This document shows positions 1 to 64,000 of a stretch of DNA of 64,000 nucleotides, one piece after another (within the stretch, counting starts at the first letter, position 1; every line of letters begins with the position of its first letter). Source of the DNA: Chryseobacterium suipulveris (GTDB taxonomy: Bacteria > Bacteroidota > Bacteroidia > Flavobacteriales > Weeksellaceae); assembly GCF_022811685.1 (NCBI RefSeq), contig NZ_CP094532.1, forward strand, positions 2,522,501 through 2,586,500, in the 5' to 3' direction. Below the pieces are notes generated by a model that was not told the DNA's origin, searched no databases, and saw only the letters and a program-made list of their open reading frames with translations. A program made the position numbers and the translations under genes.

Positions 1-9
1 TAGTCTCTA

Positions 10-1527
<1,518 letters not shown>

Positions 1528-1663
1528 TGTTTGTCCGTCCCGCTCAAAGTCATGACTCCGCCTTGGTTTTTTTCCTTACTTGGTTGTTGTATCTTTTCTT
1601 TCAATGAACTCCGTTCTTCCGCTATCCAGACTCCGCTCTGCCGCTTCGTCCGATTTGCGAGTG

Positions 1664-1694
1664 CAAAAGTATAAACTATTTTCTATATGGCAAA
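1664..1694 (-). promoter_or_regulatory. rrn promoter P1 (proximal)
   Basis: Bacteroidota-type promoter for the 16S gene. Read on the minus strand, the -33 element TTTTG lies at 1691-1695 and the -7 element TACTTTTG at 1664-1671, separated by 19 bp. Transcription would start near 1658, giving a leader of about 130 nt before the 16S 5' end. It is the closest of three boxes upstream of the gene. Confidence 0.75.
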
Positions 1695-1831
1695 ATGTTT
1701 TGAGAAAAAAATTTGAAATTATTCCTAACTGTCTTCTATTCAGCGTGAAATCTTTCAGAGATTTTGTTTCCGTCATCCTTAAACATCCCGCCCTCCTGCG
1801 CTCCCCGCATCATTGTTTCGAATTGGGACTG

Positions 1832-1862
1832 CAAAGATAAAGCAAATTTTTGAAACTGCAAA
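1832..1862 (-). promoter_or_regulatory. rrn promoter P2
   Basis: Second Bacteroidota-type promoter on the minus strand. The -7 element TATCTTTG is at 1832-1839 and the -33 element TTTG at 1859-1862, with the same 19 bp spacer as P1. It lies in an A/T-rich stretch 168 bp upstream of P1, consistent with tandem rRNA promoters. Confidence 0.7.
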
Positions 1863-1941
1863 TATTTTTTTTAATTTTTTTTTGCGGCCATTCCTGACTT
1901 ATATATAAAAGCTACTTCGCTACCTCCTTAAAAGGTGGGTG

Positions 1942-1973
1942 CAAAGGTAATGCTTCATTGCGGAGTGAGCAAG
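1942..1973 (-). promoter_or_regulatory. rrn promoter P3 (distal, weaker)
   Basis: Third -7 element TACCTTTG at 1942-1949 on the minus strand. The -33 position holds only CTTG at 1970-1973 with a 20 bp spacer, so this box is less certain. All three -7 elements are preceded by a similar TGCAAA context on the plus strand. Confidence 0.45.
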
Positions 1974-2083
1974 CAACTTATCGTAAAAATAGCTGGAAGT
2001 GGAAAAAGTGTCGCGTAAATACTTGGCGAAAAGGAGGTTGCAGTCGTCGTCAAGTTATCCACATTATGTGAAATGTATACGTC

Positions 2084-2165
2084 GCGGTAGGGATAGTAGT
2101 GGAAATCCCGCAGTGACGACGAAGGAGGAGCGAGGAATTGGAACGAATAGCTCGACCCGAGGTGT
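2084..2165 (+). ncRNA. candidate structured RNA, copy 1 of 2
   Basis: This segment shares its flanks with a second locus at 52150-52283. Both read GATAG(A/T)AGTGGAAATCC, then a hairpin of different sequence, then G(A/T)AACG(A/G)ATAGC(T/G)CG. Here the hairpin pairs AATCCCGC near 2104-2111 with GCGAGGAATT near 2130-2139, with small bulges. Conserved single strands around a variable stem are what a structured RNA shows. Flavobacteria carry bioinformatically predicted RNAs such as the flavo-1 motif and this may be related, but I could not compare it. It lies in the 695 bp between 16S and vanZ, where I see no protein gene. Confidence 0.4.
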
Positions 2166-2222
2166 GGGAAAATTATAAAAGTGTAAAGTAAGCGTCGGCG
2201 AGGGGACCGTCCAAAAAAAGAA

Positions 2223-2633
2223 TCAAAGAGATTTAATCTTCTGGAAAAGGATATACCCTAAAAGAAAACCGACCGTATCGGCGACGAGATCGAGCCCTTC
2301 CAAAGATCTGCCAAACCCCATCACATCCTGCAAAATTTCGGTGAGCATCCCGTAGCAGAGCATTATTTGGAGGAAGATGAGAAACTTGATTCGGGGAAAG
2401 GCGCACATGAATGAAAATCCCAAAACCATGAATATTGAAAGGTGGAGTACCTTATCGATACCGTCGAACATAAAGAAGTATTCGCGGTTTTCGACACCTG
2501 GTTTGAGAAGCATATAAGTAAGAAATGCCCAATAAATGGGCAAAATCTTAGCAAATATTTTCGAAATTTTATCCAAGGGAAGCTTGGTACTGCTCTGCTG
2601 AAAGAAGTTCGGACTGATCCGCGCCATCCGCAA
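2223..2633 (-). CDS. VanZ family membrane protein
   Basis: Small integral membrane protein of the VanZ-like family, 136 residues. Hydrophobic segments lie at about 27-45, 62-80, 82-98 and 114-132. The family signature is the polar [13 protein letters not shown] stretch between helices 1 and 2 and an E-(I/L)-x-Q motif (TEILQ) before the last helix. The founding member affects teicoplanin resistance; cellular roles in Bacteroidota are not known. The chosen start overlaps the end of gcvH by 65 bp, so translation is probably coupled to gcvH. A later non-ATG start near residue 20 is also possible. Confidence 0.75.
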
Positions 2634-2946
2634 TCTGCAATTTGATGATCCAACCTTTTCCGTACGGATCTGTATTGAGCAATTCTGGCTGATCTTCCAA
2701 ATCGGAGTTGAATTCAGTTACAGTTCCGGAAAGTGGCAAGAAGAGGTCTGAAACAGTCTTTACTGCTTCCACGCTTCCGAAAACGTCTCCTGCGGAAAGT
2801 TCATCATCCACGGAATCCACATCAACAAAAACAATATCTCCCAATTCGCCCTGCGCGAAATCTGTAATACCGATTGTTGCGATGTTTCCTTCAATTCTTA
2901 CCCATTCGTGGTCTTTTGTGTATTTTAGTTCAGACGGTGTGTTCAT
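2569..2946 (-). CDS. gcvH: glycine cleavage system H protein
   Basis: Lipoyl carrier of the glycine cleavage complex: it shuttles the aminomethyl group between the P, T and L proteins in the cytoplasm. At 125 residues it has normal length. The N-terminus shows the typical KYTKDHEWV segment, and the lipoylated lysine is K63 in the EAVKTVSD motif. No gcvP or gcvT is nearby. A good promoter stands upstream (2968-2998) and vanZ follows with overlap, so the two form an operon. In many Flavobacteriia, as I recall, gcvH-vanZ lie just downstream of sprA; here sprA is 35 kb away. Confidence 0.96.
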
Positions 2947-2967
2947 TTTCTCTGTTTTTTATTTCTT

Positions 2968-2998
2968 CAAAATTAAGTAAAATTCTTTGACCTGCAAA
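2968..2998 (-). promoter_or_regulatory. gcvH promoter
   Basis: On the minus strand the -33 element TTTG is at 2995-2998 and the -7 element TAATTTTG at 2968-2975, with the optimal 19 bp spacer. The expected start point near 2963 gives a leader of about 17 nt before the gcvH ATG at 2946. Confidence 0.7.
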
Positions 2999-3063
2999 CA
3001 ATTCTTACCACAATGATACAGAGAGTGATTGAGCCACTCTTTATTAATTAATGCTGATTTTGC

Positions 3064-3071
3064 TACCTTTG
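3064..3071 (+). promoter_or_regulatory. -7 element upstream of aldehyde dehydrogenase
   Basis: TACCTTTG at 3064-3071 matches the Bacteroidota -7 consensus. The -33 position has TTAT rather than TTTG, so the box is incomplete. It would give a leader of about 60 nt before the ATG at 3136. Confidence 0.45.
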
Positions 3072-3135
3072 TTACTACGGATTTCACAATCCACCACCTT
3101 ATATATATAAGGACTCACCTAAATTTCTTTGTACA

Positions 3136-4423
3136 ATGAACTTACAGAATAAACTTAATGCCGCTCAAAAATCCTTTGAGAACTGGCGAAAAACTTCCTT
3201 TAAAGAAAGACAAAAACTGATAGAAAAACTCTCAGGAGTGCTCGATTCAAACCGTGAAGCTTTAGGAACGATCATCACAAAAGAGATGAACAAACCCATT
3301 TCCCAATCCATTGCCGAAATAGAGAAATGTGCCTTGATGTGCCGCTATTATGCAAAAGCCGAAAACATTCTTCAACCAGAAAAAATAAAAACCGAATACC
3401 GAATCTCGGAAATCCACTATGTTCCAATAGGCGTGATTATGGGAATCATGCCGTGGAATTTTCCGTTCTGGCAAGTCTTGATATTTTGCCGTGCCTGCAA
3501 TTTTGGCGGGAAATACGGTGGTGCTTAAGCATGCATCAATCTGTTTCGGAAGCGGGAAAAGGATTGAAAAGCTGTTTCTGGAAGCAGGTTTTCCAAAAGG
3601 TGTGTTCCAGAATCTGGAGATTGGACACGAAGAGGTGAAGAAAGTTTTGGAAAACCCGATCGTTCGCGGAGTAAGTTTAACGGGAAGTGAAAAAGCGGGA
3701 GCCGAAGTTGCGGCAACCGCGGGAAGAAATATCAAGAAATCCCTGCTCGAACTTGGTGGAAGCGACGCGTTCATCGTTTTGGATGACGCCAATTTTGAAA
3801 AAGCAGCAGAAAGCGGTGCAAAAGCGCGTCTCCAGAACTGCGGACAAGCGTGCAACGCAGGGAAGCGATTCATCATCCAGAAAAATATTGAAAAAGATTT
3901 TCTTCCCTTATTTATAAAGGAGTACCAAAAATTTGTTCCTGGAAAACCTTTGGATAAAGCCACCAAAATAGCAGGAATGGCGCGTCCAGATTTGGCGGAT
4001 GATCTGGAGAAACAATATAAAGCTGCAATAAAAAACGGAGCAGAAATTATTTTGCCGCTTGAAAGAATTTCTCCCAACGAATTCGTGCCAGGTTTGATTA
4101 AAGTGAAAAAGGGAAATCCAATTTTGGATGAGGAAGTTTTCGGGCCACTTGGAATGGTCCTGGTCGCAAAAGATGACAATGAAGCCCTGAAACTCGCAAA
4201 TGATATTCCGTTTGGACTTTCCAATTCAGTTTGGACGAAGGATAAAAAGCGCCAACAATTCTTTACCGAAAATCTGGATTCCGGGACTGTGAGTATTAAT
4301 AAAGAGTCAAGCTCGGACCCTCGTTTACCGTTTGGTGGTGCGAAAGCTTCGGGTTATGGAACCGAGTTGTCGCTTTTGGCGTTGAAAGAATTTGTAATTG
4401 CGAAGACGGTTGTAGGAAACTGA
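3136..4423 (+). pseudogene. NAD(P)-dependent aldehyde dehydrogenase, frameshifted
   Basis: Aldehyde dehydrogenase superfamily, closest in style to succinate-semialdehyde dehydrogenases of the Sad/GabD type. The reading frame is broken: residues up to PWNFPFWQVLIF read in one frame (3136 to about 3487, stop at 3528), and the rest, beginning FAVPAILAGNTVV, reads in another frame to 4423. One surplus T in the run TTTT at 3484-3487 explains it, since removing it restores QVLIFAVPAIL. Both catalytic motifs are intact: glutamate in LLELGGSDAF and cysteine in NCGQACNAGKRF. The repaired product would be 428 residues, about 25 shorter at the N-terminus than typical. It is either a recent pseudogene or a sequencing error in a homopolymer; I cannot tell which. 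Confidence 0.85.
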
Positions 4424-4469
4424 AGATCCAAGAAACAAGGCAAAAGAAACAAGAGCCATGTGATTTCCA

Positions 4470-4600
4470 TAAACGATTGTCAATGGTGAATTCGCTTTGC
4501 GGTGAATGGTGAATTTTGATTGGCGTTGCTCAGGAACCATTTGAGCAAACTTTAACAACCACTGCACCAAAATGCACCAACTGCAACAATTGCAACCGCA
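4470..4600. repeat. degenerate short repeats between convergent genes
   Basis: The 181 bp between the aldehyde dehydrogenase and the ABC exporter hold short repeated words: GGTGAAT occurs three times at 4482-4516 and ACTGCA/TTGCAAC words recur at 4560-4600. A perfect 7 bp stem, TTGCTCA paired with TGAGCAA (about 4526-4548), may act as a terminator or spacer. No gene is apparent. Confidence 0.45.
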
Positions 4601-4604
4601 AAAA

Positions 4605-6350
4605 CTACTTGCTCTCCTCCACTTCCTTTTTCAGCTGGGCTTTGTAGAGTGTGGCGTAGTAACCGTTTTTGTCGAGAAGTTCCATATGTTTTCCTTCCTC
4701 GACGATTTTTCCGTGATCCATCACGATGATCTTATCCGCTTTCTCGATGGTTGAAAGTCGGTGCGCAATGATGATGGAGGTTCTATTTTTGGTGATTTTC
4801 TCCGTTGCTCGCTGGATGAGTTTCTCGCTTTCTTGGTCGATGGAGGAAGTCGCCTCATCGAGAATCAGAATTTTCGGATCAGTAAGATAAGCTCTTAAGA
4901 ATGAAAGGAGCTGTCTTTGTCCCAAAGAAATCGACGAACCACGTTCACGCACCACATAATCGTAACCATCGGGAAGCGACATGATAAAGTCATCTACCTC
5001 GATGTCTTTTGCAACCGCACGGATTTTATCTAAAGTAATGGTGTCGTCGCCGAAAGAAAGGTTTTCGAAAATACTTCCGTGGAAAAGGAAAACATCCTGC
5101 AGAACAACTCCGACATGACTTCTCAGATTGTAGAGTTCATAATCCTTTAAATCAACATCATCGAGAAGAATCTTGCCTGAATTAATGTCGTAAAGTCGCG
5201 TAATCAAACTGATAATCGTGGATTTCCCCGCTCCAGTCGCACCCACAATCGCCACCGTTTCGCCAGGATTTACCAAGAAGCTGATCCCTTTCAGAACCTC
5301 CTGTTTTTCATCATAAGAGAAATGTACATTCCTAAATTCAATTTTACCGTCAAAATGATCTTTCATCACTTTTCCGTTATTTGGGAGCATAAAATCTTCA
5401 TCCATCACTCCCAAAACTCTTTCTGCACCTACGATTCCACGCTGGATGTTGTTGAAGCGGTCTGCAATTTGTCTTAGCGGACGAATCAGCATGGAAATGT
5501 ACTGAATAAAAGCGATTACCGCACCTGCTTTAATAGTAATAAAACCTCCATACATCAGGATAAACCCGAGAAACAGCGAAGAAATCAGTTCGACAACGGG
5601 AAAAAACAGCGAGAAAATGAAAACTGTTCTCAGCAAAGCCGCCTTTAAAGTGATATTAATCTGATCAAATTTTTCAAATTCCGCCTTCTGTCGGTTGAAG
5701 ACCTGAACCAAGGTCATTCCTGAAAGCCGTTCCTGTACGAAGGAATTTTGGTTGGCTGTCCAGGTTCGCTCGTCGCCGAAAGCTTTCTTTAAACGTTTTT
5801 GGAAAAATCTCGTAATGACCACCATCAAAGGTAAAATCGCCAATGAGATATAACTCAGGTGCACATCCACTTGAAACATCATGAACAGCACGAAAATGAT
5901 ACGTAAAATATCTCCAAAAACCATCAAGAATCCATCCGTGTAAACGGTGGCGATGGTCTCCACATCACCTACTGCCCTGGTTACGAGCTGCCCCACCGCA
6001 GTTTTGTCGAAAAAGGAAGTGCGGAAGTAGATCAGTTTATGGTAAAGCCGTTCACGAATATCGCGAATGACATTTTGCGAAATAAAATTGGAAAAATAGA
6101 CCAGAAAAAAGTTCAGAATGGTTTCCCCAAAAACCAACGCCACCAAAATATAGATGTGCTTCATCATCAGCGCCTTGTCCTTTAGCCGGATGATGTCGGT
6201 ATCCACGATCTGCATGGTGAGATAAGGTCTGTATGTGGAAATTACGGAAAGCAGGACTGAAATAACGAGCGTGAAAATAAACCACGCGCGGAACTTCATG
6301 CCAATCACGAAAAGCCGTCTGATAATATCCCAAGTGCTTTGCTTCTTCAT
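4605..6350 (-). CDS. ABC transporter, fused permease and ATPase (MsbA/MdlB type)
   Basis: Half-size type IV ABC exporter of 581 residues, acting as a dimer in the inner membrane on lipids, drugs or peptides; the substrate cannot be told from sequence. Residues 1-310 form the six-helix membrane domain and 335-581 the ATPase. Walker A is GATGAGKST at 370-378, Walker B ILILDE at 494-499, and the H-loop histidine is H530. The signature motif reads SLGQRQ (475-480) instead of LSGGQ, a variant known in this subfamily. It stands alone between a repeat-containing gap and the small cassette at 6.6 kb. A possible -7 box (TATTTTTG, 6369-6376) lies 18 bp upstream without a clear -33. Confidence 0.93.
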   Translation of the reverse strand: MKKQSTWDIIRRLFVIGMKFRAWFIFTLVISVLLSVISTYRPYLTMQIVDTDIIRLKDKALMMKHIYILVALVFGETILNFFLVYFSNFISQNVIRDIRERLYHKLIYFRTSFFDKTAVGQLVTRAVGDVETIATVYTDGFLMVFGDILRIIFVLFMMFQVDVHLSYISLAILPLMVVITRFFQKRLKKAFGDERTWTANQNSFVQERLSGMTLVQVFNRQKAEFEKFDQINITLKAALLRTVFIFSLFFPVVELISSLFLGFILMYGGFITIKAGAVIAFIQYISMLIRPLRQIADRFNNIQRGIVGAERVLGVMDEDFMLPNNGKVMKDHFDGKIEFRNVHFSYDEKQEVLKGISFLVNPGETVAIVGATGAGKSTIISLITRLYDINSGKILLDDVDLKDYELYNLRSHVGVVLQDVFLFHGSIFENLSFGDDTITLDKIRAVAKDIEVDDFIMSLPDGYDYVVRERGSSISLGQRQLLSFLRAYLTDPKILILDEATSSIDQESEKLIQRATEKITKNRTSIIIAHRLSTIEKADKIIVMDHGKIVEEGKHMELLDKNGYYATLYKAQLKKEVEESK

Positions 6351-6417
6351 TTATTCTTGTAAACGGTGCAAAAATACGGAAAAAGTTGGAGTTGGATAGA
6401 ACGTGTATTTGTTTGTG

Positions 6418-6560
6418 TTGGTTGCAATTCTCAAGTTTCAGGCCTGTCTGCCGACAGGTAGATTTGAAGTTTCGAGATCATAACTGAGGAAAGAAATTCA
6501 CTCGAAGAAATTCACTATTGAATTTCATCACTTATCACTCATCGCCCATCACTCATCTTC
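6418..6560. repeat. dispersed intergenic repeat A, copy 1
   Basis: This segment matches 12281-12425. Shared words in the same order are GGTTGCAATT, CAAGTTTCAGG, GATCATA, GAAATTCACTCGAAGAAATTCA split around a hairpin, and CACTCATC. The hairpin is GAAATTCACTATTGAATTTC at 6507-6526 (8 bp stem, 4 nt loop). Relative to copy 2 this one carries an extra hairpin, CCTGTC-TGCC-GACAGG near 6443-6458. Both copies end at the 3' end of a minus-strand gene. Confidence 0.7.
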
Positions 6561-6600
6561 GCTCTGGCTCACCCACACTCCGACTTACCAACACACCCCC

Positions 6601-6789
6601 TCAATACCTCCACCGAAACATCAACGCCGACAAAGCAAAGGTTAGAACCGCAACGGCGCCATAAGCAGCCATTGTTGGATTGAGGAATTTACTCCAGGAG
6701 AGATAAACCATCCAAGAGGAAATCAATCCTGCGAGAAAGAGCAAGATTGCTGTGGGAAAGGTTTTAAAAAAAGTAAAGATCTTTTTCAT
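6601..6789 (-). CDS. small membrane protein, unknown function
   Basis: I do not recognise a family. Starting at the MKKIFTFF methionine (6789) the product has 62 residues with two hydrophobic helices, at about 10-27 and 38-55, and a basic C-terminus ending RWRY. A longer frame starts at 6822 but would overlap the preceding gene; starting at 6789 leaves 10 bp after the upstream stop, which fits an operon. It is the last gene of the minus-strand cassette that runs from 10059 down to here. Confidence 0.55.
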   Translation of the reverse strand: MKKIFTFFKTFPTAILLFLAGLISSWMVYLSWSKFLNPTMAAYGAVAVLTFALSALMFRWRY

Positions 6790-6799
6790 TATCGTATTG

Positions 6800-7942
6800 C
6801 TACTGAAACTCATTGATGCCATAAAGTATTTCCTTCATTTTGCTGCCGTTTACTTCTACGGGTTTGTAGGCGACATTGAACTTATCAATGGCAATATTAA
6901 TGTCGGATTTCAGTTTGCCGTATTCGATCGGTAACTTACTTTCGCATTGTGTTTGGTTTTGGTAGCTGTTTAGGATAATGCTAAATTTCTGGTAAAACTG
7001 TTCACCCGAATTGATAAAGTTATTGTATCCGCCGATAAACTGGATGAGTCGGTCAATAGGAAACTCCACCTCGATCTGCATCTTTCTTTTTTGAAGGTTT
7101 TCGGATTTAGCAATGGTCAGCACATAGTTTTCGAGTTTATCTTTCACCTCGCTCCAGTCGTCGTTTTCGCGACATTCTTTAAGTGATTTTGCGTAACCTA
7201 TTGGTTTGGTGTAATCGCGAAAGAGCGTTTCGATATCTTTTTTGATTCCGTCATTTGATTTTTGCAGAAAGGCGGTTTCAAAATAAATCGTGTTCAAGTC
7301 ATTCTGCATCCGGAGTGTGAAGTCGATAATGCAGTCCACTTTTTTTAGCTCAGATTCTTTCTCTTCTTTGGTAAGGTTGGAAACCAACATGCTTGTAAAT
7401 GTATTGATTACCGAGGCAATTGAGTTTGTTCCCAAAATACTTGTGAGATCGAAACCAAACTTCTTATCTTTTTTTGACTTGATGAGATCCTGCACTTTTT
7501 CAAATTCAGGATATTGGGTAGGGTTTGAGATTTTTGAAATTTCCGAAAAAGTTCTAACGGATGAAAAATGATGATCCAGCCCTAGAACCTTTTCATATAA
7601 GATTCGGATAATTTGTAATCCTTTTATGTATCTGATTTTAGAAATCTCATTCGACATATCTGAAAGATTATTGCTGATGTTTGTTTTCAGCATATCCTTT
7701 TCAAGGAGCAGATTGAGTTTTCTTTCCGTGTTTTTTTCCTGAATTAGGGCAATATCAATTTCTTGCAACTTCTTGTTATAGAAAGTGATTTTTTCGGAAT
7801 AGCTTTTAGAAACTGTTTCGAGTTCCGCATACATTTCTTCCACCACTATATTGGGATCATCTTTAAGTTCTTCTGCAAAAGCAAAGATGACTCCTAAAAA
7901 GAAGAAAAGGAAGATCATTGTAGTTTGTAGTAAATTTTTCAT
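6800..7942 (-). CDS. exported coiled-coil protein, unknown function
   Basis: Protein of 380 residues with a signal peptide (MKNLLQTTMIFLFFFLG... ending FAFAEE). The mature part is almost entirely helical and charged, with coiled-coil heptads at about 30-95 and further helical segments to the end; there is no lipobox cysteine. No catalytic motif is visible. The start at 7942 is preferred over 7951 because the signal peptide then begins directly with MKN. An upstream hairpin (7962-7996) and a TTTTAAAA element precede the start. It belongs to the cassette under the TPR/AraC regulator, so a periplasmic structural or sensory role is possible, but this is only inference. Confidence 0.65.
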   Translation of the reverse strand: MKNLLQTTMIFLFFFLGVIFAFAEELKDDPNIVVEEMYAELETVSKSYSEKITFYNKKLQEIDIALIQEKNTERKLNLLLEKDMLKTNISNNLSDMSNEISKIRYIKGLQIIRILYEKVLGLDHHFSSVRTFSEISKISNPTQYPEFEKVQDLIKSKKDKKFGFDLTSILGTNSIASVINTFTSMLVSNLTKEEKESELKKVDCIIDFTLRMQNDLNTIYFETAFLQKSNDGIKKDIETLFRDYTKPIGYAKSLKECRENDDWSEVKDKLENYVLTIAKSENLQKRKMQIEVEFPIDRLIQFIGGYNNFINSGEQFYQKFSIILNSYQNQTQCESKLPIEYGKLKSDINIAIDKFNVAYKPVEVNGSKMKEILYGINEFQ

Positions 7943-7961
7943 AATACTCAAATTTTAAAAT

Positions 7962-7996
7962 GGGCATTGCCATTAGTCGCTTCACCGGCAATGCCC
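7962..7996 (-). other. intercistronic hairpin before the coiled-coil gene
   Basis: Perfect 10 bp stem GGGCATTGCC (7962-7971) with GGCAATGCCC (7987-7996), loop 15 nt. It sits 20 nt before the start at 7942 and 23 nt after the stop of the preceding gene. It is followed by only a short T run in the minus direction, so it may be an attenuator or an RNA stabiliser rather than a full terminator. Confidence 0.6.
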
Positions 7997-8019
7997 GGGT
8001 TTAGAAATCACGAAGCGCA

Positions 8020-8457
8020 TTACTTCTCTGAAAGGGTGAAGATCACCACCGCTTCCTCTTTTTCGAAAAGCAGCGGATAATTCCCCTCCTTTATTCTCCC
8101 GTACTTTCTGTCAATCTGCAATTGATCGAGCAAAGAATCCTCGAGGATGATATCCTTTTCCTGAGAGAATTGCAATTTTTCGGTGGGTGAAATTTTGTCA
8201 AATTCTTTTCCTGCAATGTTTCTTTGCGAGCTTGTGGAAAGTGTTCTGTTGTCAAACACAAAAGCGATGGACTGACCGGAAATTTTTCTCACCGTAACCG
8301 CATCTTTGTTCACACTTGGCGGCTCCCCAGAAACATCGCACAATCCCAAACCTCCGTGGCAGTCTCTGCCACGAATATCTGCCGAAATCCTTGCCTCTTG
8401 CGAAAACAGAAAGAGCGAAAGAAACATTGCAGGCAAAATTGCATGTTGTTTTTTCAT
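8020..8457 (-). CDS. secreted CxxGGxGxC protein (paralogue 1)
   Basis: Exported protein of 145 residues with a signal peptide (MKKQHAILPAMFLSLFLFSQ). After the signal comes the loop GRDCHGGLGLCDVSG, two cysteines that could form a disulphide. It ends with a beta-rich segment KYGRIKEGNYPLLFEKE. The gene at 9183-9641 has the same plan: GR...KDCGGFGFCKG near the N-terminus and YTLKAGAYKPSFD near the C-terminus. I therefore judge them paralogues of one small family that I cannot name. Location is the periplasm or outside. Membership of the cassette next to a TPR/AraC regulator suggests regulated production. Confidence 0.65.
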   Translation of the reverse strand: MKKQHAILPAMFLSLFLFSQEARISADIRGRDCHGGLGLCDVSGEPPSVNKDAVTVRKISGQSIAFVFDNRTLSTSSQRNIAGKEFDKISPTEKLQFSQEKDIILEDSLLDQLQIDRKYGRIKEGNYPLLFEKEEAVVIFTLSEK

Positions 8458-8527
8458 ATTATAGGGGTTTAAAATTTAACGATTAATATGGGTGTAATTC
8501 TGTTACAGGTTATTTTCAATCCTGAAC

Positions 8528-9121
8528 TTATTTAAATTGAATCTCTTTCTCTGTCAGTCCCCATCCGTCTTGGAAATCCATATTCAGCTTTACTACCTTA
8601 ATTTTCACTTTTCTGTTGTTTTCAGCCAGCTCCTGCCAAGCCGAAACATGGTCAACATTTCTATTTCCTACAAAAATTGCCCAATTGATCATAAGATAAT
8701 AATCTGAATCATTCATTACATGCATTGACTCCGATTCTAATGGAATAGTAAAGTCGGTAATAAGTTGCTGTATATTATGAGTGCCTGTTTTTAGTTTAGT
8801 ATTGGCATCCAGATTTGGAATAACCCGAAATAATCCGGCATTACATGATTCGGAATCTTCTTTATAAATGAGTTCGTTACCGTTTTTGTCAAACAATATA
8901 GCTTCGGGAATTCTCTTATAGAAGACTTTTATGATGTCTGAAAATGCTTTCTTGTCTTTGCAAAGATAGTTGTCGCCATGCTGCATTTTATTCTGATCCA
9001 AATACATCTTGATGTTTTGGGGGTTCTCTAATTTCGGGTCTTTAAAACCGAAAATTGTTTTGCCAATTTGCTGACAGGATACAAGTGCCAATAAGCAAAA
9101 GAGCATGATAATTCTTTTCAT
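8528..9121 (-). CDS. lipoprotein, unknown function
   Basis: Product of 197 residues beginning MKRIIMLFCLLALVSCQQ, a clear lipoprotein signal with lipobox LVSC and acylated cysteine C16. The start at 9121 is chosen because the longer frame (from 9250) runs through the end of the upstream gene. The mature protein mixes beta and helical segments (for example a DNYLCKDKKAFSDIIKVFY stretch) and matches no family I know. A 15 bp perfect hairpin directly precedes the start. It lies between the two CxxGGxGxC paralogues. Confidence 0.65.
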   Translation of the reverse strand: MKRIIMLFCLLALVSCQQIGKTIFGFKDPKLENPQNIKMYLDQNKMQHGDNYLCKDKKAFSDIIKVFYKRIPEAILFDKNGNELIYKEDSESCNAGLFRVIPNLDANTKLKTGTHNIQQLITDFTIPLESESMHVMNDSDYYLMINWAIFVGNRNVDHVSAWQELAENNRKVKIKVVKLNMDFQDGWGLTEKEIQFK

Positions 9122-9135
9122 AATTTTTCTTTTTA

Positions 9136-9169
9136 AAATCCTTTCTGTTGCAACCAACAGAAAGGATTT
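9136..9169 (-). other. 15 bp perfect hairpin in lipoprotein leader
   Basis: AAATCCTTTCTGTTG (9136-9150) pairs perfectly with CAACAGAAAGGATTT (9155-9169) around a 4 nt loop. It begins 14 nt upstream of the ATG at 9121 and ends 13 nt after the preceding stop, so it occupies almost all of the intercistronic space. It may be a terminator/attenuator or an mRNA-processing signal. Confidence 0.65.
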
Positions 9170-9182
9170 AATGGGGTTAATG

Positions 9183-9641
9183 CTATCTGATTGATACCGG
9201 AATAATATATGACCCGTAAATATTTGAGTCAAAGCTTGGCTTATATGCACCAGCTTTTAGCGTATAAGTTCTTCCGTCCATCTCAACGGGAATGTCATTG
9301 TCAACATGCAAGGTGTTATCAAATCTTGTTGTATCGATTGTTTGTGCCAAATCAAAACGATAATAGCTTTGATTCGAGTCCTCAATTAAATACCCCGTAG
9401 CTGTTGATTGCCGAAAGCTCACATCTATATCAACATAAGATCCTTTACAGAAACCAAATCCACCACAATCTTTAGATGTCCTTCCGATCACCCAATGGAT
9501 TTTTATTCCAATTTTTGACGAAGGCGCGTCTGCAAATTTTACATCTTTGGCAGTAGGTTCCAATTTCGTTGACTTCTGCCCAAATGCAAAAGAACCCACA
9601 AACACCATCAACACCGCGAAAAATTTAATCATTGTTTTCAT
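9183..9641 (-). CDS. secreted CGGxGxC protein (paralogue 2)
   Basis: Exported protein of 152 residues when started at MKTMIKFF (9641); a start three codons later is equally possible. The signal peptide ends near SFAFGQ. The mature protein has the two-cysteine loop KDCGGFGFCKG, a central beta-rich part and the segment YTLKAGAYKPSFD near the end. These three landmarks align with the 145-residue protein at 8020-8457. No function is known to me. The gene follows a 208 bp gap filled with hairpins (9762-9818). Confidence 0.65.
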   Translation of the reverse strand: MKTMIKFFAVLMVFVGSFAFGQKSTKLEPTAKDVKFADAPSSKIGIKIHWVIGRTSKDCGGFGFCKGSYVDIDVSFRQSTATGYLIEDSNQSYYRFDLAQTIDTTRFDNTLHVDNDIPVEMDGRTYTLKAGAYKPSFDSNIYGSYIIPVSIR

Positions 9642-9761
9642 AATAATTTTTGTCTCCTCCAGATTTTTGGTTTTAAAGAGCAACGGTCGGGAGAGGCACG
9701 TATTTGCGACCGCTGTCTTTGGTTAAAGATTTAAGTTTTGCGAAACCGTTTGTTTTAAGCC

Positions 9762-9818
9762 GCCGGCTCCGCTTCTTCCGGCTATTGCGGGATGTTTTAG
9801 GAGTTCCCGCAAACTCCT
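9762..9818. other. cluster of overlapping hairpins
   Basis: Three stems occur in 57 bp: GCCGG/CCGGC at 9762-9782, TTGCGGG/CCCGCAA at 9785-9791 with 9806-9812, and AGGAGTT/AACTCCT at 9799-9805 with 9812-9818. The second and third share bases and cannot form together. The location, between two genes transcribed leftwards, fits an attenuator or a small RNA, or the remains of a repeat. Confidence 0.4.
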
Positions 9819-9849
9819 CCTATTCGTAGCTACTGAATATTCTGGTCAA

Positions 9850-10059
9850 TTACTTAATTGGTGGTTTTACATTTGGGGCATTTTCTTGAGGCAACCCTAC
9901 AAGAACAGAATCCGAATCTTCGGAACTATTCCTGTTCATCATAAGGTCTTTGGCTGTATCCATATCTTCTTTGTGAAAATAGGGCAAATTCTCCTGTTCT
10001 CGGCAGCTCGTCAATGCAAACAATAAGATTGCGGCAGCGAACCATACTATTTTTTTCAT
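9850..10059 (-). CDS. small lipoprotein, first gene of the cassette
   Basis: Product of 69 residues, MKKIVWFAAAILLFALTSCREQ..., with lipobox LTSC (C19). The mature part is only about 50 residues, acidic in the middle (NSSEDSDSV) and ending in a proline-rich tail NVKPPIK. There is no known family. It is the gene nearest to the divergent regulator, with a good promoter about 155 bp upstream (10220-10251). Confidence 0.6.
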   Translation of the reverse strand: MKKIVWFAAAILLFALTSCREQENLPYFHKEDMDTAKDLMMNRNSSEDSDSVLVGLPQENAPNVKPPIK

Positions 10060-10219
10060 GCTTTAAAATTTTAATGGGTTTAAAAAATTCTAATCACATG
10101 CAATTGCGTCTTAAAAGTTTTTCGTTTTCATCTGTGAGATTTATTTTACTCCTTTCTTCACAAAATCTGAAATAGCGAGCTCCTGTTCTTTCCGAAAATC
10201 TTCCGTGATTCCTTACCGA

Positions 10220-10251
10220 CAAATCTATATGCCGAACCGATACCCACCAAA
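10220..10251 (-). promoter_or_regulatory. promoter of the lipoprotein/secreted-protein cassette
   Basis: Minus-strand -7 element TAGATTTG at 10220-10227 and -33 element TTTG at 10248-10251, spacer 20 bp. It would give a leader of about 155 nt. It lies in the 349 bp divergent gap shared with the regulator gene, an arrangement that would allow control of both sides. Confidence 0.6.
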
Positions 10252-10381
10252 AGAACCGACGGAAATTTTAATGATGAAAATTGTCAAAATCAGAAAAACC
10301 ATTGTCAAAAAATGAAAACCCCATCAGCAAACCACTCATAATCAGCATATAAAAAATTTCCGAGAGATAAGATTTTTTAGC

Positions 10382-10389
10382 TACATTTG
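10382..10389 (+). promoter_or_regulatory. promoter of the TPR/AraC regulator
   Basis: Plus-strand -7 element TACATTTG at 10382-10389; the -33 region holds TTTC at 10357-10360 (spacer 21 bp). Transcription would start about 15 nt before the GTG at 10409. The gap also holds a direct repeat of TTGTCAAAA (about 10278 and 10303) that might be an operator. Confidence 0.5.
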
Positions 10390-10408
10390 GGTTTCAAAAG
10401 CATCCAAA

Positions 10409-12166
10409 GTGACGGAATTCCGCAGTTTTTTTCTCCTGATTTTCCTTTTTACACAATTGCCGTTCCTGTCATTTGCGCAGCCCGGCGAATATTTAAGCGA
10501 ATATTCTGATTATCCAGCATTGGAAAAGAAGATAAAGTCTCTGGAAAATCAACCCGAACAGTCGATGGTTTATGTAGAAATGTTTATTAGGAAAGCAAAA
10601 AAAGAAGGGAATGCCGATAATATTCATAAAGGATATTTATTTGCAACCTTTAATTCCAGAGAAGAAATACAACTAAAATACGGTGACAGTTTAATTGTTT
10701 CCTCTATAAAACTGAATGACAGGAATAAGACAGGTGAGGCGCTTCTGTCACAAGCTTTGGTTTATCAGGGAAATGAAAATTATGAGAAATCCTTAGAATA
10801 TACCCTTGACGCTTTAAAAATTTTTGAAGAAACCAAGAATCTTTATTTAATCAATACAGCAAAATATTCGATTGCGGAAATCAAAACTTTTCTGGGAGCT
10901 TATTCGGAATCCAATACTTTATTTATTGAAACCACAGAGTTTTTCAGAAACAATCAAAAGAGAATAGGCAATACTGACTATCGACTATATTACCTCTACT
11001 CATTACTTGGATTAATTGGAACTGAAAATCGCTTGAAACATTTTTCTGAAAGTCAGAATCTTATCGACGAGGGAAAAGCTTATGTGAGCAAAAACCGGGA
11101 GTTTTTGGGCTACTTCCCGTATTTTGTCTCTTCCGAAGGAACCAACTTCTACTTCCAAAACAATTATCCCAAAGCGATCGAGAAACTCGACGAAGCCCTG
11201 AAACTTTACGACGACAAATGGAAACACCTCACCGAAAAATTCTATATCGGCATGAGCTACTACCACTTGAACCAATACGACAAAGCCATTCCCTACCTTC
11301 AGCTGATCGAAAAGGACTATGATGAAACGGGCAAACTCTTCCCCGAATTCCGCCCCGGCTTTGAGGCGATGATCGACATCTACAAAAACAAAGCAGATAA
11401 AGACCTGCAACTGCACTATATCGACAAACTCCTGATCATCACCAAAAAGGAAAACGAAAGCAGGGAAAAAATCCGCACACGCTTAGAAAAGAAAATGGGT
11501 GAAACCGAGCTGCTCGCCGCCAAAAAGGAATTGGAAAACTATAAGAAATGGCAAAAGTTTGCACCGATTTGGATTGGAACAATACTAATTGTTGCGGGAC
11601 TGTTGTTTTACCGAAACCGGAGTAAAAAACTGCGAAAAAAAATATCACCACATTCGGAAGATCATGGTTTTTCCACGACTGAAACTCTTGAAACCATTGC
11701 CCTTTCCCTACACAACGATGCGCCGTTTACAGCTGAGCCGACAGAAATTACCCCAACTACACTTCCACTAACCGAACCTGAAAGTTCTGAACCCACCGAC
11801 TTTAGCAAATATGCCCCGATCCGGAAAGAAACAGTGCTCCTCATCCAGAAAAAACTCGCCACATTCGAAGAAGAAAAGCGCTTTACCTACAAAAACATTA
11901 AGCTCAGTTCGCTTGCAAGGGATTTCGGAACCAACGAAAAGTATATTTCCGCCATCATCAAAGCCGACAAAGAAAAGAACTTCAATGAATATTTGAGCGA
12001 CCTCCGAATCGACTATTTCCTGCAGCTCCTCAAAATACCTGAAAATAAATTGAAGAGCATCACAGAACTTTCAGAAAAAACGGGCTTCACCAACAACGAA
12101 ATGTTCCATAAGGAATTCAAGAAGAAGTTTGGTGTTTCTGTGAAGCAGTATTTTGGGAAGGATTAA
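10409..12166 (+). CDS. membrane-anchored TPR and AraC-type regulator
   Basis: Regulator of 585 residues. Order of parts: signal/anchor sequence 1-23, helical TPR repeats about 95-350, a charged coiled coil 350-385, one membrane helix about 386-404, a Ser/Thr/Pro/Glu-rich linker 405-490, and a C-terminal AraC-type helix-turn-helix 490-585 (TYKNIKLSSLARDFGTN and SITELSEKTGFTNNEMF). The TPRs would thus sense something in the periplasm and the DNA-binding part sits in the cytoplasm, a one-component design common in Bacteroidota. The start is GTG; a good signal peptide begins there. It is transcribed away from the cassette at 6601-10059, the most likely target. Within the TPR part, codon use shifts to a more GC-rich style after about 11100. 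Confidence 0.88.
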   Translation: MTEFRSFFLLIFLFTQLPFLSFAQPGEYLSEYSDYPALEKKIKSLENQPEQSMVYVEMFIRKAKKEGNADNIHKGYLFATFNSREEIQLKYGDSLIVSSIKLNDRNKTGEALLSQALVYQGNENYEKSLEYTLDALKIFEETKNLYLINTAKYSIAEIKTFLGAYSESNTLFIETTEFFRNNQKRIGNTDYRLYYLYSLLGLIGTENRLKHFSESQNLIDEGKAYVSKNREFLGYFPYFVSSEGTNFYFQNNYPKAIEKLDEALKLYDDKWKHLTEKFYIGMSYYHLNQYDKAIPYLQLIEKDYDETGKLFPEFRPGFEAMIDIYKNKADKDLQLHYIDKLLIITKKENESREKIRTRLEKKMGETELLAAKKELENYKKWQKFAPIWIGTILIVAGLLFYRNRSKKLRKKISPHSEDHGFSTTETLETIALSLHNDAPFTAEPTEITPTTLPLTEPESSEPTDFSKYAPIRKETVLLIQKKLATFEEEKRFTYKNIKLSSLARDFGTNEKYISAIIKADKEKNFNEYLSDLRIDYFLQLLKIPENKLKSITELSEKTGFTNNEMFHKEFKKKFGVSVKQYFGKD

Positions 12167-12202
12167 TCGGCTTTAAGCAATCGGCTTTCGGCTTTCGGCG
12201 GT
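12163..12202. repeat. CGGCTTTCGGC-type short repeats
   Basis: Right at the stop codon of the regulator the sequence repeats AATCGGCTTT(A/C)(A/G)GC words three to four times. A related tract follows the phosphodiesterase stop at 14020-14070. Confidence 0.6.
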
Positions 12203-12280
12203 TTAGAGTTGAAAACTAAGTTTATCGTTTTTAGCCAATGATAATTTCTCACCGATTTCACAGATGACGCAGATTATTAT

Positions 12281-12425
12281 GTGGTTGCAATTGTTTCAGT
12301 GGTATCAAGTTTCAGGTTTCAAATTTCAAAGATCATAGCTAAAGAAGAAATTCACTCGAAGAAATTCATTCTTGAATTTCATCGCTCATCACTCATCACT
12401 CATCGCTCATCACTCATCGACACTC
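12281..12425. repeat. dispersed intergenic repeat A, copy 2
   Basis: Counterpart of 6418-6560. It contains GGTTGCAATT, CAAGTTTCAGG, GATCATA and the hairpin GAAATTCATTCTTGAATTTC at 12361-12380, whose stems are the same as copy 1 but whose loop is TTCT instead of CTAT. It then runs into a (CATCACT)n-like tract. The 326 bp gap between the regulator and truA consists of this element and its neighbouring tandem tracts. Confidence 0.7.
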
Positions 12426-12492
12426 CAACTCACCTACTCTCCAACTCTCCAACCCTCAAACTCTCAAACCCTCAAACCCTCAAACCCTCAAA
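12421..12492. repeat. CTC(C/A)AAC tandem tract at truA 3' end
   Basis: Degenerate tandem repeat of 9-10 bp built from CTCCAACT and CTCAAACC words, about seven units. It ends directly at the truA stop codon, so it would be transcribed as the truA 3' untranslated region. Confidence 0.65.
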
Positions 12493-13224
12493 CTAAAAAT
12501 TATAACCGACATCCACTAAAAACAAACCTTGCGGCGGCGCGGAAGTTCCTGCTGCGTTACGGTTTTGCGATTCAATGACGGTGCGCAAATCTTCAGGTTG
12601 GATTTTTCCGTTTCCGATTTCGACCATGGTTCCGACGATGGCGCGAACCATGTTCCTTAAAAAACGGTCGGCAGAAATGGTGAATTTCAGTTCGGAACCG
12701 TTTTGTGACCATTCTGCTTTGTAGATTGTGCAGAGGTTGGTCTTGTTGTCGGTGTGAAGCTTGGCAAAACTGGTGAAATCATCGTATTCAAAAAGGATTT
12801 TGCACGCCTCGTTCATTTTGTCGATGTCTAAATCCCTTCTCCAGATTTGCCACGCAGAATCTTGGGTAAATGGATTTTTTTCTAAAGAAATGTAATATTC
12901 ATAGGTTCGGAAAGTGGCGTCGAATCTTGCGTGGAAATCATCTTTTACCTTAAAGATTCTTTTCACCGAAATATCGGGAGGCAAGAAACTGTTGAGTTTG
13001 TGCGGCAGATTTTCCTCTAAAATTTGCTCCGTGTCGAAGTGGGCAAACATTTTTTTTGCATGCACTCCAGTGTCGGTTCTTCCCGCTCCCGTCGTTTTGA
13101 TTTCTTCGCGAAGAATCGTGGACAAAGCTTTTTCCAGTTCTTCCTGAACGGTGATTTCGCGCGGCTGAATCTGGTAGCCGAAATAGTTTTTCCCGTGGTA
13201 TGAAAATTCGATGAAGTAGCGCAT
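12493..13224 (-). CDS. truA: tRNA pseudouridine(38-40) synthase
   Basis: TruA converts uridines 38-40 in the anticodon arm of many tRNAs to pseudouridine. With the start at 13224 (MRYFIEFSYHGKNYFGYQIQ) the protein has 243 residues, normal for the family. The catalytic aspartate is in GRTDTGVHA. Other family motifs are DRFLRNMVRAIVGTM and the C-terminal GTSAPPQGLFL. The longer frame from 13305 adds 27 residues with no family similarity. A perfect -7 element (TAAATTTG, 13230-13237) lies only 5 nt before the ATG, hinting at a leaderless mRNA, though no -33 is visible. Confidence 0.95.
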   Translation of the reverse strand: MRYFIEFSYHGKNYFGYQIQPREITVQEELEKALSTILREEIKTTGAGRTDTGVHAKKMFAHFDTEQILEENLPHKLNSFLPPDISVKRIFKVKDDFHARFDATFRTYEYYISLEKNPFTQDSAWQIWRRDLDIDKMNEACKILFEYDDFTSFAKLHTDNKTNLCTIYKAEWSQNGSELKFTISADRFLRNMVRAIVGTMVEIGNGKIQPEDLRTVIESQNRNAAGTSAPPQGLFLVDVGYNF

Positions 13225-13240
13225 TGCTGCAAATTTAAAA

Positions 13241-13350
13241 TAAATGCCACGAATGCACGAATAATTCAGTCCAGTATCCAACTCAAAAATTAACTTGTTG
13301 ATCACTGCTGCAGAATCTACAGAAACTAAAAATGCCAGGAATGCACGAAA
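13241..13350. repeat. direct repeat AAATGCCA(C/G)GAATGCACGAA
   Basis: A 20 bp word with one difference occurs at about 13242-13261 and 13330-13349. Between them nothing gene-like is seen. A related piece (AAATGCACGAAT) appears near 26152. Confidence 0.6.
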
Positions 13351-13385
13351 TTTAATAGTGGCAATGAATCTTTATTTCATTCGCG

Positions 13386-13401
13386 AATTGACTCCGTCGA
13401 A
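13386..13401. repeat. dispersed word AATTGACTCCGTCGAA, copy 1
   Basis: The exact 16 bp word AATTGACTCCGTCGAA is present here and again at 49251-49266. In both places it is followed within 20 bp by a TTCG-rich stretch and a TTTCG(T/C)G word. Confidence 0.6.
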
Positions 13402-13486
13402 TCTTCGATTTCGTGGCACAAAAAAATTCTAGCTCAAGTTATCAAAGATTAGAAGCAGTCAATGGACAAATTAGAATCTTTATCGA

Positions 13487-13516
13487 TTTGTGGATAGGAA
13501 AATTCCCATACTTTCG
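13487..13516 (+). promoter_or_regulatory. phosphodiesterase promoter abutting the start codon
   Basis: -33 TTTG at 13487-13490 and -7 TACTTTCG (one mismatch) at 13509-13516, spacer 18 bp. Only 4 nt separate the -7 element from the ATG at 13521, so the transcript would be leaderless or nearly so. Confidence 0.5.
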
Positions 13517-13520
13517 CATT

Positions 13521-14012
13521 ATGAAAATCCTTTTGCTTTCCGACACCCATTCCTACATCGATGAAAGAATTATCGAATACGCCACACAAGCCGACGAAAT
13601 CTGGCATTGTGGCGATTTTGGGAATATGGAAGTAGTCGAGGAACTTGAAAAAATAAAACCACTCCGCGGCGTTTACGGAAATATCGACAACGAAAAAATC
13701 AGAAGAATTTTTCCCGAAGTTCTGCGGTTCAACTGCCAAAAAGTGGAAGTTCTGATGATCCACATCGGTGGTTATCCTGGAAAGTATTCTCCTTTAGCCA
13801 AAAAAGAAATTGCAGAAAATCCACCGAAACTATTTATTTCAGGACATTCGCATATTTTAAAAGCGATGTTTGACCATAAAAATCAATTACTTCATTTGAA
13901 TCCAGGTGCAGCGGGAAATCAAGGATGGCATAAAGTGAGAACGATGATGCGGTTTGAAATTAATGGGGAAAAGATTGAAAAGTTGGAAGTGATTGAGTTG
14001 GGAGTTAGGTGA
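13521..14012 (+). CDS. YfcE/MJ0936-type metallophosphoesterase
   Basis: Small calcineurin-like phosphodiesterase of 163 residues. Metal ligands are visible in order: DTH (D8, H10), the GDFGN motif, GNID, a histidine in MIHIGG, and GHSH. Members hydrolyse phosphodiesters in vitro; their natural substrate is generally unknown. The start at 13521 (MKILLLSDTH) is chosen because the family begins there; the frame extends 36 codons further upstream without similarity. A promoter lies immediately upstream. Confidence 0.9.
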   Translation: MKILLLSDTHSYIDERIIEYATQADEIWHCGDFGNMEVVEELEKIKPLRGVYGNIDNEKIRRIFPEVLRFNCQKVEVLMIHIGGYPGKYSPLAKKEIAENPPKLFISGHSHILKAMFDHKNQLLHLNPGAAGNQGWHKVRTMMRFEINGEKIEKLEVIELGVR

Positions 14013-14019
14013 TTATTCC

Positions 14020-14070
14020 AGCAATCGGCTTTCAGCTTTCAGCAATCAGCAATCAGCTTTCGGCAATCCG
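14020..14070. repeat. CAATC(G/A)GCTTTC-type short repeats
   Basis: Tandem degenerate words CAATCGGCTTTCAGC, TTTCAGCAATCAGC and AATCAGCTTTCGGC follow the phosphodiesterase stop. It is related to the tract at 12163-12202, also just after a plus-strand stop codon. Confidence 0.6.
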
Positions 14071-14083
14071 TAAAATAATGTCA

Positions 14084-14114
14084 ACAAAAAAGGATTCCCA
14101 AATTTGGGAATCCT
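14084..14114 (-). terminator. terminator of the 1014-residue T9SS protein
   Basis: Perfect 9 bp stem AGGATTCCC / GGGAATCCT (14091-14114) around AAATTT. In the minus direction it is followed by six Ts. It lies 26 bp beyond the stop codon at 14141. Confidence 0.85.
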
Positions 14115-14140
14115 CCGGAAAAAAGTAAGTATGAAAATTA

Positions 14141-17100
14141 CTACTTTACAATTAATCTTTTTACGATACCTTCTGAAGTTTTGATGATGTAAAGTCCCGT
14201 TGCAAATCTGCTGGTATCGATGGTTTTCTGTTTTGCGGCTTTCTGCAGAAGTTTTCCTGCCATATCATAAATTTCAATGTCGGCTTCTCTGTTGAAATAA
14301 ACCGTCCCTTTCGAAGCCGGATTCGGGAAAACCGAGAAAGTGTTCGTGGTATTTGCAGCGCCGTTTGCAGAAAGGATTGAGTCATTAATTTCATAAATCG
14401 TCAATGTTCCGCTGATTTCGTTTGCAATCACGATATACCCTTTTCCAGTCGCACTTTCGTTTTTCGGGATGTAGGTAATTCCTTCCGCACCGTTGTCGCC
14501 ACCGTATGCAGAAGTATTTCTGGTATTTTTATAGTCCACAAAAACGGGAGCGTTCGGATTGGTCACGTTATACACCATCACTCCGCCGATTCTTTCCAGT
14601 GAAATAAATGCAAAAGTTTCGTTGGCAATCGTTGCGATTGTCACTCCTTCCGGTTCCGGACCTTTTGAGCGGCTTCTGTTCTTCGGAGTATTCGAATCGG
14701 AATGATCAGCATTGAAAATTGTTGGGAAATGTTTTGCGGTATATCTTTCGAAATCGTCGCCACTGTCGAAAACAATCTGTTTCGTATCCGCATTAAAAAT
14801 CGAGAACGATCTTGCTCCCACTGAATTGATTTCTTCAAATTCACTGTCTCCATCAAGGTTTCCGTTCAGGTTCGTCACTCTGAATCTTCCAAGATTATGC
14901 GATGCTTTCAACATTTGAGCTTGTGGAAAAACCGCGGGATCCAAAACGTAATTGTTTGCTCCAACTGTGGTTCTTTCGTTCAGGTTGGAAAATTCTTTTT
15001 CGTCGCCTTCATTTGCAGTGATGATGAAATTGGTTCCATTAACTTTATAAGTCGCAACACCATCCGGAATGTAGTAGGATTTTACCGGCCAGTTTGCAAT
15101 CAGCACTTCACCGTTGTTGTCGGAAGCGTCGAAACCGTTCCCCGGCAAATTCATATCTTTTTTACCTAAAGCCCAAAGCGAAGTAAGGGTTTTGGTATTC
15201 AGATCAATTTCTGCAACCGCGTTATTTTCCTGGATGGTTACAAAAGCTTTCTGGTTATCGTCGGAAATCGCGATGTATTCAGGTTCCAAATCCTGGGAAA
15301 GTGTACTCGAAGCTTTTAGCTTTCTGATTCCTGAAGCGATTAGTGAAGCTTCCTGAGCGTTGAAATCGGTAAACAAAAGTGTCGTCACATTCGATTGTGA
15401 AAGTGAAGGAATCCCACCGGAAATATCAATAATACTAACCGAACCTTCCGGATCTACGGAATAATTTGCGTTAGGTTCACCTTCATTGGCTGTTAAAACT
15501 TTTGTTCCATCATTGGTAAAAGTCACCATATCCGGCAAAGCTCCTACTGTAACCTGTTTTAGAAAATTTCCCGAAGTATCGAAGAATACTACCGAACCAT
15601 CCAATTGAGGATTGGTGTTTGGAGAAGCTACCGCAACTATTCCGTTTTTCACAGCAACACTGGTAATTCCTCCATAAGCATTCATATCCACCGAATTGAT
15701 GACAGTTGGTGCAGATGGATCAGTGAAATTAATGATATCTAAAACTCCAGCAATCGCACTGGTTGTGAAAAGCCGTTTGGAAATCGGATCGTGAACCACG
15801 ATTTCGGTGGTACTGCTGTTTGCACCGGAAGGATCGAAACTTCCAACATAATTCAGTGTAATCTGATTATTGGGAACCGGTGCCTGTTTATCGTTATCAA
15901 TAATATAGACCGTCGAAAGTTGCTCTCCTGTAATCGCTGCTCCTACTGGATTTTCCAAACTTAACACGAAATATTCTGCTTGCTGTTCTTCGAGCGTGTC
16001 GTCGATAATCGGAATCTGGATATTGTAAATTCCCGGAGTTGAGGGAGTAATATTAATGGTTTGCGTCGCCAAAGTAAAATCTCCCGAATCAGCAGTGCTG
16101 AACGGAGCCGGCTTCACCACCAAATCCACCGATGCATTGGAAGGCGAATTGACCTTTAATGCAAAATTTAAAACTCCCGCATCTTCGTTTACTTTAATAA
16201 AAGTTTTGTCGAATGCGACAGAAGTTCCCGCTGTTGTAAACGTGGAAGAAGTCGTCTGTGTTACCGCATTGTCGCTGAAATCTTCGACAATATTTGGTTT
16301 TAATGCCACATAATAAGTTTGGTTGGTCATAAGATTTGTATCCGGAATCACGGTTATGACATTATTGCTAAAGGTCGTCGTGAACGCAACCACCGCTCCG
16401 GAAGCATTGCCAATTCTGAAATCCACCAAATCTTTTGCATTCGTATCGGTAATCGGCGAATTGTCGATCAATCTTACATCTTCGTTAAAAGAAATAGTTG
16501 GTTTAAGCGTGGTCGAAATGTTCGTCGCGTTATTTACCGGAGTCAAAGTTACGACAGGCGGCGTTGTATCTGCACCTCCCAATGCAGTCGCGTCCAAAGT
16601 GAAATTATCAAAACGGTTATTGCCAACATTTCCGCCAGATCCGGTTTCGAATTCTACTTTCAGCTTAAAGTTTGGGTTATCTTTAACGTTAGGAATCGCC
16701 GAAAAATCGAGCGTTAATAAAGTCGGATTTCCATCAACAGGAGCGAAAGTCGTAAATGGACTGAAATCCGTTCCGTTGGTGGAATAGGACCAAAGTTGAG
16801 TTCCAGCTCCAGAACCGGATCTTCTTGTCGCGGTTGTTACCACCACATTTTCAAAACCAGTTGTCGGAAGTGAAAACTGCAACGCTCCTCCAATTGGATT
16901 ATTGAACCTCAAATGCGTTCCGGAAGGATCGCCGTTTCTTGCGTTCAGGTTTTCTACGTTAAAGTTCTGTCCGGTACCACCTGCATTGTCGATCACACTT
17001 GATCCACCGGGAACAGCGACCAAAGCAGCTCCCGAAACCAATGATTGAGTTGGAGTTGTGATCGTAGCGATTGTAGAATTGTTGTTGAAGTTCCAGTAGT

Positions 17101-17185
17101 GAACCAACGTTTGCGAAAACGCGAAAGACTGCGCTCCAAATACCAGCGAAACTGCAAAGAGTTTCAGCGTGTAAATTTTCTTCAT
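14141..17185 (-). CDS. choice-of-anchor I-like secreted protein with T9SS sorting domain
   Basis: Large exported protein of 1014 residues. Order: signal peptide 1-25, a jelly-roll-like region about 28-195 (LVHYWNFNNN start), an Ig-like domain about 210-320 (TPPVVTLTPVNNATNI), a Calx-beta-like domain about 325-430 (VNEDAGVLNFAL), a beta-propeller-like choice-of-anchor I region about 440-920, and a C-terminal type IX sorting domain 940-1014 (FSVFPNPASKG ... GLYIIKTSEG). It would be exported through the SprA-containing system and left at the surface or released. The propeller part resembles alkaline-phosphatase-like extracellular proteins, but the substrate is not clear. It stands alone with its own terminator. 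Confidence 0.88.
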   Translation of the reverse strand: MKKIYTLKLFAVSLVFGAQSFAFSQTLVHYWNFNNNSTIATITTPTQSLVSGAALVAVPGGSSVIDNAGGTGQNFNVENLNARNGDPSGTHLRFNNPIGGALQFSLPTTGFENVVVTTATRRSGSGAGTQLWSYSTNGTDFSPFTTFAPVDGNPTLLTLDFSAIPNVKDNPNFKLKVEFETGSGGNVGNNRFDNFTLDATALGGADTTPPVVTLTPVNNATNISTTLKPTISFNEDVRLIDNSPITDTNAKDLVDFRIGNASGAVVAFTTTFSNNVITVIPDTNLMTNQTYYVALKPNIVEDFSDNAVTQTTSSTFTTAGTSVAFDKTFIKVNEDAGVLNFALKVNSPSNASVDLVVKPAPFSTADSGDFTLATQTINITPSTPGIYNIQIPIIDDTLEEQQAEYFVLSLENPVGAAITGEQLSTVYIIDNDKQAPVPNNQITLNYVGSFDPSGANSSTTEIVVHDPISKRLFTTSAIAGVLDIINFTDPSAPTVINSVDMNAYGGITSVAVKNGIVAVASPNTNPQLDGSVVFFDTSGNFLKQVTVGALPDMVTFTNDGTKVLTANEGEPNANYSVDPEGSVSIIDISGGIPSLSQSNVTTLLFTDFNAQEASLIASGIRKLKASSTLSQDLEPEYIAISDDNQKAFVTIQENNAVAEIDLNTKTLTSLWALGKKDMNLPGNGFDASDNNGEVLIANWPVKSYYIPDGVATYKVNGTNFIITANEGDEKEFSNLNERTTVGANNYVLDPAVFPQAQMLKASHNLGRFRVTNLNGNLDGDSEFEEINSVGARSFSIFNADTKQIVFDSGDDFERYTAKHFPTIFNADHSDSNTPKNRSRSKGPEPEGVTIATIANETFAFISLERIGGVMVYNVTNPNAPVFVDYKNTRNTSAYGGDNGAEGITYIPKNESATGKGYIVIANEISGTLTIYEINDSILSANGAANTTNTFSVFPNPASKGTVYFNREADIEIYDMAGKLLQKAAKQKTIDTSRFATGLYIIKTSEGIVKRLIVK

Positions 17186-17365
17186 AGTTACTCTTTTATC
17201 AGATGCACAAAAATCTGATTATTAAACCAGAGAACCTTTAACGCAAGTTTAAAGATTCGTGAATAAAACCTTGTTGATAAATGGTTCAGCTTGGGTTAAC
17301 TTTAAGTTTCAAAATGAGACAATAGAAGAAGTTTGAAATTTCGCATTCGATTAATTGTTGGAAGC

Positions 17366-17440
17366 TGATTTTAAAATGAGAAAGTAGACAGCGTTTTCAT
17401 CTACGCTTCATCAATTCGCTGTATTGGATCAATTTTAAAA
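17366..17440. repeat. partial copy of the three-way-junction element
   Basis: The 353 bp gap 17186-17538 holds no gene. At 17402-17419 it has TACGCTTCATCAATTCGC, 17 bases of which are identical to 50649-50665. A stem ACAGCG (17388-17393) / CGCTGT (17417-17422) encloses it, and TTTTAAAA words flank it. It looks like a reduced member of the element at 25990 and 50557. Confidence 0.45.
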
Positions 17441-17538
17441 ATCTTTGGTGAGAATAATTGAAGTTTTTAGTTAGAAATTCCACCACAAAAAAAACCATTT
17501 TTCAAATCTTTAATCCTTAAATTTGAGAAAAATAAGTC

Positions 17539-18048
17539 ATGAGAAAAAAACTCAAAGAAATGCCTCTCTACAAAAAGGCAGACGAAATCTATCGCACCGT
17601 AAAGACGATCTGCGACCTGATTCCCGATGAAAACGAATATCTTCAGCACACCAAAATGCACCTTCAGGAAAACACGATGGTCATTATGGCGAAAATCTCC
17701 GGTGCGGAAGCGGTGAATCTGTGGGACATTAAAATGGAAAACGCCGCAATCATCCGAAAATGTGCACGCGAGCTGATGGTGAGTTACCACAGTTTGACGG
17801 CTTTCGGTTTTGACGAGGCAGACTATTACCTGATTGTGCGCAAACAGCTGGAAGAATTCAGAATGTTGTTCCGGGAATGGGTGGCTTCATTTGACCCGAA
17901 GAAATTCATCGTTGACGAATGGGGACTTTTCAACCCGCCTGGAATTCCGCAGGATTACCAACAAAGCGACGAAGAAATCGACTTCTTAGACGATGATGAA
18001 GACGAGTTGGATTTCGGTTATGACGATTTTGATGATGAGGATGAATAA
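17539..18048 (+). CDS. helical protein with acidic C-terminal tail
   Basis: Protein of 169 residues that I cannot assign with certainty. Residues 1-125 are predicted helical (KADEIYRTVKTICDLIP, AAIIRKCARELMVSYHSL, IVRKQLEEFRMLFREWV), a layout like four-helix-bundle proteins. Residues 143-169 are almost only Asp, Glu and aromatic residues (FLDDDEDELDFGYDDFDDEDE region). No signal peptide, so cytoplasmic. A perfect -7 element TAAATTTG is at 17518-17525, 13 bp before the ATG. The gene faces the Ppx/GppA gene across an inverted-repeat element. Confidence 0.75.
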   Translation: MRKKLKEMPLYKKADEIYRTVKTICDLIPDENEYLQHTKMHLQENTMVIMAKISGAEAVNLWDIKMENAAIIRKCARELMVSYHSLTAFGFDEADYYLIVRKQLEEFRMLFREWVASFDPKKFIVDEWGLFNPPGIPQDYQQSDEEIDFLDDDEDELDFGYDDFDDEDE

Positions 18049-18065
18049 ACTACGATTTCTAAGAG

Positions 18066-18292
18066 TTCAAACGCATTAATAGACAAATTCATAAAAACCA
18101 CAAAAGTCACAAAAGAAACCTGCTAAATACCACCTCTAAAGAATTTCAAAAATATTTCTTAGATACCAAAAGAAAAAATCGAAGATTTTTTTGAACTTTT
18201 GTGTCCTCTTAACTTGCTTTTCTTAACTCTATCATTGATATACAGTAAGATTTTTGTGCCTTTTGTGGTTAAAATTATAATGCGTTTGACTT
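18066..18292. repeat. inverted-repeat-bounded element (MITE-like)
   Basis: The whole 250 bp between two convergent genes is framed by inverted arms. TCAAACGCATTA (18067-18078) is inverted at 18278-18289, and AACCACAAAAG (18096-18106) at 18260-18270, followed by CACAAAA words on both sides. A further small stem AAAAATC-GAA-GATTTTT lies in the centre near 18174-18190. It could be a miniature transposable element or a large terminator structure. No coding capacity. Confidence 0.55.
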
Positions 18293-18298
18293 GCATTA

Positions 18299-19186
18299 TT
18301 ACTTCTTCCCCTTCAAACCATCATAAATACTGTGGACTAAACCATCGGCAACAGAAATTTTCGGTACGAAGATTTTGTTGATGTCGCTCCACGTCATGAC
18401 TTTGGTAAAGATTTCCAGAGCCGGAACCAAAACATCTGCGCGGTCCTCCCGAAGATTGTGCCTGATCATTCTCTCATGAACGGATAGTGAACTCAGTTCC
18501 TTATAAGTCGTTTTCAAACCCGACAGAAAAAGCGGTTTGCCGTCCTTGGTTTTGCTCATCGAAAAAATCTTGTTTATATTTCCACCGGAACCGATTGCAA
18601 CCACCGTTTTTTTGCTGTTGATATTCTTGCGAATTTCTTCTTTCATTTCCTTCCAAAGATCGTCGGTCACGAGATTGTTAAGCAATCGGATGGTGCCGAT
18701 ATTGAAAGAGTTTTTGTATTTCAGTTTACCATTTTCGTAGAAAGTAAGCTCGGTAGAACCACCGCCAACATCCACATAAAGATAAGCAAAATCTTTGTCG
18801 AGTCCTTCTGCGACGTGGTTTTCGTAAATCAAGGTAGCTTCTTCATCACCTGAAATAATTTCAATATTGATTCCTGAAGTTTTTTTCACCTCGTCAATAA
18901 TCGCTTTGCCGTTTTTCGCATCACGCATCGCGGAAGTTGCACACGCACGGTAATGTTCGACATTGTAAATCTTCATCAAATCAGAAAAAACCTTCATCGA
19001 GTCGATGACCATTTTCTCGCGTTCTGCACCGATTTCGCCGTTGGTAAAAACGTCCATCCCCAAACGGAGCGGGATTCTCAGAAGGTTTAGCTTTACGAAT
19101 TCCGGTTTCCCTTTTCTTGGTTCGTTTACTTCATTAATTAAAAGTCGTGCGGCATTACTCCCGATATCGATGGCGGCAATTCTCAT
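18299..19186 (-). CDS. Ppx/GppA phosphatase family protein
   Basis: Exopolyphosphatase / guanosine pentaphosphate phosphatase family, 295 residues from the start at 19186 (MRIAAIDIGSNAARLLI). The sugar-kinase-fold phosphate loops are IDIGSNAARL near the start and YVDVGGGSTEL near 140. It lacks the HD-like C-terminal domain of E. coli Ppx and GppA, as many Bacteroidota members do. Substrate may be polyphosphate or pppGpp. The frame extends upstream into cdd, but only from 19186 is it conserved. It lies 22 bp downstream of cdd and is probably co-transcribed. Confidence 0.9.
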   Translation of the reverse strand: MRIAAIDIGSNAARLLINEVNEPRKGKPEFVKLNLLRIPLRLGMDVFTNGEIGAEREKMVIDSMKVFSDLMKIYNVEHYRACATSAMRDAKNGKAIIDEVKKTSGINIEIISGDEEATLIYENHVAEGLDKDFAYLYVDVGGGSTELTFYENGKLKYKNSFNIGTIRLLNNLVTDDLWKEMKEEIRKNINSKKTVVAIGSGGNINKIFSMSKTKDGKPLFLSGLKTTYKELSSLSVHERMIRHNLREDRADVLVPALEIFTKVMTWSDINKIFVPKISVADGLVHSIYDGLKGKK

Positions 19187-19208
19187 GGTTTCTGAAAAAT
19201 TATTGGTC

Positions 19209-19688
19209 TTAAAGGTAAGAAGAATCAAACGAAAATGGAAGTAAATCGCGGATGGATTTGGTTTTGTAGATTTCACCATCCAATGAAGCGAAGTAAATTT
19301 CGATCTCGTCTTTCTGCTTGGATTCATATTCCAGGATCGATTGTCGGCAAGCTCCACAAGGTGGAATCGGGGTCGATGAAATGGCATCTTTTGGCGCACC
19401 GATCACAAAAAGTTTTTTGATTTTCACGTTTGGAAAATTTGCAGAAGTCCAGAAAATCGTCGTTCTCTCCGCGCACAATCCCGACGGATATGCCGCGTTT
19501 TCCTGATTGCTTCCCGTGATGATTTCGCCGTTTTCCAGAAGCACCGCACATCCTACCAAAAAGTTGGAATACGCCGCATAAGCGTTTTCACGGATTTTCT
19601 TGGCGGCATCGAAGAGTTTTTTTTCAGTCGCATCCAGCGCGTCGTAACTGCTGATGGCTTCAAAGGTGATTTTAAATTCTTTTTCCAT
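19209..19688 (-). CDS. cdd: cytidine deaminase
   Basis: Zinc enzyme converting cytidine and deoxycytidine to uridine and deoxyuridine in pyrimidine salvage. 159 residues. The zinc ligands and catalytic glutamate are C72-A-E74 (LCAER) and C111, C114 (PPCGACRQ). It is followed 22 bp later by the Ppx/GppA gene. Upstream is a near-consensus -7 (TATCTTTA around 19709-19716). Confidence 0.95.
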   Translation of the reverse strand: MEKEFKITFEAISSYDALDATEKKLFDAAKKIRENAYAAYSNFLVGCAVLLENGEIITGSNQENAAYPSGLCAERTTIFWTSANFPNVKIKKLFVIGAPKDAISSTPIPPCGACRQSILEYESKQKDEIEIYFASLDGEIYKTKSIRDLLPFSFDSSYL

Positions 19689-19732
19689 TATAAAAAATCG
19701 GGAGGTAAAGATAGGGAAATTCGGTAGATTTT

Positions 19733-19800
19733 AGATGTCAGATTTCAGATTTCAGATGTTAGATCTCAAATTGTAGGTTACAAATGGGTGCAAATGGATG
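19733..19800. repeat. AGATTTCAGAT-type degenerate repeats
   Basis: Words TAGATTTTAGATG, CAGATTTCAGATTTCAGATG and TTAGATCTC follow one another, then GGGTGCAAATGGATGCAATGG. This fills the gap between cdd and the next plus-strand gene; no gene here. Confidence 0.55.
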
Positions 19801-19868
19801 CAATGGTTACTTCTTCCTTATTAATAGATTTTGATGCTGTACTCTTCAGCAATGTTCTATTTTTGACT

Positions 19869-19876
19869 TAATTTTG
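19869..19876 (+). promoter_or_regulatory. -7 element upstream of the flavin oxidoreductase
   Basis: TAATTTTG at 19869-19876 is a perfect -7 element but lacks a -33 at the right distance. Transcription from it would place the 9 bp tandem repeat at 19884-19937 in the leader. Confidence 0.4.
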
Positions 19877-19883
19877 CAATGAT

Positions 19884-19937
19884 CAACAATTGCAACAACT
19901 GCAACTATTGCAACAATCGCAACCACTACAACAAAAT
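19884..19937 (+). repeat. six 9 bp tandem repeats (CAACAATTG type)
   Basis: Six units of 9 bp, CAACAATTG, CAACAACTG, CAACTATTG, CAACAATCG, CAACCACTA, CAACAAAAT, end 9 bp before the ATG of the flavin oxidoreductase. They are a multiple of three and contain in-frame TTG codons, so some gene callers would extend the protein into them as a Gln/Leu-rich tail. Confidence 0.85.
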
Positions 19938-19946
19938 CAAATACAA

Positions 19947-20996
19947 ATGACCCTCTACTCCAAAATATCTTTCCGCAATCTCGAACTCAGCAACCGATGG
20001 GTAATGTCGCCGATGTGTATGTACTCCTGCGAAAACGGTGTTCCAAATGATTTTCATTTCGTGCATTACGCGAGTCGCGCTCAAGGCGGAACTGGACTGA
20101 TCATCGTGGAAGCAACCGGCGTTGTCCCGGAAGGAAGGATCACCAATAAATGTACTGGAATCTGGAACGACGAGCAGAAAACCGCCTTTTCTAAAATCGT
20201 GAAATTCATCCACGCAAACACAGAATCCAAAATTGGGATTCAGTTAGCGCACGCCGGAAGAAAAGCTTCAACCTGGAACGGGAAACAAATCTCTTTGGAA
20301 GAAGGTTGGGAAACCGTGGCTCCATCGCCGATTCCTTATTTGGAAGGCGAACGAATTCCGCACGAACTTTCAGTTTCGGAAATCAAAGATTTGGTAAAAA
20401 ATTTTCAGGATGCCGCGATCAGAAGTTTGGAGGCAGGTTTTGATCTGATTGAAATTCACGCTGCACACGGATATTTGATTCACCAGTTTTTGTCGCCGTT
20501 ATCGAATGTGCGAACCGATGAATACGGCGGAAGTTTTGAAAACCGAATCCGGTTTTTATTGGAAATCGTTGATGCCGTGAATGAGGTTTTGGATGATGAC
20601 CACCCACTTTTTGTAAGAATCTCGGGAACTGAATATGCTGAAAACGGCTGGAACATTTCCGACAGTGTGGAACTCGCAAAGATCCTGAAACAAAGAAAAG
20701 TTGACCTCATCGATGTTTCGAGCGGCGGGAATATCCACGGTGCAAAAATAACTTTGTTTGATGGTTACCAAGTTCCTTTCGCTTCCGAAATTAAAAAAGA
20801 TTCGGGAATGAGAACCGGCGCGGTCGGATTAATCAAAACTGCAGAACAGGCAGAAGAAATTTTGCAGAACGGCGACGCAGACTTGATTTTCGTGGCGCGG
20901 GAAATTTTGAGAAATCCTTATTTGGCGATACAGAATTCATTTAAAGAAAACCAAAACTGTTTTTTCCCTCCTCAGTATGAAAGAGCAAAACCTTGA
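19947..20996 (+). CDS. old yellow enzyme family NADH:flavin oxidoreductase (YqjM type)
   Basis: FMN-dependent ene-reductase of 349 residues that reduces activated carbon double bonds with NAD(P)H. Landmarks of the thermophilic-like/YqjM class: the redox-tuning cysteine C24 (SPMCMYSC), H102 (AHAGRKA), the substrate-binding pair H171/H174 with Y176 (HAAHGYLIHQFLSP), and the FMN-phosphate region EYGGSFENR and FVAREILRNP. The start at 19947 (MTLYSKISFRNLEL) is preferred to an upstream TTG inside the 9 bp tandem repeat. Physiological substrate unknown. Confidence 0.92.
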   Translation: MTLYSKISFRNLELSNRWVMSPMCMYSCENGVPNDFHFVHYASRAQGGTGLIIVEATGVVPEGRITNKCTGIWNDEQKTAFSKIVKFIHANTESKIGIQLAHAGRKASTWNGKQISLEEGWETVAPSPIPYLEGERIPHELSVSEIKDLVKNFQDAAIRSLEAGFDLIEIHAAHGYLIHQFLSPLSNVRTDEYGGSFENRIRFLLEIVDAVNEVLDDDHPLFVRISGTEYAENGWNISDSVELAKILKQRKVDLIDVSSGGNIHGAKITLFDGYQVPFASEIKKDSGMRTGAVGLIKTAEQAEEILQNGDADLIFVAREILRNPYLAIQNSFKENQNCFFPPQYERAKP

Positions 20997-21074
20997 TTAA
21001 ATGTTACGAAATCAAAGATGGATGGATTCAATGCGCGAATAAATAATTTTTGAAACAGTAGAAAAAAAACCGGT

Positions 21075-21107
21075 TTTGACTTTTATATTAATTTTTTCAT
21101 AATTTTA
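21075..21107 (+). promoter_or_regulatory. promoter of the M23 peptidase gene
   Basis: -33 TTTG at 21075-21078 and a -7 of TAATTTTA (one mismatch) at 21100-21107, spacer 21 bp. Leader of about 20 nt to the ATG at 21133. Confidence 0.4.
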
Positions 21108-21132
21108 CTAACAACGTAAAAACTAATTTATC

Positions 21133-22515
21133 ATGAAAAAAATTATTCTACTTCCCCTATTTCTGTTGGGATTTTGGGGAATGTCTCAAAACAGCATTCA
21201 ATCCGGTTTCGGAGAATTTAAGTTCAACCAAGCCAAAACACCATGTTTAACAAAAGAACAGCATGACGAAATTTCCGCTCAACTTGATCAAAGTGCGAAA
21301 CTTCTTCAGGCGGAAGGTAAATTATTAATTTCACCCAAAGCTCCGCCGCTAAAATTTATCTGGCCGGTAAGAAAATCCGCCACTGCTCCCTACGAAAATG
21401 TCTGGAGCATCAGTAATCATGTAGATCACGACCTCAATTATCCAAACCAGCTAAAAGACTGGAATTGCGGTACCAGAACTTACGATACTGCAGACGGCTA
21501 CAATCATCAGGGAATTGATATTTTTACGTGGCCTTTTACATGGTTCCAGTTTGAAAATAATCAGGCGGAAATTATTGCTGCAGCAGACGGAGTAATTATC
21601 TACAAATCTGACGGAAATTTTGATAAAAACTGCGCTTTCAACAGCTCCAACTGGAATGCGGTTTACGTGCAGCATTCCGATGGTAGCAGAGCTTGGTACG
21701 GACACATGAAAAAAAATTCTCTCACTCCCAAACCTGTAGGTGCAGCAGTAGTTGCAGGTGAATATTTAGGAATTGTCGGCAGTTCCGGAAATTCTACCGG
21801 TCCGCATCTGCATTTTGAAGTGTATGACAGCAACAATCAACTTGTGGATACTTATCAAGGTCCCTGCAACGATTTTGTATCCGGAAATATTTCCTGGTGG
21901 CAAGTTCAAAAACCTTATCAAGACCCAAAAATCAATGCCGTTCTTACCCACACCGCACCGCCTAATTTTGGAACCTGTCCTACTACAGAAATAACTTACC
22001 AAAAAGATGATTTCGTTAGCGGAAGCAACGTTGTAGCGGCAGTTTATCTTGCAGATCAAAAACCGGGAATGGTTATTGTAGTGCGGCTTATCCGTCCGGA
22101 TGGAACCGTAGCTTTTACAACCAGTATTAATTCAACGACGTTCTACGCAGCAAGTTTTTGGTACTGGACTTTGCCGGCAGGAACCTTCAATATGAACGGG
22201 AACTGGAAGTTTTCAGCAAATGCCGAAGGAACAACAGTGACGCACAATTTTACTTACGGGATTTTAAATACGCAAGATCATGATGCTAAAAGCATTGAAA
22301 TATTCCCAAATCCAACCAAAGATTTCTTAAATATTCAGGGACTTGGTGCCGAAAAAATAAAAAGAGTTTCCGCTTATGACGCATCGGGAAAAATGATAAG
22401 TCTTCAGGCGGCGAAAAAGGATCAGGTTAATGTATCTGATTTAGAAAATGGCTCTTATGTTTTAATGATTCAGACCGACCATAAAACTTATAAAAAGAAA
22501 TTCATCAAAAAATAA
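21133..22515 (+). CDS. M23 peptidase with T9SS sorting domain
   Basis: Secreted peptidoglycan endopeptidase-like protein of 460 residues. Signal peptide 1-18, M23/LytM domain about 85-240, a beta-rich region 270-375, and a type IX sorting domain from about 385 (IEIFPNPTKDF ... GSYVLMIQTDHKTYKKKFIKK region). Zinc ligands fit H125-x3-D129 (HQGID) and H227 in HLHFE, with H191 and H225 as catalytic histidines. Such enzymes either cut neighbouring cells' wall peptides or other glycine-rich proteins. It is a single-gene unit with its own promoter and a shared terminator. Confidence 0.92.
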   Translation: MKKIILLPLFLLGFWGMSQNSIQSGFGEFKFNQAKTPCLTKEQHDEISAQLDQSAKLLQAEGKLLISPKAPPLKFIWPVRKSATAPYENVWSISNHVDHDLNYPNQLKDWNCGTRTYDTADGYNHQGIDIFTWPFTWFQFENNQAEIIAAADGVIIYKSDGNFDKNCAFNSSNWNAVYVQHSDGSRAWYGHMKKNSLTPKPVGAAVVAGEYLGIVGSSGNSTGPHLHFEVYDSNNQLVDTYQGPCNDFVSGNISWWQVQKPYQDPKINAVLTHTAPPNFGTCPTTEITYQKDDFVSGSNVVAAVYLADQKPGMVIVVRLIRPDGTVAFTTSINSTTFYAASFWYWTLPAGTFNMNGNWKFSANAEGTTVTHNFTYGILNTQDHDAKSIEIFPNPTKDFLNIQGLGAEKIKRVSAYDASGKMISLQAAKKDQVNVSDLENGSYVLMIQTDHKTYKKKFIKK

Positions 22516-22538
22516 TTCCTTTAAAAATTTTAACAAAA

Positions 22539-22571
22539 AAATCCCTGACTTACAATAAAAATCAGGGATTT
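22539..22571. terminator. bidirectional terminator between M23 gene and hemL
   Basis: Perfect stem AAATCCCTGA (22539-22548) / TCAGGGATTT (22562-22571), with A run before and T run after, so it serves the plus-strand peptidase gene and the minus-strand hemL. Confidence 0.85.
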
Positions 22572-22577
22572 GTTTTT

Positions 22578-23861
22578 TTACGAATATTCAAATTTTCTAA
22601 TGACTTCCAGCGTCTTGTCGATTTCCTTTTCTTTAATAGCGTCAGAAATAAACCACGTTTCAAAACCACTCGGCGGAAGATAAATCCCGTTTTCCAAAAG
22701 CTGGTGGAAGAAATTGTTGAACAGCGAGTGGTTCGCCATCGCCGCCTCGTCGAAATTAGAAACCGAAGTCGCGTGGAAAAACACACTCATCATCGATCCT
22801 TTCCTGTTAATGCGGTGCGGAATATTCTTAGAATTCAAAATCTTGCCAATTTCGAAGTCGAGGGTTTCAGTAGCTTTGTTGATATTTTGATAAAAGCTCG
22901 CATCCTTCTTGATGAGTTCCAAAGTAGTCAAACCAGCCCTCATCGCCAAAGGATTCCCGCTCAAAGTTCCCGCCTGGTAAACCGCGCCTCTCGGAGCAAG
23001 ATGGTTCATAATTTCATTTCTTCCCGCAAAAGCACCGACCGGCATTCCGCCACCGATTACTTTTCCGAAGGTTACCAAATCCGCTTTCACATTGAAAACT
23101 TCCTGGGCTCCGCCAAAAGCCAAACGGAAACCTGTCATCACTTCATCAAAAATCAAAAGCGCACCATTTTCGTCACAGATCGTACGGAGTTTTTGTAGGA
23201 AATTATTTTCCGGCAAAACGCAACCCATATTTCCTGCAACCGGCTCGATGATGATGGCGGCAATTTCTCCTTCGTTGTGTCTGAACAAATCTTCGACCTG
23301 CTCAAAATCATTGTATCGCGCAAGAAGTGTGTCTTTTGCCGTTCCCGCAGTAACTCCGGGTGAATTCGGATTCCCGAAAGTTGCGGCACCACTTCCCGCT
23401 TTAATTAAAAACGAATCCGAATGTCCGTGATAGCAACCTTCGAATTTGATAATTTTATCTCTTCCCGTAAAACCTCTCGCCAAACGGATTGCACTCATAC
23501 ACGCTTCAGTTCCCGAAGAAACCATTCTGATCTGGTCGATATTCGGCACATTTTCCACGATGAGTTTTGCAATTTCTGTTTCGAGTTCGGTAGGTGTTCC
23601 GTAGGAAAACCCGTTTTCTGCCTGCTTCTGGATGGCTTCCAAAACCTCGGGATGCGTGTGTCCCAAAATCGCCGGTCCCCACGAATTGATATAGTCGATG
23701 TAAACATTATCGTCCACATCGGTCATGTACGCACCTTTTGCATATTTCATAAAAACGGGAACTCCGCCAACAGATTTAAAGGCACGAACTGGTGAATTTA
23801 CTCCACCCGGAATATATTTTTGGGCTTCGTCAAAAAGCGCCGAACTTCTTTGATATAACAT
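22578..23861 (-). CDS. hemL: glutamate-1-semialdehyde 2,1-aminomutase
   Basis: PLP enzyme making 5-aminolevulinate for haem in the C5 pathway. 427 residues, full length. The PLP lysine is K267 in [15 protein letters not shown], and the gatekeeper region [15 protein letters not shown] and GCYHGHSDS are typical. The aminomutase motif [14 protein letters not shown] follows. Downstream gene on the same strand is none; the LysM glucosaminidase lies upstream with a 29 bp gap, so the two are probably one operon. Confidence 0.96.
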
Positions 23862-23890
23862 TTTATAGGTGATGAATGATGAGTGATAAA

Positions 23891-24940
23891 TTATCCTCTC
23901 GGTTTTTTTTCCTGCAGGTAAATGAGCTGTCCCGGTTTTGGTTGCTGTCCGAAATCCATTCTGTTTTTTGAGTAGAGTTTCTTCAGCTTGATGCCAAATT
24001 TCTGCGAAATATAGTGCATCGATTCGCCGGCTTGAGATTTATACGTGGCAATATTTCCTGTGGATGATTTTGATTCGAGGAAGAGGATGTCGTTTTTTCT
24101 GACATGGTCGCTGTCGAGCTCGTTCCATCTCAGCAAACGACTTTGGCTGATTCCGAATTTTTTCGAAAGCGACGCCAAATCCATATCGTCGGGAACAATG
24201 ATGAATTTGCGGTTTTCGTTCGGATGGCTTTTAATTAAGATTGAATTCAGAAGCTCCGTTTTGCTGACGATTTTCTCAACTTTTTCCTTTTGCTTTGCGT
24301 AGGAAGTTTGTTCATAAGGAACTGTTACCGTAACTGGTTTTGTATTGGCTTTATTTTGTTCGAGCTTTGCCATAAAAACCTGGTCATTGCGCAAATCGGG
24401 ATAGAGTTTAAGAATTGCGTAATGCACCTCTTTTGAATTGGTATTGTCGAATTCGTACAGTTTCAGTTTTTCGATTTTGTCGATCAGAATATAGGCGTAT
24501 CGCGGATTGGTGGCGTAACCTGCCTTCTTCAGTCCGTGTGCCCATCCTTTGTAATCTTTGATATCGAGTTTGAAAAGGTTGACGTAATATTTTCGGTATG
24601 CCAGGAATTTAGAGTGGTCTTCATAGGAATCTCTCGGGTCGTCGTACACGCGGAAACATTCATTCGGAGCATCATCGGTGTGCGCCATTGTTTTTCCGGT
24701 CCAGTCTTCTTTGCATTTAATTCCGAAATGGTTATTTCCCTGGATTGCCAATCGGCTTTGTCCACCACCAGTTTCCAGAATTCCCTGTGCCAAAGTGATT
24801 GAGGCGGGAATTTTATACTTCTCCATTTCCTCTACGGCATAAGCTGCAAATTTCTGCACGTACTGGTCATCGTTTTTCCAGGATTGCGAATAGGTTTTTG
24901 ATAGAAAAAATACAGTAAAAGCAAAAAATATTTTTCTCAT
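23891..24940 (-). CDS. glucosaminidase with two LysM domains
   Basis: Exported peptidoglycan hydrolase of 349 residues, FlgJ-like/mannosyl-glycoprotein endo-N-acetylglucosaminidase family. Signal peptide [19 protein letters not shown], catalytic domain about 25-170 with the glutamate in [13 protein letters not shown] and the motif [12 protein letters not shown], then two LysM repeats at about 250-297 and 302-346 that bind the glycan. The start at 24940 excludes 20 codons with no signal-peptide character. Probable role in cell separation or turnover. Its frame upstream overlaps the next gene's end. Confidence 0.92.
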
Positions 24941-24984
24941 AAATGGATTTATATTTTGGCTAAATGGACATTTACTTTTTTTAA

Positions 24985-25010
24985 ATGGGCTAAAGCCCAT
25001 TCCTATTGAT
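24985..25010. repeat. GGGCTAAAGCCC hairpin repeat, copy 1
   Basis: ATGGGCTAAAGCCCAT (24985-25000) followed by TCCTATT. The same core and tail, GGGCTAAAGCCCGCTCCTATT, recurs at 29499-29519. Here the repeat supplies the last codons and the stop of the adjoining deaminase gene. Confidence 0.7.
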
Positions 25011-25907
25011 AATGACTGTTCTATTTTGCTTTTTCAGCATTTCGTTGGCTCCCTCGATTCCCTGCAATCCGCCGGTATGGAAACAGAGGATTCTACTGTT
25101 TTCGGGAAAGAAACCCTCATCAATCAACTCGAAAACTTTCTGCATCATTTTCCCGGTGTAAATGGGATCCAATTGAATCCCGAACTCTGCTGAAAACCAA
25201 TTGATAAAACGGATATTTTCGTCATTTATTTTACCATAACCCCCGAAATCTGCCTCGATCAGCGAAAAATTTTCATTTCCTGACAGTTCTGAAATTTTAG
25301 TTTTCAAGGAGTTGTCATCAACAACTTTAAAGCCCAAAACTTTCTGGTCATCTCCCGCAAATTTCGAGATTCCTGCAATCGTTCCGCCAGTTCCCACCGC
25401 GGTGCAAAGATAATTAAAACTTTTTGTATCGCTGCTTAACATATGCTGAATGCCATCTACAGCGAGATTGTTGGTTCCTCCGTCTGGAATGATCAAGCTA
25501 CTCGGAAATTCGTTCTCCAATTTTTTGGTTAATGAAACTTTGTTGCGGTATTCTTCCCTCGAGACAAATCGAAAATCCATTCCGTTGGAACTGGCAAATT
25601 TCAAAGTCGGGTTTTGTTCCCATTTTTGTTGGAGTTCCTCGCCGCGGATGATGCCCAAAGTTTTGATCCCCAGATTTTTTCCCAATGCGGAAACCGCAGA
25701 AATGTGGTTGGAGAATGCGCCGCCAAAAGTGATGATTAAAGGGTTTTTCGGATTTCTTTCTAAATAGTGATTGATATTATAGAACAGTTTCCAGAATTTG
25801 TTTCCTGAAATTTCGGGATCGATCAGATCTTCTCTTTTGATAAAAAGACGGACGCTTTTGTTTAATGGAATTTCGGTGATGGGAATTTTTATGGTGGGAA
25901 AATTCAT
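24990..25907 (-). CDS. PLP-dependent ACC deaminase/D-cysteine desulfhydrase family protein
   Basis: Fold II PLP enzyme of 305 residues. The PLP lysine is K37 (SGNKFWKL) and the cofactor-binding SNH follows (GGAFSNHI, S66-H68); a glycine loop TAVGTGGT binds the phosphate. Family members are ACC deaminase or D-cysteine desulfhydrase; the sequence alone does not decide, and no ethylene-precursor context exists here. The last residues RNGL and the stop codon are encoded by a dispersed palindromic repeat, so the true C-terminus may have been trimmed by it. Confidence 0.85.
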   Translation of the reverse strand: MNFPTIKIPITEIPLNKSVRLFIKREDLIDPEISGNKFWKLFYNINHYLERNPKNPLIITFGGAFSNHISAVSALGKNLGIKTLGIIRGEELQQKWEQNPTLKFASSNGMDFRFVSREEYRNKVSLTKKLENEFPSSLIIPDGGTNNLAVDGIQHMLSSDTKSFNYLCTAVGTGGTIAGISKFAGDDQKVLGFKVVDDNSLKTKISELSGNENFSLIEADFGGYGKINDENIRFINWFSAEFGIQLDPIYTGKMMQKVFELIDEGFFPENSRILCFHTGGLQGIEGANEMLKKQNRTVIINRNGL

Positions 25908-25989
25908 TTTCTTGATTCTCGCTAGTTGTACAAATTACGGAGAATTATTTTGGGAGAAAAAGTGAGCGGAGAAATTTTTTGCCAATTCA

Positions 25990-26140
25990 AAAACGCAAAG
26001 CATTTTCAAAAAATCCTATTCGAGGTAGCAAAGTTGGCGGATCAATCCGCTGATTAAAGAGATGCTTCATCAATCCGCATTTTGCGGAGTTCGCTTTGCT
26101 TCCTCTATGTACGACGAAATTAAAATAAATCTTTGCGATT
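25990..26140. repeat. three-way-junction element, copy 1
   Basis: Outer arms CGCAAAG (25994-26000) / CTTTGCG (26131-26137); inner closing stem GAGGTAGCAAAG (26022-26033) / CTTTGCTTCCTC (26094-26105); two hairpins inside, GCGGAT-CA-ATCCGC (26037-26050) and TCCGC-ATTTT-GCGGA (26074-26088), separated by GATGCTTCATCAAT. The locus at 50557-50727 has the same plan with different stem sequences. No gene in this part of the 450 bp gap. Confidence 0.65.
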
Positions 26141-26164
26141 TTCTTTAACACAAATGCACGAATT

Positions 26165-26357
26165 TCAACGATGAACCTCGAAGCTCTGAAGAAGAACGAA
26201 TCTTGTTCTGAAAAAATTCATGTGAAAAAGGTGACGAAACTGCGCCCCCGATCGAGCGGCGTGTTTGAGCTCTTTTTTCTTTTTTGGAAATGGGAAAAGC
26301 AGTGGCAAAAAGAAAAAAAGCGAGTAGTGAGAGCGGGAAATGTGCGCCCAAAATATT
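26165..26357. other. intergenic segment with long A/T hairpin, possible RNA
   Basis: Higher-GC words (GCGCCCCCGATCGAGCGGCG) are followed by GAGCTCTTTTTTCTTTTTT near 26263-26286, which can pair with AAAAAGAAAAAAAGCGAG near 26306-26325. Overlapping reading frames on both strands exist but have no recognisable protein character. I recall similar sequence next to genes in related genomes but cannot verify that; a repeat or structured RNA is possible. Confidence 0.3.
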
Positions 26358-26687
26358 TCAGGAAAGATACTTCCAGAAACTCCAGAGTTTTCTGTGGGAA
26401 AGGTAATCCAGATCGTCTTCCATCGCGAATGCTTCGCGCTCGAAGGAAATGTATTTGTAGGCGAGGTAACTGTCGTTGAGTTTGAAATACCAGTAATAGT
26501 ACTCTATGACATACCACAGATAAAAGAAAATCACTAAAAGCTCCAACTGCTGCCGAAGATGGATTTTTTCGTGGTTGATGAGGACTGCGTTAGTTTTGTC
26601 CTCCTGCTTTTTCAGGAAGATAAAGGGAAAAAGAGTGATGCCGTTTATTTTTGTATTTTTGAGTAAAGATTTCCAAACGATTATCAT
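26358..26687 (-). CDS. small HExxH membrane protein
   Basis: Protein of 109 residues with a zinc-protease-like HEKIH motif (H39-E40-x-x-H43) followed by a hydrophobic helix at about 50-68 rich in Tyr/Trp, and a later glutamate in SFEREAFA that could be the third ligand. The size is far below a normal gluzincin, yet similar short HExxH proteins are found in Flavobacteriia as hypothetical proteins. It may be a minimal M56-like peptidase or have lost activity. A -7 element directly precedes the ATG. Confidence 0.7.
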   Translation of the reverse strand: MIIVWKSLLKNTKINGITLFPFIFLKKQEDKTNAVLINHEKIHLRQQLELLVIFFYLWYVIEYYYWYFKLNDSYLAYKYISFEREAFAMEDDLDYLSHRKLWSFWKYLS

Positions 26688-26691
26688 AACA

Positions 26692-26699
26692 CAAATATA
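26692..26699 (-). promoter_or_regulatory. -7 element abutting the HExxH gene
   Basis: TATATTTG (minus strand) at 26692-26699, only 4 nt before the ATG at 26687. No -33 match at 17-21 bp. If used, the mRNA would be leaderless. Confidence 0.4.
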
Positions 26700-26725
26700 A
26701 TTTTTTCGGAGGCGAAATTTAACTA

Positions 26726-26908
26726 ATGGATCAAAATAAAATCAAAGAGAATGAAGACTTTTATTATAACGAGCAGGGTTACAGGGTTTTTACAGAAAAG
26801 TATCACCTGAAACGCGGCTACTGCTGCAAAAGCGGCTGCAAACACTGTCCGTACGGATATGATAAAAAGACCGACACGTTTAAAAAAATTAAAAAAAATA
26901 ACTCGTAA
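26726..26908 (+). CDS. DUF5522-type cysteine-rich small protein
   Basis: Sixty residues with a dense cysteine motif GYCCKSGCKHCPYGY (C33, C34, C38, C41), likely a metal-binding knuckle. It matches the small DUF5522-type family as I know it; function unknown. The stop codon overlaps the start of the next gene by one base (TAATG), so the two are translationally coupled. Confidence 0.8.
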   Translation: MDQNKIKENEDFYYNEQGYRVFTEKYHLKRGYCCKSGCKHCPYGYDKKTDTFKKIKKNNS

Positions 26909-27438
26909 TGAAAAAATATTTTTTTCTCCTTTTGGCATCCGCGACTTTGGGACTTACTTCCTGCAGCCCATTCAACGTGAGATCCGACTATGCTGAAACC
27001 GCAAATTTCAATATGTACAAAACGTACAAGCTTAGAATTGACGACCTGAAACTGAACGACATCGATAAAGACCGCGTGCTGAACGAGGTTTCGAAACAGT
27101 TGCAGATGAAGGGAATGTCGGTTGCAGAAAATCCCGATTTGATTGTGAACGTGAAAGCGAACCACAAGAAAATCCAGGATGTGCAGGGAGCAAGACCATA
27201 CGGAATGTACGGATGGGGCGGTCCTTTCGGTTGGGGAGTTGGAATGAGCAGAACATGGACTTCTAACTACAACGAAGGCGCACTTGTTCTGGACCTGATC
27301 GACGCAAGAACCCAAAAATTAGTTTGGCAGGGAATCGGAAGCGGAATCTCCGTGGATTCTCCGAGAGCAAAACAGCGACAGATTCCAGAAATCGTGGCAG
27401 AAATTATGGCGAATTATCCGCCGCAAAGAGGAAAATAA
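26908..27438 (+). CDS. DUF4136 lipoprotein
   Basis: Lipoprotein of 176 residues with lipobox LTSC (C19) and the DUF4136 fold: SDYAETANFNMYKTYKL at the start, VLNEVSKQLQMKGM, a glycine/aromatic loop YGMYGWGGPFGWGVGM, then ALVLDLIDARTQKLVWQG. Outer-membrane or periplasmic; no activity known. Co-transcribed with the DUF5522-type gene and ended by a strong terminator. Confidence 0.88.
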   Translation: MKKYFFLLLASATLGLTSCSPFNVRSDYAETANFNMYKTYKLRIDDLKLNDIDKDRVLNEVSKQLQMKGMSVAENPDLIVNVKANHKKIQDVQGARPYGMYGWGGPFGWGVGMSRTWTSNYNEGALVLDLIDARTQKLVWQGIGSGISVDSPRAKQRQIPEIVAEIMANYPPQRGK

Positions 27439-27455
27439 TTCCCTAAAAGAATAGA

Positions 27456-27489
27456 GAAAACCGCCTGGATTAGGCGGTTTTCTTGTTTT
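27456..27489. terminator. bidirectional terminator
   Basis: GAAAACCGCCT (27456-27466) / AGGCGGTTTTC (27472-27482), 11 bp perfect stem, 5 nt loop, T run to 27489 and an A run on the other side. It ends the DUF4136 gene and the minus-strand gene at 27507. Confidence 0.88.
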
Positions 27490-27506
27490 TAATTTTGGAT
27501 CATTTC

Positions 27507-28016
27507 TTATTTATGATGTCCTTTTGCTTTATGACCTTTTTTAATATAAAGGTGACTTCCATCGCCTAATTTTTTCCTTCTTTCATATTCCTTCATCGAT
27601 TTTTTATTTTGTCCCTGATTATTCTGGACTTTTATTTTTTGGAATTTGCTGTTCTGGTATTTCTTGTAGTTGTTTTTGTTTCTGTTGTAAACCGCTACTG
27701 GATTTTGTCCTTTGTAGTACTGGTTTTTGAATTTCGTATACTTTTCCTGACCCAAAATTCGCTCGATTGAAGAATATCTATCGGTTCTCCATCGATCGGG
27801 ATTGTTCGCATAACGTGTATTCCACGAATTGTAATCCGGATACTGGTTGTTTAATGCAAACAAATCTGCTTTCTGCTGCGGAGAGAGTAACAAGTTTGCC
27901 GCTACTGTTTCCCAATTTACGTCGGCAATACTTCGTTGATAATCGTTATAATAAACCGACTGCGAATAACCTAATGTAAATAATCCTAAACTAAGGACTG
28001 TAACTAACTTTTTCAT
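27507..28016 (-). CDS. exported protein, paralogue of the next gene
   Basis: Secreted protein of 169 residues (signal MKKLVTVLSLGLFTLGYSQ) and a basic C-terminal tail rich in Lys, Asn and Gln. Its domain YYNDYQRSIADVNWE ... NPDRWRTDRYSSIERILG aligns well with the 341-residue protein at 28143: YYNDYRRSIYDINWN ... NPDRWYYDRFYALERILG. The two are tandem duplicates of a Flavobacteriia family I cannot name. The start at 28016 follows the signal peptide; a longer frame to 28082 runs into non-conserved sequence. Confidence 0.78.
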   Translation of the reverse strand: MKKLVTVLSLGLFTLGYSQSVYYNDYQRSIADVNWETVAANLLLSPQQKADLFALNNQYPDYNSWNTRYANNPDRWRTDRYSSIERILGQEKYTKFKNQYYKGQNPVAVYNRNKNNYKKYQNSKFQKIKVQNNQGQNKKSMKEYERRKKLGDGSHLYIKKGHKAKGHHK

Positions 28017-28078
28017 TCTAAAATTTTTTGGTGTTGTATTTAAACTTTCTATTTGTGTGCCAAAAAAAGTTTCGAGAA

Positions 28079-28110
28079 ACAAAAAAGAGCAGCTTCATTG
28101 CTGAAACTGC
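28079..28110 (-). terminator. terminator of the Asn-rich repeat protein
   Basis: Stem GCAGCTTCA (28089-28097) / TGAAACTGC (28102-28110), one G-U pair, followed on the minus strand by a T run (28079-28086). Confidence 0.75.
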
Positions 28111-28142
28111 CCTCCATCATTATTAACATTAAAAAACTAAAA

Positions 28143-29168
28143 TTAGTGCGAAGTCAATCGCAATCCCGAACCACCACCTGAGTTATTCGGCGTTCTGAAT
28201 CCGGGAGACCTTGTCTCGCTACCGGAATTATTCTCAATTTTTCTTTCAGGCATACTGTTTCGGATCGAGTTTTCTCGCGGTGCGGAATCGTTTCTGAATC
28301 CGCCACTGTTCTGCTCGCTTCGGAAACCACCGCTTCGATGTTCTGTATTTACTCTCGGCGCAGTTCCCTGGTTATTTCTGAAACCTCCTTCCCTGTCGGA
28401 ATTGGTATTGTTTCTAAACCCTCCATTTTGGTTGGAGTTGGTGTCATTTCTGAAACCATTGTTTGAATTGGTATCGTTACGGAAACCTCCATTTTGGTTG
28501 GAATTGGAGTCATTTCTGAAACCGCTGTTGTTACCCGATCTGGTTCTTCCGTTATCGGTAAATCCGAAATTTGGTCGCGGATTGTTTTGATGATACTGTA
28601 CCCGATCCACTCGATATCGGTTCACGTTGATGTTTCGGTATCTCGGGATGATATATACATTGGCTGCATAATGCTGTCTTCTGTAATTTTGGTAGTACAC
28701 AACTGGACTGTAACCGCCATAAAAATTATTCTGGAAGATCACGAAGATTCTTGGCCCCAAAATTCTTTCCAAAGCGTAGAATCGGTCGTAATACCATCTG
28801 TCAGGATTGTATCTGTAGTAGTTGTTCCACGCAGAGAAACTTGGATACATCTCGTTCAGCATGATAATTTGCTGTACTTGCCATGGTGAAAGTCGGTACA
28901 TTCTGAAGAAGCGGTTCCAGTTGATATCATAGATGCTTCTTCGGTAATCATTGTAATAACTTTGGTAATAATTGTCGGTATAATAATCGGAAGGATACTG
29001 GTAATAGTAGTCATCCGGGAAGTAAAACTCGTCCTCGTCATCACCGTAGTAATAGCCGTTGTTTTGTCCGCCATTTCCCCATCCGTTGTTTGGGTAAGTG
29101 TCGGGATAATATTGCGCGGAAGCCAGTGTCATCGCAAACACCGAAATTCCAAGAAGTATTTTTTTCAT
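28143..29168 (-). CDS. exported protein with FRND/Asn-Gly repeats
   Basis: Exported protein of 341 residues. Signal peptide 1-18, a Tyr/Asp-rich region 20-70, the domain shared with the neighbour at about 68-165 (RSIYDINWNRFFRMYRLSPW ... YYDRFYALERILGPRIF), and a low-complexity tail from about 195 with GGFRN(D/N)(T/S)NSNQN units repeated about six times. Such tails are common in surface-exposed Bacteroidota proteins. Repeat number may vary between strains. Its duplicate lies immediately downstream after a terminator. Confidence 0.78.
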   Translation of the reverse strand: MKKILLGISVFAMTLASAQYYPDTYPNNGWGNGGQNNGYYYGDDEDEFYFPDDYYYQYPSDYYTDNYYQSYYNDYRRSIYDINWNRFFRMYRLSPWQVQQIIMLNEMYPSFSAWNNYYRYNPDRWYYDRFYALERILGPRIFVIFQNNFYGGYSPVVYYQNYRRQHYAANVYIIPRYRNINVNRYRVDRVQYHQNNPRPNFGFTDNGRTRSGNNSGFRNDSNSNQNGGFRNDTNSNNGFRNDTNSNQNGGFRNNTNSDREGGFRNNQGTAPRVNTEHRSGGFRSEQNSGGFRNDSAPRENSIRNSMPERKIENNSGSETRSPGFRTPNNSGGGSGLRLTSH

Positions 29169-29490
29169 TTCAAATCAATTTTTTTGAGTTCAATGTAAAC
29201 TATTAGAAAAGCGTGCCAAATTCACTATTGAAATCTTTGTCAACACCCATCGATAAAGAGTTTCCATGAAACTCTCCTTATGTTTGATTCAAATAAAAAA
29301 AGGAAGTTAAACTCTAATTTAAAATCCTTTATTGAAAACTTTTATCTCGCTGATTGTCAGTAACTTAATTTTATAGTATTTTAGATTAAGAATCGTAAAA
29401 TTACTTGTGATTTTTTTCTACAAATTCGAAATTATTTTTATTCTAAAATATCTTCAATAAATTTTGGCTAAAGCCCCTAAATACGATCAT
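29169..29490. other. A/T-rich gap with a small hairpin
   Basis: No gene in this part of the 480 bp gap upstream of the exported protein. GAGTTTC-CAT-GAAACTC (29258-29274) is a perfect small hairpin. A half copy of the GGGCTAAAGCCC repeat (TTTTGGCTAAAGCCCC) lies at about 29462-29477. I see no clear promoter for the gene that starts at 29168. Confidence 0.5.
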
Positions 29491-29496
29491 AAAAAA

Positions 29497-29519
29497 AGCG
29501 GGCTAAAGCCCGCTCCTAT
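29497..29519 (-). terminator. GGGCTAAAGCCC hairpin repeat, copy 2, probable malQ terminator
   Basis: AGCGGGCT-AA-AGCCCGCT (29497-29514) followed by CCTATT; in the minus direction seven Ts follow the stem. It is the same dispersed repeat as 24985-25010 and is placed 130 bp beyond the malQ stop, where it would work as a terminator. Confidence 0.65.
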
Positions 29520-29589
29520 TAAATCAAATTGATTTGATTATTGATGTTTTTACAAAACTTCTTCGAGTAGTATCAAACGTCATAAAAAA

Positions 29590-29640
29590 CTACCCCGTCC
29601 TCATCTTTGATGAGGACACCCCTTCAGAGAAAGGGAATTC
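29590..29640. repeat. CCCCGTC double-hairpin repeat, copy 1
   Basis: ACTACCCCGTC leads into the stem CCTCATC-TTT-GATGAGG (29599-29615), then CACCCCTTC ... AAGGG (stem CCCTT/AAGGG, 29620-29635) and GAATTCG. The locus 59811-59865 has the same modules with a different stem. Confidence 0.6.
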
Positions 29641-29648
29641 GCCCAGAA

Positions 29649-32306
29649 TCAAACGCGGTTAGAATCTGAAATCCAGGACGCGATTTTGTTATTAAAATCT
29701 TCTTTCGCCGCCAAATCTTCCAGATTCAGATGCATTCGGTATCTCCAATAATGTGGGAAAACCGCCGGCTGATTAATTCTTTCATCGTCCATATTTGGAT
29801 TTGCCAATTCATAATCAGTCGCCAAGAACTCCTGTATCGGGAAAATTGCGAGCATCGCGTCATTGTACAGATGCTGCTTCATAATCATTTCACCCAATTC
29901 CGGCTCCATATTCCAAGGAGCGGTTCCGTATTGACCGAGTTGCTGGTTGAAGAATTTCTGCGTGAAGTTCCGGTCTTCGTGCCACCATTGACGAAGTGTC
30001 GAACTGTCGTGCGAACTCGCGGTCACCACATTCATATAACCTGCATTTCGCGGGTTGTACCACAAAATATTTTCCGACGGCATTCTCTGAACTTTCAAAG
30101 CGGTAATTGCTAACCGGTCCATCACTTGTGGAACACAGTCAGGAACAAGTCCTAAATCTTCGCCACAGATCAGCATATCAGTAGCATTGAGGATTACCGG
30201 AAGTTTTTCCATCGCTTTCTGGTACCACAATCCGTCCTGTCTTTTGAAGAAATAGTCGATGTACAAATCGTGGATCGCCTGTTTTTCCCAATCCGGAAGA
30301 TATTTGTAGGAATCAGTCCTGTCAATATTGAACCGCGGATGGTAAACATATTCGCCGTTTCCTAAATCTTCCTGAAGGAAAAGCACATTTGCACAGAGTG
30401 AAATCAGTTTATCTTCCGCCCACGGATGAGGATTTTGGTCAAAATAATCGCGGAGTTTTCTTTGGGTGTCGAATTCTTCCTTGAAGCTGTAGGTTCCATT
30501 AAAATGGTTGTTCATGAAGAAGTTGTGAATCGCATCCCTTTCGTCACCGAAATAGTCCCACAAAATTTGGTCGTTGATATACGGTTTGCAATATCGGTCG
30601 AAATGGAACGGAATATTTCTCGCATGAAACTCTTCGATTCTCACAGGAACTGCTGGATAAAAATATCCGAGGATTCCCTGAACTGCGCTCATCGGCATCC
30701 TCCAGATTCTGAAGAAACCGAGAATGTGGTCGATTCTCATGGCGTCGAAATACTGTTCCAATGCCTTGAAACGGTTTTTCCACCATCGGTAACCGTCGGC
30801 TTTCATCGCGTCCCAGTTGTAGGTTGGGAATTCCCAGTTTTGCCCCAAACCGGTGAACTGATCAGGTGGTGCTCCCGCCTGAAAATCCATGCCGAAAAGT
30901 TCCGGTTCCGTCCACGCTTCTACCGAGTATCTGTAAATCCCGATCGGCAAATCTCCTTTCACCGAAATTCCCAAATCGTGGATGTAGTCGATCGCATCTT
31001 TCAATTGCAGGTGAAGTTGGTACTGAACCCAGGAATGAAGCATGGTCGCATCATAATCTTTGCTTTTGGCGGTAAAGAAAGGAGCGATTTTTCCGGCAAT
31101 ATATTTTTTGTGTGTTTTCCAGTTGTTGAAGTTCGGCGTTTTGTACTTGTCGCGCTGAACGCAGAACGCAGCATAAGGAACGAGCCACTCTTCGTTGTCT
31201 TTGATGAATTTCTTGAAGTTTCGATCCTTCAGGATTTTCTCTTTATTGGCATCAAAAACGGCTTTCACATATTTCCATTTGCCTGAAATCATTTGTTCGT
31301 AATCGATCAGATCAAGCGCATTGAGCTCTGTTTTTTTCGCATTAAATTCTTCAACTAAATCTTTCGGTAAAGCGAAATCAAGTTTATCTAAAGACAAATA
31401 TTGCGGATGAAGTGCGTACACCGAAATCGCAGCATACGGATAAGAATCAGTCCAGGTATAGTTTGCCGTCGTGTCATTAATCGGCAAAATCTGCAAAATG
31501 GAAAGATTGGTTTTTTTTGCCCAATCGCCGAGATTTTTCAGGTCAGAAAATTCGCCGACTCCGAAACCATTTTCGGTGCGCAATGCAAAAACCGGAACTG
31601 CAACTCCCGCTGCATGATACATTTCGTAAGATTTAAACTTGAAGAAATGGTCGGCTTTAATCTGTAAAACATTTTTCTCAGCATTTGGTAAAGTCCATCT
31701 GTTGTCGCCATATTCGATATCGAAAACCTGTCCTGAAGTGATGTCTTTCAAACCGTATTTGTACTGGATCATTTGGTTGGTCGGCAGTTCGATTGCGGCT
31801 TCCCAAATCCCGAAGTCGGTTTGCGCCAACTCTACCGCTTTCAGCCATTCCCAATTTCCGAGTGCATCGCAGTTTCCGAGAATCACCACTTTCCAGTTCG
31901 GGTGGTAAATCGGAGCTTCCAAACGGAAAAGATGAGTGTGTTTTTTGAGTACCGAAATTTTTTCTGGCTTGAATCCGCGCAGTTTATTTTTAAGAATTTT
32001 ATTGTTGAGATAATTCTCCGGGAAGTTTTTCAAATTCCAGCTGTCGTACACTGTAAACTCATTATAGTTGTGCGGAAGATTCAGATGGTGAAGAGAAAAT
32101 TCTTCATCGAGGATATTTCCTCCTTCATCGGTCAACTGGTATTTGTACGAAATCTGCTTGGAGAAATAGTCGATTTCCGCATTCCAGTTTCCGTTATCAG
32201 TATAGTTCAGGAAGTGGAGCTTGTCTTCGCTTCCTTCCTCCATCACCAAAACCTGGAGTTTTTCGCCCATTTTGGTTCGGAAGTTAATGTTAAGGTAAAG
32301 TTTCAT
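29649..32306 (-). CDS. malQ: 4-alpha-glucanotransferase with starch-binding domains
   Basis: GH77 amylomaltase of 885 residues that transfers alpha-1,4-glucan chains during glycogen or maltodextrin metabolism. Two CBM20-like starch-binding domains occupy about 1-110 and 120-235 (NWKVVILGNCDALGNWEW region), followed by the catalytic barrel. The nucleophile aspartate is in MRIDHILGFF, the acid/base glutamate in CGEDLGLVPD, and the third carboxylate in SSHDSSTLRQWW. This long type resembles the plant DPE2-like enzymes. It has no glycogen-gene neighbours here and is a single-gene unit. Confidence 0.93.
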   Translation of the reverse strand: MKLYLNINFRTKMGEKLQVLVMEEGSEDKLHFLNYTDNGNWNAEIDYFSKQISYKYQLTDEGGNILDEEFSLHHLNLPHNYNEFTVYDSWNLKNFPENYLNNKILKNKLRGFKPEKISVLKKHTHLFRLEAPIYHPNWKVVILGNCDALGNWEWLKAVELAQTDFGIWEAAIELPTNQMIQYKYGLKDITSGQVFDIEYGDNRWTLPNAEKNVLQIKADHFFKFKSYEMYHAAGVAVPVFALRTENGFGVGEFSDLKNLGDWAKKTNLSILQILPINDTTANYTWTDSYPYAAISVYALHPQYLSLDKLDFALPKDLVEEFNAKKTELNALDLIDYEQMISGKWKYVKAVFDANKEKILKDRNFKKFIKDNEEWLVPYAAFCVQRDKYKTPNFNNWKTHKKYIAGKIAPFFTAKSKDYDATMLHSWVQYQLHLQLKDAIDYIHDLGISVKGDLPIGIYRYSVEAWTEPELFGMDFQAGAPPDQFTGLGQNWEFPTYNWDAMKADGYRWWKNRFKALEQYFDAMRIDHILGFFRIWRMPMSAVQGILGYFYPAVPVRIEEFHARNIPFHFDRYCKPYINDQILWDYFGDERDAIHNFFMNNHFNGTYSFKEEFDTQRKLRDYFDQNPHPWAEDKLISLCANVLFLQEDLGNGEYVYHPRFNIDRTDSYKYLPDWEKQAIHDLYIDYFFKRQDGLWYQKAMEKLPVILNATDMLICGEDLGLVPDCVPQVMDRLAITALKVQRMPSENILWYNPRNAGYMNVVTASSHDSSTLRQWWHEDRNFTQKFFNQQLGQYGTAPWNMEPELGEMIMKQHLYNDAMLAIFPIQEFLATDYELANPNMDDERINQPAVFPHYWRYRMHLNLEDLAAKEDFNNKIASWISDSNRV

Positions 32307-32450
32307 TAAATTATTTTCTTAATGTCATTTGAGGGCTGCAAGTTACAAAAATTCTTAAGAAAAATTAGATTCTTCAGCTTTTGAATTTTTAGTTTAAACA
32401 TTGATTACCAATCTTTTACAATTGCTTATTAAAAGCATGTCAAAAATCAT

Positions 32451-32482
32451 AAAAAAACCTTCCCGATTCAGTTCGGGAAGGT
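32451..32482 (-). terminator. terminator of the 386-residue T9SS protein
   Basis: ACCTTCCCGA (32457-32466) / TCGGGAAGGT (32473-32482) with a T run on the minus strand at 32451-32457. The stop of the gene is at 32513. Confidence 0.85.
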
Positions 32483-32512
32483 CGATCTTTATACAGTTTT
32501 TCAGGAAAAATC

Positions 32513-33673
32513 CTAATTCACAGAGATCTTTTTATTTAAAATCACCTTTTTATTGCTACCTACGACAGAAACAACATAAACACCTGATTTCAAATTGTTT
32601 AGTTCAATTCTTTGAGTTCTGTTTTTCTCAATGGATGGAAGATTTTTCTGCATTACTTTAATCCCTGCAAAATCATAGATTTCAACAGAAACATTTCCTG
32701 TGATCTTAGGATCATCCAAGCGGATGTTGATGAAATCTTCCTCCACTTTTGTCGGGTAAATATCAACTCCTGACGCAGTAATTAAGTTGAGTTTTTCCCC
32801 AAGGAAATAGGAACTTGCCAAATCATAAATCACAGGTTTCAGGTTTCCCGCGATTGGTTTTGCCTGAAGATTGTCCATCGCGATTTCGTACATGCTTTCA
32901 CCGCGCGCACTTCCTATAACCACATTTCCTTTGGAATTTACCGCTGCTCCGTTCAGCGAGTAATTTGCAGGAAGTCCGGAAACTTTGCCTAAAAATTTAG
33001 TTGTCATCAGTTTCGGTGAAACCTTAAACACATTTCCAGAAGCGGAAAAAACCATAAGGTTATTATCGGCATCTGCAACCATATCGCCGCCAAAACCCTT
33101 GGTCATCATCTTTATCGAATTTTCGCCATTTGCGGAATCGTCTTTCACCGCTCCCAAATCGGTCAACGTATATTTCCCGTCTTTTCTGGAAATCTGGATC
33201 AGCTGGGAACCAGAATTGCTCATCGCGTAGATATTTCGGTCGTAGCCGGTCGTCATTCTCGTGATGTGTGAAGCCAGATCACAGGAAGTAGTTTTCACAA
33301 CATTACTTTCAATGAGCGTGATGTCTTTGGATTTTTGGTCGAGCAAATAAACGTTCGAAGAAAACATGGGAATGTAAACGAGTTTTCCGTTCAATCCGTC
33401 ATAAGCGAGCGACGCCATCGAAACCGCTTGCGAATTGTTGAACGATTGTTTCACTTCCGTAATCATCCTGTTCTGTTGTTGCGAAAAAACATTCGGTGAA
33501 GACTCCGCACTGAAAATTGCGGCTCCGGAAACACCGTGGTTCACATCAATTGTACGGAAATCGCTGAACACGATATTGGTGCTCGTTTTTCCGGTCAATG
33601 CAAATACATCCTGTTGTGCAAAAGCTACGGAAGCAGCCGACACCAATGCTAAAGAGAATAGTTTTCTTTTCAT
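32513..33673 (-). CDS. secreted protein with T9SS sorting domain
   Basis: Exported protein of 386 residues: signal peptide ending near SVAFAQ, a beta-propeller-like middle built from short repeats (MASLAYDGLNGKLVYIPMF, DRNIYAMSNSGSQLIQIS), and a C-terminal type IX sorting domain from about 305 (DIYPTKVEEDFINIRL ... GVYVVSVVGSNKKVIL). It probably stays at the cell surface. No catalytic motif. A single-gene unit with its own terminator. Confidence 0.85.
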   Translation of the reverse strand: MKRKLFSLALVSAASVAFAQQDVFALTGKTSTNIVFSDFRTIDVNHGVSGAAIFSAESSPNVFSQQQNRMITEVKQSFNNSQAVSMASLAYDGLNGKLVYIPMFSSNVYLLDQKSKDITLIESNVVKTTSCDLASHITRMTTGYDRNIYAMSNSGSQLIQISRKDGKYTLTDLGAVKDDSANGENSIKMMTKGFGGDMVADADNNLMVFSASGNVFKVSPKLMTTKFLGKVSGLPANYSLNGAAVNSKGNVVIGSARGESMYEIAMDNLQAKPIAGNLKPVIYDLASSYFLGEKLNLITASGVDIYPTKVEEDFINIRLDDPKITGNVSVEIYDFAGIKVMQKNLPSIEKNRTQRIELNNLKSGVYVVSVVGSNKKVILNKKISVN

Positions 33674-33802
33674 ATTAATTGGTTTTATTGGTTTTAAAGT
33701 TATGATTTTGAATGAACTAAGTTAGCAATTTTTTTGAATGGAAAATATTTTCTATGAAAACTTGATGAAAGATTAATTCAGAAACCGCTTATATATTACA
33801 GC

Positions 33803-33836
33803 AAAAAAACCTCTCCGCACCGCAGAAAGGTTTTTC
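33803..33836 (-). terminator. terminator after cysS
   Basis: AAAACCT ... AAGGTTTT stem around a GC-rich inner part (33805-33834), T run on the minus strand. It lies 20 bp past the cysS stop. Confidence 0.75.
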
Positions 33837-33855
33837 TATTATCTGTAAAGTCAGT

Positions 33856-35322
33856 TTAAGAAATCGTGTAAGTCGTTCCTTCTCTCCCGTCTTTTAGTTC
33901 GATTCCCTGCTCAAGCAGCTTGTCGCGGATTTGGTCGGAAAGCTCGAAATTTTTCGCTTTTCTCGCCTGGTTTCTGAGTTCAATTAACACTTGGAGAGTC
34001 TGATCAAGTTTCTCGTTGTTATTTTCCTCAATGTTTTGCAGCCCGAGAACTTCATACACAAAATCGTGCATCAGTTTTTTCAGCTCTTCCAAATCTTCGG
34101 AACTAATGGTTTCTTTTCCATCCTTTAATTTGAAGATGAAATTCACCGCCTCAAAGAGATGCGAAATCAAAATCGGAGAGTTGAAATCGTCGTTTAATGC
34201 ATCGAAGCATTTGGTTTTCCACGCCGTGAGATCGAAACTGCTTTCTGCCGATTGCTGACCACTGATTGCCGAAAGCGATTTGACCGCTTCCATCAATCTC
34301 TGATATCCTTTTTCACTCGCCACCATCGCTTCGTTGGAAATATCCAAAACGCTTCGGTAATGTGCCTGCATAAAGTTGAAACGCACAATCGTCGGGTGAA
34401 AGGGCTTTTCGAAGAAATCATTATTTCCGGAAACCAATTCCATTGGCAAAATATAATTGCCGGTCGATTTGCTCATTCTCTGTCCGTTCATCGTCAACAT
34501 ATTGGCATGCATCCAGTAGTTTACGGGAGCGGTTTCGTTGCACGCTTTTCCTTGCGCAACTTCACATTCGTGGTGCGGAAATTTCAAATCCATTCCACCA
34601 CCATGGATATCGAAATTCTCACCTAAATATTTAGTTGACATCGCGGTACATTCCAGATGCCATCCTGGGAAACCTTCTCCCCACGGGGAATTCCAACGCA
34701 TGATATGTGCAGGTGAAGCCGATTTCCATAAAGCGAAATCTTGCGGATTTTTCTTTTCGTTCTGTCCGTCGAGATCGCGGGTATTGGCAAAAAGTTCGTC
34801 AATATTTCTTCGGGAAAGTTCGCCGTAATTCAGACCGCGCTTGTTGTATTCCAACACGTCGAAGTAAACGGAACCGTTGCTTTCGTACGCAAATCCTTTA
34901 TCAATCAGTTTCTGGGTGAGTTCGATCTGCTCCAAAATATGTCCGGTTGCAGTCGGCTCAATCGTTGGCGGAAGGAGGTTGAAAGTATCCAGAACTTTAT
35001 GGAAATCGACGGTGTATTTCTGAACAATTTCCATAGGTTCGAGTTTTTCCAGTCGCGACTGTTTCACAAACCGGTCATTGTCCACATCGCCATCATCGGT
35101 TAAATGTCCCGCATCGGTAATATTTCTCACATACCTCACTTTGTAGCCGAGAAACATCAAAGTTCTATAAATAAAATCGAAGGACATGAATGTTCGCACA
35201 TTTCCCAGATGCACGTTGCTGTAAACGGTGGGTCCGCAAACATACATCCCGACATTTTTTTCGTGGATGGGTTTGAAGACTTCTTTTTCGCCGGAAAGGG
35301 AGTTGTATATTTTTAGATACAT
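33856..35322 (-). CDS. cysS: cysteinyl-tRNA synthetase
   Basis: Class I aminoacyl-tRNA synthetase charging tRNA-Cys. 488 residues, full length. C29 (CGPTVYS) is the first zinc ligand, the HIGH-type motif is HLGN at 38-41, further zinc ligands lie in [10 protein letters not shown] and HHECEVAQ, and the KMSKS motif is RMSKSTGN. The DNA just upstream (35323-35350) consists of ATGAT(A/G)AATGATAAATGAT repeats. Next upstream gene is the HARE-HTH protein, 38 bp away. Confidence 0.97.
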
Positions 35323-35360
35323 AAATGATGATTGATAAATGATAAATGATAGTTTAAAAA

Positions 35361-36323
35361 TTACTCAAAACTATTTTCTTCAAAAGGAATGTTTTTATCT
35401 TTACAATAAACCAAAATGTCGTTATCATTAGAAAAAAAACGGTCGCAAAAAGATTCAAAATCTTTTTCTAAAGGACGATAAAACCTGTCTTCGATACCCA
35501 TTAATTTCTCTATATGCTCAATAAACCTTTCAAATTCAGGATTCATTTTGCAAAGCTTATCAATAGTTTTAAAATCCAAATTTCTATATCTTGCAGGATA
35601 CAGTATTTTTGATTGATAAGGATTGGCACTCAATTTAATAATTCCAACGCCAAAAGACTGATTTAGTCTTTCAATTTCATCTAATAAATCATCGCTAAAA
35701 TCTAATGCTACTAAATAACCATAATTTGCCCAAGATGAGTTTGAAACTGCCTGAAAATATGCCTGTTTTAATTCATTATCAGAGGAAATTTCTCTTTTTA
35801 ATTCATAAGAAGAAATTTTAAATGCCTCTTTTTGATTAATTTTTTTGAAAAATTCTTGGCTAATTTTATTTCTGAATTGAAGAAAATTCACACCTACCAT
35901 GTCAGGATTAGTCCAAACTTGTCCATTCTCTTTATTTAATGATTTTTCATGGTAAATTGTCTTTGAAAAAACATTTTCAATATCTTTTAGAAAAGTGCTT
36001 AAAAGAATATGTAAATCTCTTTCCTTATAGCTTTCTTTCTTTGTTGTTTTTTGTGACTCAACAATAATTGGTTGTATATCAACAATATCTTCTTCGAACT
36101 TCGACAAATAATACAGATAATTCCCTCCTTGCTTTTTGACTCTTTTAATTCTTTTATCATTTTTATAAATAAAATCAGTCAAATGTGCCGAAACGGTATT
36201 GTGTGGTGTTTTGCCTTTAAACTCCACATACTTTTTTGATAGAATATAATCACATAGTTCAAATGAACCTATTGGCTTCTGAATTTCTTCAAGTGATTTT
36301 AATACTGCTTCCTTAATAGTCAT
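35361..36323 (-). CDS. HARE-HTH protein with PD-(D/E)XK nuclease-like domain
   Basis: Protein of 320 residues. Residues 1-75 form a HARE-type winged helix ([20 protein letters not shown] ... [13 protein letters not shown] ... YYLSKFEE). After a linker, residues about 100-300 look like a restriction-type nuclease: NPDMVGV with D141, then the E174-L-K176 motif (SSYELK), then [17 protein letters not shown], the order seen in PD-(D/E)XK proteins. I infer a DNA-targeting protein, perhaps restriction or defence, but no methyltransferase is nearby. It is more A/T-rich than cysS and folE on either side, which fits acquisition by transfer. The 11 bp gap to folE suggests co-transcription. Confidence 0.7.
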
Positions 36324-36334
36324 TTTCTTAAATT

Positions 36335-37000
36335 TTAATCCAACTTCGCGTGACTTCCTACATAATGCAGGAATTCCTGTCGTGTAATGGGGTTCGTTCG
36401 GAAGATTCCACTGAGTTCTGCGGTGATGGTGGAACTTGCAGTATCTTTAATTCCCCGACAATTCACACAAAGATGTTTTGCATCGATGATACAGGCAACG
36501 TCTTTGGTTCCCAATGCTTCCTTTAAAGCATCCACAATCTGCATCGTCAAACGTTCCTGAACCTGCGGTCTTTTTGCGTAATAATCAACGAGCCGGTTAA
36601 TTTTCGAAAGTCCAATTACCTCGCCATTAGAAATGTAGGCAACATGCGCTTTTCCGATAATCGGCAGGAAATGGTGCTCGCAGAAAGAATATACAGTGAT
36701 GTCTTTTTCTACCAACATCTGCCGGTATTTGTACTTATTGGAAAATGTAGAAATTCCCGGTTTGTTTTCAGGCAAAAGCCCGCCAAAAATTTCCCTCACA
36801 TACATTTTTGCCACCCGTTTTGGGGAATCTTTCAGGGAGTCGTCGGTCATATCCATTCCCAGCGTCTCCATGATCTTATGAAAATGTTCCTGGATAATCT
36901 CAATCTTTTCGTCCGGAGATTTCTCGAATGCATCCTTCCGCAAAGGAGTGTGATCCTTTCCCGTAAACAGGTCGTCGTCGTTTTCGAATTCTGGATTCAT
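36335..37000 (-). CDS. folE: GTP cyclohydrolase I
   Basis: Converts GTP to dihydroneopterin triphosphate, first step of folate synthesis. 221 residues. Zinc ligands C107 (FCEHH), H110 and C178 (HLCVNCRG) are present, with H109 catalytic; the substrate loop is LSKINRLVDYYAKRPQVQERLT. The first 30 residues are a non-conserved acidic extension usual in Bacteroidota. A strong promoter stands directly upstream. Confidence 0.96.
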   Translation of the reverse strand: MNPEFENDDDLFTGKDHTPLRKDAFEKSPDEKIEIIQEHFHKIMETLGMDMTDDSLKDSPKRVAKMYVREIFGGLLPENKPGISTFSNKYKYRQMLVEKDITVYSFCEHHFLPIIGKAHVAYISNGEVIGLSKINRLVDYYAKRPQVQERLTMQIVDALKEALGTKDVACIIDAKHLCVNCRGIKDTASSTITAELSGIFRTNPITRQEFLHYVGSHAKLD

Positions 37001-37020
37001 ATCTTATCGTGATGAAAGGA

Positions 37021-37052
37021 CAAAATTAGGAATTTTAGGAGCGAACCACAAA
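37021..37052 (-). promoter_or_regulatory. folE promoter
   Basis: Minus-strand -7 TAATTTTG at 37021-37028 and -33 TTTG at 37049-37052, spacer 20 bp. Leader of about 15 nt before the ATG at 37000. The promoter may also serve the HARE-HTH gene downstream. Confidence 0.7.
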
Positions 37053-37089
37053 ACTGGGCTGCTTTATCTTTGAAGTTAAAAACAAAAAA

Positions 37090-37106
37090 CCGGAAAACAC
37101 TTCCGG
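37090..37106 (-). terminator. terminator of the 196-residue exported protein
   Basis: CCGGAA (37090-37095) / TTCCGG (37101-37106) and a long T run on the minus strand beyond 37090. The stop is at 37131. Confidence 0.75.
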
Positions 37107-37130
37107 CTTAAATTATATCAAACATATCTA

Positions 37131-37721
37131 TTACAATCCGAAGCGAACACCCAAATTCGCAATGGAAATCCCGAAACCTGCTTCAGCGAACACCGCGATT
37201 TTATCTCCATAACTCGCACCGATCGGATTAACCTGAAACATAAAGCCGGTAACATCCTGTTTTCCTGTGTCGGTTTCGCGATTCATGAACAGCATACCGA
37301 GCATTGCATTTCCATACAGCTTAAACTTATTGTTTTGATAATATCTTACATCAACTCCGGGCATTACTGCGACATACGAGCTATTGTAGGTCATATTTTT
37401 TGTGCTGCCATTATTAATATTTTTAATAGTCGCTTCATTCTTAATCCCCATAAAACCCACCTGCAGACCAAGACCAACAATCTCTGACAAGCCATATCGG
37501 TAATCGACAAAAATATAAGGATAGCTTGTGGAGTAGTTGTCCTCTCTCGTAACTCCTGTAATCGGTAAAATAATGGCGTCGAAGGCATTGATGAAGAGGT
37601 CACCTGTTGACAGCATGGTTCCGTCGCCGACTCCGACTTTGATTTGATGTTTGTAATCCTGTGCCTTCAGGCAAGTAAATGAGAACAGCAACGCAATAAG
37701 CGTAAGATGAAGTTTTTTCAT
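37131..37721 (-). CDS. probable outer-membrane beta-barrel protein
   Basis: Exported protein of 196 residues (start at 37721, MKKLHLTLIALLFSFTCLKAQ). The mature sequence alternates hydrophobic and polar residues in strands (YPYIFVDYRYGLSEIVGLGLQVGFMGI, NSSYVAVMPGVDVRYY, KLYGNAMLGMLFMN) and ends VRFGL, a beta-barrel end. No lipobox. Family not recognised beyond 'small outer membrane barrel'. The longer frame to 37778 would put a hydrophobic stretch before the signal peptide and is unlikely. Confidence 0.75.
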   Translation of the reverse strand: MKKLHLTLIALLFSFTCLKAQDYKHQIKVGVGDGTMLSTGDLFINAFDAIILPITGVTREDNYSTSYPYIFVDYRYGLSEIVGLGLQVGFMGIKNEATIKNINNGSTKNMTYNSSYVAVMPGVDVRYYQNNKFKLYGNAMLGMLFMNRETDTGKQDVTGFMFQVNPIGASYGDKIAVFAEAGFGISIANLGVRFGL

Positions 37722-37782
37722 GGTACAATTTTTTATGAGCAAAAATAAGAAAAAAATGTATCCGTTCTGAAAAAACACAAAA

Positions 37783-37800
37783 CCCGGAAAAACTTCCGGG
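37783..37800 (-). terminator. sprA terminator
   Basis: CCCGGAA (37783-37789) / TTCCGGG (37794-37800), with an A/T-rich tail on the minus strand. It lies 15 bp after the sprA stop at 37815. Confidence 0.75.
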
Positions 37801-37814
37801 CTTAATGTTGAAAT

Positions 37815-40800
37815 TTAAAATCCTCCGCCTGCACCGGTAAAGGTGAATGTTGCGGTGATCCCTGCTCTAATCGTGGAGAGCGGGAACGCGGTGGAAATCT
37901 TGTACTTCGTAAGCATTTGGTCGTAGAAGAGTTTGATGTTGAAGTTCTGCGACATGCTGTAATCTGCCGAAAACTTAATGCTCATCATTCGCTGACCGCC
38001 GGTAACCTGTGAATCGTTTTGAAGAATGTTGGTAATTCTTGTCTGGCTGTCTCTCAGAGAGAAATCGCCTCTAAAATTCACATCGCTCTTGATGGTACGC
38101 TCTTTACCTTTGAAGTTCATTTTCAGTTTGAAATCCTTCAAAATGTATCCGAAACCGAAGATATATTCTTTTCCAACGTCTTCCGTCAAAGTATGATTTA
38201 CTAAACCAAGCATAAACATCCTGTCGCGGTTATAGGAAGCACGGAACTGCATATTGTTTCTGAGCGTCATATCTGCTCCGATTAGCGGTGCGAAAGCTTC
38301 CACATAACCCACCTGTGAATAGGTGTACGGATTATAGAAATCGTTGAAAGCATCCCGGTTCGGAGCGGCGTTGTGCTGCATATTATAATAATCGATGCTC
38401 GACTGAATTCCCGATGCGGTGTAAGTTGACGTATAACCGTGAAGTACATCAAATTTAGAGAACTGGCTATTTACTAAAGGAATATTTTTCAATCCCGAAT
38501 AGGTAACTCTCCAGTTCGGAAGCGGGAATCCTGACTTTTTAGGATCAGTTATCGGTCCGCTCACGGATTTTCCTTCAACCGCTGCCTGGAATGCCGGAAC
38601 CAACACATAGGCATTTGCGAGTGAGTGACCATCTGTAAATCCGTCTCCAGCAAGTGTTCCTCCCATTTGTTGAGAAATTTGTCGTGCATTTGCAATCATA
38701 TTGTCATAAATCGTTGCGCCGTCTGTAAATGCAGTTCGGAAAGTCCAAGCAGTCTTCGAGTGGGTAATCATATCGTTACCGAACGAGAACTGGAATCCGT
38801 TTGCAGGATTGGAATCTGCATCGACATTGTAACCACCCTGAGTGAAATTGCTGGTAAAGTTTTTCATCACATTCAGGTCAATTCTGAAATCATTCACAGG
38901 CATGATCTGAACATTCGCGAGGAAATTTCGGTTTTTCATCTGTGTATATGGATCGTTCATATAGTGCGAATCTGAGATCCATCCCCTTTCAATCACCGTC
39001 CTTCTGTAATCCGCCTGCGAACCGAGTAGGAATCCTGCAGTTGGTCCACCTAAAGTCTGTCCGTACCCAAAGAAATTAGGTGCTGAAAGCAATCCTGGAA
39101 GTACAGTACCATTATTCTCATTATAAGAAATATCGAGTTGCTTTACCGATGTTAATGCATACGCAATACTTTGCAGCGGCGTAAGTTTGTTTTTGAACTT
39201 GTGGGTTCTGAAACCTCTCTTACCATTTTTCTTTTGCCATTCTTGGGTAATCACATTGTTCAGCGAGTCAATTTCCTGCTTTCTTTTCAGCATTTTCGAA
39301 TTGATCGCTTGGAAATACTTGAACTTGCTGAAGAATTTAGGCATATCGACCGTCGCAGTTCCAATGATATTGTTGGTATTCTGACCGATGCTTCCCAAAC
39401 TTTCTGCTTTTTGAGTGTCTGGATTGATGAACCTTGTCATCACAGTACTTCGCGCATTCCAATTATAAGTAAATCCATAACCAAGTTCAGCATTTATGAA
39501 ATCCAGGTATGGTAAGTATTCGAACGGGAAGCGGTAATTCAACTGAACTCTGTGGTTATAAAGTACCGGTCTTCCTGCCCTGAAAACATCAGAAAAAATT
39601 GATTTCGTCGTCATATCCGCAGGATTCAGATTGTCGTTCAGAGTCCTCATTGCGGAATTGATTTCAAGTTTCAGAGATTTGGTAAAATTAAACCCTAATC
39701 CATACTGCCATCCGAAGAAGAAGTTTCTGTTTCTGATCACATCGAATTCCTGACCTGTATTTCCACTAAGGATCGATTCGATATTCCTGAATTCAAGTTC
39801 GTTATAATTTCTGTCAACTTCCGTGCGGAAAGACAATCTTGTAGGAACTGGATTAAAGTTGACTTCTTTCAGCCATCTCAAATATTTATATGATTTGGCA
39901 GTGTCACTCACTACTTTATTGAACGGTCTTAAAACCCACGGTTTAAAAGAATAATTGTAGTCGATATACCCTTTCAGATACTGCCGGTAATTCTTTTTGG
40001 TGTAAACATCCCTGTAATAATCGTCGTTATAAACAGCAGTTACAGAAACGTTTTCTACGTCGTAGAATTTTGGTTTCTTGTTCGGATTCATTCTTTCCTT
40101 ACGCATATTTACGACACCGACACTTCTTTGCTGTGTATAAGTTCTTGCCACTTTTTTCAGCTGATCTCTGTTTGGTGCCTCCTCAAATTTCACATCATTG
40201 TCAATCGGATTGTATTTCGGATCTTCAATGGTTTGCGTGTAGGAATAATTCACCGGAATTTTCATCCCTGCTTTTTCAGGAAGGAATTTGTCAACATTTA
40301 CGGTAGTGTTGATGCTGAACGCGGAATGTGTCGCCTGAGATCTCTCGGAAGGTTTTTGAGTAATTCCGCCAAAACCTACGGTGGAATAGGAAGCATTTGC
40401 ATTAACAAGCGCGAAATCTCCAAGGTTAAAGTTCAAACTTGCATTTCCGGCATATCCTCCCTTATTTTCAATTCCGGAAAGTCGAATTTCGTTCACCCAT
40501 AAGACGATCTCTTTTGTTGATGCCGCGTTTTTATTACGAACTCCCAACATAATCGTGGTTACATTTCCGAGACTCGGTCTACCTTTAATATAGATTTTTT
40601 TGTTAGGGTCGATTGAACCGTACTCGACGTCTTCTATTCTCTGGTCAATTGCGTTTGAGTGCTCCTGGTCGCGTCTCATTTTAGCATTCACAAAGTTCTG
40701 GATTTCAAGATGCATCATATTTTCGTGCGGCCAGATTTCGAGTGGCGACTTCGCATTTTTTGCAGTATATTTCAGTGACGCCTCGTATTCGTAGTAGTTA

Positions 40801-43800
40801 TCAGTAGCATCACTTCCGAAACGGATGAAGAATTTTGCGTCTGGATCATAAGCGGATGAGTTTACGTTTTTCAAATCTTCAGCATGCACGAATAGTTCCA
40901 TGTTCTGGTAGCGTCTCATGTCCAGCGCTACATTTTTGAAAACACCACGTGACGTATCTCCGAAAAGTGGTGAAGCTTTCATGTATAAGGACGCTTCGTT
41001 CTGTCTTTGCGCACCGGCATTTCCACTCAATACCTGTCTGTCAATTCCAGGAGGAAGCACATAAGGAGGTTGGTTAAGTCCGTTTTCTTCAAGGTTTACA
41101 CTACCTACATCAAGGTTTTGGTCGGTTACGATCTGCGTTCCTTCCTGATCTGGAAGATTCGTTGCGATATTTTTGGTGTATTTTCTCCAATCGCTTCTTA
41201 CCAAATCTAAAGTTCCGAAACGGATTGTAGATGCCTCGTCAAAGCCGGTAAGCAATAATCTTGCAAACCGCACATTATTCAAAATCGAAGGATCTTTTGC
41301 TCCGCCTTCGTTTGCACCCGTATCAAACTGAGTTACCGGAATTCGGAAAAGATACCACTTGTTTTTGCCGGTTTGTCCGTTTTGGAATCTGGCATCAACT
41401 TCTTTCACGTCAACAATGAAGTTCTCGCCGAGTACCATATCCTGCTGACCAAGTTTGATAGTATATTGGTTATAGTTCTCGTTCTGATCAAGGTTGTAGT
41501 CGCGGTTTACATCTTCTGCATCAGGAGTCTGTGTAGCAACCTCAAGCGTGTTGCTCTGCGAGTTCCCTTCTGGACCACGGAAATACTTGTATCGTTCTGC
41601 CACTGAGGAAGCTTGAGGTCCGGTGAATTTATTTGACAAGTAGAAAACGAAATCATCAGATGCCGGATCCGGAAGATTAGTCACTGGATTCATGAAATTA
41701 GTCCCGAATTTATCCGCCTCACCTGCTGCGTCTAATCCGTCATAACCTAAATCTTGAGCGGTTCTCTCGTCACCTTCTGTTGAAAATGCATAAAGAATCG
41801 GGAATTGGTTGGGTTGCTTCCCCCAATTGGTCGTCGTTGTATTGGCAGGAACGTTCGGTGTTGGCAAACCGTTTTCATAGGTTAGTTTTCCGTCTTTCAA
41901 TACATCTTCCGAAACATTTCCAAGATGAAGCAAAATTTTCGGGTCTGCTCCTAAATTTTTTCCGTCTGCATAAGGATCCATCATCCAAAATTCAACATAT
42001 TCAATATTAGAATTGGTAAAATTTGAAACTGAGATCGGCCTCATCAATCCCGCCCATCTCTGTTGGGTAGTTTCGATTTGCGTATTGACGTTATAAGGAC
42101 CCCTTTCCTGCGGGAAGTAAGAAATATCAAATGTATTGGTGTAAAGCTGTTCACCTGCTACAAAATCTCTGCTGTTGTACAGTTCCTTCATTTCAACTCT
42201 TCGTGAAGCGTGGTTAGAAACAGCTTGTGCATTGATTCCTGTAGGTGCAGCTCCCCCGATTCCGTAAAATCTTGGATCGATATTGTACCATGAAAGCAAA
42301 CCTCTACCATTTCCGTGGGCTAAGTTGTCATTAAGTTCTGCACCCGAGAATATAGGTTCCGGATTGAGTTCAGGTTTTGAAGCCAGACTCCACATTGCCG
42401 GTTCTTTCAGAGAGATTTTTGATGTAGTCTGCTCGAAATCATCAATATACGATTGATCGCCAATTCCTTTGTTCTGTCCCGGAATCAAGTATGCTCCTTC
42501 TGCCATGAAACTCAGATTTGATGGCGCTTCGGTGTTGATTAAAGGAATTTTGTCGGTAAGTCGCGTCAGGAACGGCAACTGATTGTTGTATAAGATGTTG
42601 AATCCGGCCATCGTATTGTTCACCGCTTCCTGACCGAAATTCACTTTCTGGGTCAAAGGTGTTTCCGAATAGTTGACCACCGTTCCACCAATTGTAAGGT
42701 GTTCATTGAATTTTCTTTCGAGATTTAACCCGAGGAATCTTTTCCGCTGCGTATTGAAAGTCAGCTGGTTTTCCATTGAAATATTGATCGCCTGTCCCGA
42801 CTGCTTCACTGCTTCGTTAATGATATTCACCGTTCCAAGCATATAATCTACGGTATAGTCAACCCCTTCCTGAAGCTGCACTCCATTTGCGGTAACTTTT
42901 ACCGAACCTTGTGGAACATTGATTGCGCCGAGAGAAATGCCGGTTCCCTGCGAACCTTTAAAGCGACCTTCCATCGTGTAACGCAATGCAAGATTACTTT
43001 GCGAAGCTACCTGTTTCTGCTGGTCATACAGATCATTGAAAACAAATTTTGGATCATTGCTTCCCAACTTGCTCTGCAAATAGCTACCGAAAGGTTTTGC
43101 TTTAGTAAAAATTACTTTTCCATTGGCTGGATCTACAGTAATATTCGGCACAAAGTCGAAAATCCCATCACCCAAGATATCCCCGTTTTGCTGCAAGTCA
43201 TTATTCATATTCAGTCGATCCCAATTGAAAAGCTTCAACAGGTTAATGTCCTGAACTGGAGTATTCGGAAGATAATTTACCTTTCCACTTTGTGCATCAC
43301 GGTAATAAACGTTGAGCAGGAATCCGTCTCCACTCAACTGGTTGGTGTTGAGCGAATAAATATTTTTCATCATCAAATCCCACATCGGCGAAGTAGTTTT
43401 CACCATGGTATTTGGTTTCAATACTTTCGTGATCAACACAGAACCTTCTTCAGAAAACTCTCCAACTTTATATACTTTACTTTCACCATTCAAGGTATAG
43501 GAGTATGATACCGCCAAAAGCTGATTGTCATTAAGTCGCTGATTTAATGACAAATAACCCAATTGTGGGTGGAATGTAAATTCGTTCTGAGAAAGCCTTC
43601 TTGCTTTTCGGTTGAAGATAAACTGTTCACCGTCCATATAAATTTCCGGTGTTCCGTTGGCATTAGGAAAAGTCTGTCTGTTGATGGCATTATACGCGGT
43701 ATTCACATTTCTAATATCCGGTCCTAAAGCCACAATGCTCTGGTAAAGGTTATTTTGCGAGTTATCGGGAATTCCTGACGCTCCTTCTCCTAAATCACGA

Positions 43801-44885
43801 ATACCCAAAATACCTTTTTGATCCTGAAGATTTCCCGAACCTTGGTCCAAAACCCACGCCTCAATTCTCGTAATGTTAATTCTTGACTGCACCTGCGGAT
43901 AATATTCTAACGCACGGTCGTAATTGTTGAGGAAATAATGCCCCAGATAATAGTGTTGGTTATCTTCATAGTCAATCGCGTTGAGTTTGAAAGTGTTCAT
44001 CACACCACCTCCCTGCGCAATAATATTTCTCGATTCACCCTGCTGTTGAGAAAAAACCAAAGTTCCGTACGTTTTTCCGAGCTGGAATTCGGTTTTCAAA
44101 CCAAAAAGTGATTCAGAACCACGAATCAAACTTGTAGAAAGTGGCATATTCACATTACCAAATTCCACCCTTTTAATAATCTTATCTTCACCACCAGTTG
44201 TTTTATCCTGCAAACCCTTCGACTGCAAATCTTTCCAAGTTCCTTTTGCCTGCCAAACAAGATTCATCTTGTTCTCGAATGCAAATCCACTTTGAGTATC
44301 ATAGTTTGCTTTGAGTTGAAGATTTTCACCCACTTTCCCCAATAATCCGAGTTGGATTCTCTGCTGAATATCGATTGCGAAATTGGTTCTGTTATGCGGT
44401 AAAATCAGGGGATTATCAATTTTCTGATAAAGAATTCCAAGGTCGAAGGATGCAAATCCCTGCGGAATAATCTCAATCTTATTCCCACCAAAAATCGATT
44501 CAAAAAGCTTGTTCTTAATATTCAAACTTGGCAGAAAACCTTTTTTTGTACCTGCTGTGGTTTCTTTAAGGTAACTTTGGCTATTTAGCGCAGATTTTTC
44601 CCTATAATAGCTACTTAGCTGATTGTTGAGCATATAACGGTAATACTCATCGGAAGTCATAGAAACCGGACTTCCAACCACCATATTCCCAATTTTCGGA
44701 TACAGGATATACATTCCGCTTTGCACATCGTAGAAAGCTTCGTAATGCAGCGGATCCGGCAACGAAAAATCCTGCCGCACCGATGCGCTGTCCGACGGTT
44801 TTACCTGCGCAAAAACTGTTACGAAAGAAAAACAGAGAAAAAATAAAGTTAATAATTTATGCCGAAAAATAATGCTCTTGTCCAA
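37815..44885 (-). CDS. sprA: SprA, outer-membrane channel of the type IX secretion system
   Basis: Giant beta-barrel of 2356 residues that forms the outer-membrane exit channel of the type IX secretion and gliding machinery (SprA/SOV family; usual length 2300-2500). Signal peptide 1-26 (ending VTVFAQ), then beta-rich repeats throughout, with family stretches such as YSYTLNGESKVYKVGEFSEEG and PVNYSYTQTIEDPKYNPIDNDV. It would export the sorting-domain proteins in this window. The frame opens at TTG, not ATG, one codon (CGT) after the ruvA stop and in the same frame, so initiation is likely by coupling to ruvA. No nearby ATG fits the signal peptide. Confidence 0.95.
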   Translation of the reverse strand: MDKSIIFRHKLLTLFFLCFSFVTVFAQVKPSDSASVRQDFSLPDPLHYEAFYDVQSGMYILYPKIGNMVVGSPVSMTSDEYYRYMLNNQLSSYYREKSALNSQSYLKETTAGTKKGFLPSLNIKNKLFESIFGGNKIEIIPQGFASFDLGILYQKIDNPLILPHNRTNFAIDIQQRIQLGLLGKVGENLQLKANYDTQSGFAFENKMNLVWQAKGTWKDLQSKGLQDKTTGGEDKIIKRVEFGNVNMPLSTSLIRGSESLFGLKTEFQLGKTYGTLVFSQQQGESRNIIAQGGGVMNTFKLNAIDYEDNQHYYLGHYFLNNYDRALEYYPQVQSRINITRIEAWVLDQGSGNLQDQKGILGIRDLGEGASGIPDNSQNNLYQSIVALGPDIRNVNTAYNAINRQTFPNANGTPEIYMDGEQFIFNRKARRLSQNEFTFHPQLGYLSLNQRLNDNQLLAVSYSYTLNGESKVYKVGEFSEEGSVLITKVLKPNTMVKTTSPMWDLMMKNIYSLNTNQLSGDGFLLNVYYRDAQSGKVNYLPNTPVQDINLLKLFNWDRLNMNNDLQQNGDILGDGIFDFVPNITVDPANGKVIFTKAKPFGSYLQSKLGSNDPKFVFNDLYDQQKQVASQSNLALRYTMEGRFKGSQGTGISLGAINVPQGSVKVTANGVQLQEGVDYTVDYMLGTVNIINEAVKQSGQAINISMENQLTFNTQRKRFLGLNLERKFNEHLTIGGTVVNYSETPLTQKVNFGQEAVNNTMAGFNILYNNQLPFLTRLTDKIPLINTEAPSNLSFMAEGAYLIPGQNKGIGDQSYIDDFEQTTSKISLKEPAMWSLASKPELNPEPIFSGAELNDNLAHGNGRGLLSWYNIDPRFYGIGGAAPTGINAQAVSNHASRRVEMKELYNSRDFVAGEQLYTNTFDISYFPQERGPYNVNTQIETTQQRWAGLMRPISVSNFTNSNIEYVEFWMMDPYADGKNLGADPKILLHLGNVSEDVLKDGKLTYENGLPTPNVPANTTTTNWGKQPNQFPILYAFSTEGDERTAQDLGYDGLDAAGEADKFGTNFMNPVTNLPDPASDDFVFYLSNKFTGPQASSVAERYKYFRGPEGNSQSNTLEVATQTPDAEDVNRDYNLDQNENYNQYTIKLGQQDMVLGENFIVDVKEVDARFQNGQTGKNKWYLFRIPVTQFDTGANEGGAKDPSILNNVRFARLLLTGFDEASTIRFGTLDLVRSDWRKYTKNIATNLPDQEGTQIVTDQNLDVGSVNLEENGLNQPPYVLPPGIDRQVLSGNAGAQRQNEASLYMKASPLFGDTSRGVFKNVALDMRRYQNMELFVHAEDLKNVNSSAYDPDAKFFIRFGSDATDNYYEYEASLKYTAKNAKSPLEIWPHENMMHLEIQNFVNAKMRRDQEHSNAIDQRIEDVEYGSIDPNKKIYIKGRPSLGNVTTIMLGVRNKNAASTKEIVLWVNEIRLSGIENKGGYAGNASLNFNLGDFALVNANASYSTVGFGGITQKPSERSQATHSAFSINTTVNVDKFLPEKAGMKIPVNYSYTQTIEDPKYNPIDNDVKFEEAPNRDQLKKVARTYTQQRSVGVVNMRKERMNPNKKPKFYDVENVSVTAVYNDDYYRDVYTKKNYRQYLKGYIDYNYSFKPWVLRPFNKVVSDTAKSYKYLRWLKEVNFNPVPTRLSFRTEVDRNYNELEFRNIESILSGNTGQEFDVIRNRNFFFGWQYGLGFNFTKSLKLEINSAMRTLNDNLNPADMTTKSIFSDVFRAGRPVLYNHRVQLNYRFPFEYLPYLDFINAELGYGFTYNWNARSTVMTRFINPDTQKAESLGSIGQNTNNIIGTATVDMPKFFSKFKYFQAINSKMLKRKQEIDSLNNVITQEWQKKNGKRGFRTHKFKNKLTPLQSIAYALTSVKQLDISYNENNGTVLPGLLSAPNFFGYGQTLGGPTAGFLLGSQADYRRTVIERGWISDSHYMNDPYTQMKNRNFLANVQIMPVNDFRIDLNVMKNFTSNFTQGGYNVDADSNPANGFQFSFGNDMITHSKTAWTFRTAFTDGATIYDNMIANARQISQQMGGTLAGDGFTDGHSLANAYVLVPAFQAAVEGKSVSGPITDPKKSGFPLPNWRVTYSGLKNIPLVNSQFSKFDVLHGYTSTYTASGIQSSIDYYNMQHNAAPNRDAFNDFYNPYTYSQVGYVEAFAPLIGADMTLRNNMQFRASYNRDRMFMLGLVNHTLTEDVGKEYIFGFGYILKDFKLKMNFKGKERTIKSDVNFRGDFSLRDSQTRITNILQNDSQVTGGQRMMSIKFSADYSMSQNFNIKLFYDQMLTKYKISTAFPLSTIRAGITATFTFTGAGGGF

Positions 44886-44888
44886 ACG

Positions 44889-45473
44889 TTAAATGTTTTT
44901 TAAAATTTGCTTCACCAAATCCTCCACTGTAAGATCAGGGTTTTGTTTAAGAATACGATCTGCAATCTTGTCGCTCGTTTTCCGGGGAATCCCCAAAACC
45001 TCTAATGCAGATAACGATTCTTCCTTCACTTTATTATTCTCAAATGTAGAAATATTTGCATCCAAAACCGTGAATTTTTGGACTTTATCACGTAAATCGA
45101 CAATGATTCTTTCAGCAGTTTTCACACCGATTCCCTTCACTTTTTGAAGCATCAGTGCATTACCCGAAAGTATCGCCGAAGCAATCTCGTCCAAAGATAA
45201 AGAAGACAACATGATGATGGCAGAAACTGGTCCCACTCCATTAACGCTTATTAACAGATTAAACATTTCTTTCTCCAAAATTGTGTTAAAGCCAAATAGC
45301 AAATGTACATCTTCACGGATGATCTGCTGAATATTGAGAAACGTCTCCTTACCCAAAACCAGCTTTTCTGAAGTTTGCAAACTGACGCCGACCAAATAGC
45401 CAACACCGTTTACATCGACGACCACAGATGTTGGATTCAATTGCTGTACGATTCCTTTGAGAGAATAAATCAT
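44889..45473 (-). CDS. ruvA: Holliday junction helicase subunit RuvA
   Basis: DNA-binding subunit of the RuvAB branch-migration complex. 194 residues from the start MIYSLKGIVQQL (45473). N-terminal OB fold, then the two helix-hairpin-helix motifs (FNLLISVNGVGPVSAI and LQKVKGIGVKTAERIIVDLR), then a C-terminal RuvB-contact domain (VKEESLSALEVLGI). A good promoter is directly upstream. The stop codon is in the same frame as sprA, separated by a single sense codon. maeB lies upstream on the same strand. Confidence 0.95.
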   Translation of the reverse strand: MIYSLKGIVQQLNPTSVVVDVNGVGYLVGVSLQTSEKLVLGKETFLNIQQIIREDVHLLFGFNTILEKEMFNLLISVNGVGPVSAIIMLSSLSLDEIASAILSGNALMLQKVKGIGVKTAERIIVDLRDKVQKFTVLDANISTFENNKVKEESLSALEVLGIPRKTSDKIADRILKQNPDLTVEDLVKQILKNI

Positions 45474-45488
45474 GGTGAATGGAAACGA

Positions 45489-45518
45489 CAAATATAATCA
45501 TTTCGAGAACGTTTCAAA
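45489..45518 (-). promoter_or_regulatory. ruvA-sprA promoter
   Basis: Minus-strand -7 TATATTTG at 45489-45496 and -33 TTTG at 45515-45518, spacer 18 bp, about 15 bp before the ruvA ATG. It would drive ruvA and sprA together. Confidence 0.65.
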
Positions 45519-45574
45519 ATGATAAAGTGCCGATTTTGAATATTATTTTTGAGAATAAACCCCGATCTACTACA

Positions 45575-47860
45575 TTAATTGCCATCTCTTCGCTGTGCAT
45601 CGAGAACGGCGATCGTTGCCAAGTTCACAATCTCGTCCACACTTGCGCGCATCTGCAGCACGTGAACCGGCTTTTTCAACCCCATCATGATCGGACCGAC
45701 GATTTGTGCAACCTTCATTCCGCGGATGATTTTATATGAGAGATTCGCACTCTCCAGATTTGGGAATACGAAAACATTGGCTGGATTTGTACCGAGTTTT
45801 GAGAATGGATAATCCGAAAGATGATCCGCATTCATCGCAAAGTCCGGCTGTATTTCACCATCCACGACCATTTTCGGATATTTCTCGTGGAGGATCGAAA
45901 CTGCTTTCGACACCTTTTTTGAGGTTTCAGAAATCGCCGCAAAATTCTCGAAAGAAAGCATCGCGATTCTTGGTTCTATGGCAAAACTTTTCACGGTCAT
46001 CTCACACATTCTAGCAATATTCACCAAATCTTCCGAAGTCGGATTCTGGATAATCGAAGCGTCGGAGAAAAACATCGGTTTTTTCTCGGTGATAATCATC
46101 ATCATTGATGCTACTTTGTCAACACCTTTGTCTTTTTCAATGACTTCGAGAACCGGTTTCAGGACTGAAGAATAATTTTTGGAGAAACCGACAATCAGCG
46201 CGTCAGTATCCCCGTGTTCCAACATTAACGGGCCAAAATAATCTCTTTGGCGAACGAACCTTTTCGCTTTGTACTCGTTCATTCCCTTTCGCTGACGTCT
46301 TTTCCAAAGCGTGTCGCGGTACTTCACGCGGTATTCTTCCTGGTCGTCGTCCATCGGATCCACAATCGGAACATTCAGCTCGATACCGAATTTCTTCATC
46401 TGCTCCTTGATGTATTTTTTCTCACCCAAAAGAATCGGATGTGCAATTCCTTCTTCGTAAAGAATCTGTGCCGCTTTCAACACGTTGTATTCCTCTGCAT
46501 TTCCGAGGGTAACACGTTTCGGATTCGAGCGGGCACGGTTTTGCATCATTCGGATGAGTTTCTCGTCACGCCCCATTCTATCGAGAAGCGCATTTTCATA
46601 CTCCTCAAAATCAGTGATGGGTTTTCCGGCAACTCCGCTTTCCATCGCAGCTTTTGCAACTGCAATCGAAACACGGGTTATCAATCGGTTATCAAATGGT
46701 TTTGGAATAAAATACTCTTTTCCGAAATTCAGACCTTTCAGATTATATGCCAAGATCACGGCTTCAGGAACGGGTTCTTTTGCCAAATCTGCAATGGCGC
46801 GAACTGCCGCCAATTTCATTGGTTCGTTAATGGAAGTCGCCTGAACATCAAGTGCACCACGGAAAATATATGGGAAACCAAGCACATTATTTACCTGGTT
46901 CGGATAATCGCTTCTTCCGGTTGCCATAATCGTATCTTTTCTGGTTTCCATTGCGAGGTTGTACTCGATTTCCGGATCAGGATTTGCCAAACCGAAAACG
47001 ATCGGATTTTCAGCCATCGACAACAACATTTCAGGAGTCATCACATTACCTTTAGAAAGTCCCACGAAAACATCTGCACCTTTCAGCGCCTCCTCTAAAG
47101 TGGAAATTTCAGTATTGGCGATAAAGTCGATTTTTTCGGGAGTGAGGTTTTCTCTTTTATGGTTAATGACGCCTTTGGAATCACACATTAGGATATTTTC
47201 CTTTTTCAAACCGAGCTGCATGTACAGATGGGTACAGGCAATTGCTGCTGCTCCAGCTCCGTTCACAACGGTTTTTACTTCACCGATTTTCTTACCGGCA
47301 AGTTCAAGAGCGTTGAGCAAAGCCGCCGCAGAAATAATCGCAGTTCCGTGCTGGTCGTCGTGCATCAACGGAATGTCGAGTTCGTTTTTCAGTCGCTGTT
47401 CGATATAGAAAGCTTCCGGCGCTTTAATGTCTTCGAGGTTAATTCCACCAAAAGTCGGCGCGATTCCTTTCACAATCTCGATGAATTTATCGGGATCTTT
47501 TTCGTCGATCTCAATGTCGAAAACATTGATGTCGGCGAAGATTTTAAACAAAAGTCCTTTCCCTTCCATCACTGGTTTTGAAGCTTCCGCACCGATGTCG
47601 CCCAAACCGAGAACCGCAGTTCCGTTTGAAATTACGGCAACCAAATTTCCTTTTCCGGTGTAGTCGTACGATGTTTTTGGGTTCTTTTCGATTTCGAGAC
47701 ACGGAATCGCAACTCCAGGAGAATACGCCAATGAAAGGTCTCTCGCCGTAGAGTGTGGTTTTGATGGAATGACTTCTATTTTTCCTTTGGGCTCTGCTTT
47801 GTGGTAATCAAGCGCGGCCTGGTTAAAGTTTTTTTCGTCTCTTTTATTTTTGTTAGGCAT
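45575..47860 (-). CDS. maeB: NADP-dependent malic enzyme with phosphotransacetylase-like domain
   Basis: Bifunctional-type malic enzyme of 761 residues, oxidatively decarboxylating malate to pyruvate. The malic N-domain is about 15-150 (SLAYSPGVAIPCLEI, GLGDIGAEASKPVMEGK), NAD(P)-binding domain about 160-420 (VVNGAGAAAIAC), and a C-terminal phosphotransacetylase-like domain about 430-761 that in relatives is regulatory rather than catalytic. Order maeB-ruvA-sprA is one that I recall from other Flavobacteriia. Confidence 0.94.
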   Translation of the reverse strand: MPNKNKRDEKNFNQAALDYHKAEPKGKIEVIPSKPHSTARDLSLAYSPGVAIPCLEIEKNPKTSYDYTGKGNLVAVISNGTAVLGLGDIGAEASKPVMEGKGLLFKIFADINVFDIEIDEKDPDKFIEIVKGIAPTFGGINLEDIKAPEAFYIEQRLKNELDIPLMHDDQHGTAIISAAALLNALELAGKKIGEVKTVVNGAGAAAIACTHLYMQLGLKKENILMCDSKGVINHKRENLTPEKIDFIANTEISTLEEALKGADVFVGLSKGNVMTPEMLLSMAENPIVFGLANPDPEIEYNLAMETRKDTIMATGRSDYPNQVNNVLGFPYIFRGALDVQATSINEPMKLAAVRAIADLAKEPVPEAVILAYNLKGLNFGKEYFIPKPFDNRLITRVSIAVAKAAMESGVAGKPITDFEEYENALLDRMGRDEKLIRMMQNRARSNPKRVTLGNAEEYNVLKAAQILYEEGIAHPILLGEKKYIKEQMKKFGIELNVPIVDPMDDDQEEYRVKYRDTLWKRRQRKGMNEYKAKRFVRQRDYFGPLMLEHGDTDALIVGFSKNYSSVLKPVLEVIEKDKGVDKVASMMMIITEKKPMFFSDASIIQNPTSEDLVNIARMCEMTVKSFAIEPRIAMLSFENFAAISETSKKVSKAVSILHEKYPKMVVDGEIQPDFAMNADHLSDYPFSKLGTNPANVFVFPNLESANLSYKIIRGMKVAQIVGPIMMGLKKPVHVLQMRASVDEIVNLATIAVLDAQRRDGN

Positions 47861-47891
47861 TTCAGGGGTTTGAAGTTTGGGGTTTGAGGTT

Positions 47892-47909
47892 TGATCCCGA
47901 ATTTACGGG
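47892..47909. repeat. ATCCCG-AATTTA-CGGGAT hairpin in GTTTGAGGTTTGA tract
   Basis: Between maeB and the kinase, degenerate GTTTGAAG/GTTTGAGG words surround the perfect stem ATCCCG / CGGGAT (47894-47911 region). It may terminate the kinase gene transcribed from the right. Confidence 0.45.
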
Positions 47910-47943
47910 ATAGGAGTTTCAGGTTTGGCGCTGAATCTGAAAG

Positions 47944-48804
47944 TTAATCCATATTCAGGATATATTTTTTATGGTAATCTACCAAGCTTTCGATGGGTTT
48001 CTGCACAATCACTCCCACATTGAGGTTGAGTTCGGCAGCGGCTGCACGCAGGATATCTTCATAATAAAATGCAATCGAACCGATGAAATTGATCTCGGCT
48101 TCTTTCGCTTCTTCATACGGCAAAACCTGGTAATCGAGGAAGTTCTTCATCTCGTCGAAAACCATATTCTGGAAGTACGGATGACTTTTCCTTTCCACTA
48201 CAAATTTATTGAAATCAGCAAGATAGGCATTTGCACGCGGATTGTGGTACATATTCTTGATCGCCTCCTCAATGGTCAAATTATATTTTTCAATAAAACC
48301 ATTGTGCAGATCTGCAGGAAGTTTTTTCATAAAGAACCTTCGCAGCAAATGTTTTCCGATGGCGCTTCCGCTCCCTTCGTCACCAATCAGGAAACCGAGT
48401 GACGGCAGTTCTCTCCTGATTTTCTCCCCATCAAAATAACAGGAATTCGAACCGGTTCCAAGAATGCATACAATTGCAGGTTTTCCGTTGTAGGCAGCGT
48501 AAGCAGCGGCAGTGAGGTCTTCTTTCACGGTAATTTCAGTGGTTTTGAAAATCTTCTGAAATTCATTTTCAACCAACGCCACATTTTCGGGAACGCCACA
48601 ACCGGAGCCGTAGAAAAATATTTTCTGAAGGGAATCCTTAATAGAAACGAGACTGCCGTTTTTCTCTATTTCGGGCACGATCATTTCCGGATTGATTATA
48701 TTGGGATTGAAACCGATTGTTTCTGTCTTCAGGAAAATCTTACCGAACTTGTCGAGAATTACCCAGTCGCATTTTGTGGAGCCGCCGTCAACAATTGCAA
48801 TCAT
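47944..48804 (-). CDS. N-acetylglucosamine kinase-like BadF/BadG family ATPase
   Basis: Sugar-kinase-fold protein of 286 residues. Phosphate-binding motifs are IAIVDGGSTKCDWVIL at the start, ILGTGSNSCYFDG near 115, and the adenosine-side GDEGSGSAIGKHLL near 140. Closest to the eukaryotic-type NagK/BadF family, which phosphorylate N-acetylglucosamine taken up or recycled from peptidoglycan; substrate is not proved here. A glucosaminidase is encoded at 23.9 kb, which could supply the sugar, but that is inference. Confidence 0.85.
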   Translation of the reverse strand: MIAIVDGGSTKCDWVILDKFGKIFLKTETIGFNPNIINPEMIVPEIEKNGSLVSIKDSLQKIFFYGSGCGVPENVALVENEFQKIFKTTEITVKEDLTAAAYAAYNGKPAIVCILGTGSNSCYFDGEKIRRELPSLGFLIGDEGSGSAIGKHLLRRFFMKKLPADLHNGFIEKYNLTIEEAIKNMYHNPRANAYLADFNKFVVERKSHPYFQNMVFDEMKNFLDYQVLPYEEAKEAEINFIGSIAFYYEDILRAAAAELNLNVGVIVQKPIESLVDYHKKYILNMD

Positions 48805-48936
48805 ACGCTGAAAGTTTAATCTGCTAAAATATTAATTTAATTTGAAAATGGTTCAGATTTACCCATATTTTCCGCTTATAAAAAAGTGAAGCAATCCAAA
48901 AATGAATTGCTTTATTTTTTTCTATGTGATTAGGTC

Positions 48937-49182
48937 TTACTCCACATTCAACACTTCCCGAATTTCCGGAGCGTGCTGCTTGATGGTGTTTTCCACACCC
49001 AGCTTCATGGTCGAGAAACTCATTGGGCAACCGTTGCAGTTTCCGATCAGCTTTACATATACGGTTTGTTCAGCTACATCAACCAATTCTATATCACCGC
49101 CGTCTTTGTTGAGGAAAGGTCGGATTGATTCCAGCGCCTCCAGAACTTTGGTTACGGTTTCTTCGTGTTTTTTCTGTTTCAT
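48937..49182 (-). CDS. NifU-like/NfuA C-terminal domain scaffold protein
   Basis: Stand-alone NifU C-terminal domain of 81 residues with the Fe-S binding CNGC motif (GNCNGCPMSFSTMKLGVENTI). Such proteins carry an iron-sulphur cluster to targets. It lies next to the Mrp ATPase on the same strand, with a 121 bp gap that holds a dispersed repeat. Confidence 0.9.
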   Translation of the reverse strand: MKQKKHEETVTKVLEALESIRPFLNKDGGDIELVDVAEQTVYVKLIGNCNGCPMSFSTMKLGVENTIKQHAPEIREVLNVE

Positions 49183-49223
49183 AATCTTTTTCGCATTTGA
49201 GATGGTTGAAATTCTTTACAAGC

Positions 49224-49266
49224 AATCGACTCCGCCGATGCGCTGTGGACAATTGACTCCGTCGAA
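49224..49266. repeat. dispersed word AATTGACTCCGTCGAA, copy 2
   Basis: AATTGACTCCGTCGAA at 49251-49266 equals 13386-13401. A diverged copy, AATCGACTCCGCCGA, stands 27 bp before it at 49224-49238, so the unit is tandem here. It lies between the NfuA-like gene and apbC. Confidence 0.65.
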
Positions 49267-49303
49267 CCACTTCGTTAGGTTTCGCGATTTGTCCTTACTT
49301 TCC

Positions 49304-50407
49304 TTACTTTTTCGGTGAGCAACCTGCCATTGTTGTGATTTTCACAGCTTCTGTCGGAGGAAGGTTTTTGTTTCTTTCCACCAAACTTTCGATCATATTC
49401 TGGGTCGTTTTGGTATAGATTTCCTCGATCTTGGAACCTTCCTGCAATGCAGCGGGTCTTCCGACATCACCCGATTCACGGATGCTCTGGATGATCGGGA
49501 TTTCACCAAGAACCGGGATTCCCAAATCTTCTGCCAAATACTGCGCTCCCTGGTTTCCGAAAATGTAGTATTTGTTTTCCGGCAATTCTTCAGGAGTGAA
49601 GTACGCCATATTTTCGATCAGTCCCAAAACCGGAATATTGATGCTTTCCATTGTGAACATCGCGATTCCCTTTCTAACGTCGGCTAATGCGATATGTTGC
49701 GGAGTCGAAACAATCACCGCTCCCGTTACCGGAACTTCCTGTACGATGGAAAGGTGGATGTCGCCTGTTCCCGGCGGTAAATCGATGAGCAGGAAATCGA
49801 GTTCGCCCCAATGTGCGTCGCGGATCATTTGGTTTAACGCTTTTGAAGCCATCGGTCCACGCCAAACTACCGCCTGGTTTGCTCCCGAGAAATATCCGAT
49901 GGAGAGCATTTTCACGCCGTAGTTCTCAATCGGCTTCATTAGATTCTTACCGCCAACTTCAACGGATAAAGGTTTTGAGCCAAAAGTATCGAGCATTGTC
50001 GGAATTGAGGGTCCGTAAATATCGGCATCCAAAACCCCGACTTTGAAGCCCATTTTTGCCAAAGTTACGGCGATATTCGTCGTTACGGTAGATTTTCCTA
50101 CCCCACCTTTTCCGGATGCGATGGCGATGATATTCTGGATTCCGGGGATTTGCTTCCCTTTGATCTGGCTTTTCTGAATTTCTGAAGGTTCCGGGGAATT
50201 GATTTTCAGTTTCAGAACAATGTCTTCACCGAATTCTGTTGCAAACGCCTGCTTCATTGCCACCTCCAGTTTTTTCTTTTCGTGCATTGCAGGTGAATGC
50301 GCCGTCATATCGATATACACGTCGTTTCCCATTACCTGGAAATTGTGTACCAAGTCATCAACTTCAATTTCTTTCAGGAAATCCTGAACTTTTGCTTTCG
50401 TCAACAT
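49304..50407 (-). CDS. Mrp/NBP35-type Fe-S cluster carrier ATPase
   Basis: P-loop ATPase of 367 residues (ApbC/Mrp family) that helps deliver iron-sulphur clusters. A MIP18/DUF59-like domain is at 1-80, the deviant Walker A is SGKGGVGKSTVTTN at about 94-106, and ATPase motifs are DADIYGPSIP and LIDLPPGTGDIHL. Most Mrp proteins have a CxxC near ENMxYF; here that region reads ENMAYFTPEELPENKYYIF and has no cysteine. The only late cysteine is in AGCSPKK at the C-terminus. Cluster binding may thus differ. Confidence 0.9.
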   Translation of the reverse strand: MLTKAKVQDFLKEIEVDDLVHNFQVMGNDVYIDMTAHSPAMHEKKKLEVAMKQAFATEFGEDIVLKLKINSPEPSEIQKSQIKGKQIPGIQNIIAIASGKGGVGKSTVTTNIAVTLAKMGFKVGVLDADIYGPSIPTMLDTFGSKPLSVEVGGKNLMKPIENYGVKMLSIGYFSGANQAVVWRGPMASKALNQMIRDAHWGELDFLLIDLPPGTGDIHLSIVQEVPVTGAVIVSTPQHIALADVRKGIAMFTMESINIPVLGLIENMAYFTPEELPENKYYIFGNQGAQYLAEDLGIPVLGEIPIIQSIRESGDVGRPAALQEGSKIEEIYTKTTQNMIESLVERNKNLPPTEAVKITTMAGCSPKK

Positions 50408-50431
50408 AATTTTCTACTGTAAAATGATTGA

Positions 50432-50439
50432 CAAATTTA
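50432..50439 (-). promoter_or_regulatory. -7 element upstream of apbC
   Basis: TAAATTTG on the minus strand at 50432-50439. A -33 is not found at the usual distance. Leader about 20 nt. Confidence 0.4.
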
Positions 50440-50487
50440 AGCAAAATTTTCCTTATTTAGAATCAATAAAATCTATGACATTTATCT

Positions 50488-50517
50488 TAAAAAAATGACG
50501 GTAAAAACCGCCATTTT
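50488..50517 (-). terminator. terminator beyond the dicarboxylate carrier
   Basis: In the minus direction AAAATGGCGG pairs with CCGTCATTTT (50492-50517) and is followed by a T run. It is 300 bp downstream of the carrier gene's stop; the three-way-junction element lies between. Confidence 0.65.
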
Positions 50518-50556
50518 GTCTGCAAATATTTGAAAATACCCGTGCATTAAGAGCTC

Positions 50557-50727
50557 TTTAAAACGCAAAGAATTATCAACTGCGCTCCCAAACTTCATGA
50601 GGGCAAAGTATTAATCTGCAGGCAGATTTTTTGAAGCTCACTCTTTCCACGCTTCATCAATTCGCGACGGCGAATAAAACTTTGCCACCTTAATGTTATG
50701 AGTATGATTCTAAACTTTTGCGTTTAA
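50557..50727. repeat. three-way-junction element, copy 2
   Basis: Outer arms TTAAAACGCAAAG (50558-50570) / CTTTTGCGTTTAA (50715-50727); closing stem GGCAAAGT (50602-50609) / ACTTTGCC (50679-50686); hairpins AATCTGC-AG-GCAGATT (50613-50628) and ATTCGC-GACG-GCGAAT (50660-50675) separated by ACGCTTCATCAA. Same plan as 25990-26140 with different paired bases. It fills most of the 411 bp gap; no gene seen there. Confidence 0.65.
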
Positions 50728-50818
50728 GAATTATGTAACATCGGCTTTTCTTTTGGCTTCAAGAAAAAATGATAATTGAAAACTAAATTCACCTCAGGTT
50801 TGAAAAGGTTTTTAGAAA

Positions 50819-52069
50819 TTACAATTCTCCACCGTGATTATCCAGCTGTCCTTCCCATTTCGAAACTGCGGAAGTTGCCAAAGCATTTCCGAGCACGTTG
50901 GTCATACTTCTTCCCATATCGCAGAAATGGTCGATCGGCAGAATCAGCGCGATTCCTTCCGGCGGAATTCCGAACATCGTGCAGGTTGCGACAATGATTA
51001 CCAAACTTGCTCTTGGAACACCCGCGATTCCTTTGGAAGTTAACATTAACACCAAAAGCATGGTGATTTGTTGACCGATGCTCATTTCTATTCCGTAGAT
51101 CTGTGCGATGAAGATTGACGCGAAAGTCATGTACATCATACTTCCGTCGAGGTTAAAGGAATATCCTAAAGGTAGGATGAACGACACAACTCTGTTGTTG
51201 CAGCCGAAACGTTCCAACTCTTCTACCAGTTTTGGGAAAACCGCTTCGGAACTTGTGGTGGAAAACGCGATGAGTAAAGGTGCCTTTATTCTTCTGAAAA
51301 GTTCGAAAAGTCTATTCCCTAAAATCAGATATCCTACGATGCAGAGAACCAACCACAACACTCCCAATGCAATGAAAAAATCGCGGAGATAAATTGCGTA
51401 AACCTTGAAAATCTCGAAACCATTAGTTGCAACTACTGCTGCGATTGCGCCCAAAACACCGAGTGGAGCGACCCACATAATATAGCCCACCATTTTCAGG
51501 ATTGCGTGTGCGCAGATGTCGAATGCCTTGGTAATCGGTTTGGTATATTCCTCTCCCATATTTGCCAACGCAACACCGAACATAATGGAAAATACTACAA
51601 TTTGTAATACCTCATTAGTTGCGAATGCCTCGAAAACACTTTTCGGGAAGATGTGTTTCACAAAATCTTCCATCGAGAATCCTTTGCTGGATTTAATGAG
51701 ATCGTCTGCAGATGCGTGATCCTGAATCGGAAGCTGCGTTACGTGACCAGGTTCGAGCCAGTTTACAAAAATCAACCCGATGAAAAGCGAAACTAACGAT
51801 GCTGAAAGAAACCACAACATCGCCTTTGTTCCCACTCTACCAATCATTTTGATGTCGCTCATCTTTGCAATTCCCACAACGAGCGTGGTGAAAACGAGCG
51901 GCGCGATAATCATCTGTACCAAACGGATGAAGATGGTTCCTAAAAGTTTAATGTTCTTGGCGAATGATTCCGCGCTGTCTGCGTACTGATAATGCACGAC
52001 ACCGCCCATCGCAACACCCACAACCAAACCGATGATGATGGCGATGAAGAGTTTGTTTTGACCTTTCAT
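50819..52069 (-). CDS. dicarboxylate/amino acid:cation symporter
   Basis: DAACS family transporter of 416 residues with eight helices and two re-entrant loops, taking up glutamate, aspartate or C4-dicarboxylates with Na+ or H+. Visible signatures: the serine-rich loop FSTTSSEAVFPKLVEEL, the NLDGSMMYM segment (family NMDGT), and GIAGVPRASLVII before the last part. The substrate cannot be decided. A -7 element is at 52105-52112; the candidate RNA at 52150 lies further upstream. Confidence 0.93.
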   Translation of the reverse strand: MKGQNKLFIAIIIGLVVGVAMGGVVHYQYADSAESFAKNIKLLGTIFIRLVQMIIAPLVFTTLVVGIAKMSDIKMIGRVGTKAMLWFLSASLVSLFIGLIFVNWLEPGHVTQLPIQDHASADDLIKSSKGFSMEDFVKHIFPKSVFEAFATNEVLQIVVFSIMFGVALANMGEEYTKPITKAFDICAHAILKMVGYIMWVAPLGVLGAIAAVVATNGFEIFKVYAIYLRDFFIALGVLWLVLCIVGYLILGNRLFELFRRIKAPLLIAFSTTSSEAVFPKLVEELERFGCNNRVVSFILPLGYSFNLDGSMMYMTFASIFIAQIYGIEMSIGQQITMLLVLMLTSKGIAGVPRASLVIIVATCTMFGIPPEGIALILPIDHFCDMGRSMTNVLGNALATSAVSKWEGQLDNHGGEL

Positions 52070-52104
52070 AGAAGTTCTTTTTGCTGTTTTTTTTTCGAAG
52101 ATTA

Positions 52105-52112
52105 CAAATATA
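52105..52112 (-). promoter_or_regulatory. -7 element of the symporter gene
   Basis: TATATTTG on the minus strand at 52105-52112, about 35 bp before the ATG. No -33 match. Confidence 0.4.
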
Positions 52113-52149
52113 GATTTTTTTTGCTTTGCCGAAGTGGTCGAGGGAGCTG

Positions 52150-52283
52150 TATTTCGGACAAGCGATAGAAGTGGAAATCCTTTTTGTTTTTTTTTGCGTT
52201 GGAAATGAAGTTGGAAAAAACAAAAAGATTGTAACGGATAGCGCGGTCCCGACGAAACTTTTTCTTAAAAAAAGTTGTCGGGA
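52150..52283 (+). ncRNA. candidate structured RNA, copy 2 of 2
   Basis: Second copy of the pattern at 2084-2165. GATAGAAGTGGAAATCC leads to a long stem, TCCTTTTTGTTTTTT (52179-52193) with AAAAAACAAAAAGA (near 52215-52228), then GTAACGGATAGCGCG. It continues with TCCCGAC (52247-52253) / GTCGGGA (52277-52283) enclosing AACTTTTT/AAAAAGTT. The stem differs from copy 1 while the flanking words are kept. Confidence 0.4.
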
Positions 52284-52291
52284 TGGCCCAT

Positions 52292-52321
52292 AAAAAAACC
52301 CCTGAAAAAAATCAGAGGTTT
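52292..52321 (-). terminator. terminator of the BON/SH3 genes
   Basis: AACCcCTGA / TCAGaGGTT stem around an A loop, then seven Ts in the minus direction. The stop of the SH3 gene is at 52344. Confidence 0.75.
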
Positions 52322-52343
52322 AGGTTGGTTGTATTGTGGTTTG

Positions 52344-52763
52344 TTATGCTCTCAAATATCTTGCATAAGCGTAACCTTCTGTTCCTGAAGAAGTTCTAAC
52401 TTTCCACCAGTCGTCAGAAGTTTGCTCAACCAAAGTTACGTTTTCGCCTTTCGCAGCTTTTCCTACGATTGCTCCTTCTGTTGAAGGTTCCTGACGAATG
52501 TTGAGGTTGGATTCCTCGGTTGCCACTGTCAAAGCAGCTCCTGAAGCCAATCCTGTAACTTGCACGTCAACATTGATGTCGGAAGCGGAATAGGTTGCGT
52601 CGATTGCTCCCAAAGCGTTCCATACCGCGTCTTTTGCAGCGGTGTTTGCAGCGTTTCCGGAAACATAAAGGATTCCGTCCTGCTCTGTAACCTGAAGTCC
52701 GGAGATTCCCGCAGACTGAGCCGCAGCGATTACTCCTGCGTATTTATCTTGTAATGCACTCAT
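52344..52763 (-). CDS. BON-like and SH3 domain protein
   Basis: Protein of 139 residues without a signal peptide. The first half (GISGLQVTEQDGILYVSGNAANTAAKDAVW) has BON-like character, and the second half (SNLNIRQEPSTEGAIVGKAAKGENVTLVEQ ... GYAYARYL) is a bacterial SH3 domain. Close similarity in composition to its neighbour at 52770, only 6 bp away, suggests one operon. Likely role in envelope stress or binding; not proved. Confidence 0.85.
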   Translation of the reverse strand: MSALQDKYAGVIAAAQSAGISGLQVTEQDGILYVSGNAANTAAKDAVWNALGAIDATYSASDINVDVQVTGLASGAALTVATEESNLNIRQEPSTEGAIVGKAAKGENVTLVEQTSDDWWKVRTSSGTEGYAYARYLRA

Positions 52764-52769
52764 TTCTAA

Positions 52770-53249
52770 TTATTTTACAGTGTAATTATAGTTAACTTTT
52801 CCAGCTTTCAAAGCGTCAACCGACATTTTGATTTTTCTTGCCTGCTCAGGAGAAACGTTTCCTGTAAGTGTCAATTCGCCGTTGATCACCTCAACTTTTA
52901 CTGAAGGGAAATCTTTCACAGCGTCGGTCACTTTTTGCTGAACTGCAGGATCCACAGCAGAAGTAGTTTCAACCACTACAGGAGCTGCGATTGTTGACAT
53001 ATCGTGTACATCCTTGATTCCTGGGATTGCTTTCAGGGAAGCGATCATTGCGTCTCTTGAAGCTTCGTCAGCAAAAGTTCCGCTCAAATGCGCTGCTCCG
53101 TCTTTTACCTCAACAGAAGCGTTTGGATTAGAAGTTACAACAGTAGTTGCCTGAGTTTGAAGTTCGGCATCAGAAACTTTTTTCTTACATGCGATAGAAC
53201 CGAATGACACTGCAAGTGCCAAAGCTGCCATAGCGAGTGTTTTTTTCAT
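52770..53249 (-). CDS. BON domain lipoprotein
   Basis: Lipoprotein of 159 residues with lipobox (GSIAC, C21) and two BON domains: VVTSNPNASVEVKDGAAHLSG and AVKDFPSVKVEVINGELTLTGNVSPEQ. BON domains bind phospholipid; OsmY-like proteins are stress-induced. The start at 53249 removes four non-signal residues. It is followed at 6 bp by the SH3 protein. A -7 TAAATTTG is at 53287-53294. Confidence 0.88.
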   Translation of the reverse strand: MKKTLAMAALALAVSFGSIACKKKVSDAELQTQATTVVTSNPNASVEVKDGAAHLSGTFADEASRDAMIASLKAIPGIKDVHDMSTIAAPVVVETTSAVDPAVQQKVTDAVKDFPSVKVEVINGELTLTGNVSPEQARKIKMSVDALKAGKVNYNYTVK

Positions 53250-53285
53250 AGTTGAATTCATTTAAAATGTTAAAAAAATTATAGT

Positions 53286-53493
53286 TCAAATTTAACAATA
53301 AAATGTATGCCGAATTCTTAAAGAATGATAAATTTTTCTTAAATCTTTTGCAAGTTTTTGATTAGGAGCAATATATTTTGATAGAAAATTTTCTTTACCG
53401 TTCCCCAAAGGGAGGAAAACTTTCTTCAAATATCTGAGTATTACAAACGAATCCTCACTTTTATCAAAGGATTTCAAAGATAGTGAATTTTTC
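53286..53493. other. A/T-rich gap with a decayed CCCC repeat
   Basis: Nothing gene-like is supported here. TTTTCTTTACC...CCCCAAAGGGAGGAAAAC (53385-53420) resembles the start of the element at 60861-60945 and may be a degraded copy. Confidence 0.35.
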
Positions 53494-54108
53494 TTAATGG
53501 TTTTCGATGGTTCGAAAGGTAAGATTGATTCGCGGTTCGGCGACTTTCGTGGTTGGCGGAAGCCGGTGAAGCCAGTGAGATTGGGTTTCGTCTTTCATTA
53601 CAAGCAAGCTGCCGTGTTCGAGGACGAGTTCTACTTTCTCTTTGCTGGTTTTGTGTTTGAATGAGAACTTACGTTCCGCACCGAAACTGAGCGATGCGAT
53701 GGCGCCGTTTTTCTTCAGATCCTTTTCGCCGTCGCTGTGATACGCCATTCCTTCGGAACCGTCGTGATAAAGGTTGAGCAAACAGGAATTGTAGGTTTCC
53801 CTGGTTTTGATCTCGACAATTTTCTTGAGATCCAAAAGAGCATCCGTCCAAATTAAAGCTTGTTTTGTTCTTCCCGAATAGGAGTACTCAAAATTTTCAT
53901 CACCGAACCAGGCGACTTTTCTTTTGGTTTCGATAAGTTTTCCGAAGATGACGGCTTGATCAGCTTTCCAGGGAATCTCGCTCATCAGGATTCTAAAACA
54001 AGCATCCGCTTCTTCTTTAGTAAAAATCTTTCCATAATAATTGACGGTTCCGTCTTTGGGAAGAAGATTTTTGGTAGGGTCAAAGATTTGGTCGAAGAGA
54101 TTTTGCAT
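53494..54108 (-). CDS. AlkB family alpha-ketoglutarate-dependent dioxygenase
   Basis: Fe(II)/2-oxoglutarate enzyme that repairs alkylated DNA or RNA bases by oxidative demethylation. 204 residues. Iron ligands H124, D126 (AYHSDGE) and H181 (LHRLPPT), 2-oxoglutarate arginines R193 and R199 (RINLTFR). Nucleotide lid residues EYSYSG are also typical. Class is close to AlkB homologues ABH2/ABH3-like in bacteria. Confidence 0.93.
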   Translation of the reverse strand: MQNLFDQIFDPTKNLLPKDGTVNYYGKIFTKEEADACFRILMSEIPWKADQAVIFGKLIETKRKVAWFGDENFEYSYSGRTKQALIWTDALLDLKKIVEIKTRETYNSCLLNLYHDGSEGMAYHSDGEKDLKKNGAIASLSFGAERKFSFKHKTSKEKVELVLEHGSLLVMKDETQSHWLHRLPPTTKVAEPRINLTFRTIENH

Positions 54109-54133
54109 AGATAAAAATAATGAAGCTGCTGGA

Positions 54134-54170
54134 AAAAACCTTCGGTTTTTGGACAGATCGCGATCTGTCC
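54134..54170. terminator. hairpins downstream of speB
   Basis: AAAACC-TTC-GGTTTT at about 54136-54149 and the perfect 20 bp palindrome GGACAGATCGCGATCTGTCC at 54151-54170. Together they could terminate speB transcription towards alkB. Confidence 0.5.
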
Positions 54171-54198
54171 GTACGGAGTGTGATATTTTATATTTTAT

Positions 54199-54240
54199 CT
54201 TTTTCCTTGTTTCTTTTTCCTTGTTTCTTTTTCCTTGTTT
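54199..54240. repeat. three 14 bp tandem repeats
   Basis: CTTTTTCCTTGTTT three times in a row without change (54199-54212, 54213-54226, 54227-54240), then a partial unit, ending 9 bp before the speB stop codon. Confidence 0.9.
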
Positions 54241-54249
54241 CTTGTTTCT

Positions 54250-55101
54250 TTACTTACCGATATGATAATACGCCAACATTTTATAATACAGTTTCGCAGC
54301 TAAGAAAGCTGTCGGTTTTGCATAAGGCGAATCCATCAGTTCCACAATATCGAATGCTACGACATTACATTTCTCGAAAACTTTTCTAAGGAGTTCCAAA
54401 GTTGGATACCACTGCAATCCTCCAGGTTCCGGAGTTCCTGTAGATGGTGCAAATGAAGGATCGAACGCATCCAAATCAATCGTGATGTAAACATTTCCGG
54501 AAACTTTCTCCAAAACATCATTTACCCAGTTCTCGTTGTTGGCGATTTCGTGCGCCCAAAAACACTGCCCTTCAGGAACATACTGCATTTCCTCAACATC
54601 GCAGGAACGAATTCCGACTTGAACCAAATTTAATTTCTGCGAAGCCTCAAAAACTGCACAAGCATGATTAGAAGTCGAACCGTGAAAATCAGGACGCAAA
54701 TCGGTATGTGCATCCAATTGAAGCACCGTCAAATCAGGATATTTTTCACCAAACGCACGAATGGAACCGATAGAAACCGAATGTTCCCCACCAAAAAGCG
54801 TGAACAGTTTTCCTTCGTTCTGCATCATTTCTTGAGTTTTTTGGTAAACCGCTTCCGTCATTGCTTCGGGTGAAGAATTTTCTGAAACTTCTCCCGCCAT
54901 CCAAACGCCTTCCAGATAAGGTTCTGTTCCTGTTTCGATGTCGTAGAGTTCCATATTTTCGGAGGCGTCGAGGAAGAGTTCCGGACCTTTGTCCGCACCT
55001 TTTCCCCAGGTTGAAGTTCCGTCGTAAGGAACGGTTACCAACATTACTTTAGCGTTTTCGAGTGTCGCGTTTTCTTCGGGAATTCCTGCGTAAGTATTCA
55101 T
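54250..55101 (-). CDS. speB: agmatinase
   Basis: Ureohydrolase that splits agmatine into putrescine and urea. 283 residues from MNTYAGIPEENATL (55101). Manganese-ligand motifs are GGEHSVS, DAHTDLR and DLDAFDPS. The frame extends 14 codons upstream, but those are encoded by a TTTGAAG tandem repeat and are not conserved. The arginine decarboxylase gene that makes agmatine lies at 56896-58287, separated by a plus-strand operon. Confidence 0.93.
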   Translation of the reverse strand: MNTYAGIPEENATLENAKVMLVTVPYDGTSTWGKGADKGPELFLDASENMELYDIETGTEPYLEGVWMAGEVSENSSPEAMTEAVYQKTQEMMQNEGKLFTLFGGEHSVSIGSIRAFGEKYPDLTVLQLDAHTDLRPDFHGSTSNHACAVFEASQKLNLVQVGIRSCDVEEMQYVPEGQCFWAHEIANNENWVNDVLEKVSGNVYITIDLDAFDPSFAPSTGTPEPGGLQWYPTLELLRKVFEKCNVVAFDIVELMDSPYAKPTAFLAAKLYYKMLAYYHIGK

Positions 55102-55105
55102 TTTT

Positions 55106-55148
55106 AGTTTGAAGTTTAAGGTTTGAAGTTTGAAGTTGGACAAAGATA
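55106..55148 (-). promoter_or_regulatory. speB -7 element and TTTGAAG repeat leader
   Basis: -7 element TATCTTTG at 55141-55148 (minus strand). Between it and the ATG lie four TTTGAAGT-like words in tandem (55106-55138), so the leader is a simple repeat. A -33 is weak. Confidence 0.5.
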
Positions 55149-55227
55149 AAGATTTTCAGATTCCACCGAAAATGGAAATCAAATCCAAAATACTCAATTA
55201 AAATTTTAATTATATTAAAATAATTTT

Positions 55228-55235
55228 TAACTTTG
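55228..55235 (+). promoter_or_regulatory. -7 element of the DUF2089-SdpI-YIP1 operon
   Basis: TAACTTTG at 55228-55235, 21 bp before the ATG at 55257. The -33 region reads TTTTA. The flanks are very A/T-rich. Confidence 0.5.
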
Positions 55236-55256
55236 TTAAAGACAAATTCATTTAAA

Positions 55257-55520
55257 ATGAAACTACCGATTTTTTGTCCAAGCTGTGAAAACTCATTGAA
55301 CGTAAGCCAAATGAAATGCAACCATTGCGAAACGGAAGTGAATGGCAACTACGAACTCCCGCTGTATCTGAAGCTTTCGAGAGAAGAGCAGGATTTCATC
55401 CTCCAGTTTTTTCTTTCCAGCGGAAGCATCAAAGAAATGGCAAAACAGCAGGAACTTTCTTATCCCACGATGAGAAACAGAATGGACGATCTCATCGATA
55501 AAATCAAAAACTTAAATTAA
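55257..55520 (+). CDS. DUF2089-type zinc-ribbon HTH regulator
   Basis: Small probable regulator of 87 residues. An N-terminal zinc ribbon (C7-P-S-C10 and C21-N-H-C24) is followed by a helical DUF2089 region and a helix-turn-helix-like C-terminus (GSIKEMAKQQELSYPTMRNRMDDLI). The start at 55257 (MKLPIFCPSC) gives the family's usual beginning; upstream codons in the frame lack similarity. It is the first gene of a tight four-gene operon with membrane proteins. Confidence 0.85.
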   Translation: MKLPIFCPSCENSLNVSQMKCNHCETEVNGNYELPLYLKLSREEQDFILQFFLSSGSIKEMAKQQELSYPTMRNRMDDLIDKIKNLN

Positions 55521-55527
55521 TAAACCG

Positions 55528-55932
55528 ATGAGAAAAATCCCAGTAAAATACGGCATCGAGATTTTGGTGATCTGCCTCACTCCCTTTCTGTTTATGATTT
55601 CGGAAAGTATTTCGAATGGAAAAGTAACAGGAATTCTATTTTCATTTGGCTACCTGATTCTTGTTGGTTTCGTTATTTTCGGCATTAGATATTGGATTGA
55701 AAATGAAGAACTTGTCATTCAAAACCTCTTATTCTGGAAAACCCGAATCAGGATCAGTGAAGTCTCAAAAATCGAAAAAACTTGGAATGCACTTTCTTCG
55801 CCTGCGCCGAGTATAACAGGAAGAGTAGAAATTTATTACAATAAAAAAAGTATTGTTATTTCACCGAAAAATTTTGAGGAATTCAAGAACGAACTGCTTA
55901 GAATCAATCCCAACATCATTATTAAAGAATAA
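55528..55932 (+). CDS. membrane protein with PH-like domain
   Basis: Protein of 134 residues with two N-terminal helices at about 8-27 and 34-54, then a soluble part (YWIENEELVIQNLLFWKTRIRI) with a strand pattern like bacterial PH domains. Bacterial PH proteins of this type are found near SdpI-like or immunity proteins. Gap to the DUF2089 gene is 7 bp. Confidence 0.65.
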   Translation: MRKIPVKYGIEILVICLTPFLFMISESISNGKVTGILFSFGYLILVGFVIFGIRYWIENEELVIQNLLFWKTRIRISEVSKIEKTWNALSSPAPSITGRVEIYYNKKSIVISPKNFEEFKNELLRINPNIIIKE

Positions 55933-55935
55933 AAT

Positions 55936-56289
55936 ATGAACTTTGAAAATCCATTGTTTTTAATGGGAAGTATGACGGGAGCAATTTTCGTGATTGGAGG
56001 ATTATTGCTTTATTTTCTGCCTCCAAAAAAAATCAATTCGCTGTACGGTTATCGTACGGAAAGCTCGATGAGAAATCTCGACCGTTGGAATTTCGCACAG
56101 AAATATGCGGCAAAAGTGATGATTGCTTGCGGAACCGCATTTTCATTTATCTCGATTGCAGGTTTGTTTATTGTCGGAAACGAACGACTTTCGTTGATTG
56201 TCGCAATGGTTTTATTATTTCTCATTTGTGCCATAATTTACTTTTCGACTGAGAAAAAACTTAAAGAAAATTTTACCGATCAACCTTAA
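55936..56289 (+). CDS. SdpI family membrane protein
   Basis: Protein of 117 residues with three helices (about 5-26, 55-78, 84-103) and the SdpI signature KINSLYGYRTESSMRNLDRWNFAQKYAAK. SdpI in Bacillus gives immunity to the SDP toxin and signals to a repressor. Three bases separate it from the upstream gene. Confidence 0.88.
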   Translation: MNFENPLFLMGSMTGAIFVIGGLLLYFLPPKKINSLYGYRTESSMRNLDRWNFAQKYAAKVMIACGTAFSFISIAGLFIVGNERLSLIVAMVLLFLICAIIYFSTEKKLKENFTDQP

Positions 56290-56301
56290 AATTTAAACGT
56301 T

Positions 56302-56895
56302 ATGAATTGGAAACTTTTTTTCAACCCGTTTGAAAAATTCAGCGAAATCCAACTTCTGGTATTTGGAATCATTATCACGATTCTCGGGAGTTTTATTGGG
56401 AGTTCGCTCGGCGTGATTTATGACGGCGTTTTTGATGTGCATGTTTACCAAACGACTTTCGCAAAAGCAATTCTCGTGAATTTCATCAACATTCTTTCCG
56501 TTTTTGTTCCATTATTGATTTTAGGTAAGATCATTAATTCAAAAACAAGAATCATCGACATCCTGAATGTTTCGCTGATCAGCAGGTTTCCCATTTACAT
56601 CGCTGGTTTGTTAGCCAATAATGAGAAGATGAACGGGATTACCGAAAATATTCTAAAGGAAATCAACACTCCAGAAAAACTTCAAATTCCAACCACCGAC
56701 CTTATTTACCTTATGGTTTTTTCATCATTAATGATGATACTTTTAGTTTACAGCATCGTGTTGATGTTTTCAGGATTTCGAACCGCGACCAATGTGAAAA
56801 AATGGCAACATTTCATCTTTTTCGCAATTGCCATTATTGTTGCAGAACTCATTTCGAAGGTTACGATCGGAAGTTTACTCGATTTTTGGCAATAA
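56302..56895 (+). CDS. YIP1 family membrane protein
   Basis: Protein of 197 residues with about five helices (LLVFGIIITILGSFIGSSLG, AILVNFINILSVFVPLLILG, DLIYLMVFSSLMMILLVY, HFIFFAIAIIVAELIS). The pattern matches the Yip1 domain. It closes the DUF2089 operon. Its stop codon at 56893-56895 is directly followed by the stop codon of speA on the other strand. Confidence 0.82.
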   Translation: MNWKLFFNPFEKFSEIQLLVFGIIITILGSFIGSSLGVIYDGVFDVHVYQTTFAKAILVNFINILSVFVPLLILGKIINSKTRIIDILNVSLISRFPIYIAGLLANNEKMNGITENILKEINTPEKLQIPTTDLIYLMVFSSLMMILLVYSIVLMFSGFRTATNVKKWQHFIFFAIAIIVAELISKVTIGSLLDFWQ

Positions 56896-58287
56896 TTAAT
56901 ACCCCAAAAGCTTCAGCACATCTTCAGGTTGCTGTTCCTCGCGGAAAACGGTGTAAACAAAGTTTCCTTCCTCGTCTTTGTCGATGAGAATGTGTTTCGG
57001 TTGCGGCATCAAGCAGTGGTGAACTCCGCCGTATCCACCGATGGTTTCCTGATAAGCTCCTGTATGGAAAAACCCGATGTACAAAGGTTTTGTGTCACTA
57101 AAAACAGGGAGATAAATGGCGTTTGTATGCTGTTCGGAATTGTAATAATCGTCGGAATCGCAGGTTAATCCGCCAAGGAAAACCCGCTCATAAGTATCGT
57201 CCCAACGGTTGATCGGGAGCATAATGAAGTGTCTCGAAATCGCCCAAGTGTCGGGAAGCGTGGTCATAAAAGAAGAATCGATCATGTTCCATTTTTCCCT
57301 GTCGTTCTGCCTTTTCTGTGAAATGATTTTGTAGAGATGACCCCCGCTTTCGCCTACGGTAAAACTTCCAAATTCGGTGTAAATGTTCGGTTCTTCCACG
57401 CCTTCTTCCTCACAGAATTTCTTGATCTGTGAAACGATTTCATTCACCATATACTGGTAATCGTAATCGAAATTCAGAGAGGTCTTGATCGGGAAACCGC
57501 CACCAATATTCAGGGAATCCACTTCCGGCGCAATTTTTTTCAAACGTGCGTAAACCCGGAGACATTTATACAATTCGTTCCAATAATACGCGGTGTCTTT
57601 AATCCCTGTATTGATGAAGAAATGCAGCATTTTCAAGCGCGCATTCGGATGTTCCGCGATTTTCTGGGAGTAGTAAGGAATAATGTCTTTATAACCAATT
57701 CCTAATCTCGAGGTGTAGAATTCAAACTTCGGCTCCTCTTCCGATGCGATTCGGATCCCGATGTCGAAAGTCACGTCGATGCTTTCGGTAAGTTTGTCGA
57801 GTTCACGGTAGTTGTCGAGGATCGGAGTAATATTTTCGAAACCGTTGTTGATCATTTCAGAGATTTTCTGAAGATAGTCGTCAGTCTTAAAACCGTTACA
57901 GATCACTTCGATATTTTTGTCAACCTTTCCTTTGTCATAAAGGGATTTCACAATATCCATATCATAAGCGGAAGAAGTTTCGATCGAGATGTCGTTTTTT
58001 AAAGCTTCCTCCAATACAAATGCAAAATGGCTGGATTTGGTGCAGTAACAGTAACGATAGTTTTTCGTGTACTCGTTGAGTTCAAACGCTTCCTTGAACC
58101 ACGCTTTTGCGCGCTGGATGTTCATCGAGATTTTTGGCAGATAATTAAATTTCAGGGGAGTCCCAAACTTTTCGACGACCTCCATCAAAGGAATATCGTG
58201 GAACTGGAGTTGATTTTCCGAAACGTTGAATTCTTCCGTCGGGAAATACAGGGTTTGGTCGATGAGCTCTGAATATTTAATTTTCAT
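56896..58287 (-). CDS. speA: arginine decarboxylase (fold III, Bacteroidota type)
   Basis: PLP enzyme converting arginine to agmatine. 463 residues, shorter than the 630-residue E. coli SpeA, as is usual in Bacteroidota. The PLP lysine is K84 (CYCTKSSHF), the phosphate loop is NIGGGFPI, and the catalytic Cys/Asp region LGGLTCDSDDYY is present. Product feeds SpeB at 54250. Stop-to-stop with the YIP1 gene, 0 bp. Confidence 0.93.
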   Translation of the reverse strand: MKIKYSELIDQTLYFPTEEFNVSENQLQFHDIPLMEVVEKFGTPLKFNYLPKISMNIQRAKAWFKEAFELNEYTKNYRYCYCTKSSHFAFVLEEALKNDISIETSSAYDMDIVKSLYDKGKVDKNIEVICNGFKTDDYLQKISEMINNGFENITPILDNYRELDKLTESIDVTFDIGIRIASEEEPKFEFYTSRLGIGYKDIIPYYSQKIAEHPNARLKMLHFFINTGIKDTAYYWNELYKCLRVYARLKKIAPEVDSLNIGGGFPIKTSLNFDYDYQYMVNEIVSQIKKFCEEEGVEEPNIYTEFGSFTVGESGGHLYKIISQKRQNDREKWNMIDSSFMTTLPDTWAISRHFIMLPINRWDDTYERVFLGGLTCDSDDYYNSEQHTNAIYLPVFSDTKPLYIGFFHTGAYQETIGGYGGVHHCLMPQPKHILIDKDEEGNFVYTVFREEQQPEDVLKLLGY

Positions 58288-58425
58288 TCGTAAATCTAAT
58301 TTTTAAAATTTTGACGCTTGAAATCTGAACTGCAAATTTGGTGAAAAAAGTTGGTTTTTCTGTTAAGCGAAATTCAAATAAGGAAGTTTTATGCCATAAT
58401 AAAAATGAAGGCTTCAACGAGGTTT

Positions 58426-59103
58426 TTAGTTTTCAACAAAAACAATCAGCTCACCTTTTTCGAATTCAATGGTGACCTTTTCATCTGAAGCAAAATTTCT
58501 TGTTCCAATCCTTGAAGTGATCGACAAGCTTTCTTTGTTTAATGGCCAGTTCAATCCTGCGGTGATAATATTTTCCGCAATAGGAAATGGGTAAAGAGAA
58601 ATCATTTTTCCTTTCACGTTTTCCAAAACTAACTTTTTAGGTGAGAAAAAATATCTTGAAAAATTATCGTAGAAAGTTAGCTCCAAATCATCTTTAAACT
58701 TAAAGCCCACGGTTAGGTTCCCCAGAAAGTGATCCATCTCACCACCGCTCGCTCCATACACATCTACTTTCTTTATTCCTTTTTTCCGTAGAATTTCCAG
58801 TGACTTTTCGAAATCCGTCTTATCCTGATCGGGAGTGAAGATGAACTTCTCGCGGTACAGCTCGTCATCTGCAATCGTGTGTGAATCAAAATCTCCAGAG
58901 ACAAAATCCAGTTTTTCCATAGGAAAGTTTTTTTCCTTTAAATAGCGGAAAGCACCGTCGGAACAGCAAATCAAATCATAGCCGTCAATTTCGGGAAGAT
59001 CTTTCGGCGGTTCGCCGTTGATGAACAAAAGAGCAAATCCTCCCCCTAAATCCTCCTTCAAAGGAGGGGGATTTTTATGTTCGTCATTATTCAGGTTGGT
59101 CAT
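58426..59103 (-). CDS. thiamine diphosphokinase
   Basis: Makes thiamine diphosphate from thiamine and ATP. Motifs are LLFINGEPP, the CCSDGAFRYL and SGDFDSH boxes, TPDQDKTDFEKSLE, and the thiamine-binding SIGTRNFAS region near the end. The 225-residue frame begins with MTNLNNDEHKNPPPLKEDLG, encoded by a CCCCCT/AGGGGG repeat that is not part of the family; the conserved part begins at FALLFINGEP. No other ATG fits, so the extension may be real. Confidence 0.9.
   Translation of the reverse strand: MTNLNNDEHKNPPPLKEDLGGGFALLFINGEPPKDLPEIDGYDLICCSDGAFRYLKEKNFPMEKLDFVSGDFDSHTIADDELYREKFIFTPDQDKTDFEKSLEILRKKGIKKVDVYGASGGEMDHFLGNLTVGFKFKDDLELTFYDNFSRYFFSPKKLVLENVKGKMISLYPFPIAENIITAGLNWPLNKESLSITSRIGTRNFASDEKVTIEFEKGELIVFVEN
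59045..59071. repeat. CCTCCTT/AAGGAGG hairpin within thiN 5' end
   Basis: CCTCCTT-CA-AAGGAGG (59052-59067) flanked by CCCCCTAAAT and GGGGATTTTT. In frame it encodes NPPPLKEDLGGG of the thiamine diphosphokinase N-terminus. It resembles the CCCC repeat group. Confidence 0.7.
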
Positions 59104-59179
59104 AACTGATGAAATGGGACCTTTATTGTTCTGGTTTTTCTACGGGAAACTTTAGTTTCTTAAAAGTCGAGACTTGTCC

Positions 59180-59749
59180 CTACCTGTTATTTGGATTCCA
59201 AAATTCTTCGGTGTCGCCGTGTAATTTTGAGACGTATCTTGCCAAAACAAAAAGATAATCTGAAAGTCGGTTGAGGTATTTAATCAATTCCGGTCGTACT
59301 TCTTCTGATTCATTCAGAAAAACAAGACTGCGCTCCGCTCTTCGGCAAACCGTTCTGCAAACGTGAAGTGCGGTTGCTGCTTTTCCGCCACCTGGAAGAA
59401 TAAAGTACTGAAGCGGCTCCAGTTGCGGTTCATATTCGTCCATCCAGTTTTCGAGTTCCTGAATTTCTTCTTCGGAAATCATCAAGGTAAGGCGGGACTT
59501 TCCATTGGCCAAAGTCAGTTTATCAGTTGGTGTCGCCGATTCCGAACCGACGGTAAATAAATCGAACTGAATTTTTTTCAATTGCGAGATGACCTTTGCG
59601 TCAGTGATCTCACATTTTGCCACTCCGATAAAAGAGTTGAGCTCGTCGATATTTCCGTAAGATTCAACTCTCGCGGAAGCTTTTGAAACGCGGGTTCCGC
59701 CGTAAAGCGCGGTTTGACCTTTGTCGCCCGTTTTGGTATAGATTTTCAT
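59180..59749 (-). CDS. cob(I)yrinic acid a,c-diamide adenosyltransferase (PduO type)
   Basis: Adds the adenosyl group to cob(I)alamin using ATP. 189 residues. Signatures: N-terminal TKTGDKGQTALYGGTRVSK, RVESYGNIDELNSFIG, the PGGGKAATALHVCRTVCRRAER helix that binds ATP, and LNRLSDYLFVLARYVSK. No B12 riboswitch or other cobalamin genes are seen in the window. It lies 76 bp upstream of thiN on the same strand. Confidence 0.95.
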   Translation of the reverse strand: MKIYTKTGDKGQTALYGGTRVSKASARVESYGNIDELNSFIGVAKCEITDAKVISQLKKIQFDLFTVGSESATPTDKLTLANGKSRLTLMISEEEIQELENWMDEYEPQLEPLQYFILPGGGKAATALHVCRTVCRRAERSLVFLNESEEVRPELIKYLNRLSDYLFVLARYVSKLHGDTEEFWNPNNR

Positions 59750-59810
59750 TTTTACTGATTAATGAAGTAAAATTAAGGAAATTAATGATGTTGAGAAAAA
59801 AAACTAAACC

Positions 59811-59865
59811 ACCCCGTCTCCCGAACTTCGTTCGGAATCCACCCCTCCAGTGGAGGGGAATTTCG
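59811..59865. repeat. CCCCGTC double-hairpin repeat, copy 2
   Basis: CCACCCCGTC, stem CCGAAC-TTC-GTTCGG (59821-59835), then CCACCCCTCC-AGT-GGAGGGG stem (59842-59858) and AATTTCG. Same modules as 29590-29640, with different hairpin sequences. Confidence 0.65.
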
Positions 59866-59877
59866 TTATTCCCAAAA

Positions 59878-60720
59878 TTACTTCAATTCATTTAGAATAA
59901 TCTCCCACAGATTTTTATTAAAACTTCTGAAAAAGTTGACATGCCCAATTTCTCTTTTCTCGGATTCGGCGACTTTCACTTCTCGGTAGGTTTTCTTTAG
60001 GTTCGGATACGCAGTGTGCATCAAGCTTTCCATGCCTTTTTCGGTCACCCACGAATCGTCTTCGGCGTGGATGATGAAGGTGTCTTGAGTCAATTCTTTG
60101 GAATAATCCTTGCCGATTTTCTCAAAAAGCTTGCTGGTCGATTTCTTGTTGAGGATCAAAGTTTTCCAATCCAACGCGGCTCCTTTCGGAAGCGACTCAC
60201 CCAAACCAAACCAATGCGCAGGAAAGTATCCCAAAAGCTTTGTCGTAGCGGGAACAGCGATTCCAAAACCGAAAAGTGCGGTAACTGCGACTTTCGTTTT
60301 TAGATGTCCGAAATAGGCATCCTGTGTGGCGACGAAAATAAATTTTTCAAATAACAGAGAATCGGGATTCATCCCCAAAATCAGCGCACCGACGGAATGA
60401 CCAAGACAAAACTTCCGGAAACCCTTGTAATATTTGTCGATAAACTGAGTGAGCGTTTTGTAGTCTTCAGTTCCCCAAATCCGCATCGATGCTTGGAAAC
60501 CTTTTATTTTTTCTGGTTTCGAAAGTCCGATTCCTCGGTAATCGTAGGTGATGACAGTGAACCCGCGTTCCGCAAAATATTTAGCAAAAGAAAAATAAAT
60601 CTGCTGTTTTACTCCCGTTGCCGAATTGATGAGCAGCAGTTTCCCGTTGGAATCGACGGGTTCGAAAAACGTTGCCGCAATGGGAACTTGATCGGAAGTT
60701 TTCAGATGGATGGTTTTCAT
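59878..60720 (-). CDS. alpha/beta hydrolase
   Basis: Serine hydrolase of 280 residues from the start MKTIHLKTSDQVPIAATFFEP (60720). Nucleophile serine is in LGHSVGAL, acid residue in IHAEDDSWV, histidine in REIGHVNFF. Substrate unknown. A -7 element lies at 60763-60770. The 15 codons in front of the chosen start are not conserved. Confidence 0.88.
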   Translation of the reverse strand: MKTIHLKTSDQVPIAATFFEPVDSNGKLLLINSATGVKQQIYFSFAKYFAERGFTVITYDYRGIGLSKPEKIKGFQASMRIWGTEDYKTLTQFIDKYYKGFRKFCLGHSVGALILGMNPDSLLFEKFIFVATQDAYFGHLKTKVAVTALFGFGIAVPATTKLLGYFPAHWFGLGESLPKGAALDWKTLILNKKSTSKLFEKIGKDYSKELTQDTFIIHAEDDSWVTEKGMESLMHTAYPNLKKTYREVKVAESEKREIGHVNFFRSFNKNLWEIILNELK

Positions 60721-60872
60721 TTGCGTTAAAGTCAACCCAAAAAGAATCGGACTGCTGAACTTCAAAATTAAAGATTTAAAGTTTTCTGAAAAGGAAAATC
60801 GGTATGGTCAGAATAGAATTTAGAGCATATTCAAATTCTTTTTAGAAAAAATATTATTTCGGAAGTTTTCTT

Positions 60873-60944
60873 TACCCCGACACTAAACGGCGGAAAATTT
60901 CCCGCTAAATAAACCAAAATTTGCTCCCTTTAGGGGACGGGGTA
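60873..60944. repeat. CCCCG-bounded element, copy 3
   Basis: TACCCCG (60873-60879) is inverted as CGGGGTA (60938-60944). Inside are GCGGAAA ... TTTCCCGC (60889-60904) and CTCCCTTTAGGGGA. It is more diverged than copies 1 and 2. It lies in the gap between the hydrolase and ribokinase genes. Confidence 0.5.
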
Positions 60945-60982
60945 ATCAAATTTAGGTTTATTTAGATAATATTAACACGCCC

Positions 60983-61876
60983 TTAGTCCTTCAGGAAATC
61001 TTTCAGATACGGCAAACCGCTTTGCGAACCACTGTTTCGGGTGACTTTCAATGAGACATCATTTCCGAATTTTACACATTCATCAATGGTGTTTCCGTGA
61101 CAAAGTGCGACTGCAAAACCAGAGGTGAAAGCATCGCCCATTCCCATTTTGTGTAGCACGGAATCGTGATGATTGCGGTAATATTTCATTTCAGAACCAT
61201 CGAAGTACGTCGTGGAATTGGAATCGTCGCGCACGAAAAGTTTGTTGGGATATTTTCTGACAATTTCCTCCCGAACCTCGTGACCGAAAATCGTGGAAAG
61301 TTCGTTGCTTTTGGCGACAATAAAACTCGCGTCTTCAATTACTTCTGCTGAAAGTTTCTTTGCAGGTGCGGCATAAACACCGACTTTTTTACCGTGTTTC
61401 TTGGCAAGCTGCACGGTAAATTCCACAGTTTCCATCGGAATTTCGAGTTGGATCAAAATCAAATCTGCGGAGATGAAGAACTTTTCTGCCTCCATAATAT
61501 GTCGCCGTTTCAAATGATAATTTGAAGCCGGAACCACGACAATAGAATTGATTCCCTCAGAAGTCGTCACGTAAGCTGTTCCAGTCGGTGCATCTTCCGT
61601 TTCTGCAACAAATCCGACATTGACACCCTCTTCAACAAGGTTTCTCATAATTTGCTGACCAAGCGGATCCATTCCCACGCAGCTGATGAAATATACATTT
61701 GCTCTGAGTCGCGCAGTTCCTACCGCCTGATTTGCACCTTTACCGCCGAAAAAACTTTCAGACCTATCCGCTATTACCGTTTCGTTGGGTTTCGGAAGAT
61801 GTGAGGTGTTGAGCACCAAATCGATGGACGAGCTGCCTACAACAATAATTTTCGGTTGTTCTGAAGTAATGGTCAT
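60983..61876 (-). CDS. PfkB family carbohydrate kinase (ribokinase-like)
   Basis: Phosphorylates a sugar, probably ribose, at C5. 297 residues. N-terminal SSSIDLVL, the sugar-binding GGKGANQAVGTARL, and the anion hole/catalytic base GMGDAFTSGFA at the C-terminus are seen. No transport genes next to it, so the substrate is not fixed. A -7 TAAATTTG is at 61912-61919. Confidence 0.88.
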   Translation of the reverse strand: MTITSEQPKIIVVGSSSIDLVLNTSHLPKPNETVIADRSESFFGGKGANQAVGTARLRANVYFISCVGMDPLGQQIMRNLVEEGVNVGFVAETEDAPTGTAYVTTSEGINSIVVVPASNYHLKRRHIMEAEKFFISADLILIQLEIPMETVEFTVQLAKKHGKKVGVYAAPAKKLSAEVIEDASFIVAKSNELSTIFGHEVREEIVRKYPNKLFVRDDSNSTTYFDGSEMKYYRNHHDSVLHKMGMGDAFTSGFAVALCHGNTIDECVKFGNDVSLKVTRNSGSQSGLPYLKDFLKD

Positions 61877-61952
61877 TCTGAAATTCTGTTTTGAGAGGAT
61901 TAGTTAATAAACAAATTTATCCTTTAATTCCCAATTTAACTATGGTTTAACA

Positions 61953-62597
61953 TTAATTAACAAAGCCAACCTCAATAAATTCCGTCATAATTTTCGCCGG
62001 ACGATTTTCGTTATCAAACCCAATATAGCTTCCGTAAAAACCTTCACCATAACCCGTTTCGAATGCGAAGATGTTTCCGCCCTTTTCTTCATCAGGTTTG
62101 AGGAAGGCAAACTGGTCGATTGCTCCGTTTTCGTCAAAAAAATGTTGGTGGAAAAACTCCTCGTAAATCCCCATAAAGTCATCGCCTTTTCGGTGGAACA
62201 ATCTTTTTTCCAAATGATTCAAGCAATCCTGAGTTTCTGCATCCATAAAGCACCCCATTCCGCTTTCCACGGGATAGCCGAAAATTTCGCCTTCCTTCAA
62301 ATCAGCCGTGTTCTGACCATCGGTTGTCGCTAATTTCCAGTTCGTAACCTCGTTCGCATTGAAAACAATTTCCACATAAGCAATGCAGTTGGACTCTTTT
62401 TCTTTATGCACCAAAACTTCGAATTCGCCAACAGGAAAATCTTCATTGAAAGCAGCCATATCTCCCGTTAACAGAAGATCGCACGCTACAATTTTTCCCG
62501 TCGGAAGATGGATTTTTCCTGCGTCGAAAGTTTCAATCAAAGGACTTTCAACAAAATTTTTGCTGAAGAGTTTCGCGATATTTTCAAGGTGCGTCAT
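61953..62597 (-). CDS. DUF4241 family protein
   Basis: Protein of 214 residues with the DUF4241 features KIHLPTGKIVACDLLLTGD and DAETQDCLNHLEKRL, ending in GNIFAFETGYGEGFYGSYIGFD. Cytoplasmic, no signal. Some members occur in polymorphic-toxin immunity loci, but no toxin is near here and the role is unknown. The gap to valS is one large imperfect hairpin. Confidence 0.85.
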   Translation of the reverse strand: MTHLENIAKLFSKNFVESPLIETFDAGKIHLPTGKIVACDLLLTGDMAAFNEDFPVGEFEVLVHKEKESNCIAYVEIVFNANEVTNWKLATTDGQNTADLKEGEIFGYPVESGMGCFMDAETQDCLNHLEKRLFHRKGDDFMGIYEEFFHQHFFDENGAIDQFAFLKPDEEKGGNIFAFETGYGEGFYGSYIGFDNENRPAKIMTEFIEVGFVN

Positions 62598-62602
62598 AAT
62601 TA

Positions 62603-62699
62603 AGGTTTGAAAGGGTTTGAGTTGATTTGAGTTTATTTGATGTTGCGGAGCTTCTTAAACCCTCAAAGAATTTCAAATAAAATCAAACAACTTCAAATT
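62603..62699. repeat. large imperfect hairpin of TTTGA words
   Basis: GGTTTGAAAGGGTTTGAG ... GATTTGAG (62605-62640) is the approximate inverse of CAAATAAAATCAAAC ... CTTCAAAT (62668-62698), around a TTGCGGAGCTTC centre. It fills the whole gap between DUF4241 and valS and ends at the valS stop. Confidence 0.5.
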
Positions 62700-64000
62700 C
62701 TAAAGCGTTTTCAGTTTCTCCTCCAGAAGTGCGATTTTTTCCTGCGCGTCTTTCTGTTTTTTCAGTTCGTTATCCACTACCTGTTGCGGAGCTCCTGCCA
62801 TAAATTTCTCGTTGGAAAGTTTCTTCTCAACTGAAATCAGGAATCCTTTCAGGTATTTGAGTTCTTCCTCGGTTTTGGATTTTTCTTCTGCCAAATCAAG
62901 GTTTTCACTCAGAGGAATTGAGATTTCCGTGGCTCCAACTAAAAAGGTGAAACTCGGTTTGTCGGTTTTCTGCGCAAAATGGATTTCAGAAATATTCGCC
63001 AGCTTTTTCACTAATTCTTCATTGGCAAAAGAGTCGGTGTTGGTAAAAACCTCCACTTCTTCCCTTGGTGAAATTCCTTTTGACTGTCGGTAATTCCGCA
63101 CTCCAGAAATCAGTTCCTTAGAAGTTTCGAAATTTTTAATCAATTCACTATTAAAGCTATCAGCTTTCTTTTGTTGCGAAATGACCAATGCGTTTTCAGG
63201 AGTTCTTGCGGAAATATTCTGCCAAAGCTCTTCCGACAAAAACGGCATGAACGGATGCAGCAGTTTCATTAATTCCTCAAAATATTCGATCGATTTATGA
63301 TAAACTTCCGCCGAAATCGGTTCGCCGAAATTGGGTTTGATCGCTTCCAGATACCAAGAACAGAAATCGTCCCAGATCAGTTTATACACCAAGTGCAGCG
63401 CATCAGAAATTCTGAATTTTTCGAACTGGTCTGCAATTTCGGTGATGGTTTTGTCCATTTGGTTTCCAAACCATTCGATGGCCTGTTTGTCGGAGCTGTT
63501 GGGTTGCAGCGTTTCGTTTTTTTTCCAACCCTGGATCAGTTTGTAGGCGTTCCAGATTTTGGTGGCAAAATTTCTTCCTTGCAACATCAGGTCTTCATCG
63601 AAAAGCAGGTCGTTTCCTGCAGCGGAACTCAGTAAAATTCCTACGCGAACTCCGTCTGCACCGTATTTGTCAATGAGTTCAATTGGATCGGGTGAGTTTC
63701 CGAGCGACTTCGACATTTTGCGTCTTTGCTTGTCGCGAACGATTCCCGTGAAATAAACATTTTTAAAAGGAACCTCTTTTCGGTATTCCAAACCGGCCAT
63801 AATCATTCTTGCAACCCAGAAGAAAATAATATCGGGACCCGTTACCAAATCCGAAGTCGGGTAGTAATAATTAATGTCTTTATTCTCGGGATCGAGCATT
63901 CCGTCGAACACCGAAATCGGCCACAACCACGAAGAAAACCAGGTATCGAGCGCATCTTCATCCTGCTTTAAGTTTCGAGTTTCGAGTTCCGGGTTTCGAG
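62700..64000 (-). CDS. valS: valyl-tRNA synthetase, C-terminal part (continues past the window)
   Basis: Class I synthetase charging tRNA-Val. Only the last about 430 residues are inside. The conserved DTWFSSWLWP segment (just beyond 63926), the KMSKS motif (RRKMSKSLGNSPDPI), the anticodon-binding domain and the C-terminal coiled coil (about 335-408, LAEEKSKTEEEL) are present. The reading frame stays open through 64000, where a 7 bp TTTCGAG tandem repeat codes for RNPELETRNL just before QDEDALDTW. That segment is variable in the family. Confidence 0.95.
   Translation of the reverse strand, partial: RNPELETRNLKQDEDALDTWFSSWLWPISVFDGMLDPENKDINYYYPTSDLVTGPDIIFFWVARMIMAGLEYRKEVPFKNVYFTGIVRDKQRRKMSKSLGNSPDPIELIDKYGADGVRVGILLSSAAGNDLLFDEDLMLQGRNFATKIWNAYKLIQGWKKNETLQPNSSDKQAIEWFGNQMDKTITEIADQFEKFRISDALHLVYKLIWDDFCSWYLEAIKPNFGEPISAEVYHKSIEYFEELMKLLHPFMPFLSEELWQNISARTPENALVISQQKKADSFNSELIKNFETSKELISGVRNYRQSKGISPREEVEVFTNTDSFANEELVKKLANISEIHFAQKTDKPSFTFLVGATEISIPLSENLDLAEEKSKTEEELKYLKGFLISVEKKLSNEKFMAGAPQQVVDNELKKQKDAQEKIALLEEKLKTL
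63973..64000. repeat. four 7 bp units (TTTCGAG) inside valS
   Basis: TTTCGAG, TTTCGAG, TTCCGGG, TTTCGAG in tandem (63973-64000), cut off by the window edge. They lie in the valS coding sequence. Confidence 0.8.

Follow-up and report, generated by a model that had tools for sequence, protein, structure and literature searches.

A stretch of 64,000 nucleotides from the genome of Chryseobacterium suipulveris (one contig of 3.04 Mb), hereafter the window, carries a cassette of exported proteins encoded opposite a membrane-anchored regulator in which TPR repeats are joined to an AraC-type DNA-binding domain (Table 1). The core of this set is the LDHHF protein and not the pair of CxGGxGxC proteins that a preliminary description had placed at its centre, because in two related loci (L145, L150) LDHHF adjoins the regulator without any CxGGxGxC protein. 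Taken as a whole, our tentative explanation is that the cassette is inducible and serves competition between related bacteria.

The six minus-strand genes are transcribed in the order 9850-10059, 9183-9641, 8528-9121, 8020-8457, 6800-7942 and 6601-6789, with successive gaps of 208, 61, 70, 77 and 10 nt, and they face a divergent regulator gene, just as the preliminary description had it. Its further statement that most of them have signal peptides or lipoboxes holds, such a signal being seen by eye in five of the six (..SC lipoboxes in 8528-9121 and 9850-10059); for the sixth, 6601-6789, the best start is an internal ATG that lies 10 nt beyond the 6800-7942 stop codon. A 62-aa hydrophobic protein is also encoded 3' of the LDHHF gene in L056. 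The 9850-10059 lipoprotein has a 77-aa counterpart in L012, both with a KPPIK stretch near the end. A thioredoxin-like appearance of 8528-9121 was noted by eye only and is matched by no thioredoxin family in Pfam or NCBIfam. Above the cut-offs, Pfam returned nothing for the six minus-strand proteins and NCBIfam nothing for any of the seven cassette proteins, none of which matches a PADLOC model of anti-phage defence. A literature search found no description of the cassette, to which we attach little weight.

Table 1. Features of the cassette region (positions within the window).
Feature	Position	Strand	Remarks
Tract 99.6% identical to Chryseobacterium koreense	5950..12370	.	22 differences in 5920 aligned nt, summed
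Flanking direct repeat, left copy	6491..6557	+	67 nt, 90% identical to right copy
62-aa protein, last gene	6601..6789	-	two hydrophobic segments; no export signal by eye
LDHHF protein, 380 aa, exported	6800..7942	-	conserved cassette core; all-helical at low confidence
Family A, exported CxGGxGxC protein, 145 aa	8020..8457	-	motif CHGGLGLC
Lipoprotein, 197 aa	8528..9121	-	homologues adjoin family B in L012, L076 (cluster C3)
Family B, exported CGGFGFC protein, 152 aa	9183..9641	-	paralogue of family A
Lipoprotein, 69 aa, first gene	9850..10059	-	lipobox by eye
Tandem direct repeat, 21-nt period	10280..10321	.	ATTGTCAAAA..GAAAA.CC twice; candidate regulator operator
TAnnTTTG before regulator gene	10382..10389	+
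Regulator	10409..12166	+	signal peptide, TPR repeats, TM near residues 385-402 (by eye), AraC-type HTH_18
Flanking direct repeat, right copy	12345..12411	+

The LDHHF protein is 44-69% identical between the window copy and 16 relatives. These share an invariant L122-D-H-H-F126, and D123, H124, H125 and E222 are invariant in 17 members. Neither Pfam (with the 17 members searched too) nor NCBIfam holds a family that matches it above cut-off, and its sequence profile found no match in the PDB. A single-sequence model is all-helical with a pLDDT of 48, and the family average shows one weakly hydrophobic segment centred near residues 177-178. Among the genomes of the host's own taxonomic family, LDHHF occurs in 6/316, the same six that hold an intact family A gene (6/320, with a degenerate copy in one more); in a second family it occurs in 32/397 (26 full length, one fragment and five remote matches), which include all 16 of the 397 genomes with family A. 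Searches of plasmids and viral contigs with LDHHF found nothing. The next gene upstream of LDHHF belongs to family A at 22 of 30 loci (21 by profile, and L151 by eye at 453 nt), and a CxGGxGxC gene is missing there in the other eight. Nineteen of these loci were first found through family A (the window, L012, L013, L056 and L076-L090); for the second family, among loci found by LDHHF alone, family A is next upstream in 19 of the 26 with a full-length gene. Outside the set of 30 are the fragment (G982), the five remote matches, whose E values run from 5e-7 to 3e-8, G003, where the contig ends, and G262, which nearly copies the window.

The two CxGGxGxC proteins had been described as paralogues with a two-cysteine glycine loop, and this relationship holds over their whole length: wider profiles of 31 and 5 sequences match at 96.8% (E 2.5e-10), and narrow profiles at 13.5%. 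Each pairs its loop with a related C-terminal segment (CHGGLGLC and IKEGNYPLLF in 8020-8457, CGGFGFC and LKAGAYKPSF in 9183-9641). BLASTP between the window copies aligns a 10-aa loop only (E 0.024), and one B protein matches one A protein across 110 aa with E 4e-6 in a small set. The motif, given earlier as CxxGGxGxC, needs a small correction to CxGGxGxC; that the pair belongs to no named family agrees with the lack of any Pfam or NCBIfam family above cut-off. Family A comprises 82 proteins at E <= 0.01 in a large protein set, the window's own counted. R29, G30, C33, G35, G36 and C40 are invariant in 50 aligned members, and G30, C33, C40 and Y127 are still invariant in a wider set of 31 to which the second family of genomes was added. 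Partial matches with E above 1e-4 in G335, G361 and G378, which fall within other or longer frames, are not counted, nor are the degenerate copies of G307 and G507; in G248 and G003 the contig ends just after A. For family B, a single-sequence search yielded one outside relative, and further relatives lie in L012, L076 and L079. A fold search with family A gave no clear structural relative.

In the regulator, HTH_18 (42.0 bits against a cut-off of 33.6) and TPR both exceed their Pfam cut-offs, and the C-terminal AraC-type HTH places 10409-12166 among AraC/XylS proteins. The arrangement that the preliminary description pointed out, a set facing such a regulator, is a recurrent one: 10 of the 30 LDHHF loci have a related regulator nearby (the window, L012, where it is broken, L013, L056, L082, L084, L144, L145, L149 and L150), divergent in nine, that is, in all but L013. 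By a rough estimate, about 0.26 regulators would be expected by chance within 6 kb of LDHHF, given that 23 of the 30 LDHHF genomes together have 69 matches to the regulator at E <= 1e-20. The regulator profile was built partly from linked regulators, and the linkage count therefore leans towards them. With the single sequence as query, the regulator has no second match in the host genome at E <= 1e-3. Conservation in relatives supports the link between regulator and operon well; the sequence of the window itself supports it less. An extracellular signal as the input of the regulator is suggested by the order of signal peptide, TPR, TM and HTH read from its sequence.

Tandem repeats of 21-22 nt were noticed in several of the intergenic regions, and five of these gave the box TTCNWGAA. 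Of the 10 regulator-linked loci, six have a pair of such boxes 21-22 nt apart in the shared intergenic region, at a distance of 134-152 nt from where the regulator gene starts; among them is L082, which was left out of the derivation. Each of the six has one exact pair and no other in the fetched locus, and shuffling reached such a pair in 0, 0, 0, 0, 2 and 0 of 5000 cases. The remaining four linked loci (the window, L012, L013 and L056) lack the TTCNWGAA box. The window and L012 have tandem repeats of other sequence, with periods of 21 and 22 nt, that of the window being weaker than the box pairs; these are reached by 4/100 and 5/100 shuffles, respectively, and the intergenic regions of L013 and L056 have no tandem repeat of note. 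The TAnnTTTG before the window's regulator gene fits the consensus of the Bacteroidota-type -7 element. In the other 20 LDHHF loci, which have no linked regulator, an exact pair stands upstream of the operon in L143 and L148, from one genus, and a pair with one mismatch upstream of the LDHHF operon in L146; 10 of the 13 genomes with an unlinked regulator only have no pair at the LDHHF locus, L080, L085 and L087 included. Six unlinked regulators picked among the regulator matches are preceded by a pair, which is exact in four and has a single mismatch in two. By eye, the neighbours of these six include ald, DUF4258-like, proline dehydrogenase and response regulator-PglZ genes (PorX-like); Pfam named such neighbours in L145 and L154, with DUF4258 below cut-off. 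Across both strands of eight whole genomes the box pattern has 37 hits versus 18 for a reversed control, and single sites alone therefore mean little.

The cassette forms an islet between truA and an ABC gene that are usually adjacent. Among 28 loci in genomes of the genus in which the ABC gene was sought after truA, 26 have it no more than about 360 nt away; in one it lies about 1.4 kb off, and in one it is not within reach. Pieces of the near-identical tract are 98.3-100% identical to C. koreense, with one difference in 2543 nt over cassette positions 6601-9143, and the flanks are 77-96% identical (84.3% for the rest of the ABC gene, 95.6% for truA and 76.7% for an aldehyde dehydrogenase gene). 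This pattern indicates that the cassette is the subject of a recent exchange between the two species. The C. koreense copy has no family B gene (about 500 nt missing), and G257 has the same gene order at another genomic site, where the LDHHF gene is split and the regulator gene carries an insertion. The direct repeats that flank the islet are the two best of 30 matches listed in a genome search. They were considered as mobile ends; a transposable unit is not claimed, because shorter matches in the genome are many.

Exported or membrane genes upstream or downstream of LDHHF vary between loci. For example, L056 encodes, downstream of LDHHF and on the same strand, SdpA and SdpB above the cut-offs and two SdpC-like proteins below cut-off; L013 encodes an HTTM protein and a beta-lactamase-fold protein, and both loci encode a DCC1-like thiol-disulphide oxidoreductase. 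Other companions include CPBP in L142, RDD in L149, TraB/PrgY-like proteins in L082 and L143 (both below cut-off), and thioredoxin in L104; in L145 and L150 the regulator and LDHHF genes stand by themselves, except for a 51-aa frame in L150. Cys-rich or hydrophobic C-termini are seen in several small exported companions. Such ends occur in 22/41 companions versus 19/53 other exported proteins of the same loci (p 0.097), and Cys-rich ends alone in 15/41 versus 10/53 (p 0.063), neither difference being significant. The seven window proteins include no match to SdpA, SdpB, SdpC or HTTM in Pfam or NCBIfam, and none has the obvious build of a hydrophobic-tail precursor.

The Sdp-like genes of L056, the varied exported companions, the exchange between species and the patchy distribution are the reasons for reading the cassette as competitive, a function that is plausible yet short of probable. 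We rank competition as the likeliest function and envelope homeostasis as its main rival. From the order of its parts, the regulator is predicted to expose the TPR repeats to the periplasm and the HTH to the cytoplasm; it would bind tandem boxes in the shared intergenic region and drive both its own gene and the opposite operon. The box pair is conserved in relatives, and the window's own repeat is a candidate counterpart. LDHHF, A, B and the two lipoproteins would then reach the periplasm or cell surface. There, the small disulphide-loop proteins may act as released or displayed agents, LDHHF as a factor that all of them use for export, folding or activation, and self-protection may come from the small membrane protein. 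Such a cassette would be a weapon, or perhaps a signal system, of a so far undescribed kind. Against competition, L145 and L150, with only a regulator and LDHHF, imply that a small payload is not needed. The lack of Sdp, HTTM or precursor-like proteins among the seven in the window and the non-significant excess of Cys-rich or hydrophobic ends count against it as well, and so, for the explanation as a whole, do the loci that lack the box pair.

Those same two loci favour an envelope-homeostasis or nutrient cassette, in which an envelope signal would induce LDHHF as an enzyme or binding protein of the periplasm, with A and B as cofactors and no role in competition. In both, LDHHF and the regulator lie beside ald and DUF4258-like genes, with proline dehydrogenase also nearby in L145; the strong conservation of LDHHF, with its four invariant D, H and E residues, would suit an enzyme or binding protein, and no toxin family is found above cut-off. 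However, this explanation fits poorly with the patchy presence of LDHHF, the exchange of the cassette between species, the changing exported companions and the Sdp genes in L056, and we regard it as somewhat unlikely.

A further rival explanation concerns what the regulator might sense. TPR domains of Gram-positive RRNPP regulators bind peptides, and the pairing of the regulator gene with exported genes would allow a self-sensing circuit in which the ligand of the periplasmic TPR part is a peptide from A or B, or the LDHHF protein; box pairs upstream of regulator genes away from the cassette are counted in its favour. Nevertheless, 4 of the 10 regulator-linked loci (L144, L145, L149 and L150) lack A, which therefore cannot be the general ligand, and the circuit seems improbable. 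Very unlikely indeed is that LDHHF itself is a helical pore-forming protein of the ClyA/HBL kind, as its export signal, length, predicted helices and weakly hydrophobic segment might suggest, but neither Pfam above cut-off nor a PDB sequence search gives it a match, ClyA/HBL-type families are absent from the Pfam matches of the 17 members, and the model is too poor for a fold search.

These results connect an unnamed flavobacterial class of regulator with a target operon and, among relatives, with a defined DNA box, which makes it possible to look for its signal with a reporter. LDHHF and A/B, two unnamed families, likewise emerge as a single exported module with a history of transfer between species, one that adjoins toxin-type genes in at least one genome.

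Several known systems resemble parts of the cassette. The sdpABC and yitPOM operons of Bacillus subtilis are described as regulated and as encoding an exported toxin precursor whose C-terminal part varies, a membrane protein for immunity and additional proteins (PMC6818787). The parts of that account consulted make no mention of LDHHF or A/B for the Bacillus operons (PMC6818787). An SdpABC-like set adjoins the LDHHF gene in L056, whereas the cassette proteins of the window match no SdpA, SdpB or SdpC. A second comparison concerns DNA binding, where AraC/XylS regulators use tandem operator half-sites two turns apart. The window regulator shares their HTH_18, and its relatives have tandem boxes 21-22 nt apart upstream, but a TPR-TM-HTH build with a signal peptide replaces the soluble ligand-binding domain. 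The RRNPP regulators likewise fuse a TPR sensor to a DNA-binding domain, and their genes are paired with those of small exported proteins; in contrast, the window regulator has an AraC-type HTH, is membrane-bound and Gram-negative, and any peptide ligand is putative. Slightly more improbable than self-sensing as such is a Gram-negative, membrane-bound counterpart of the TPR peptide-sensing quorum circuits, in which a periplasmic TPR part would respond to what its own cassette exports and, through tandem operators, autoinduce flavobacterial competition proteins of a new class with LDHHF as their shared factor.

The islet of Chryseobacterium suipulveris is bordered by direct repeats that have many shorter matches elsewhere across the genome. 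Transposase-like genes, recognized by eye, lie downstream of and within the cassette of a related genome, G257 (locus L012), where the regulator gene is interrupted.

Coordinates of border repeats and transposase-like genes
Feature	Sequence	Position
Direct repeat, islet border	window	6491-6557
Direct repeat, islet border	window	12345-12411
Transposase-like gene, downstream of cassette	L012	4268-5468
Transposase-like gene, within cassette	L012	9747-10727

Another related genome, G248 (loci L104 and L106-L110), carries one complete gene for the exported LDHHF protein together with five of its 3' ends, which share about 90-97% identity with one another and are all placed at contig ends, as if the gene had been amplified and the assembly had broken inside it. 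Two 400-aa proteins (L152 and L153) are remotely related to the LDHHF protein, with no cassette visible around them. Upstream of family A, the exported CxGGxGxC protein, both an S41 peptidase gene and a gene for an AAA ATPase are found in all three of L078, L014 (where the contig stops past family A) and L151; the L078 peptidase and the L151 ATPase were assigned by profile and the others by eye. A lipid A acyltransferase-like protein is additionally present in L078 (below cut-off) and L151 (by eye).

Among loci of the second family searched (L154-L159, L144, L145, L149 and L150), the TPR/AraC regulator is repeatedly accompanied by ald, DUF4258-like and proline dehydrogenase genes, both with and without the LDHHF gene, and in several of them a response regulator-PglZ gene is also close by.
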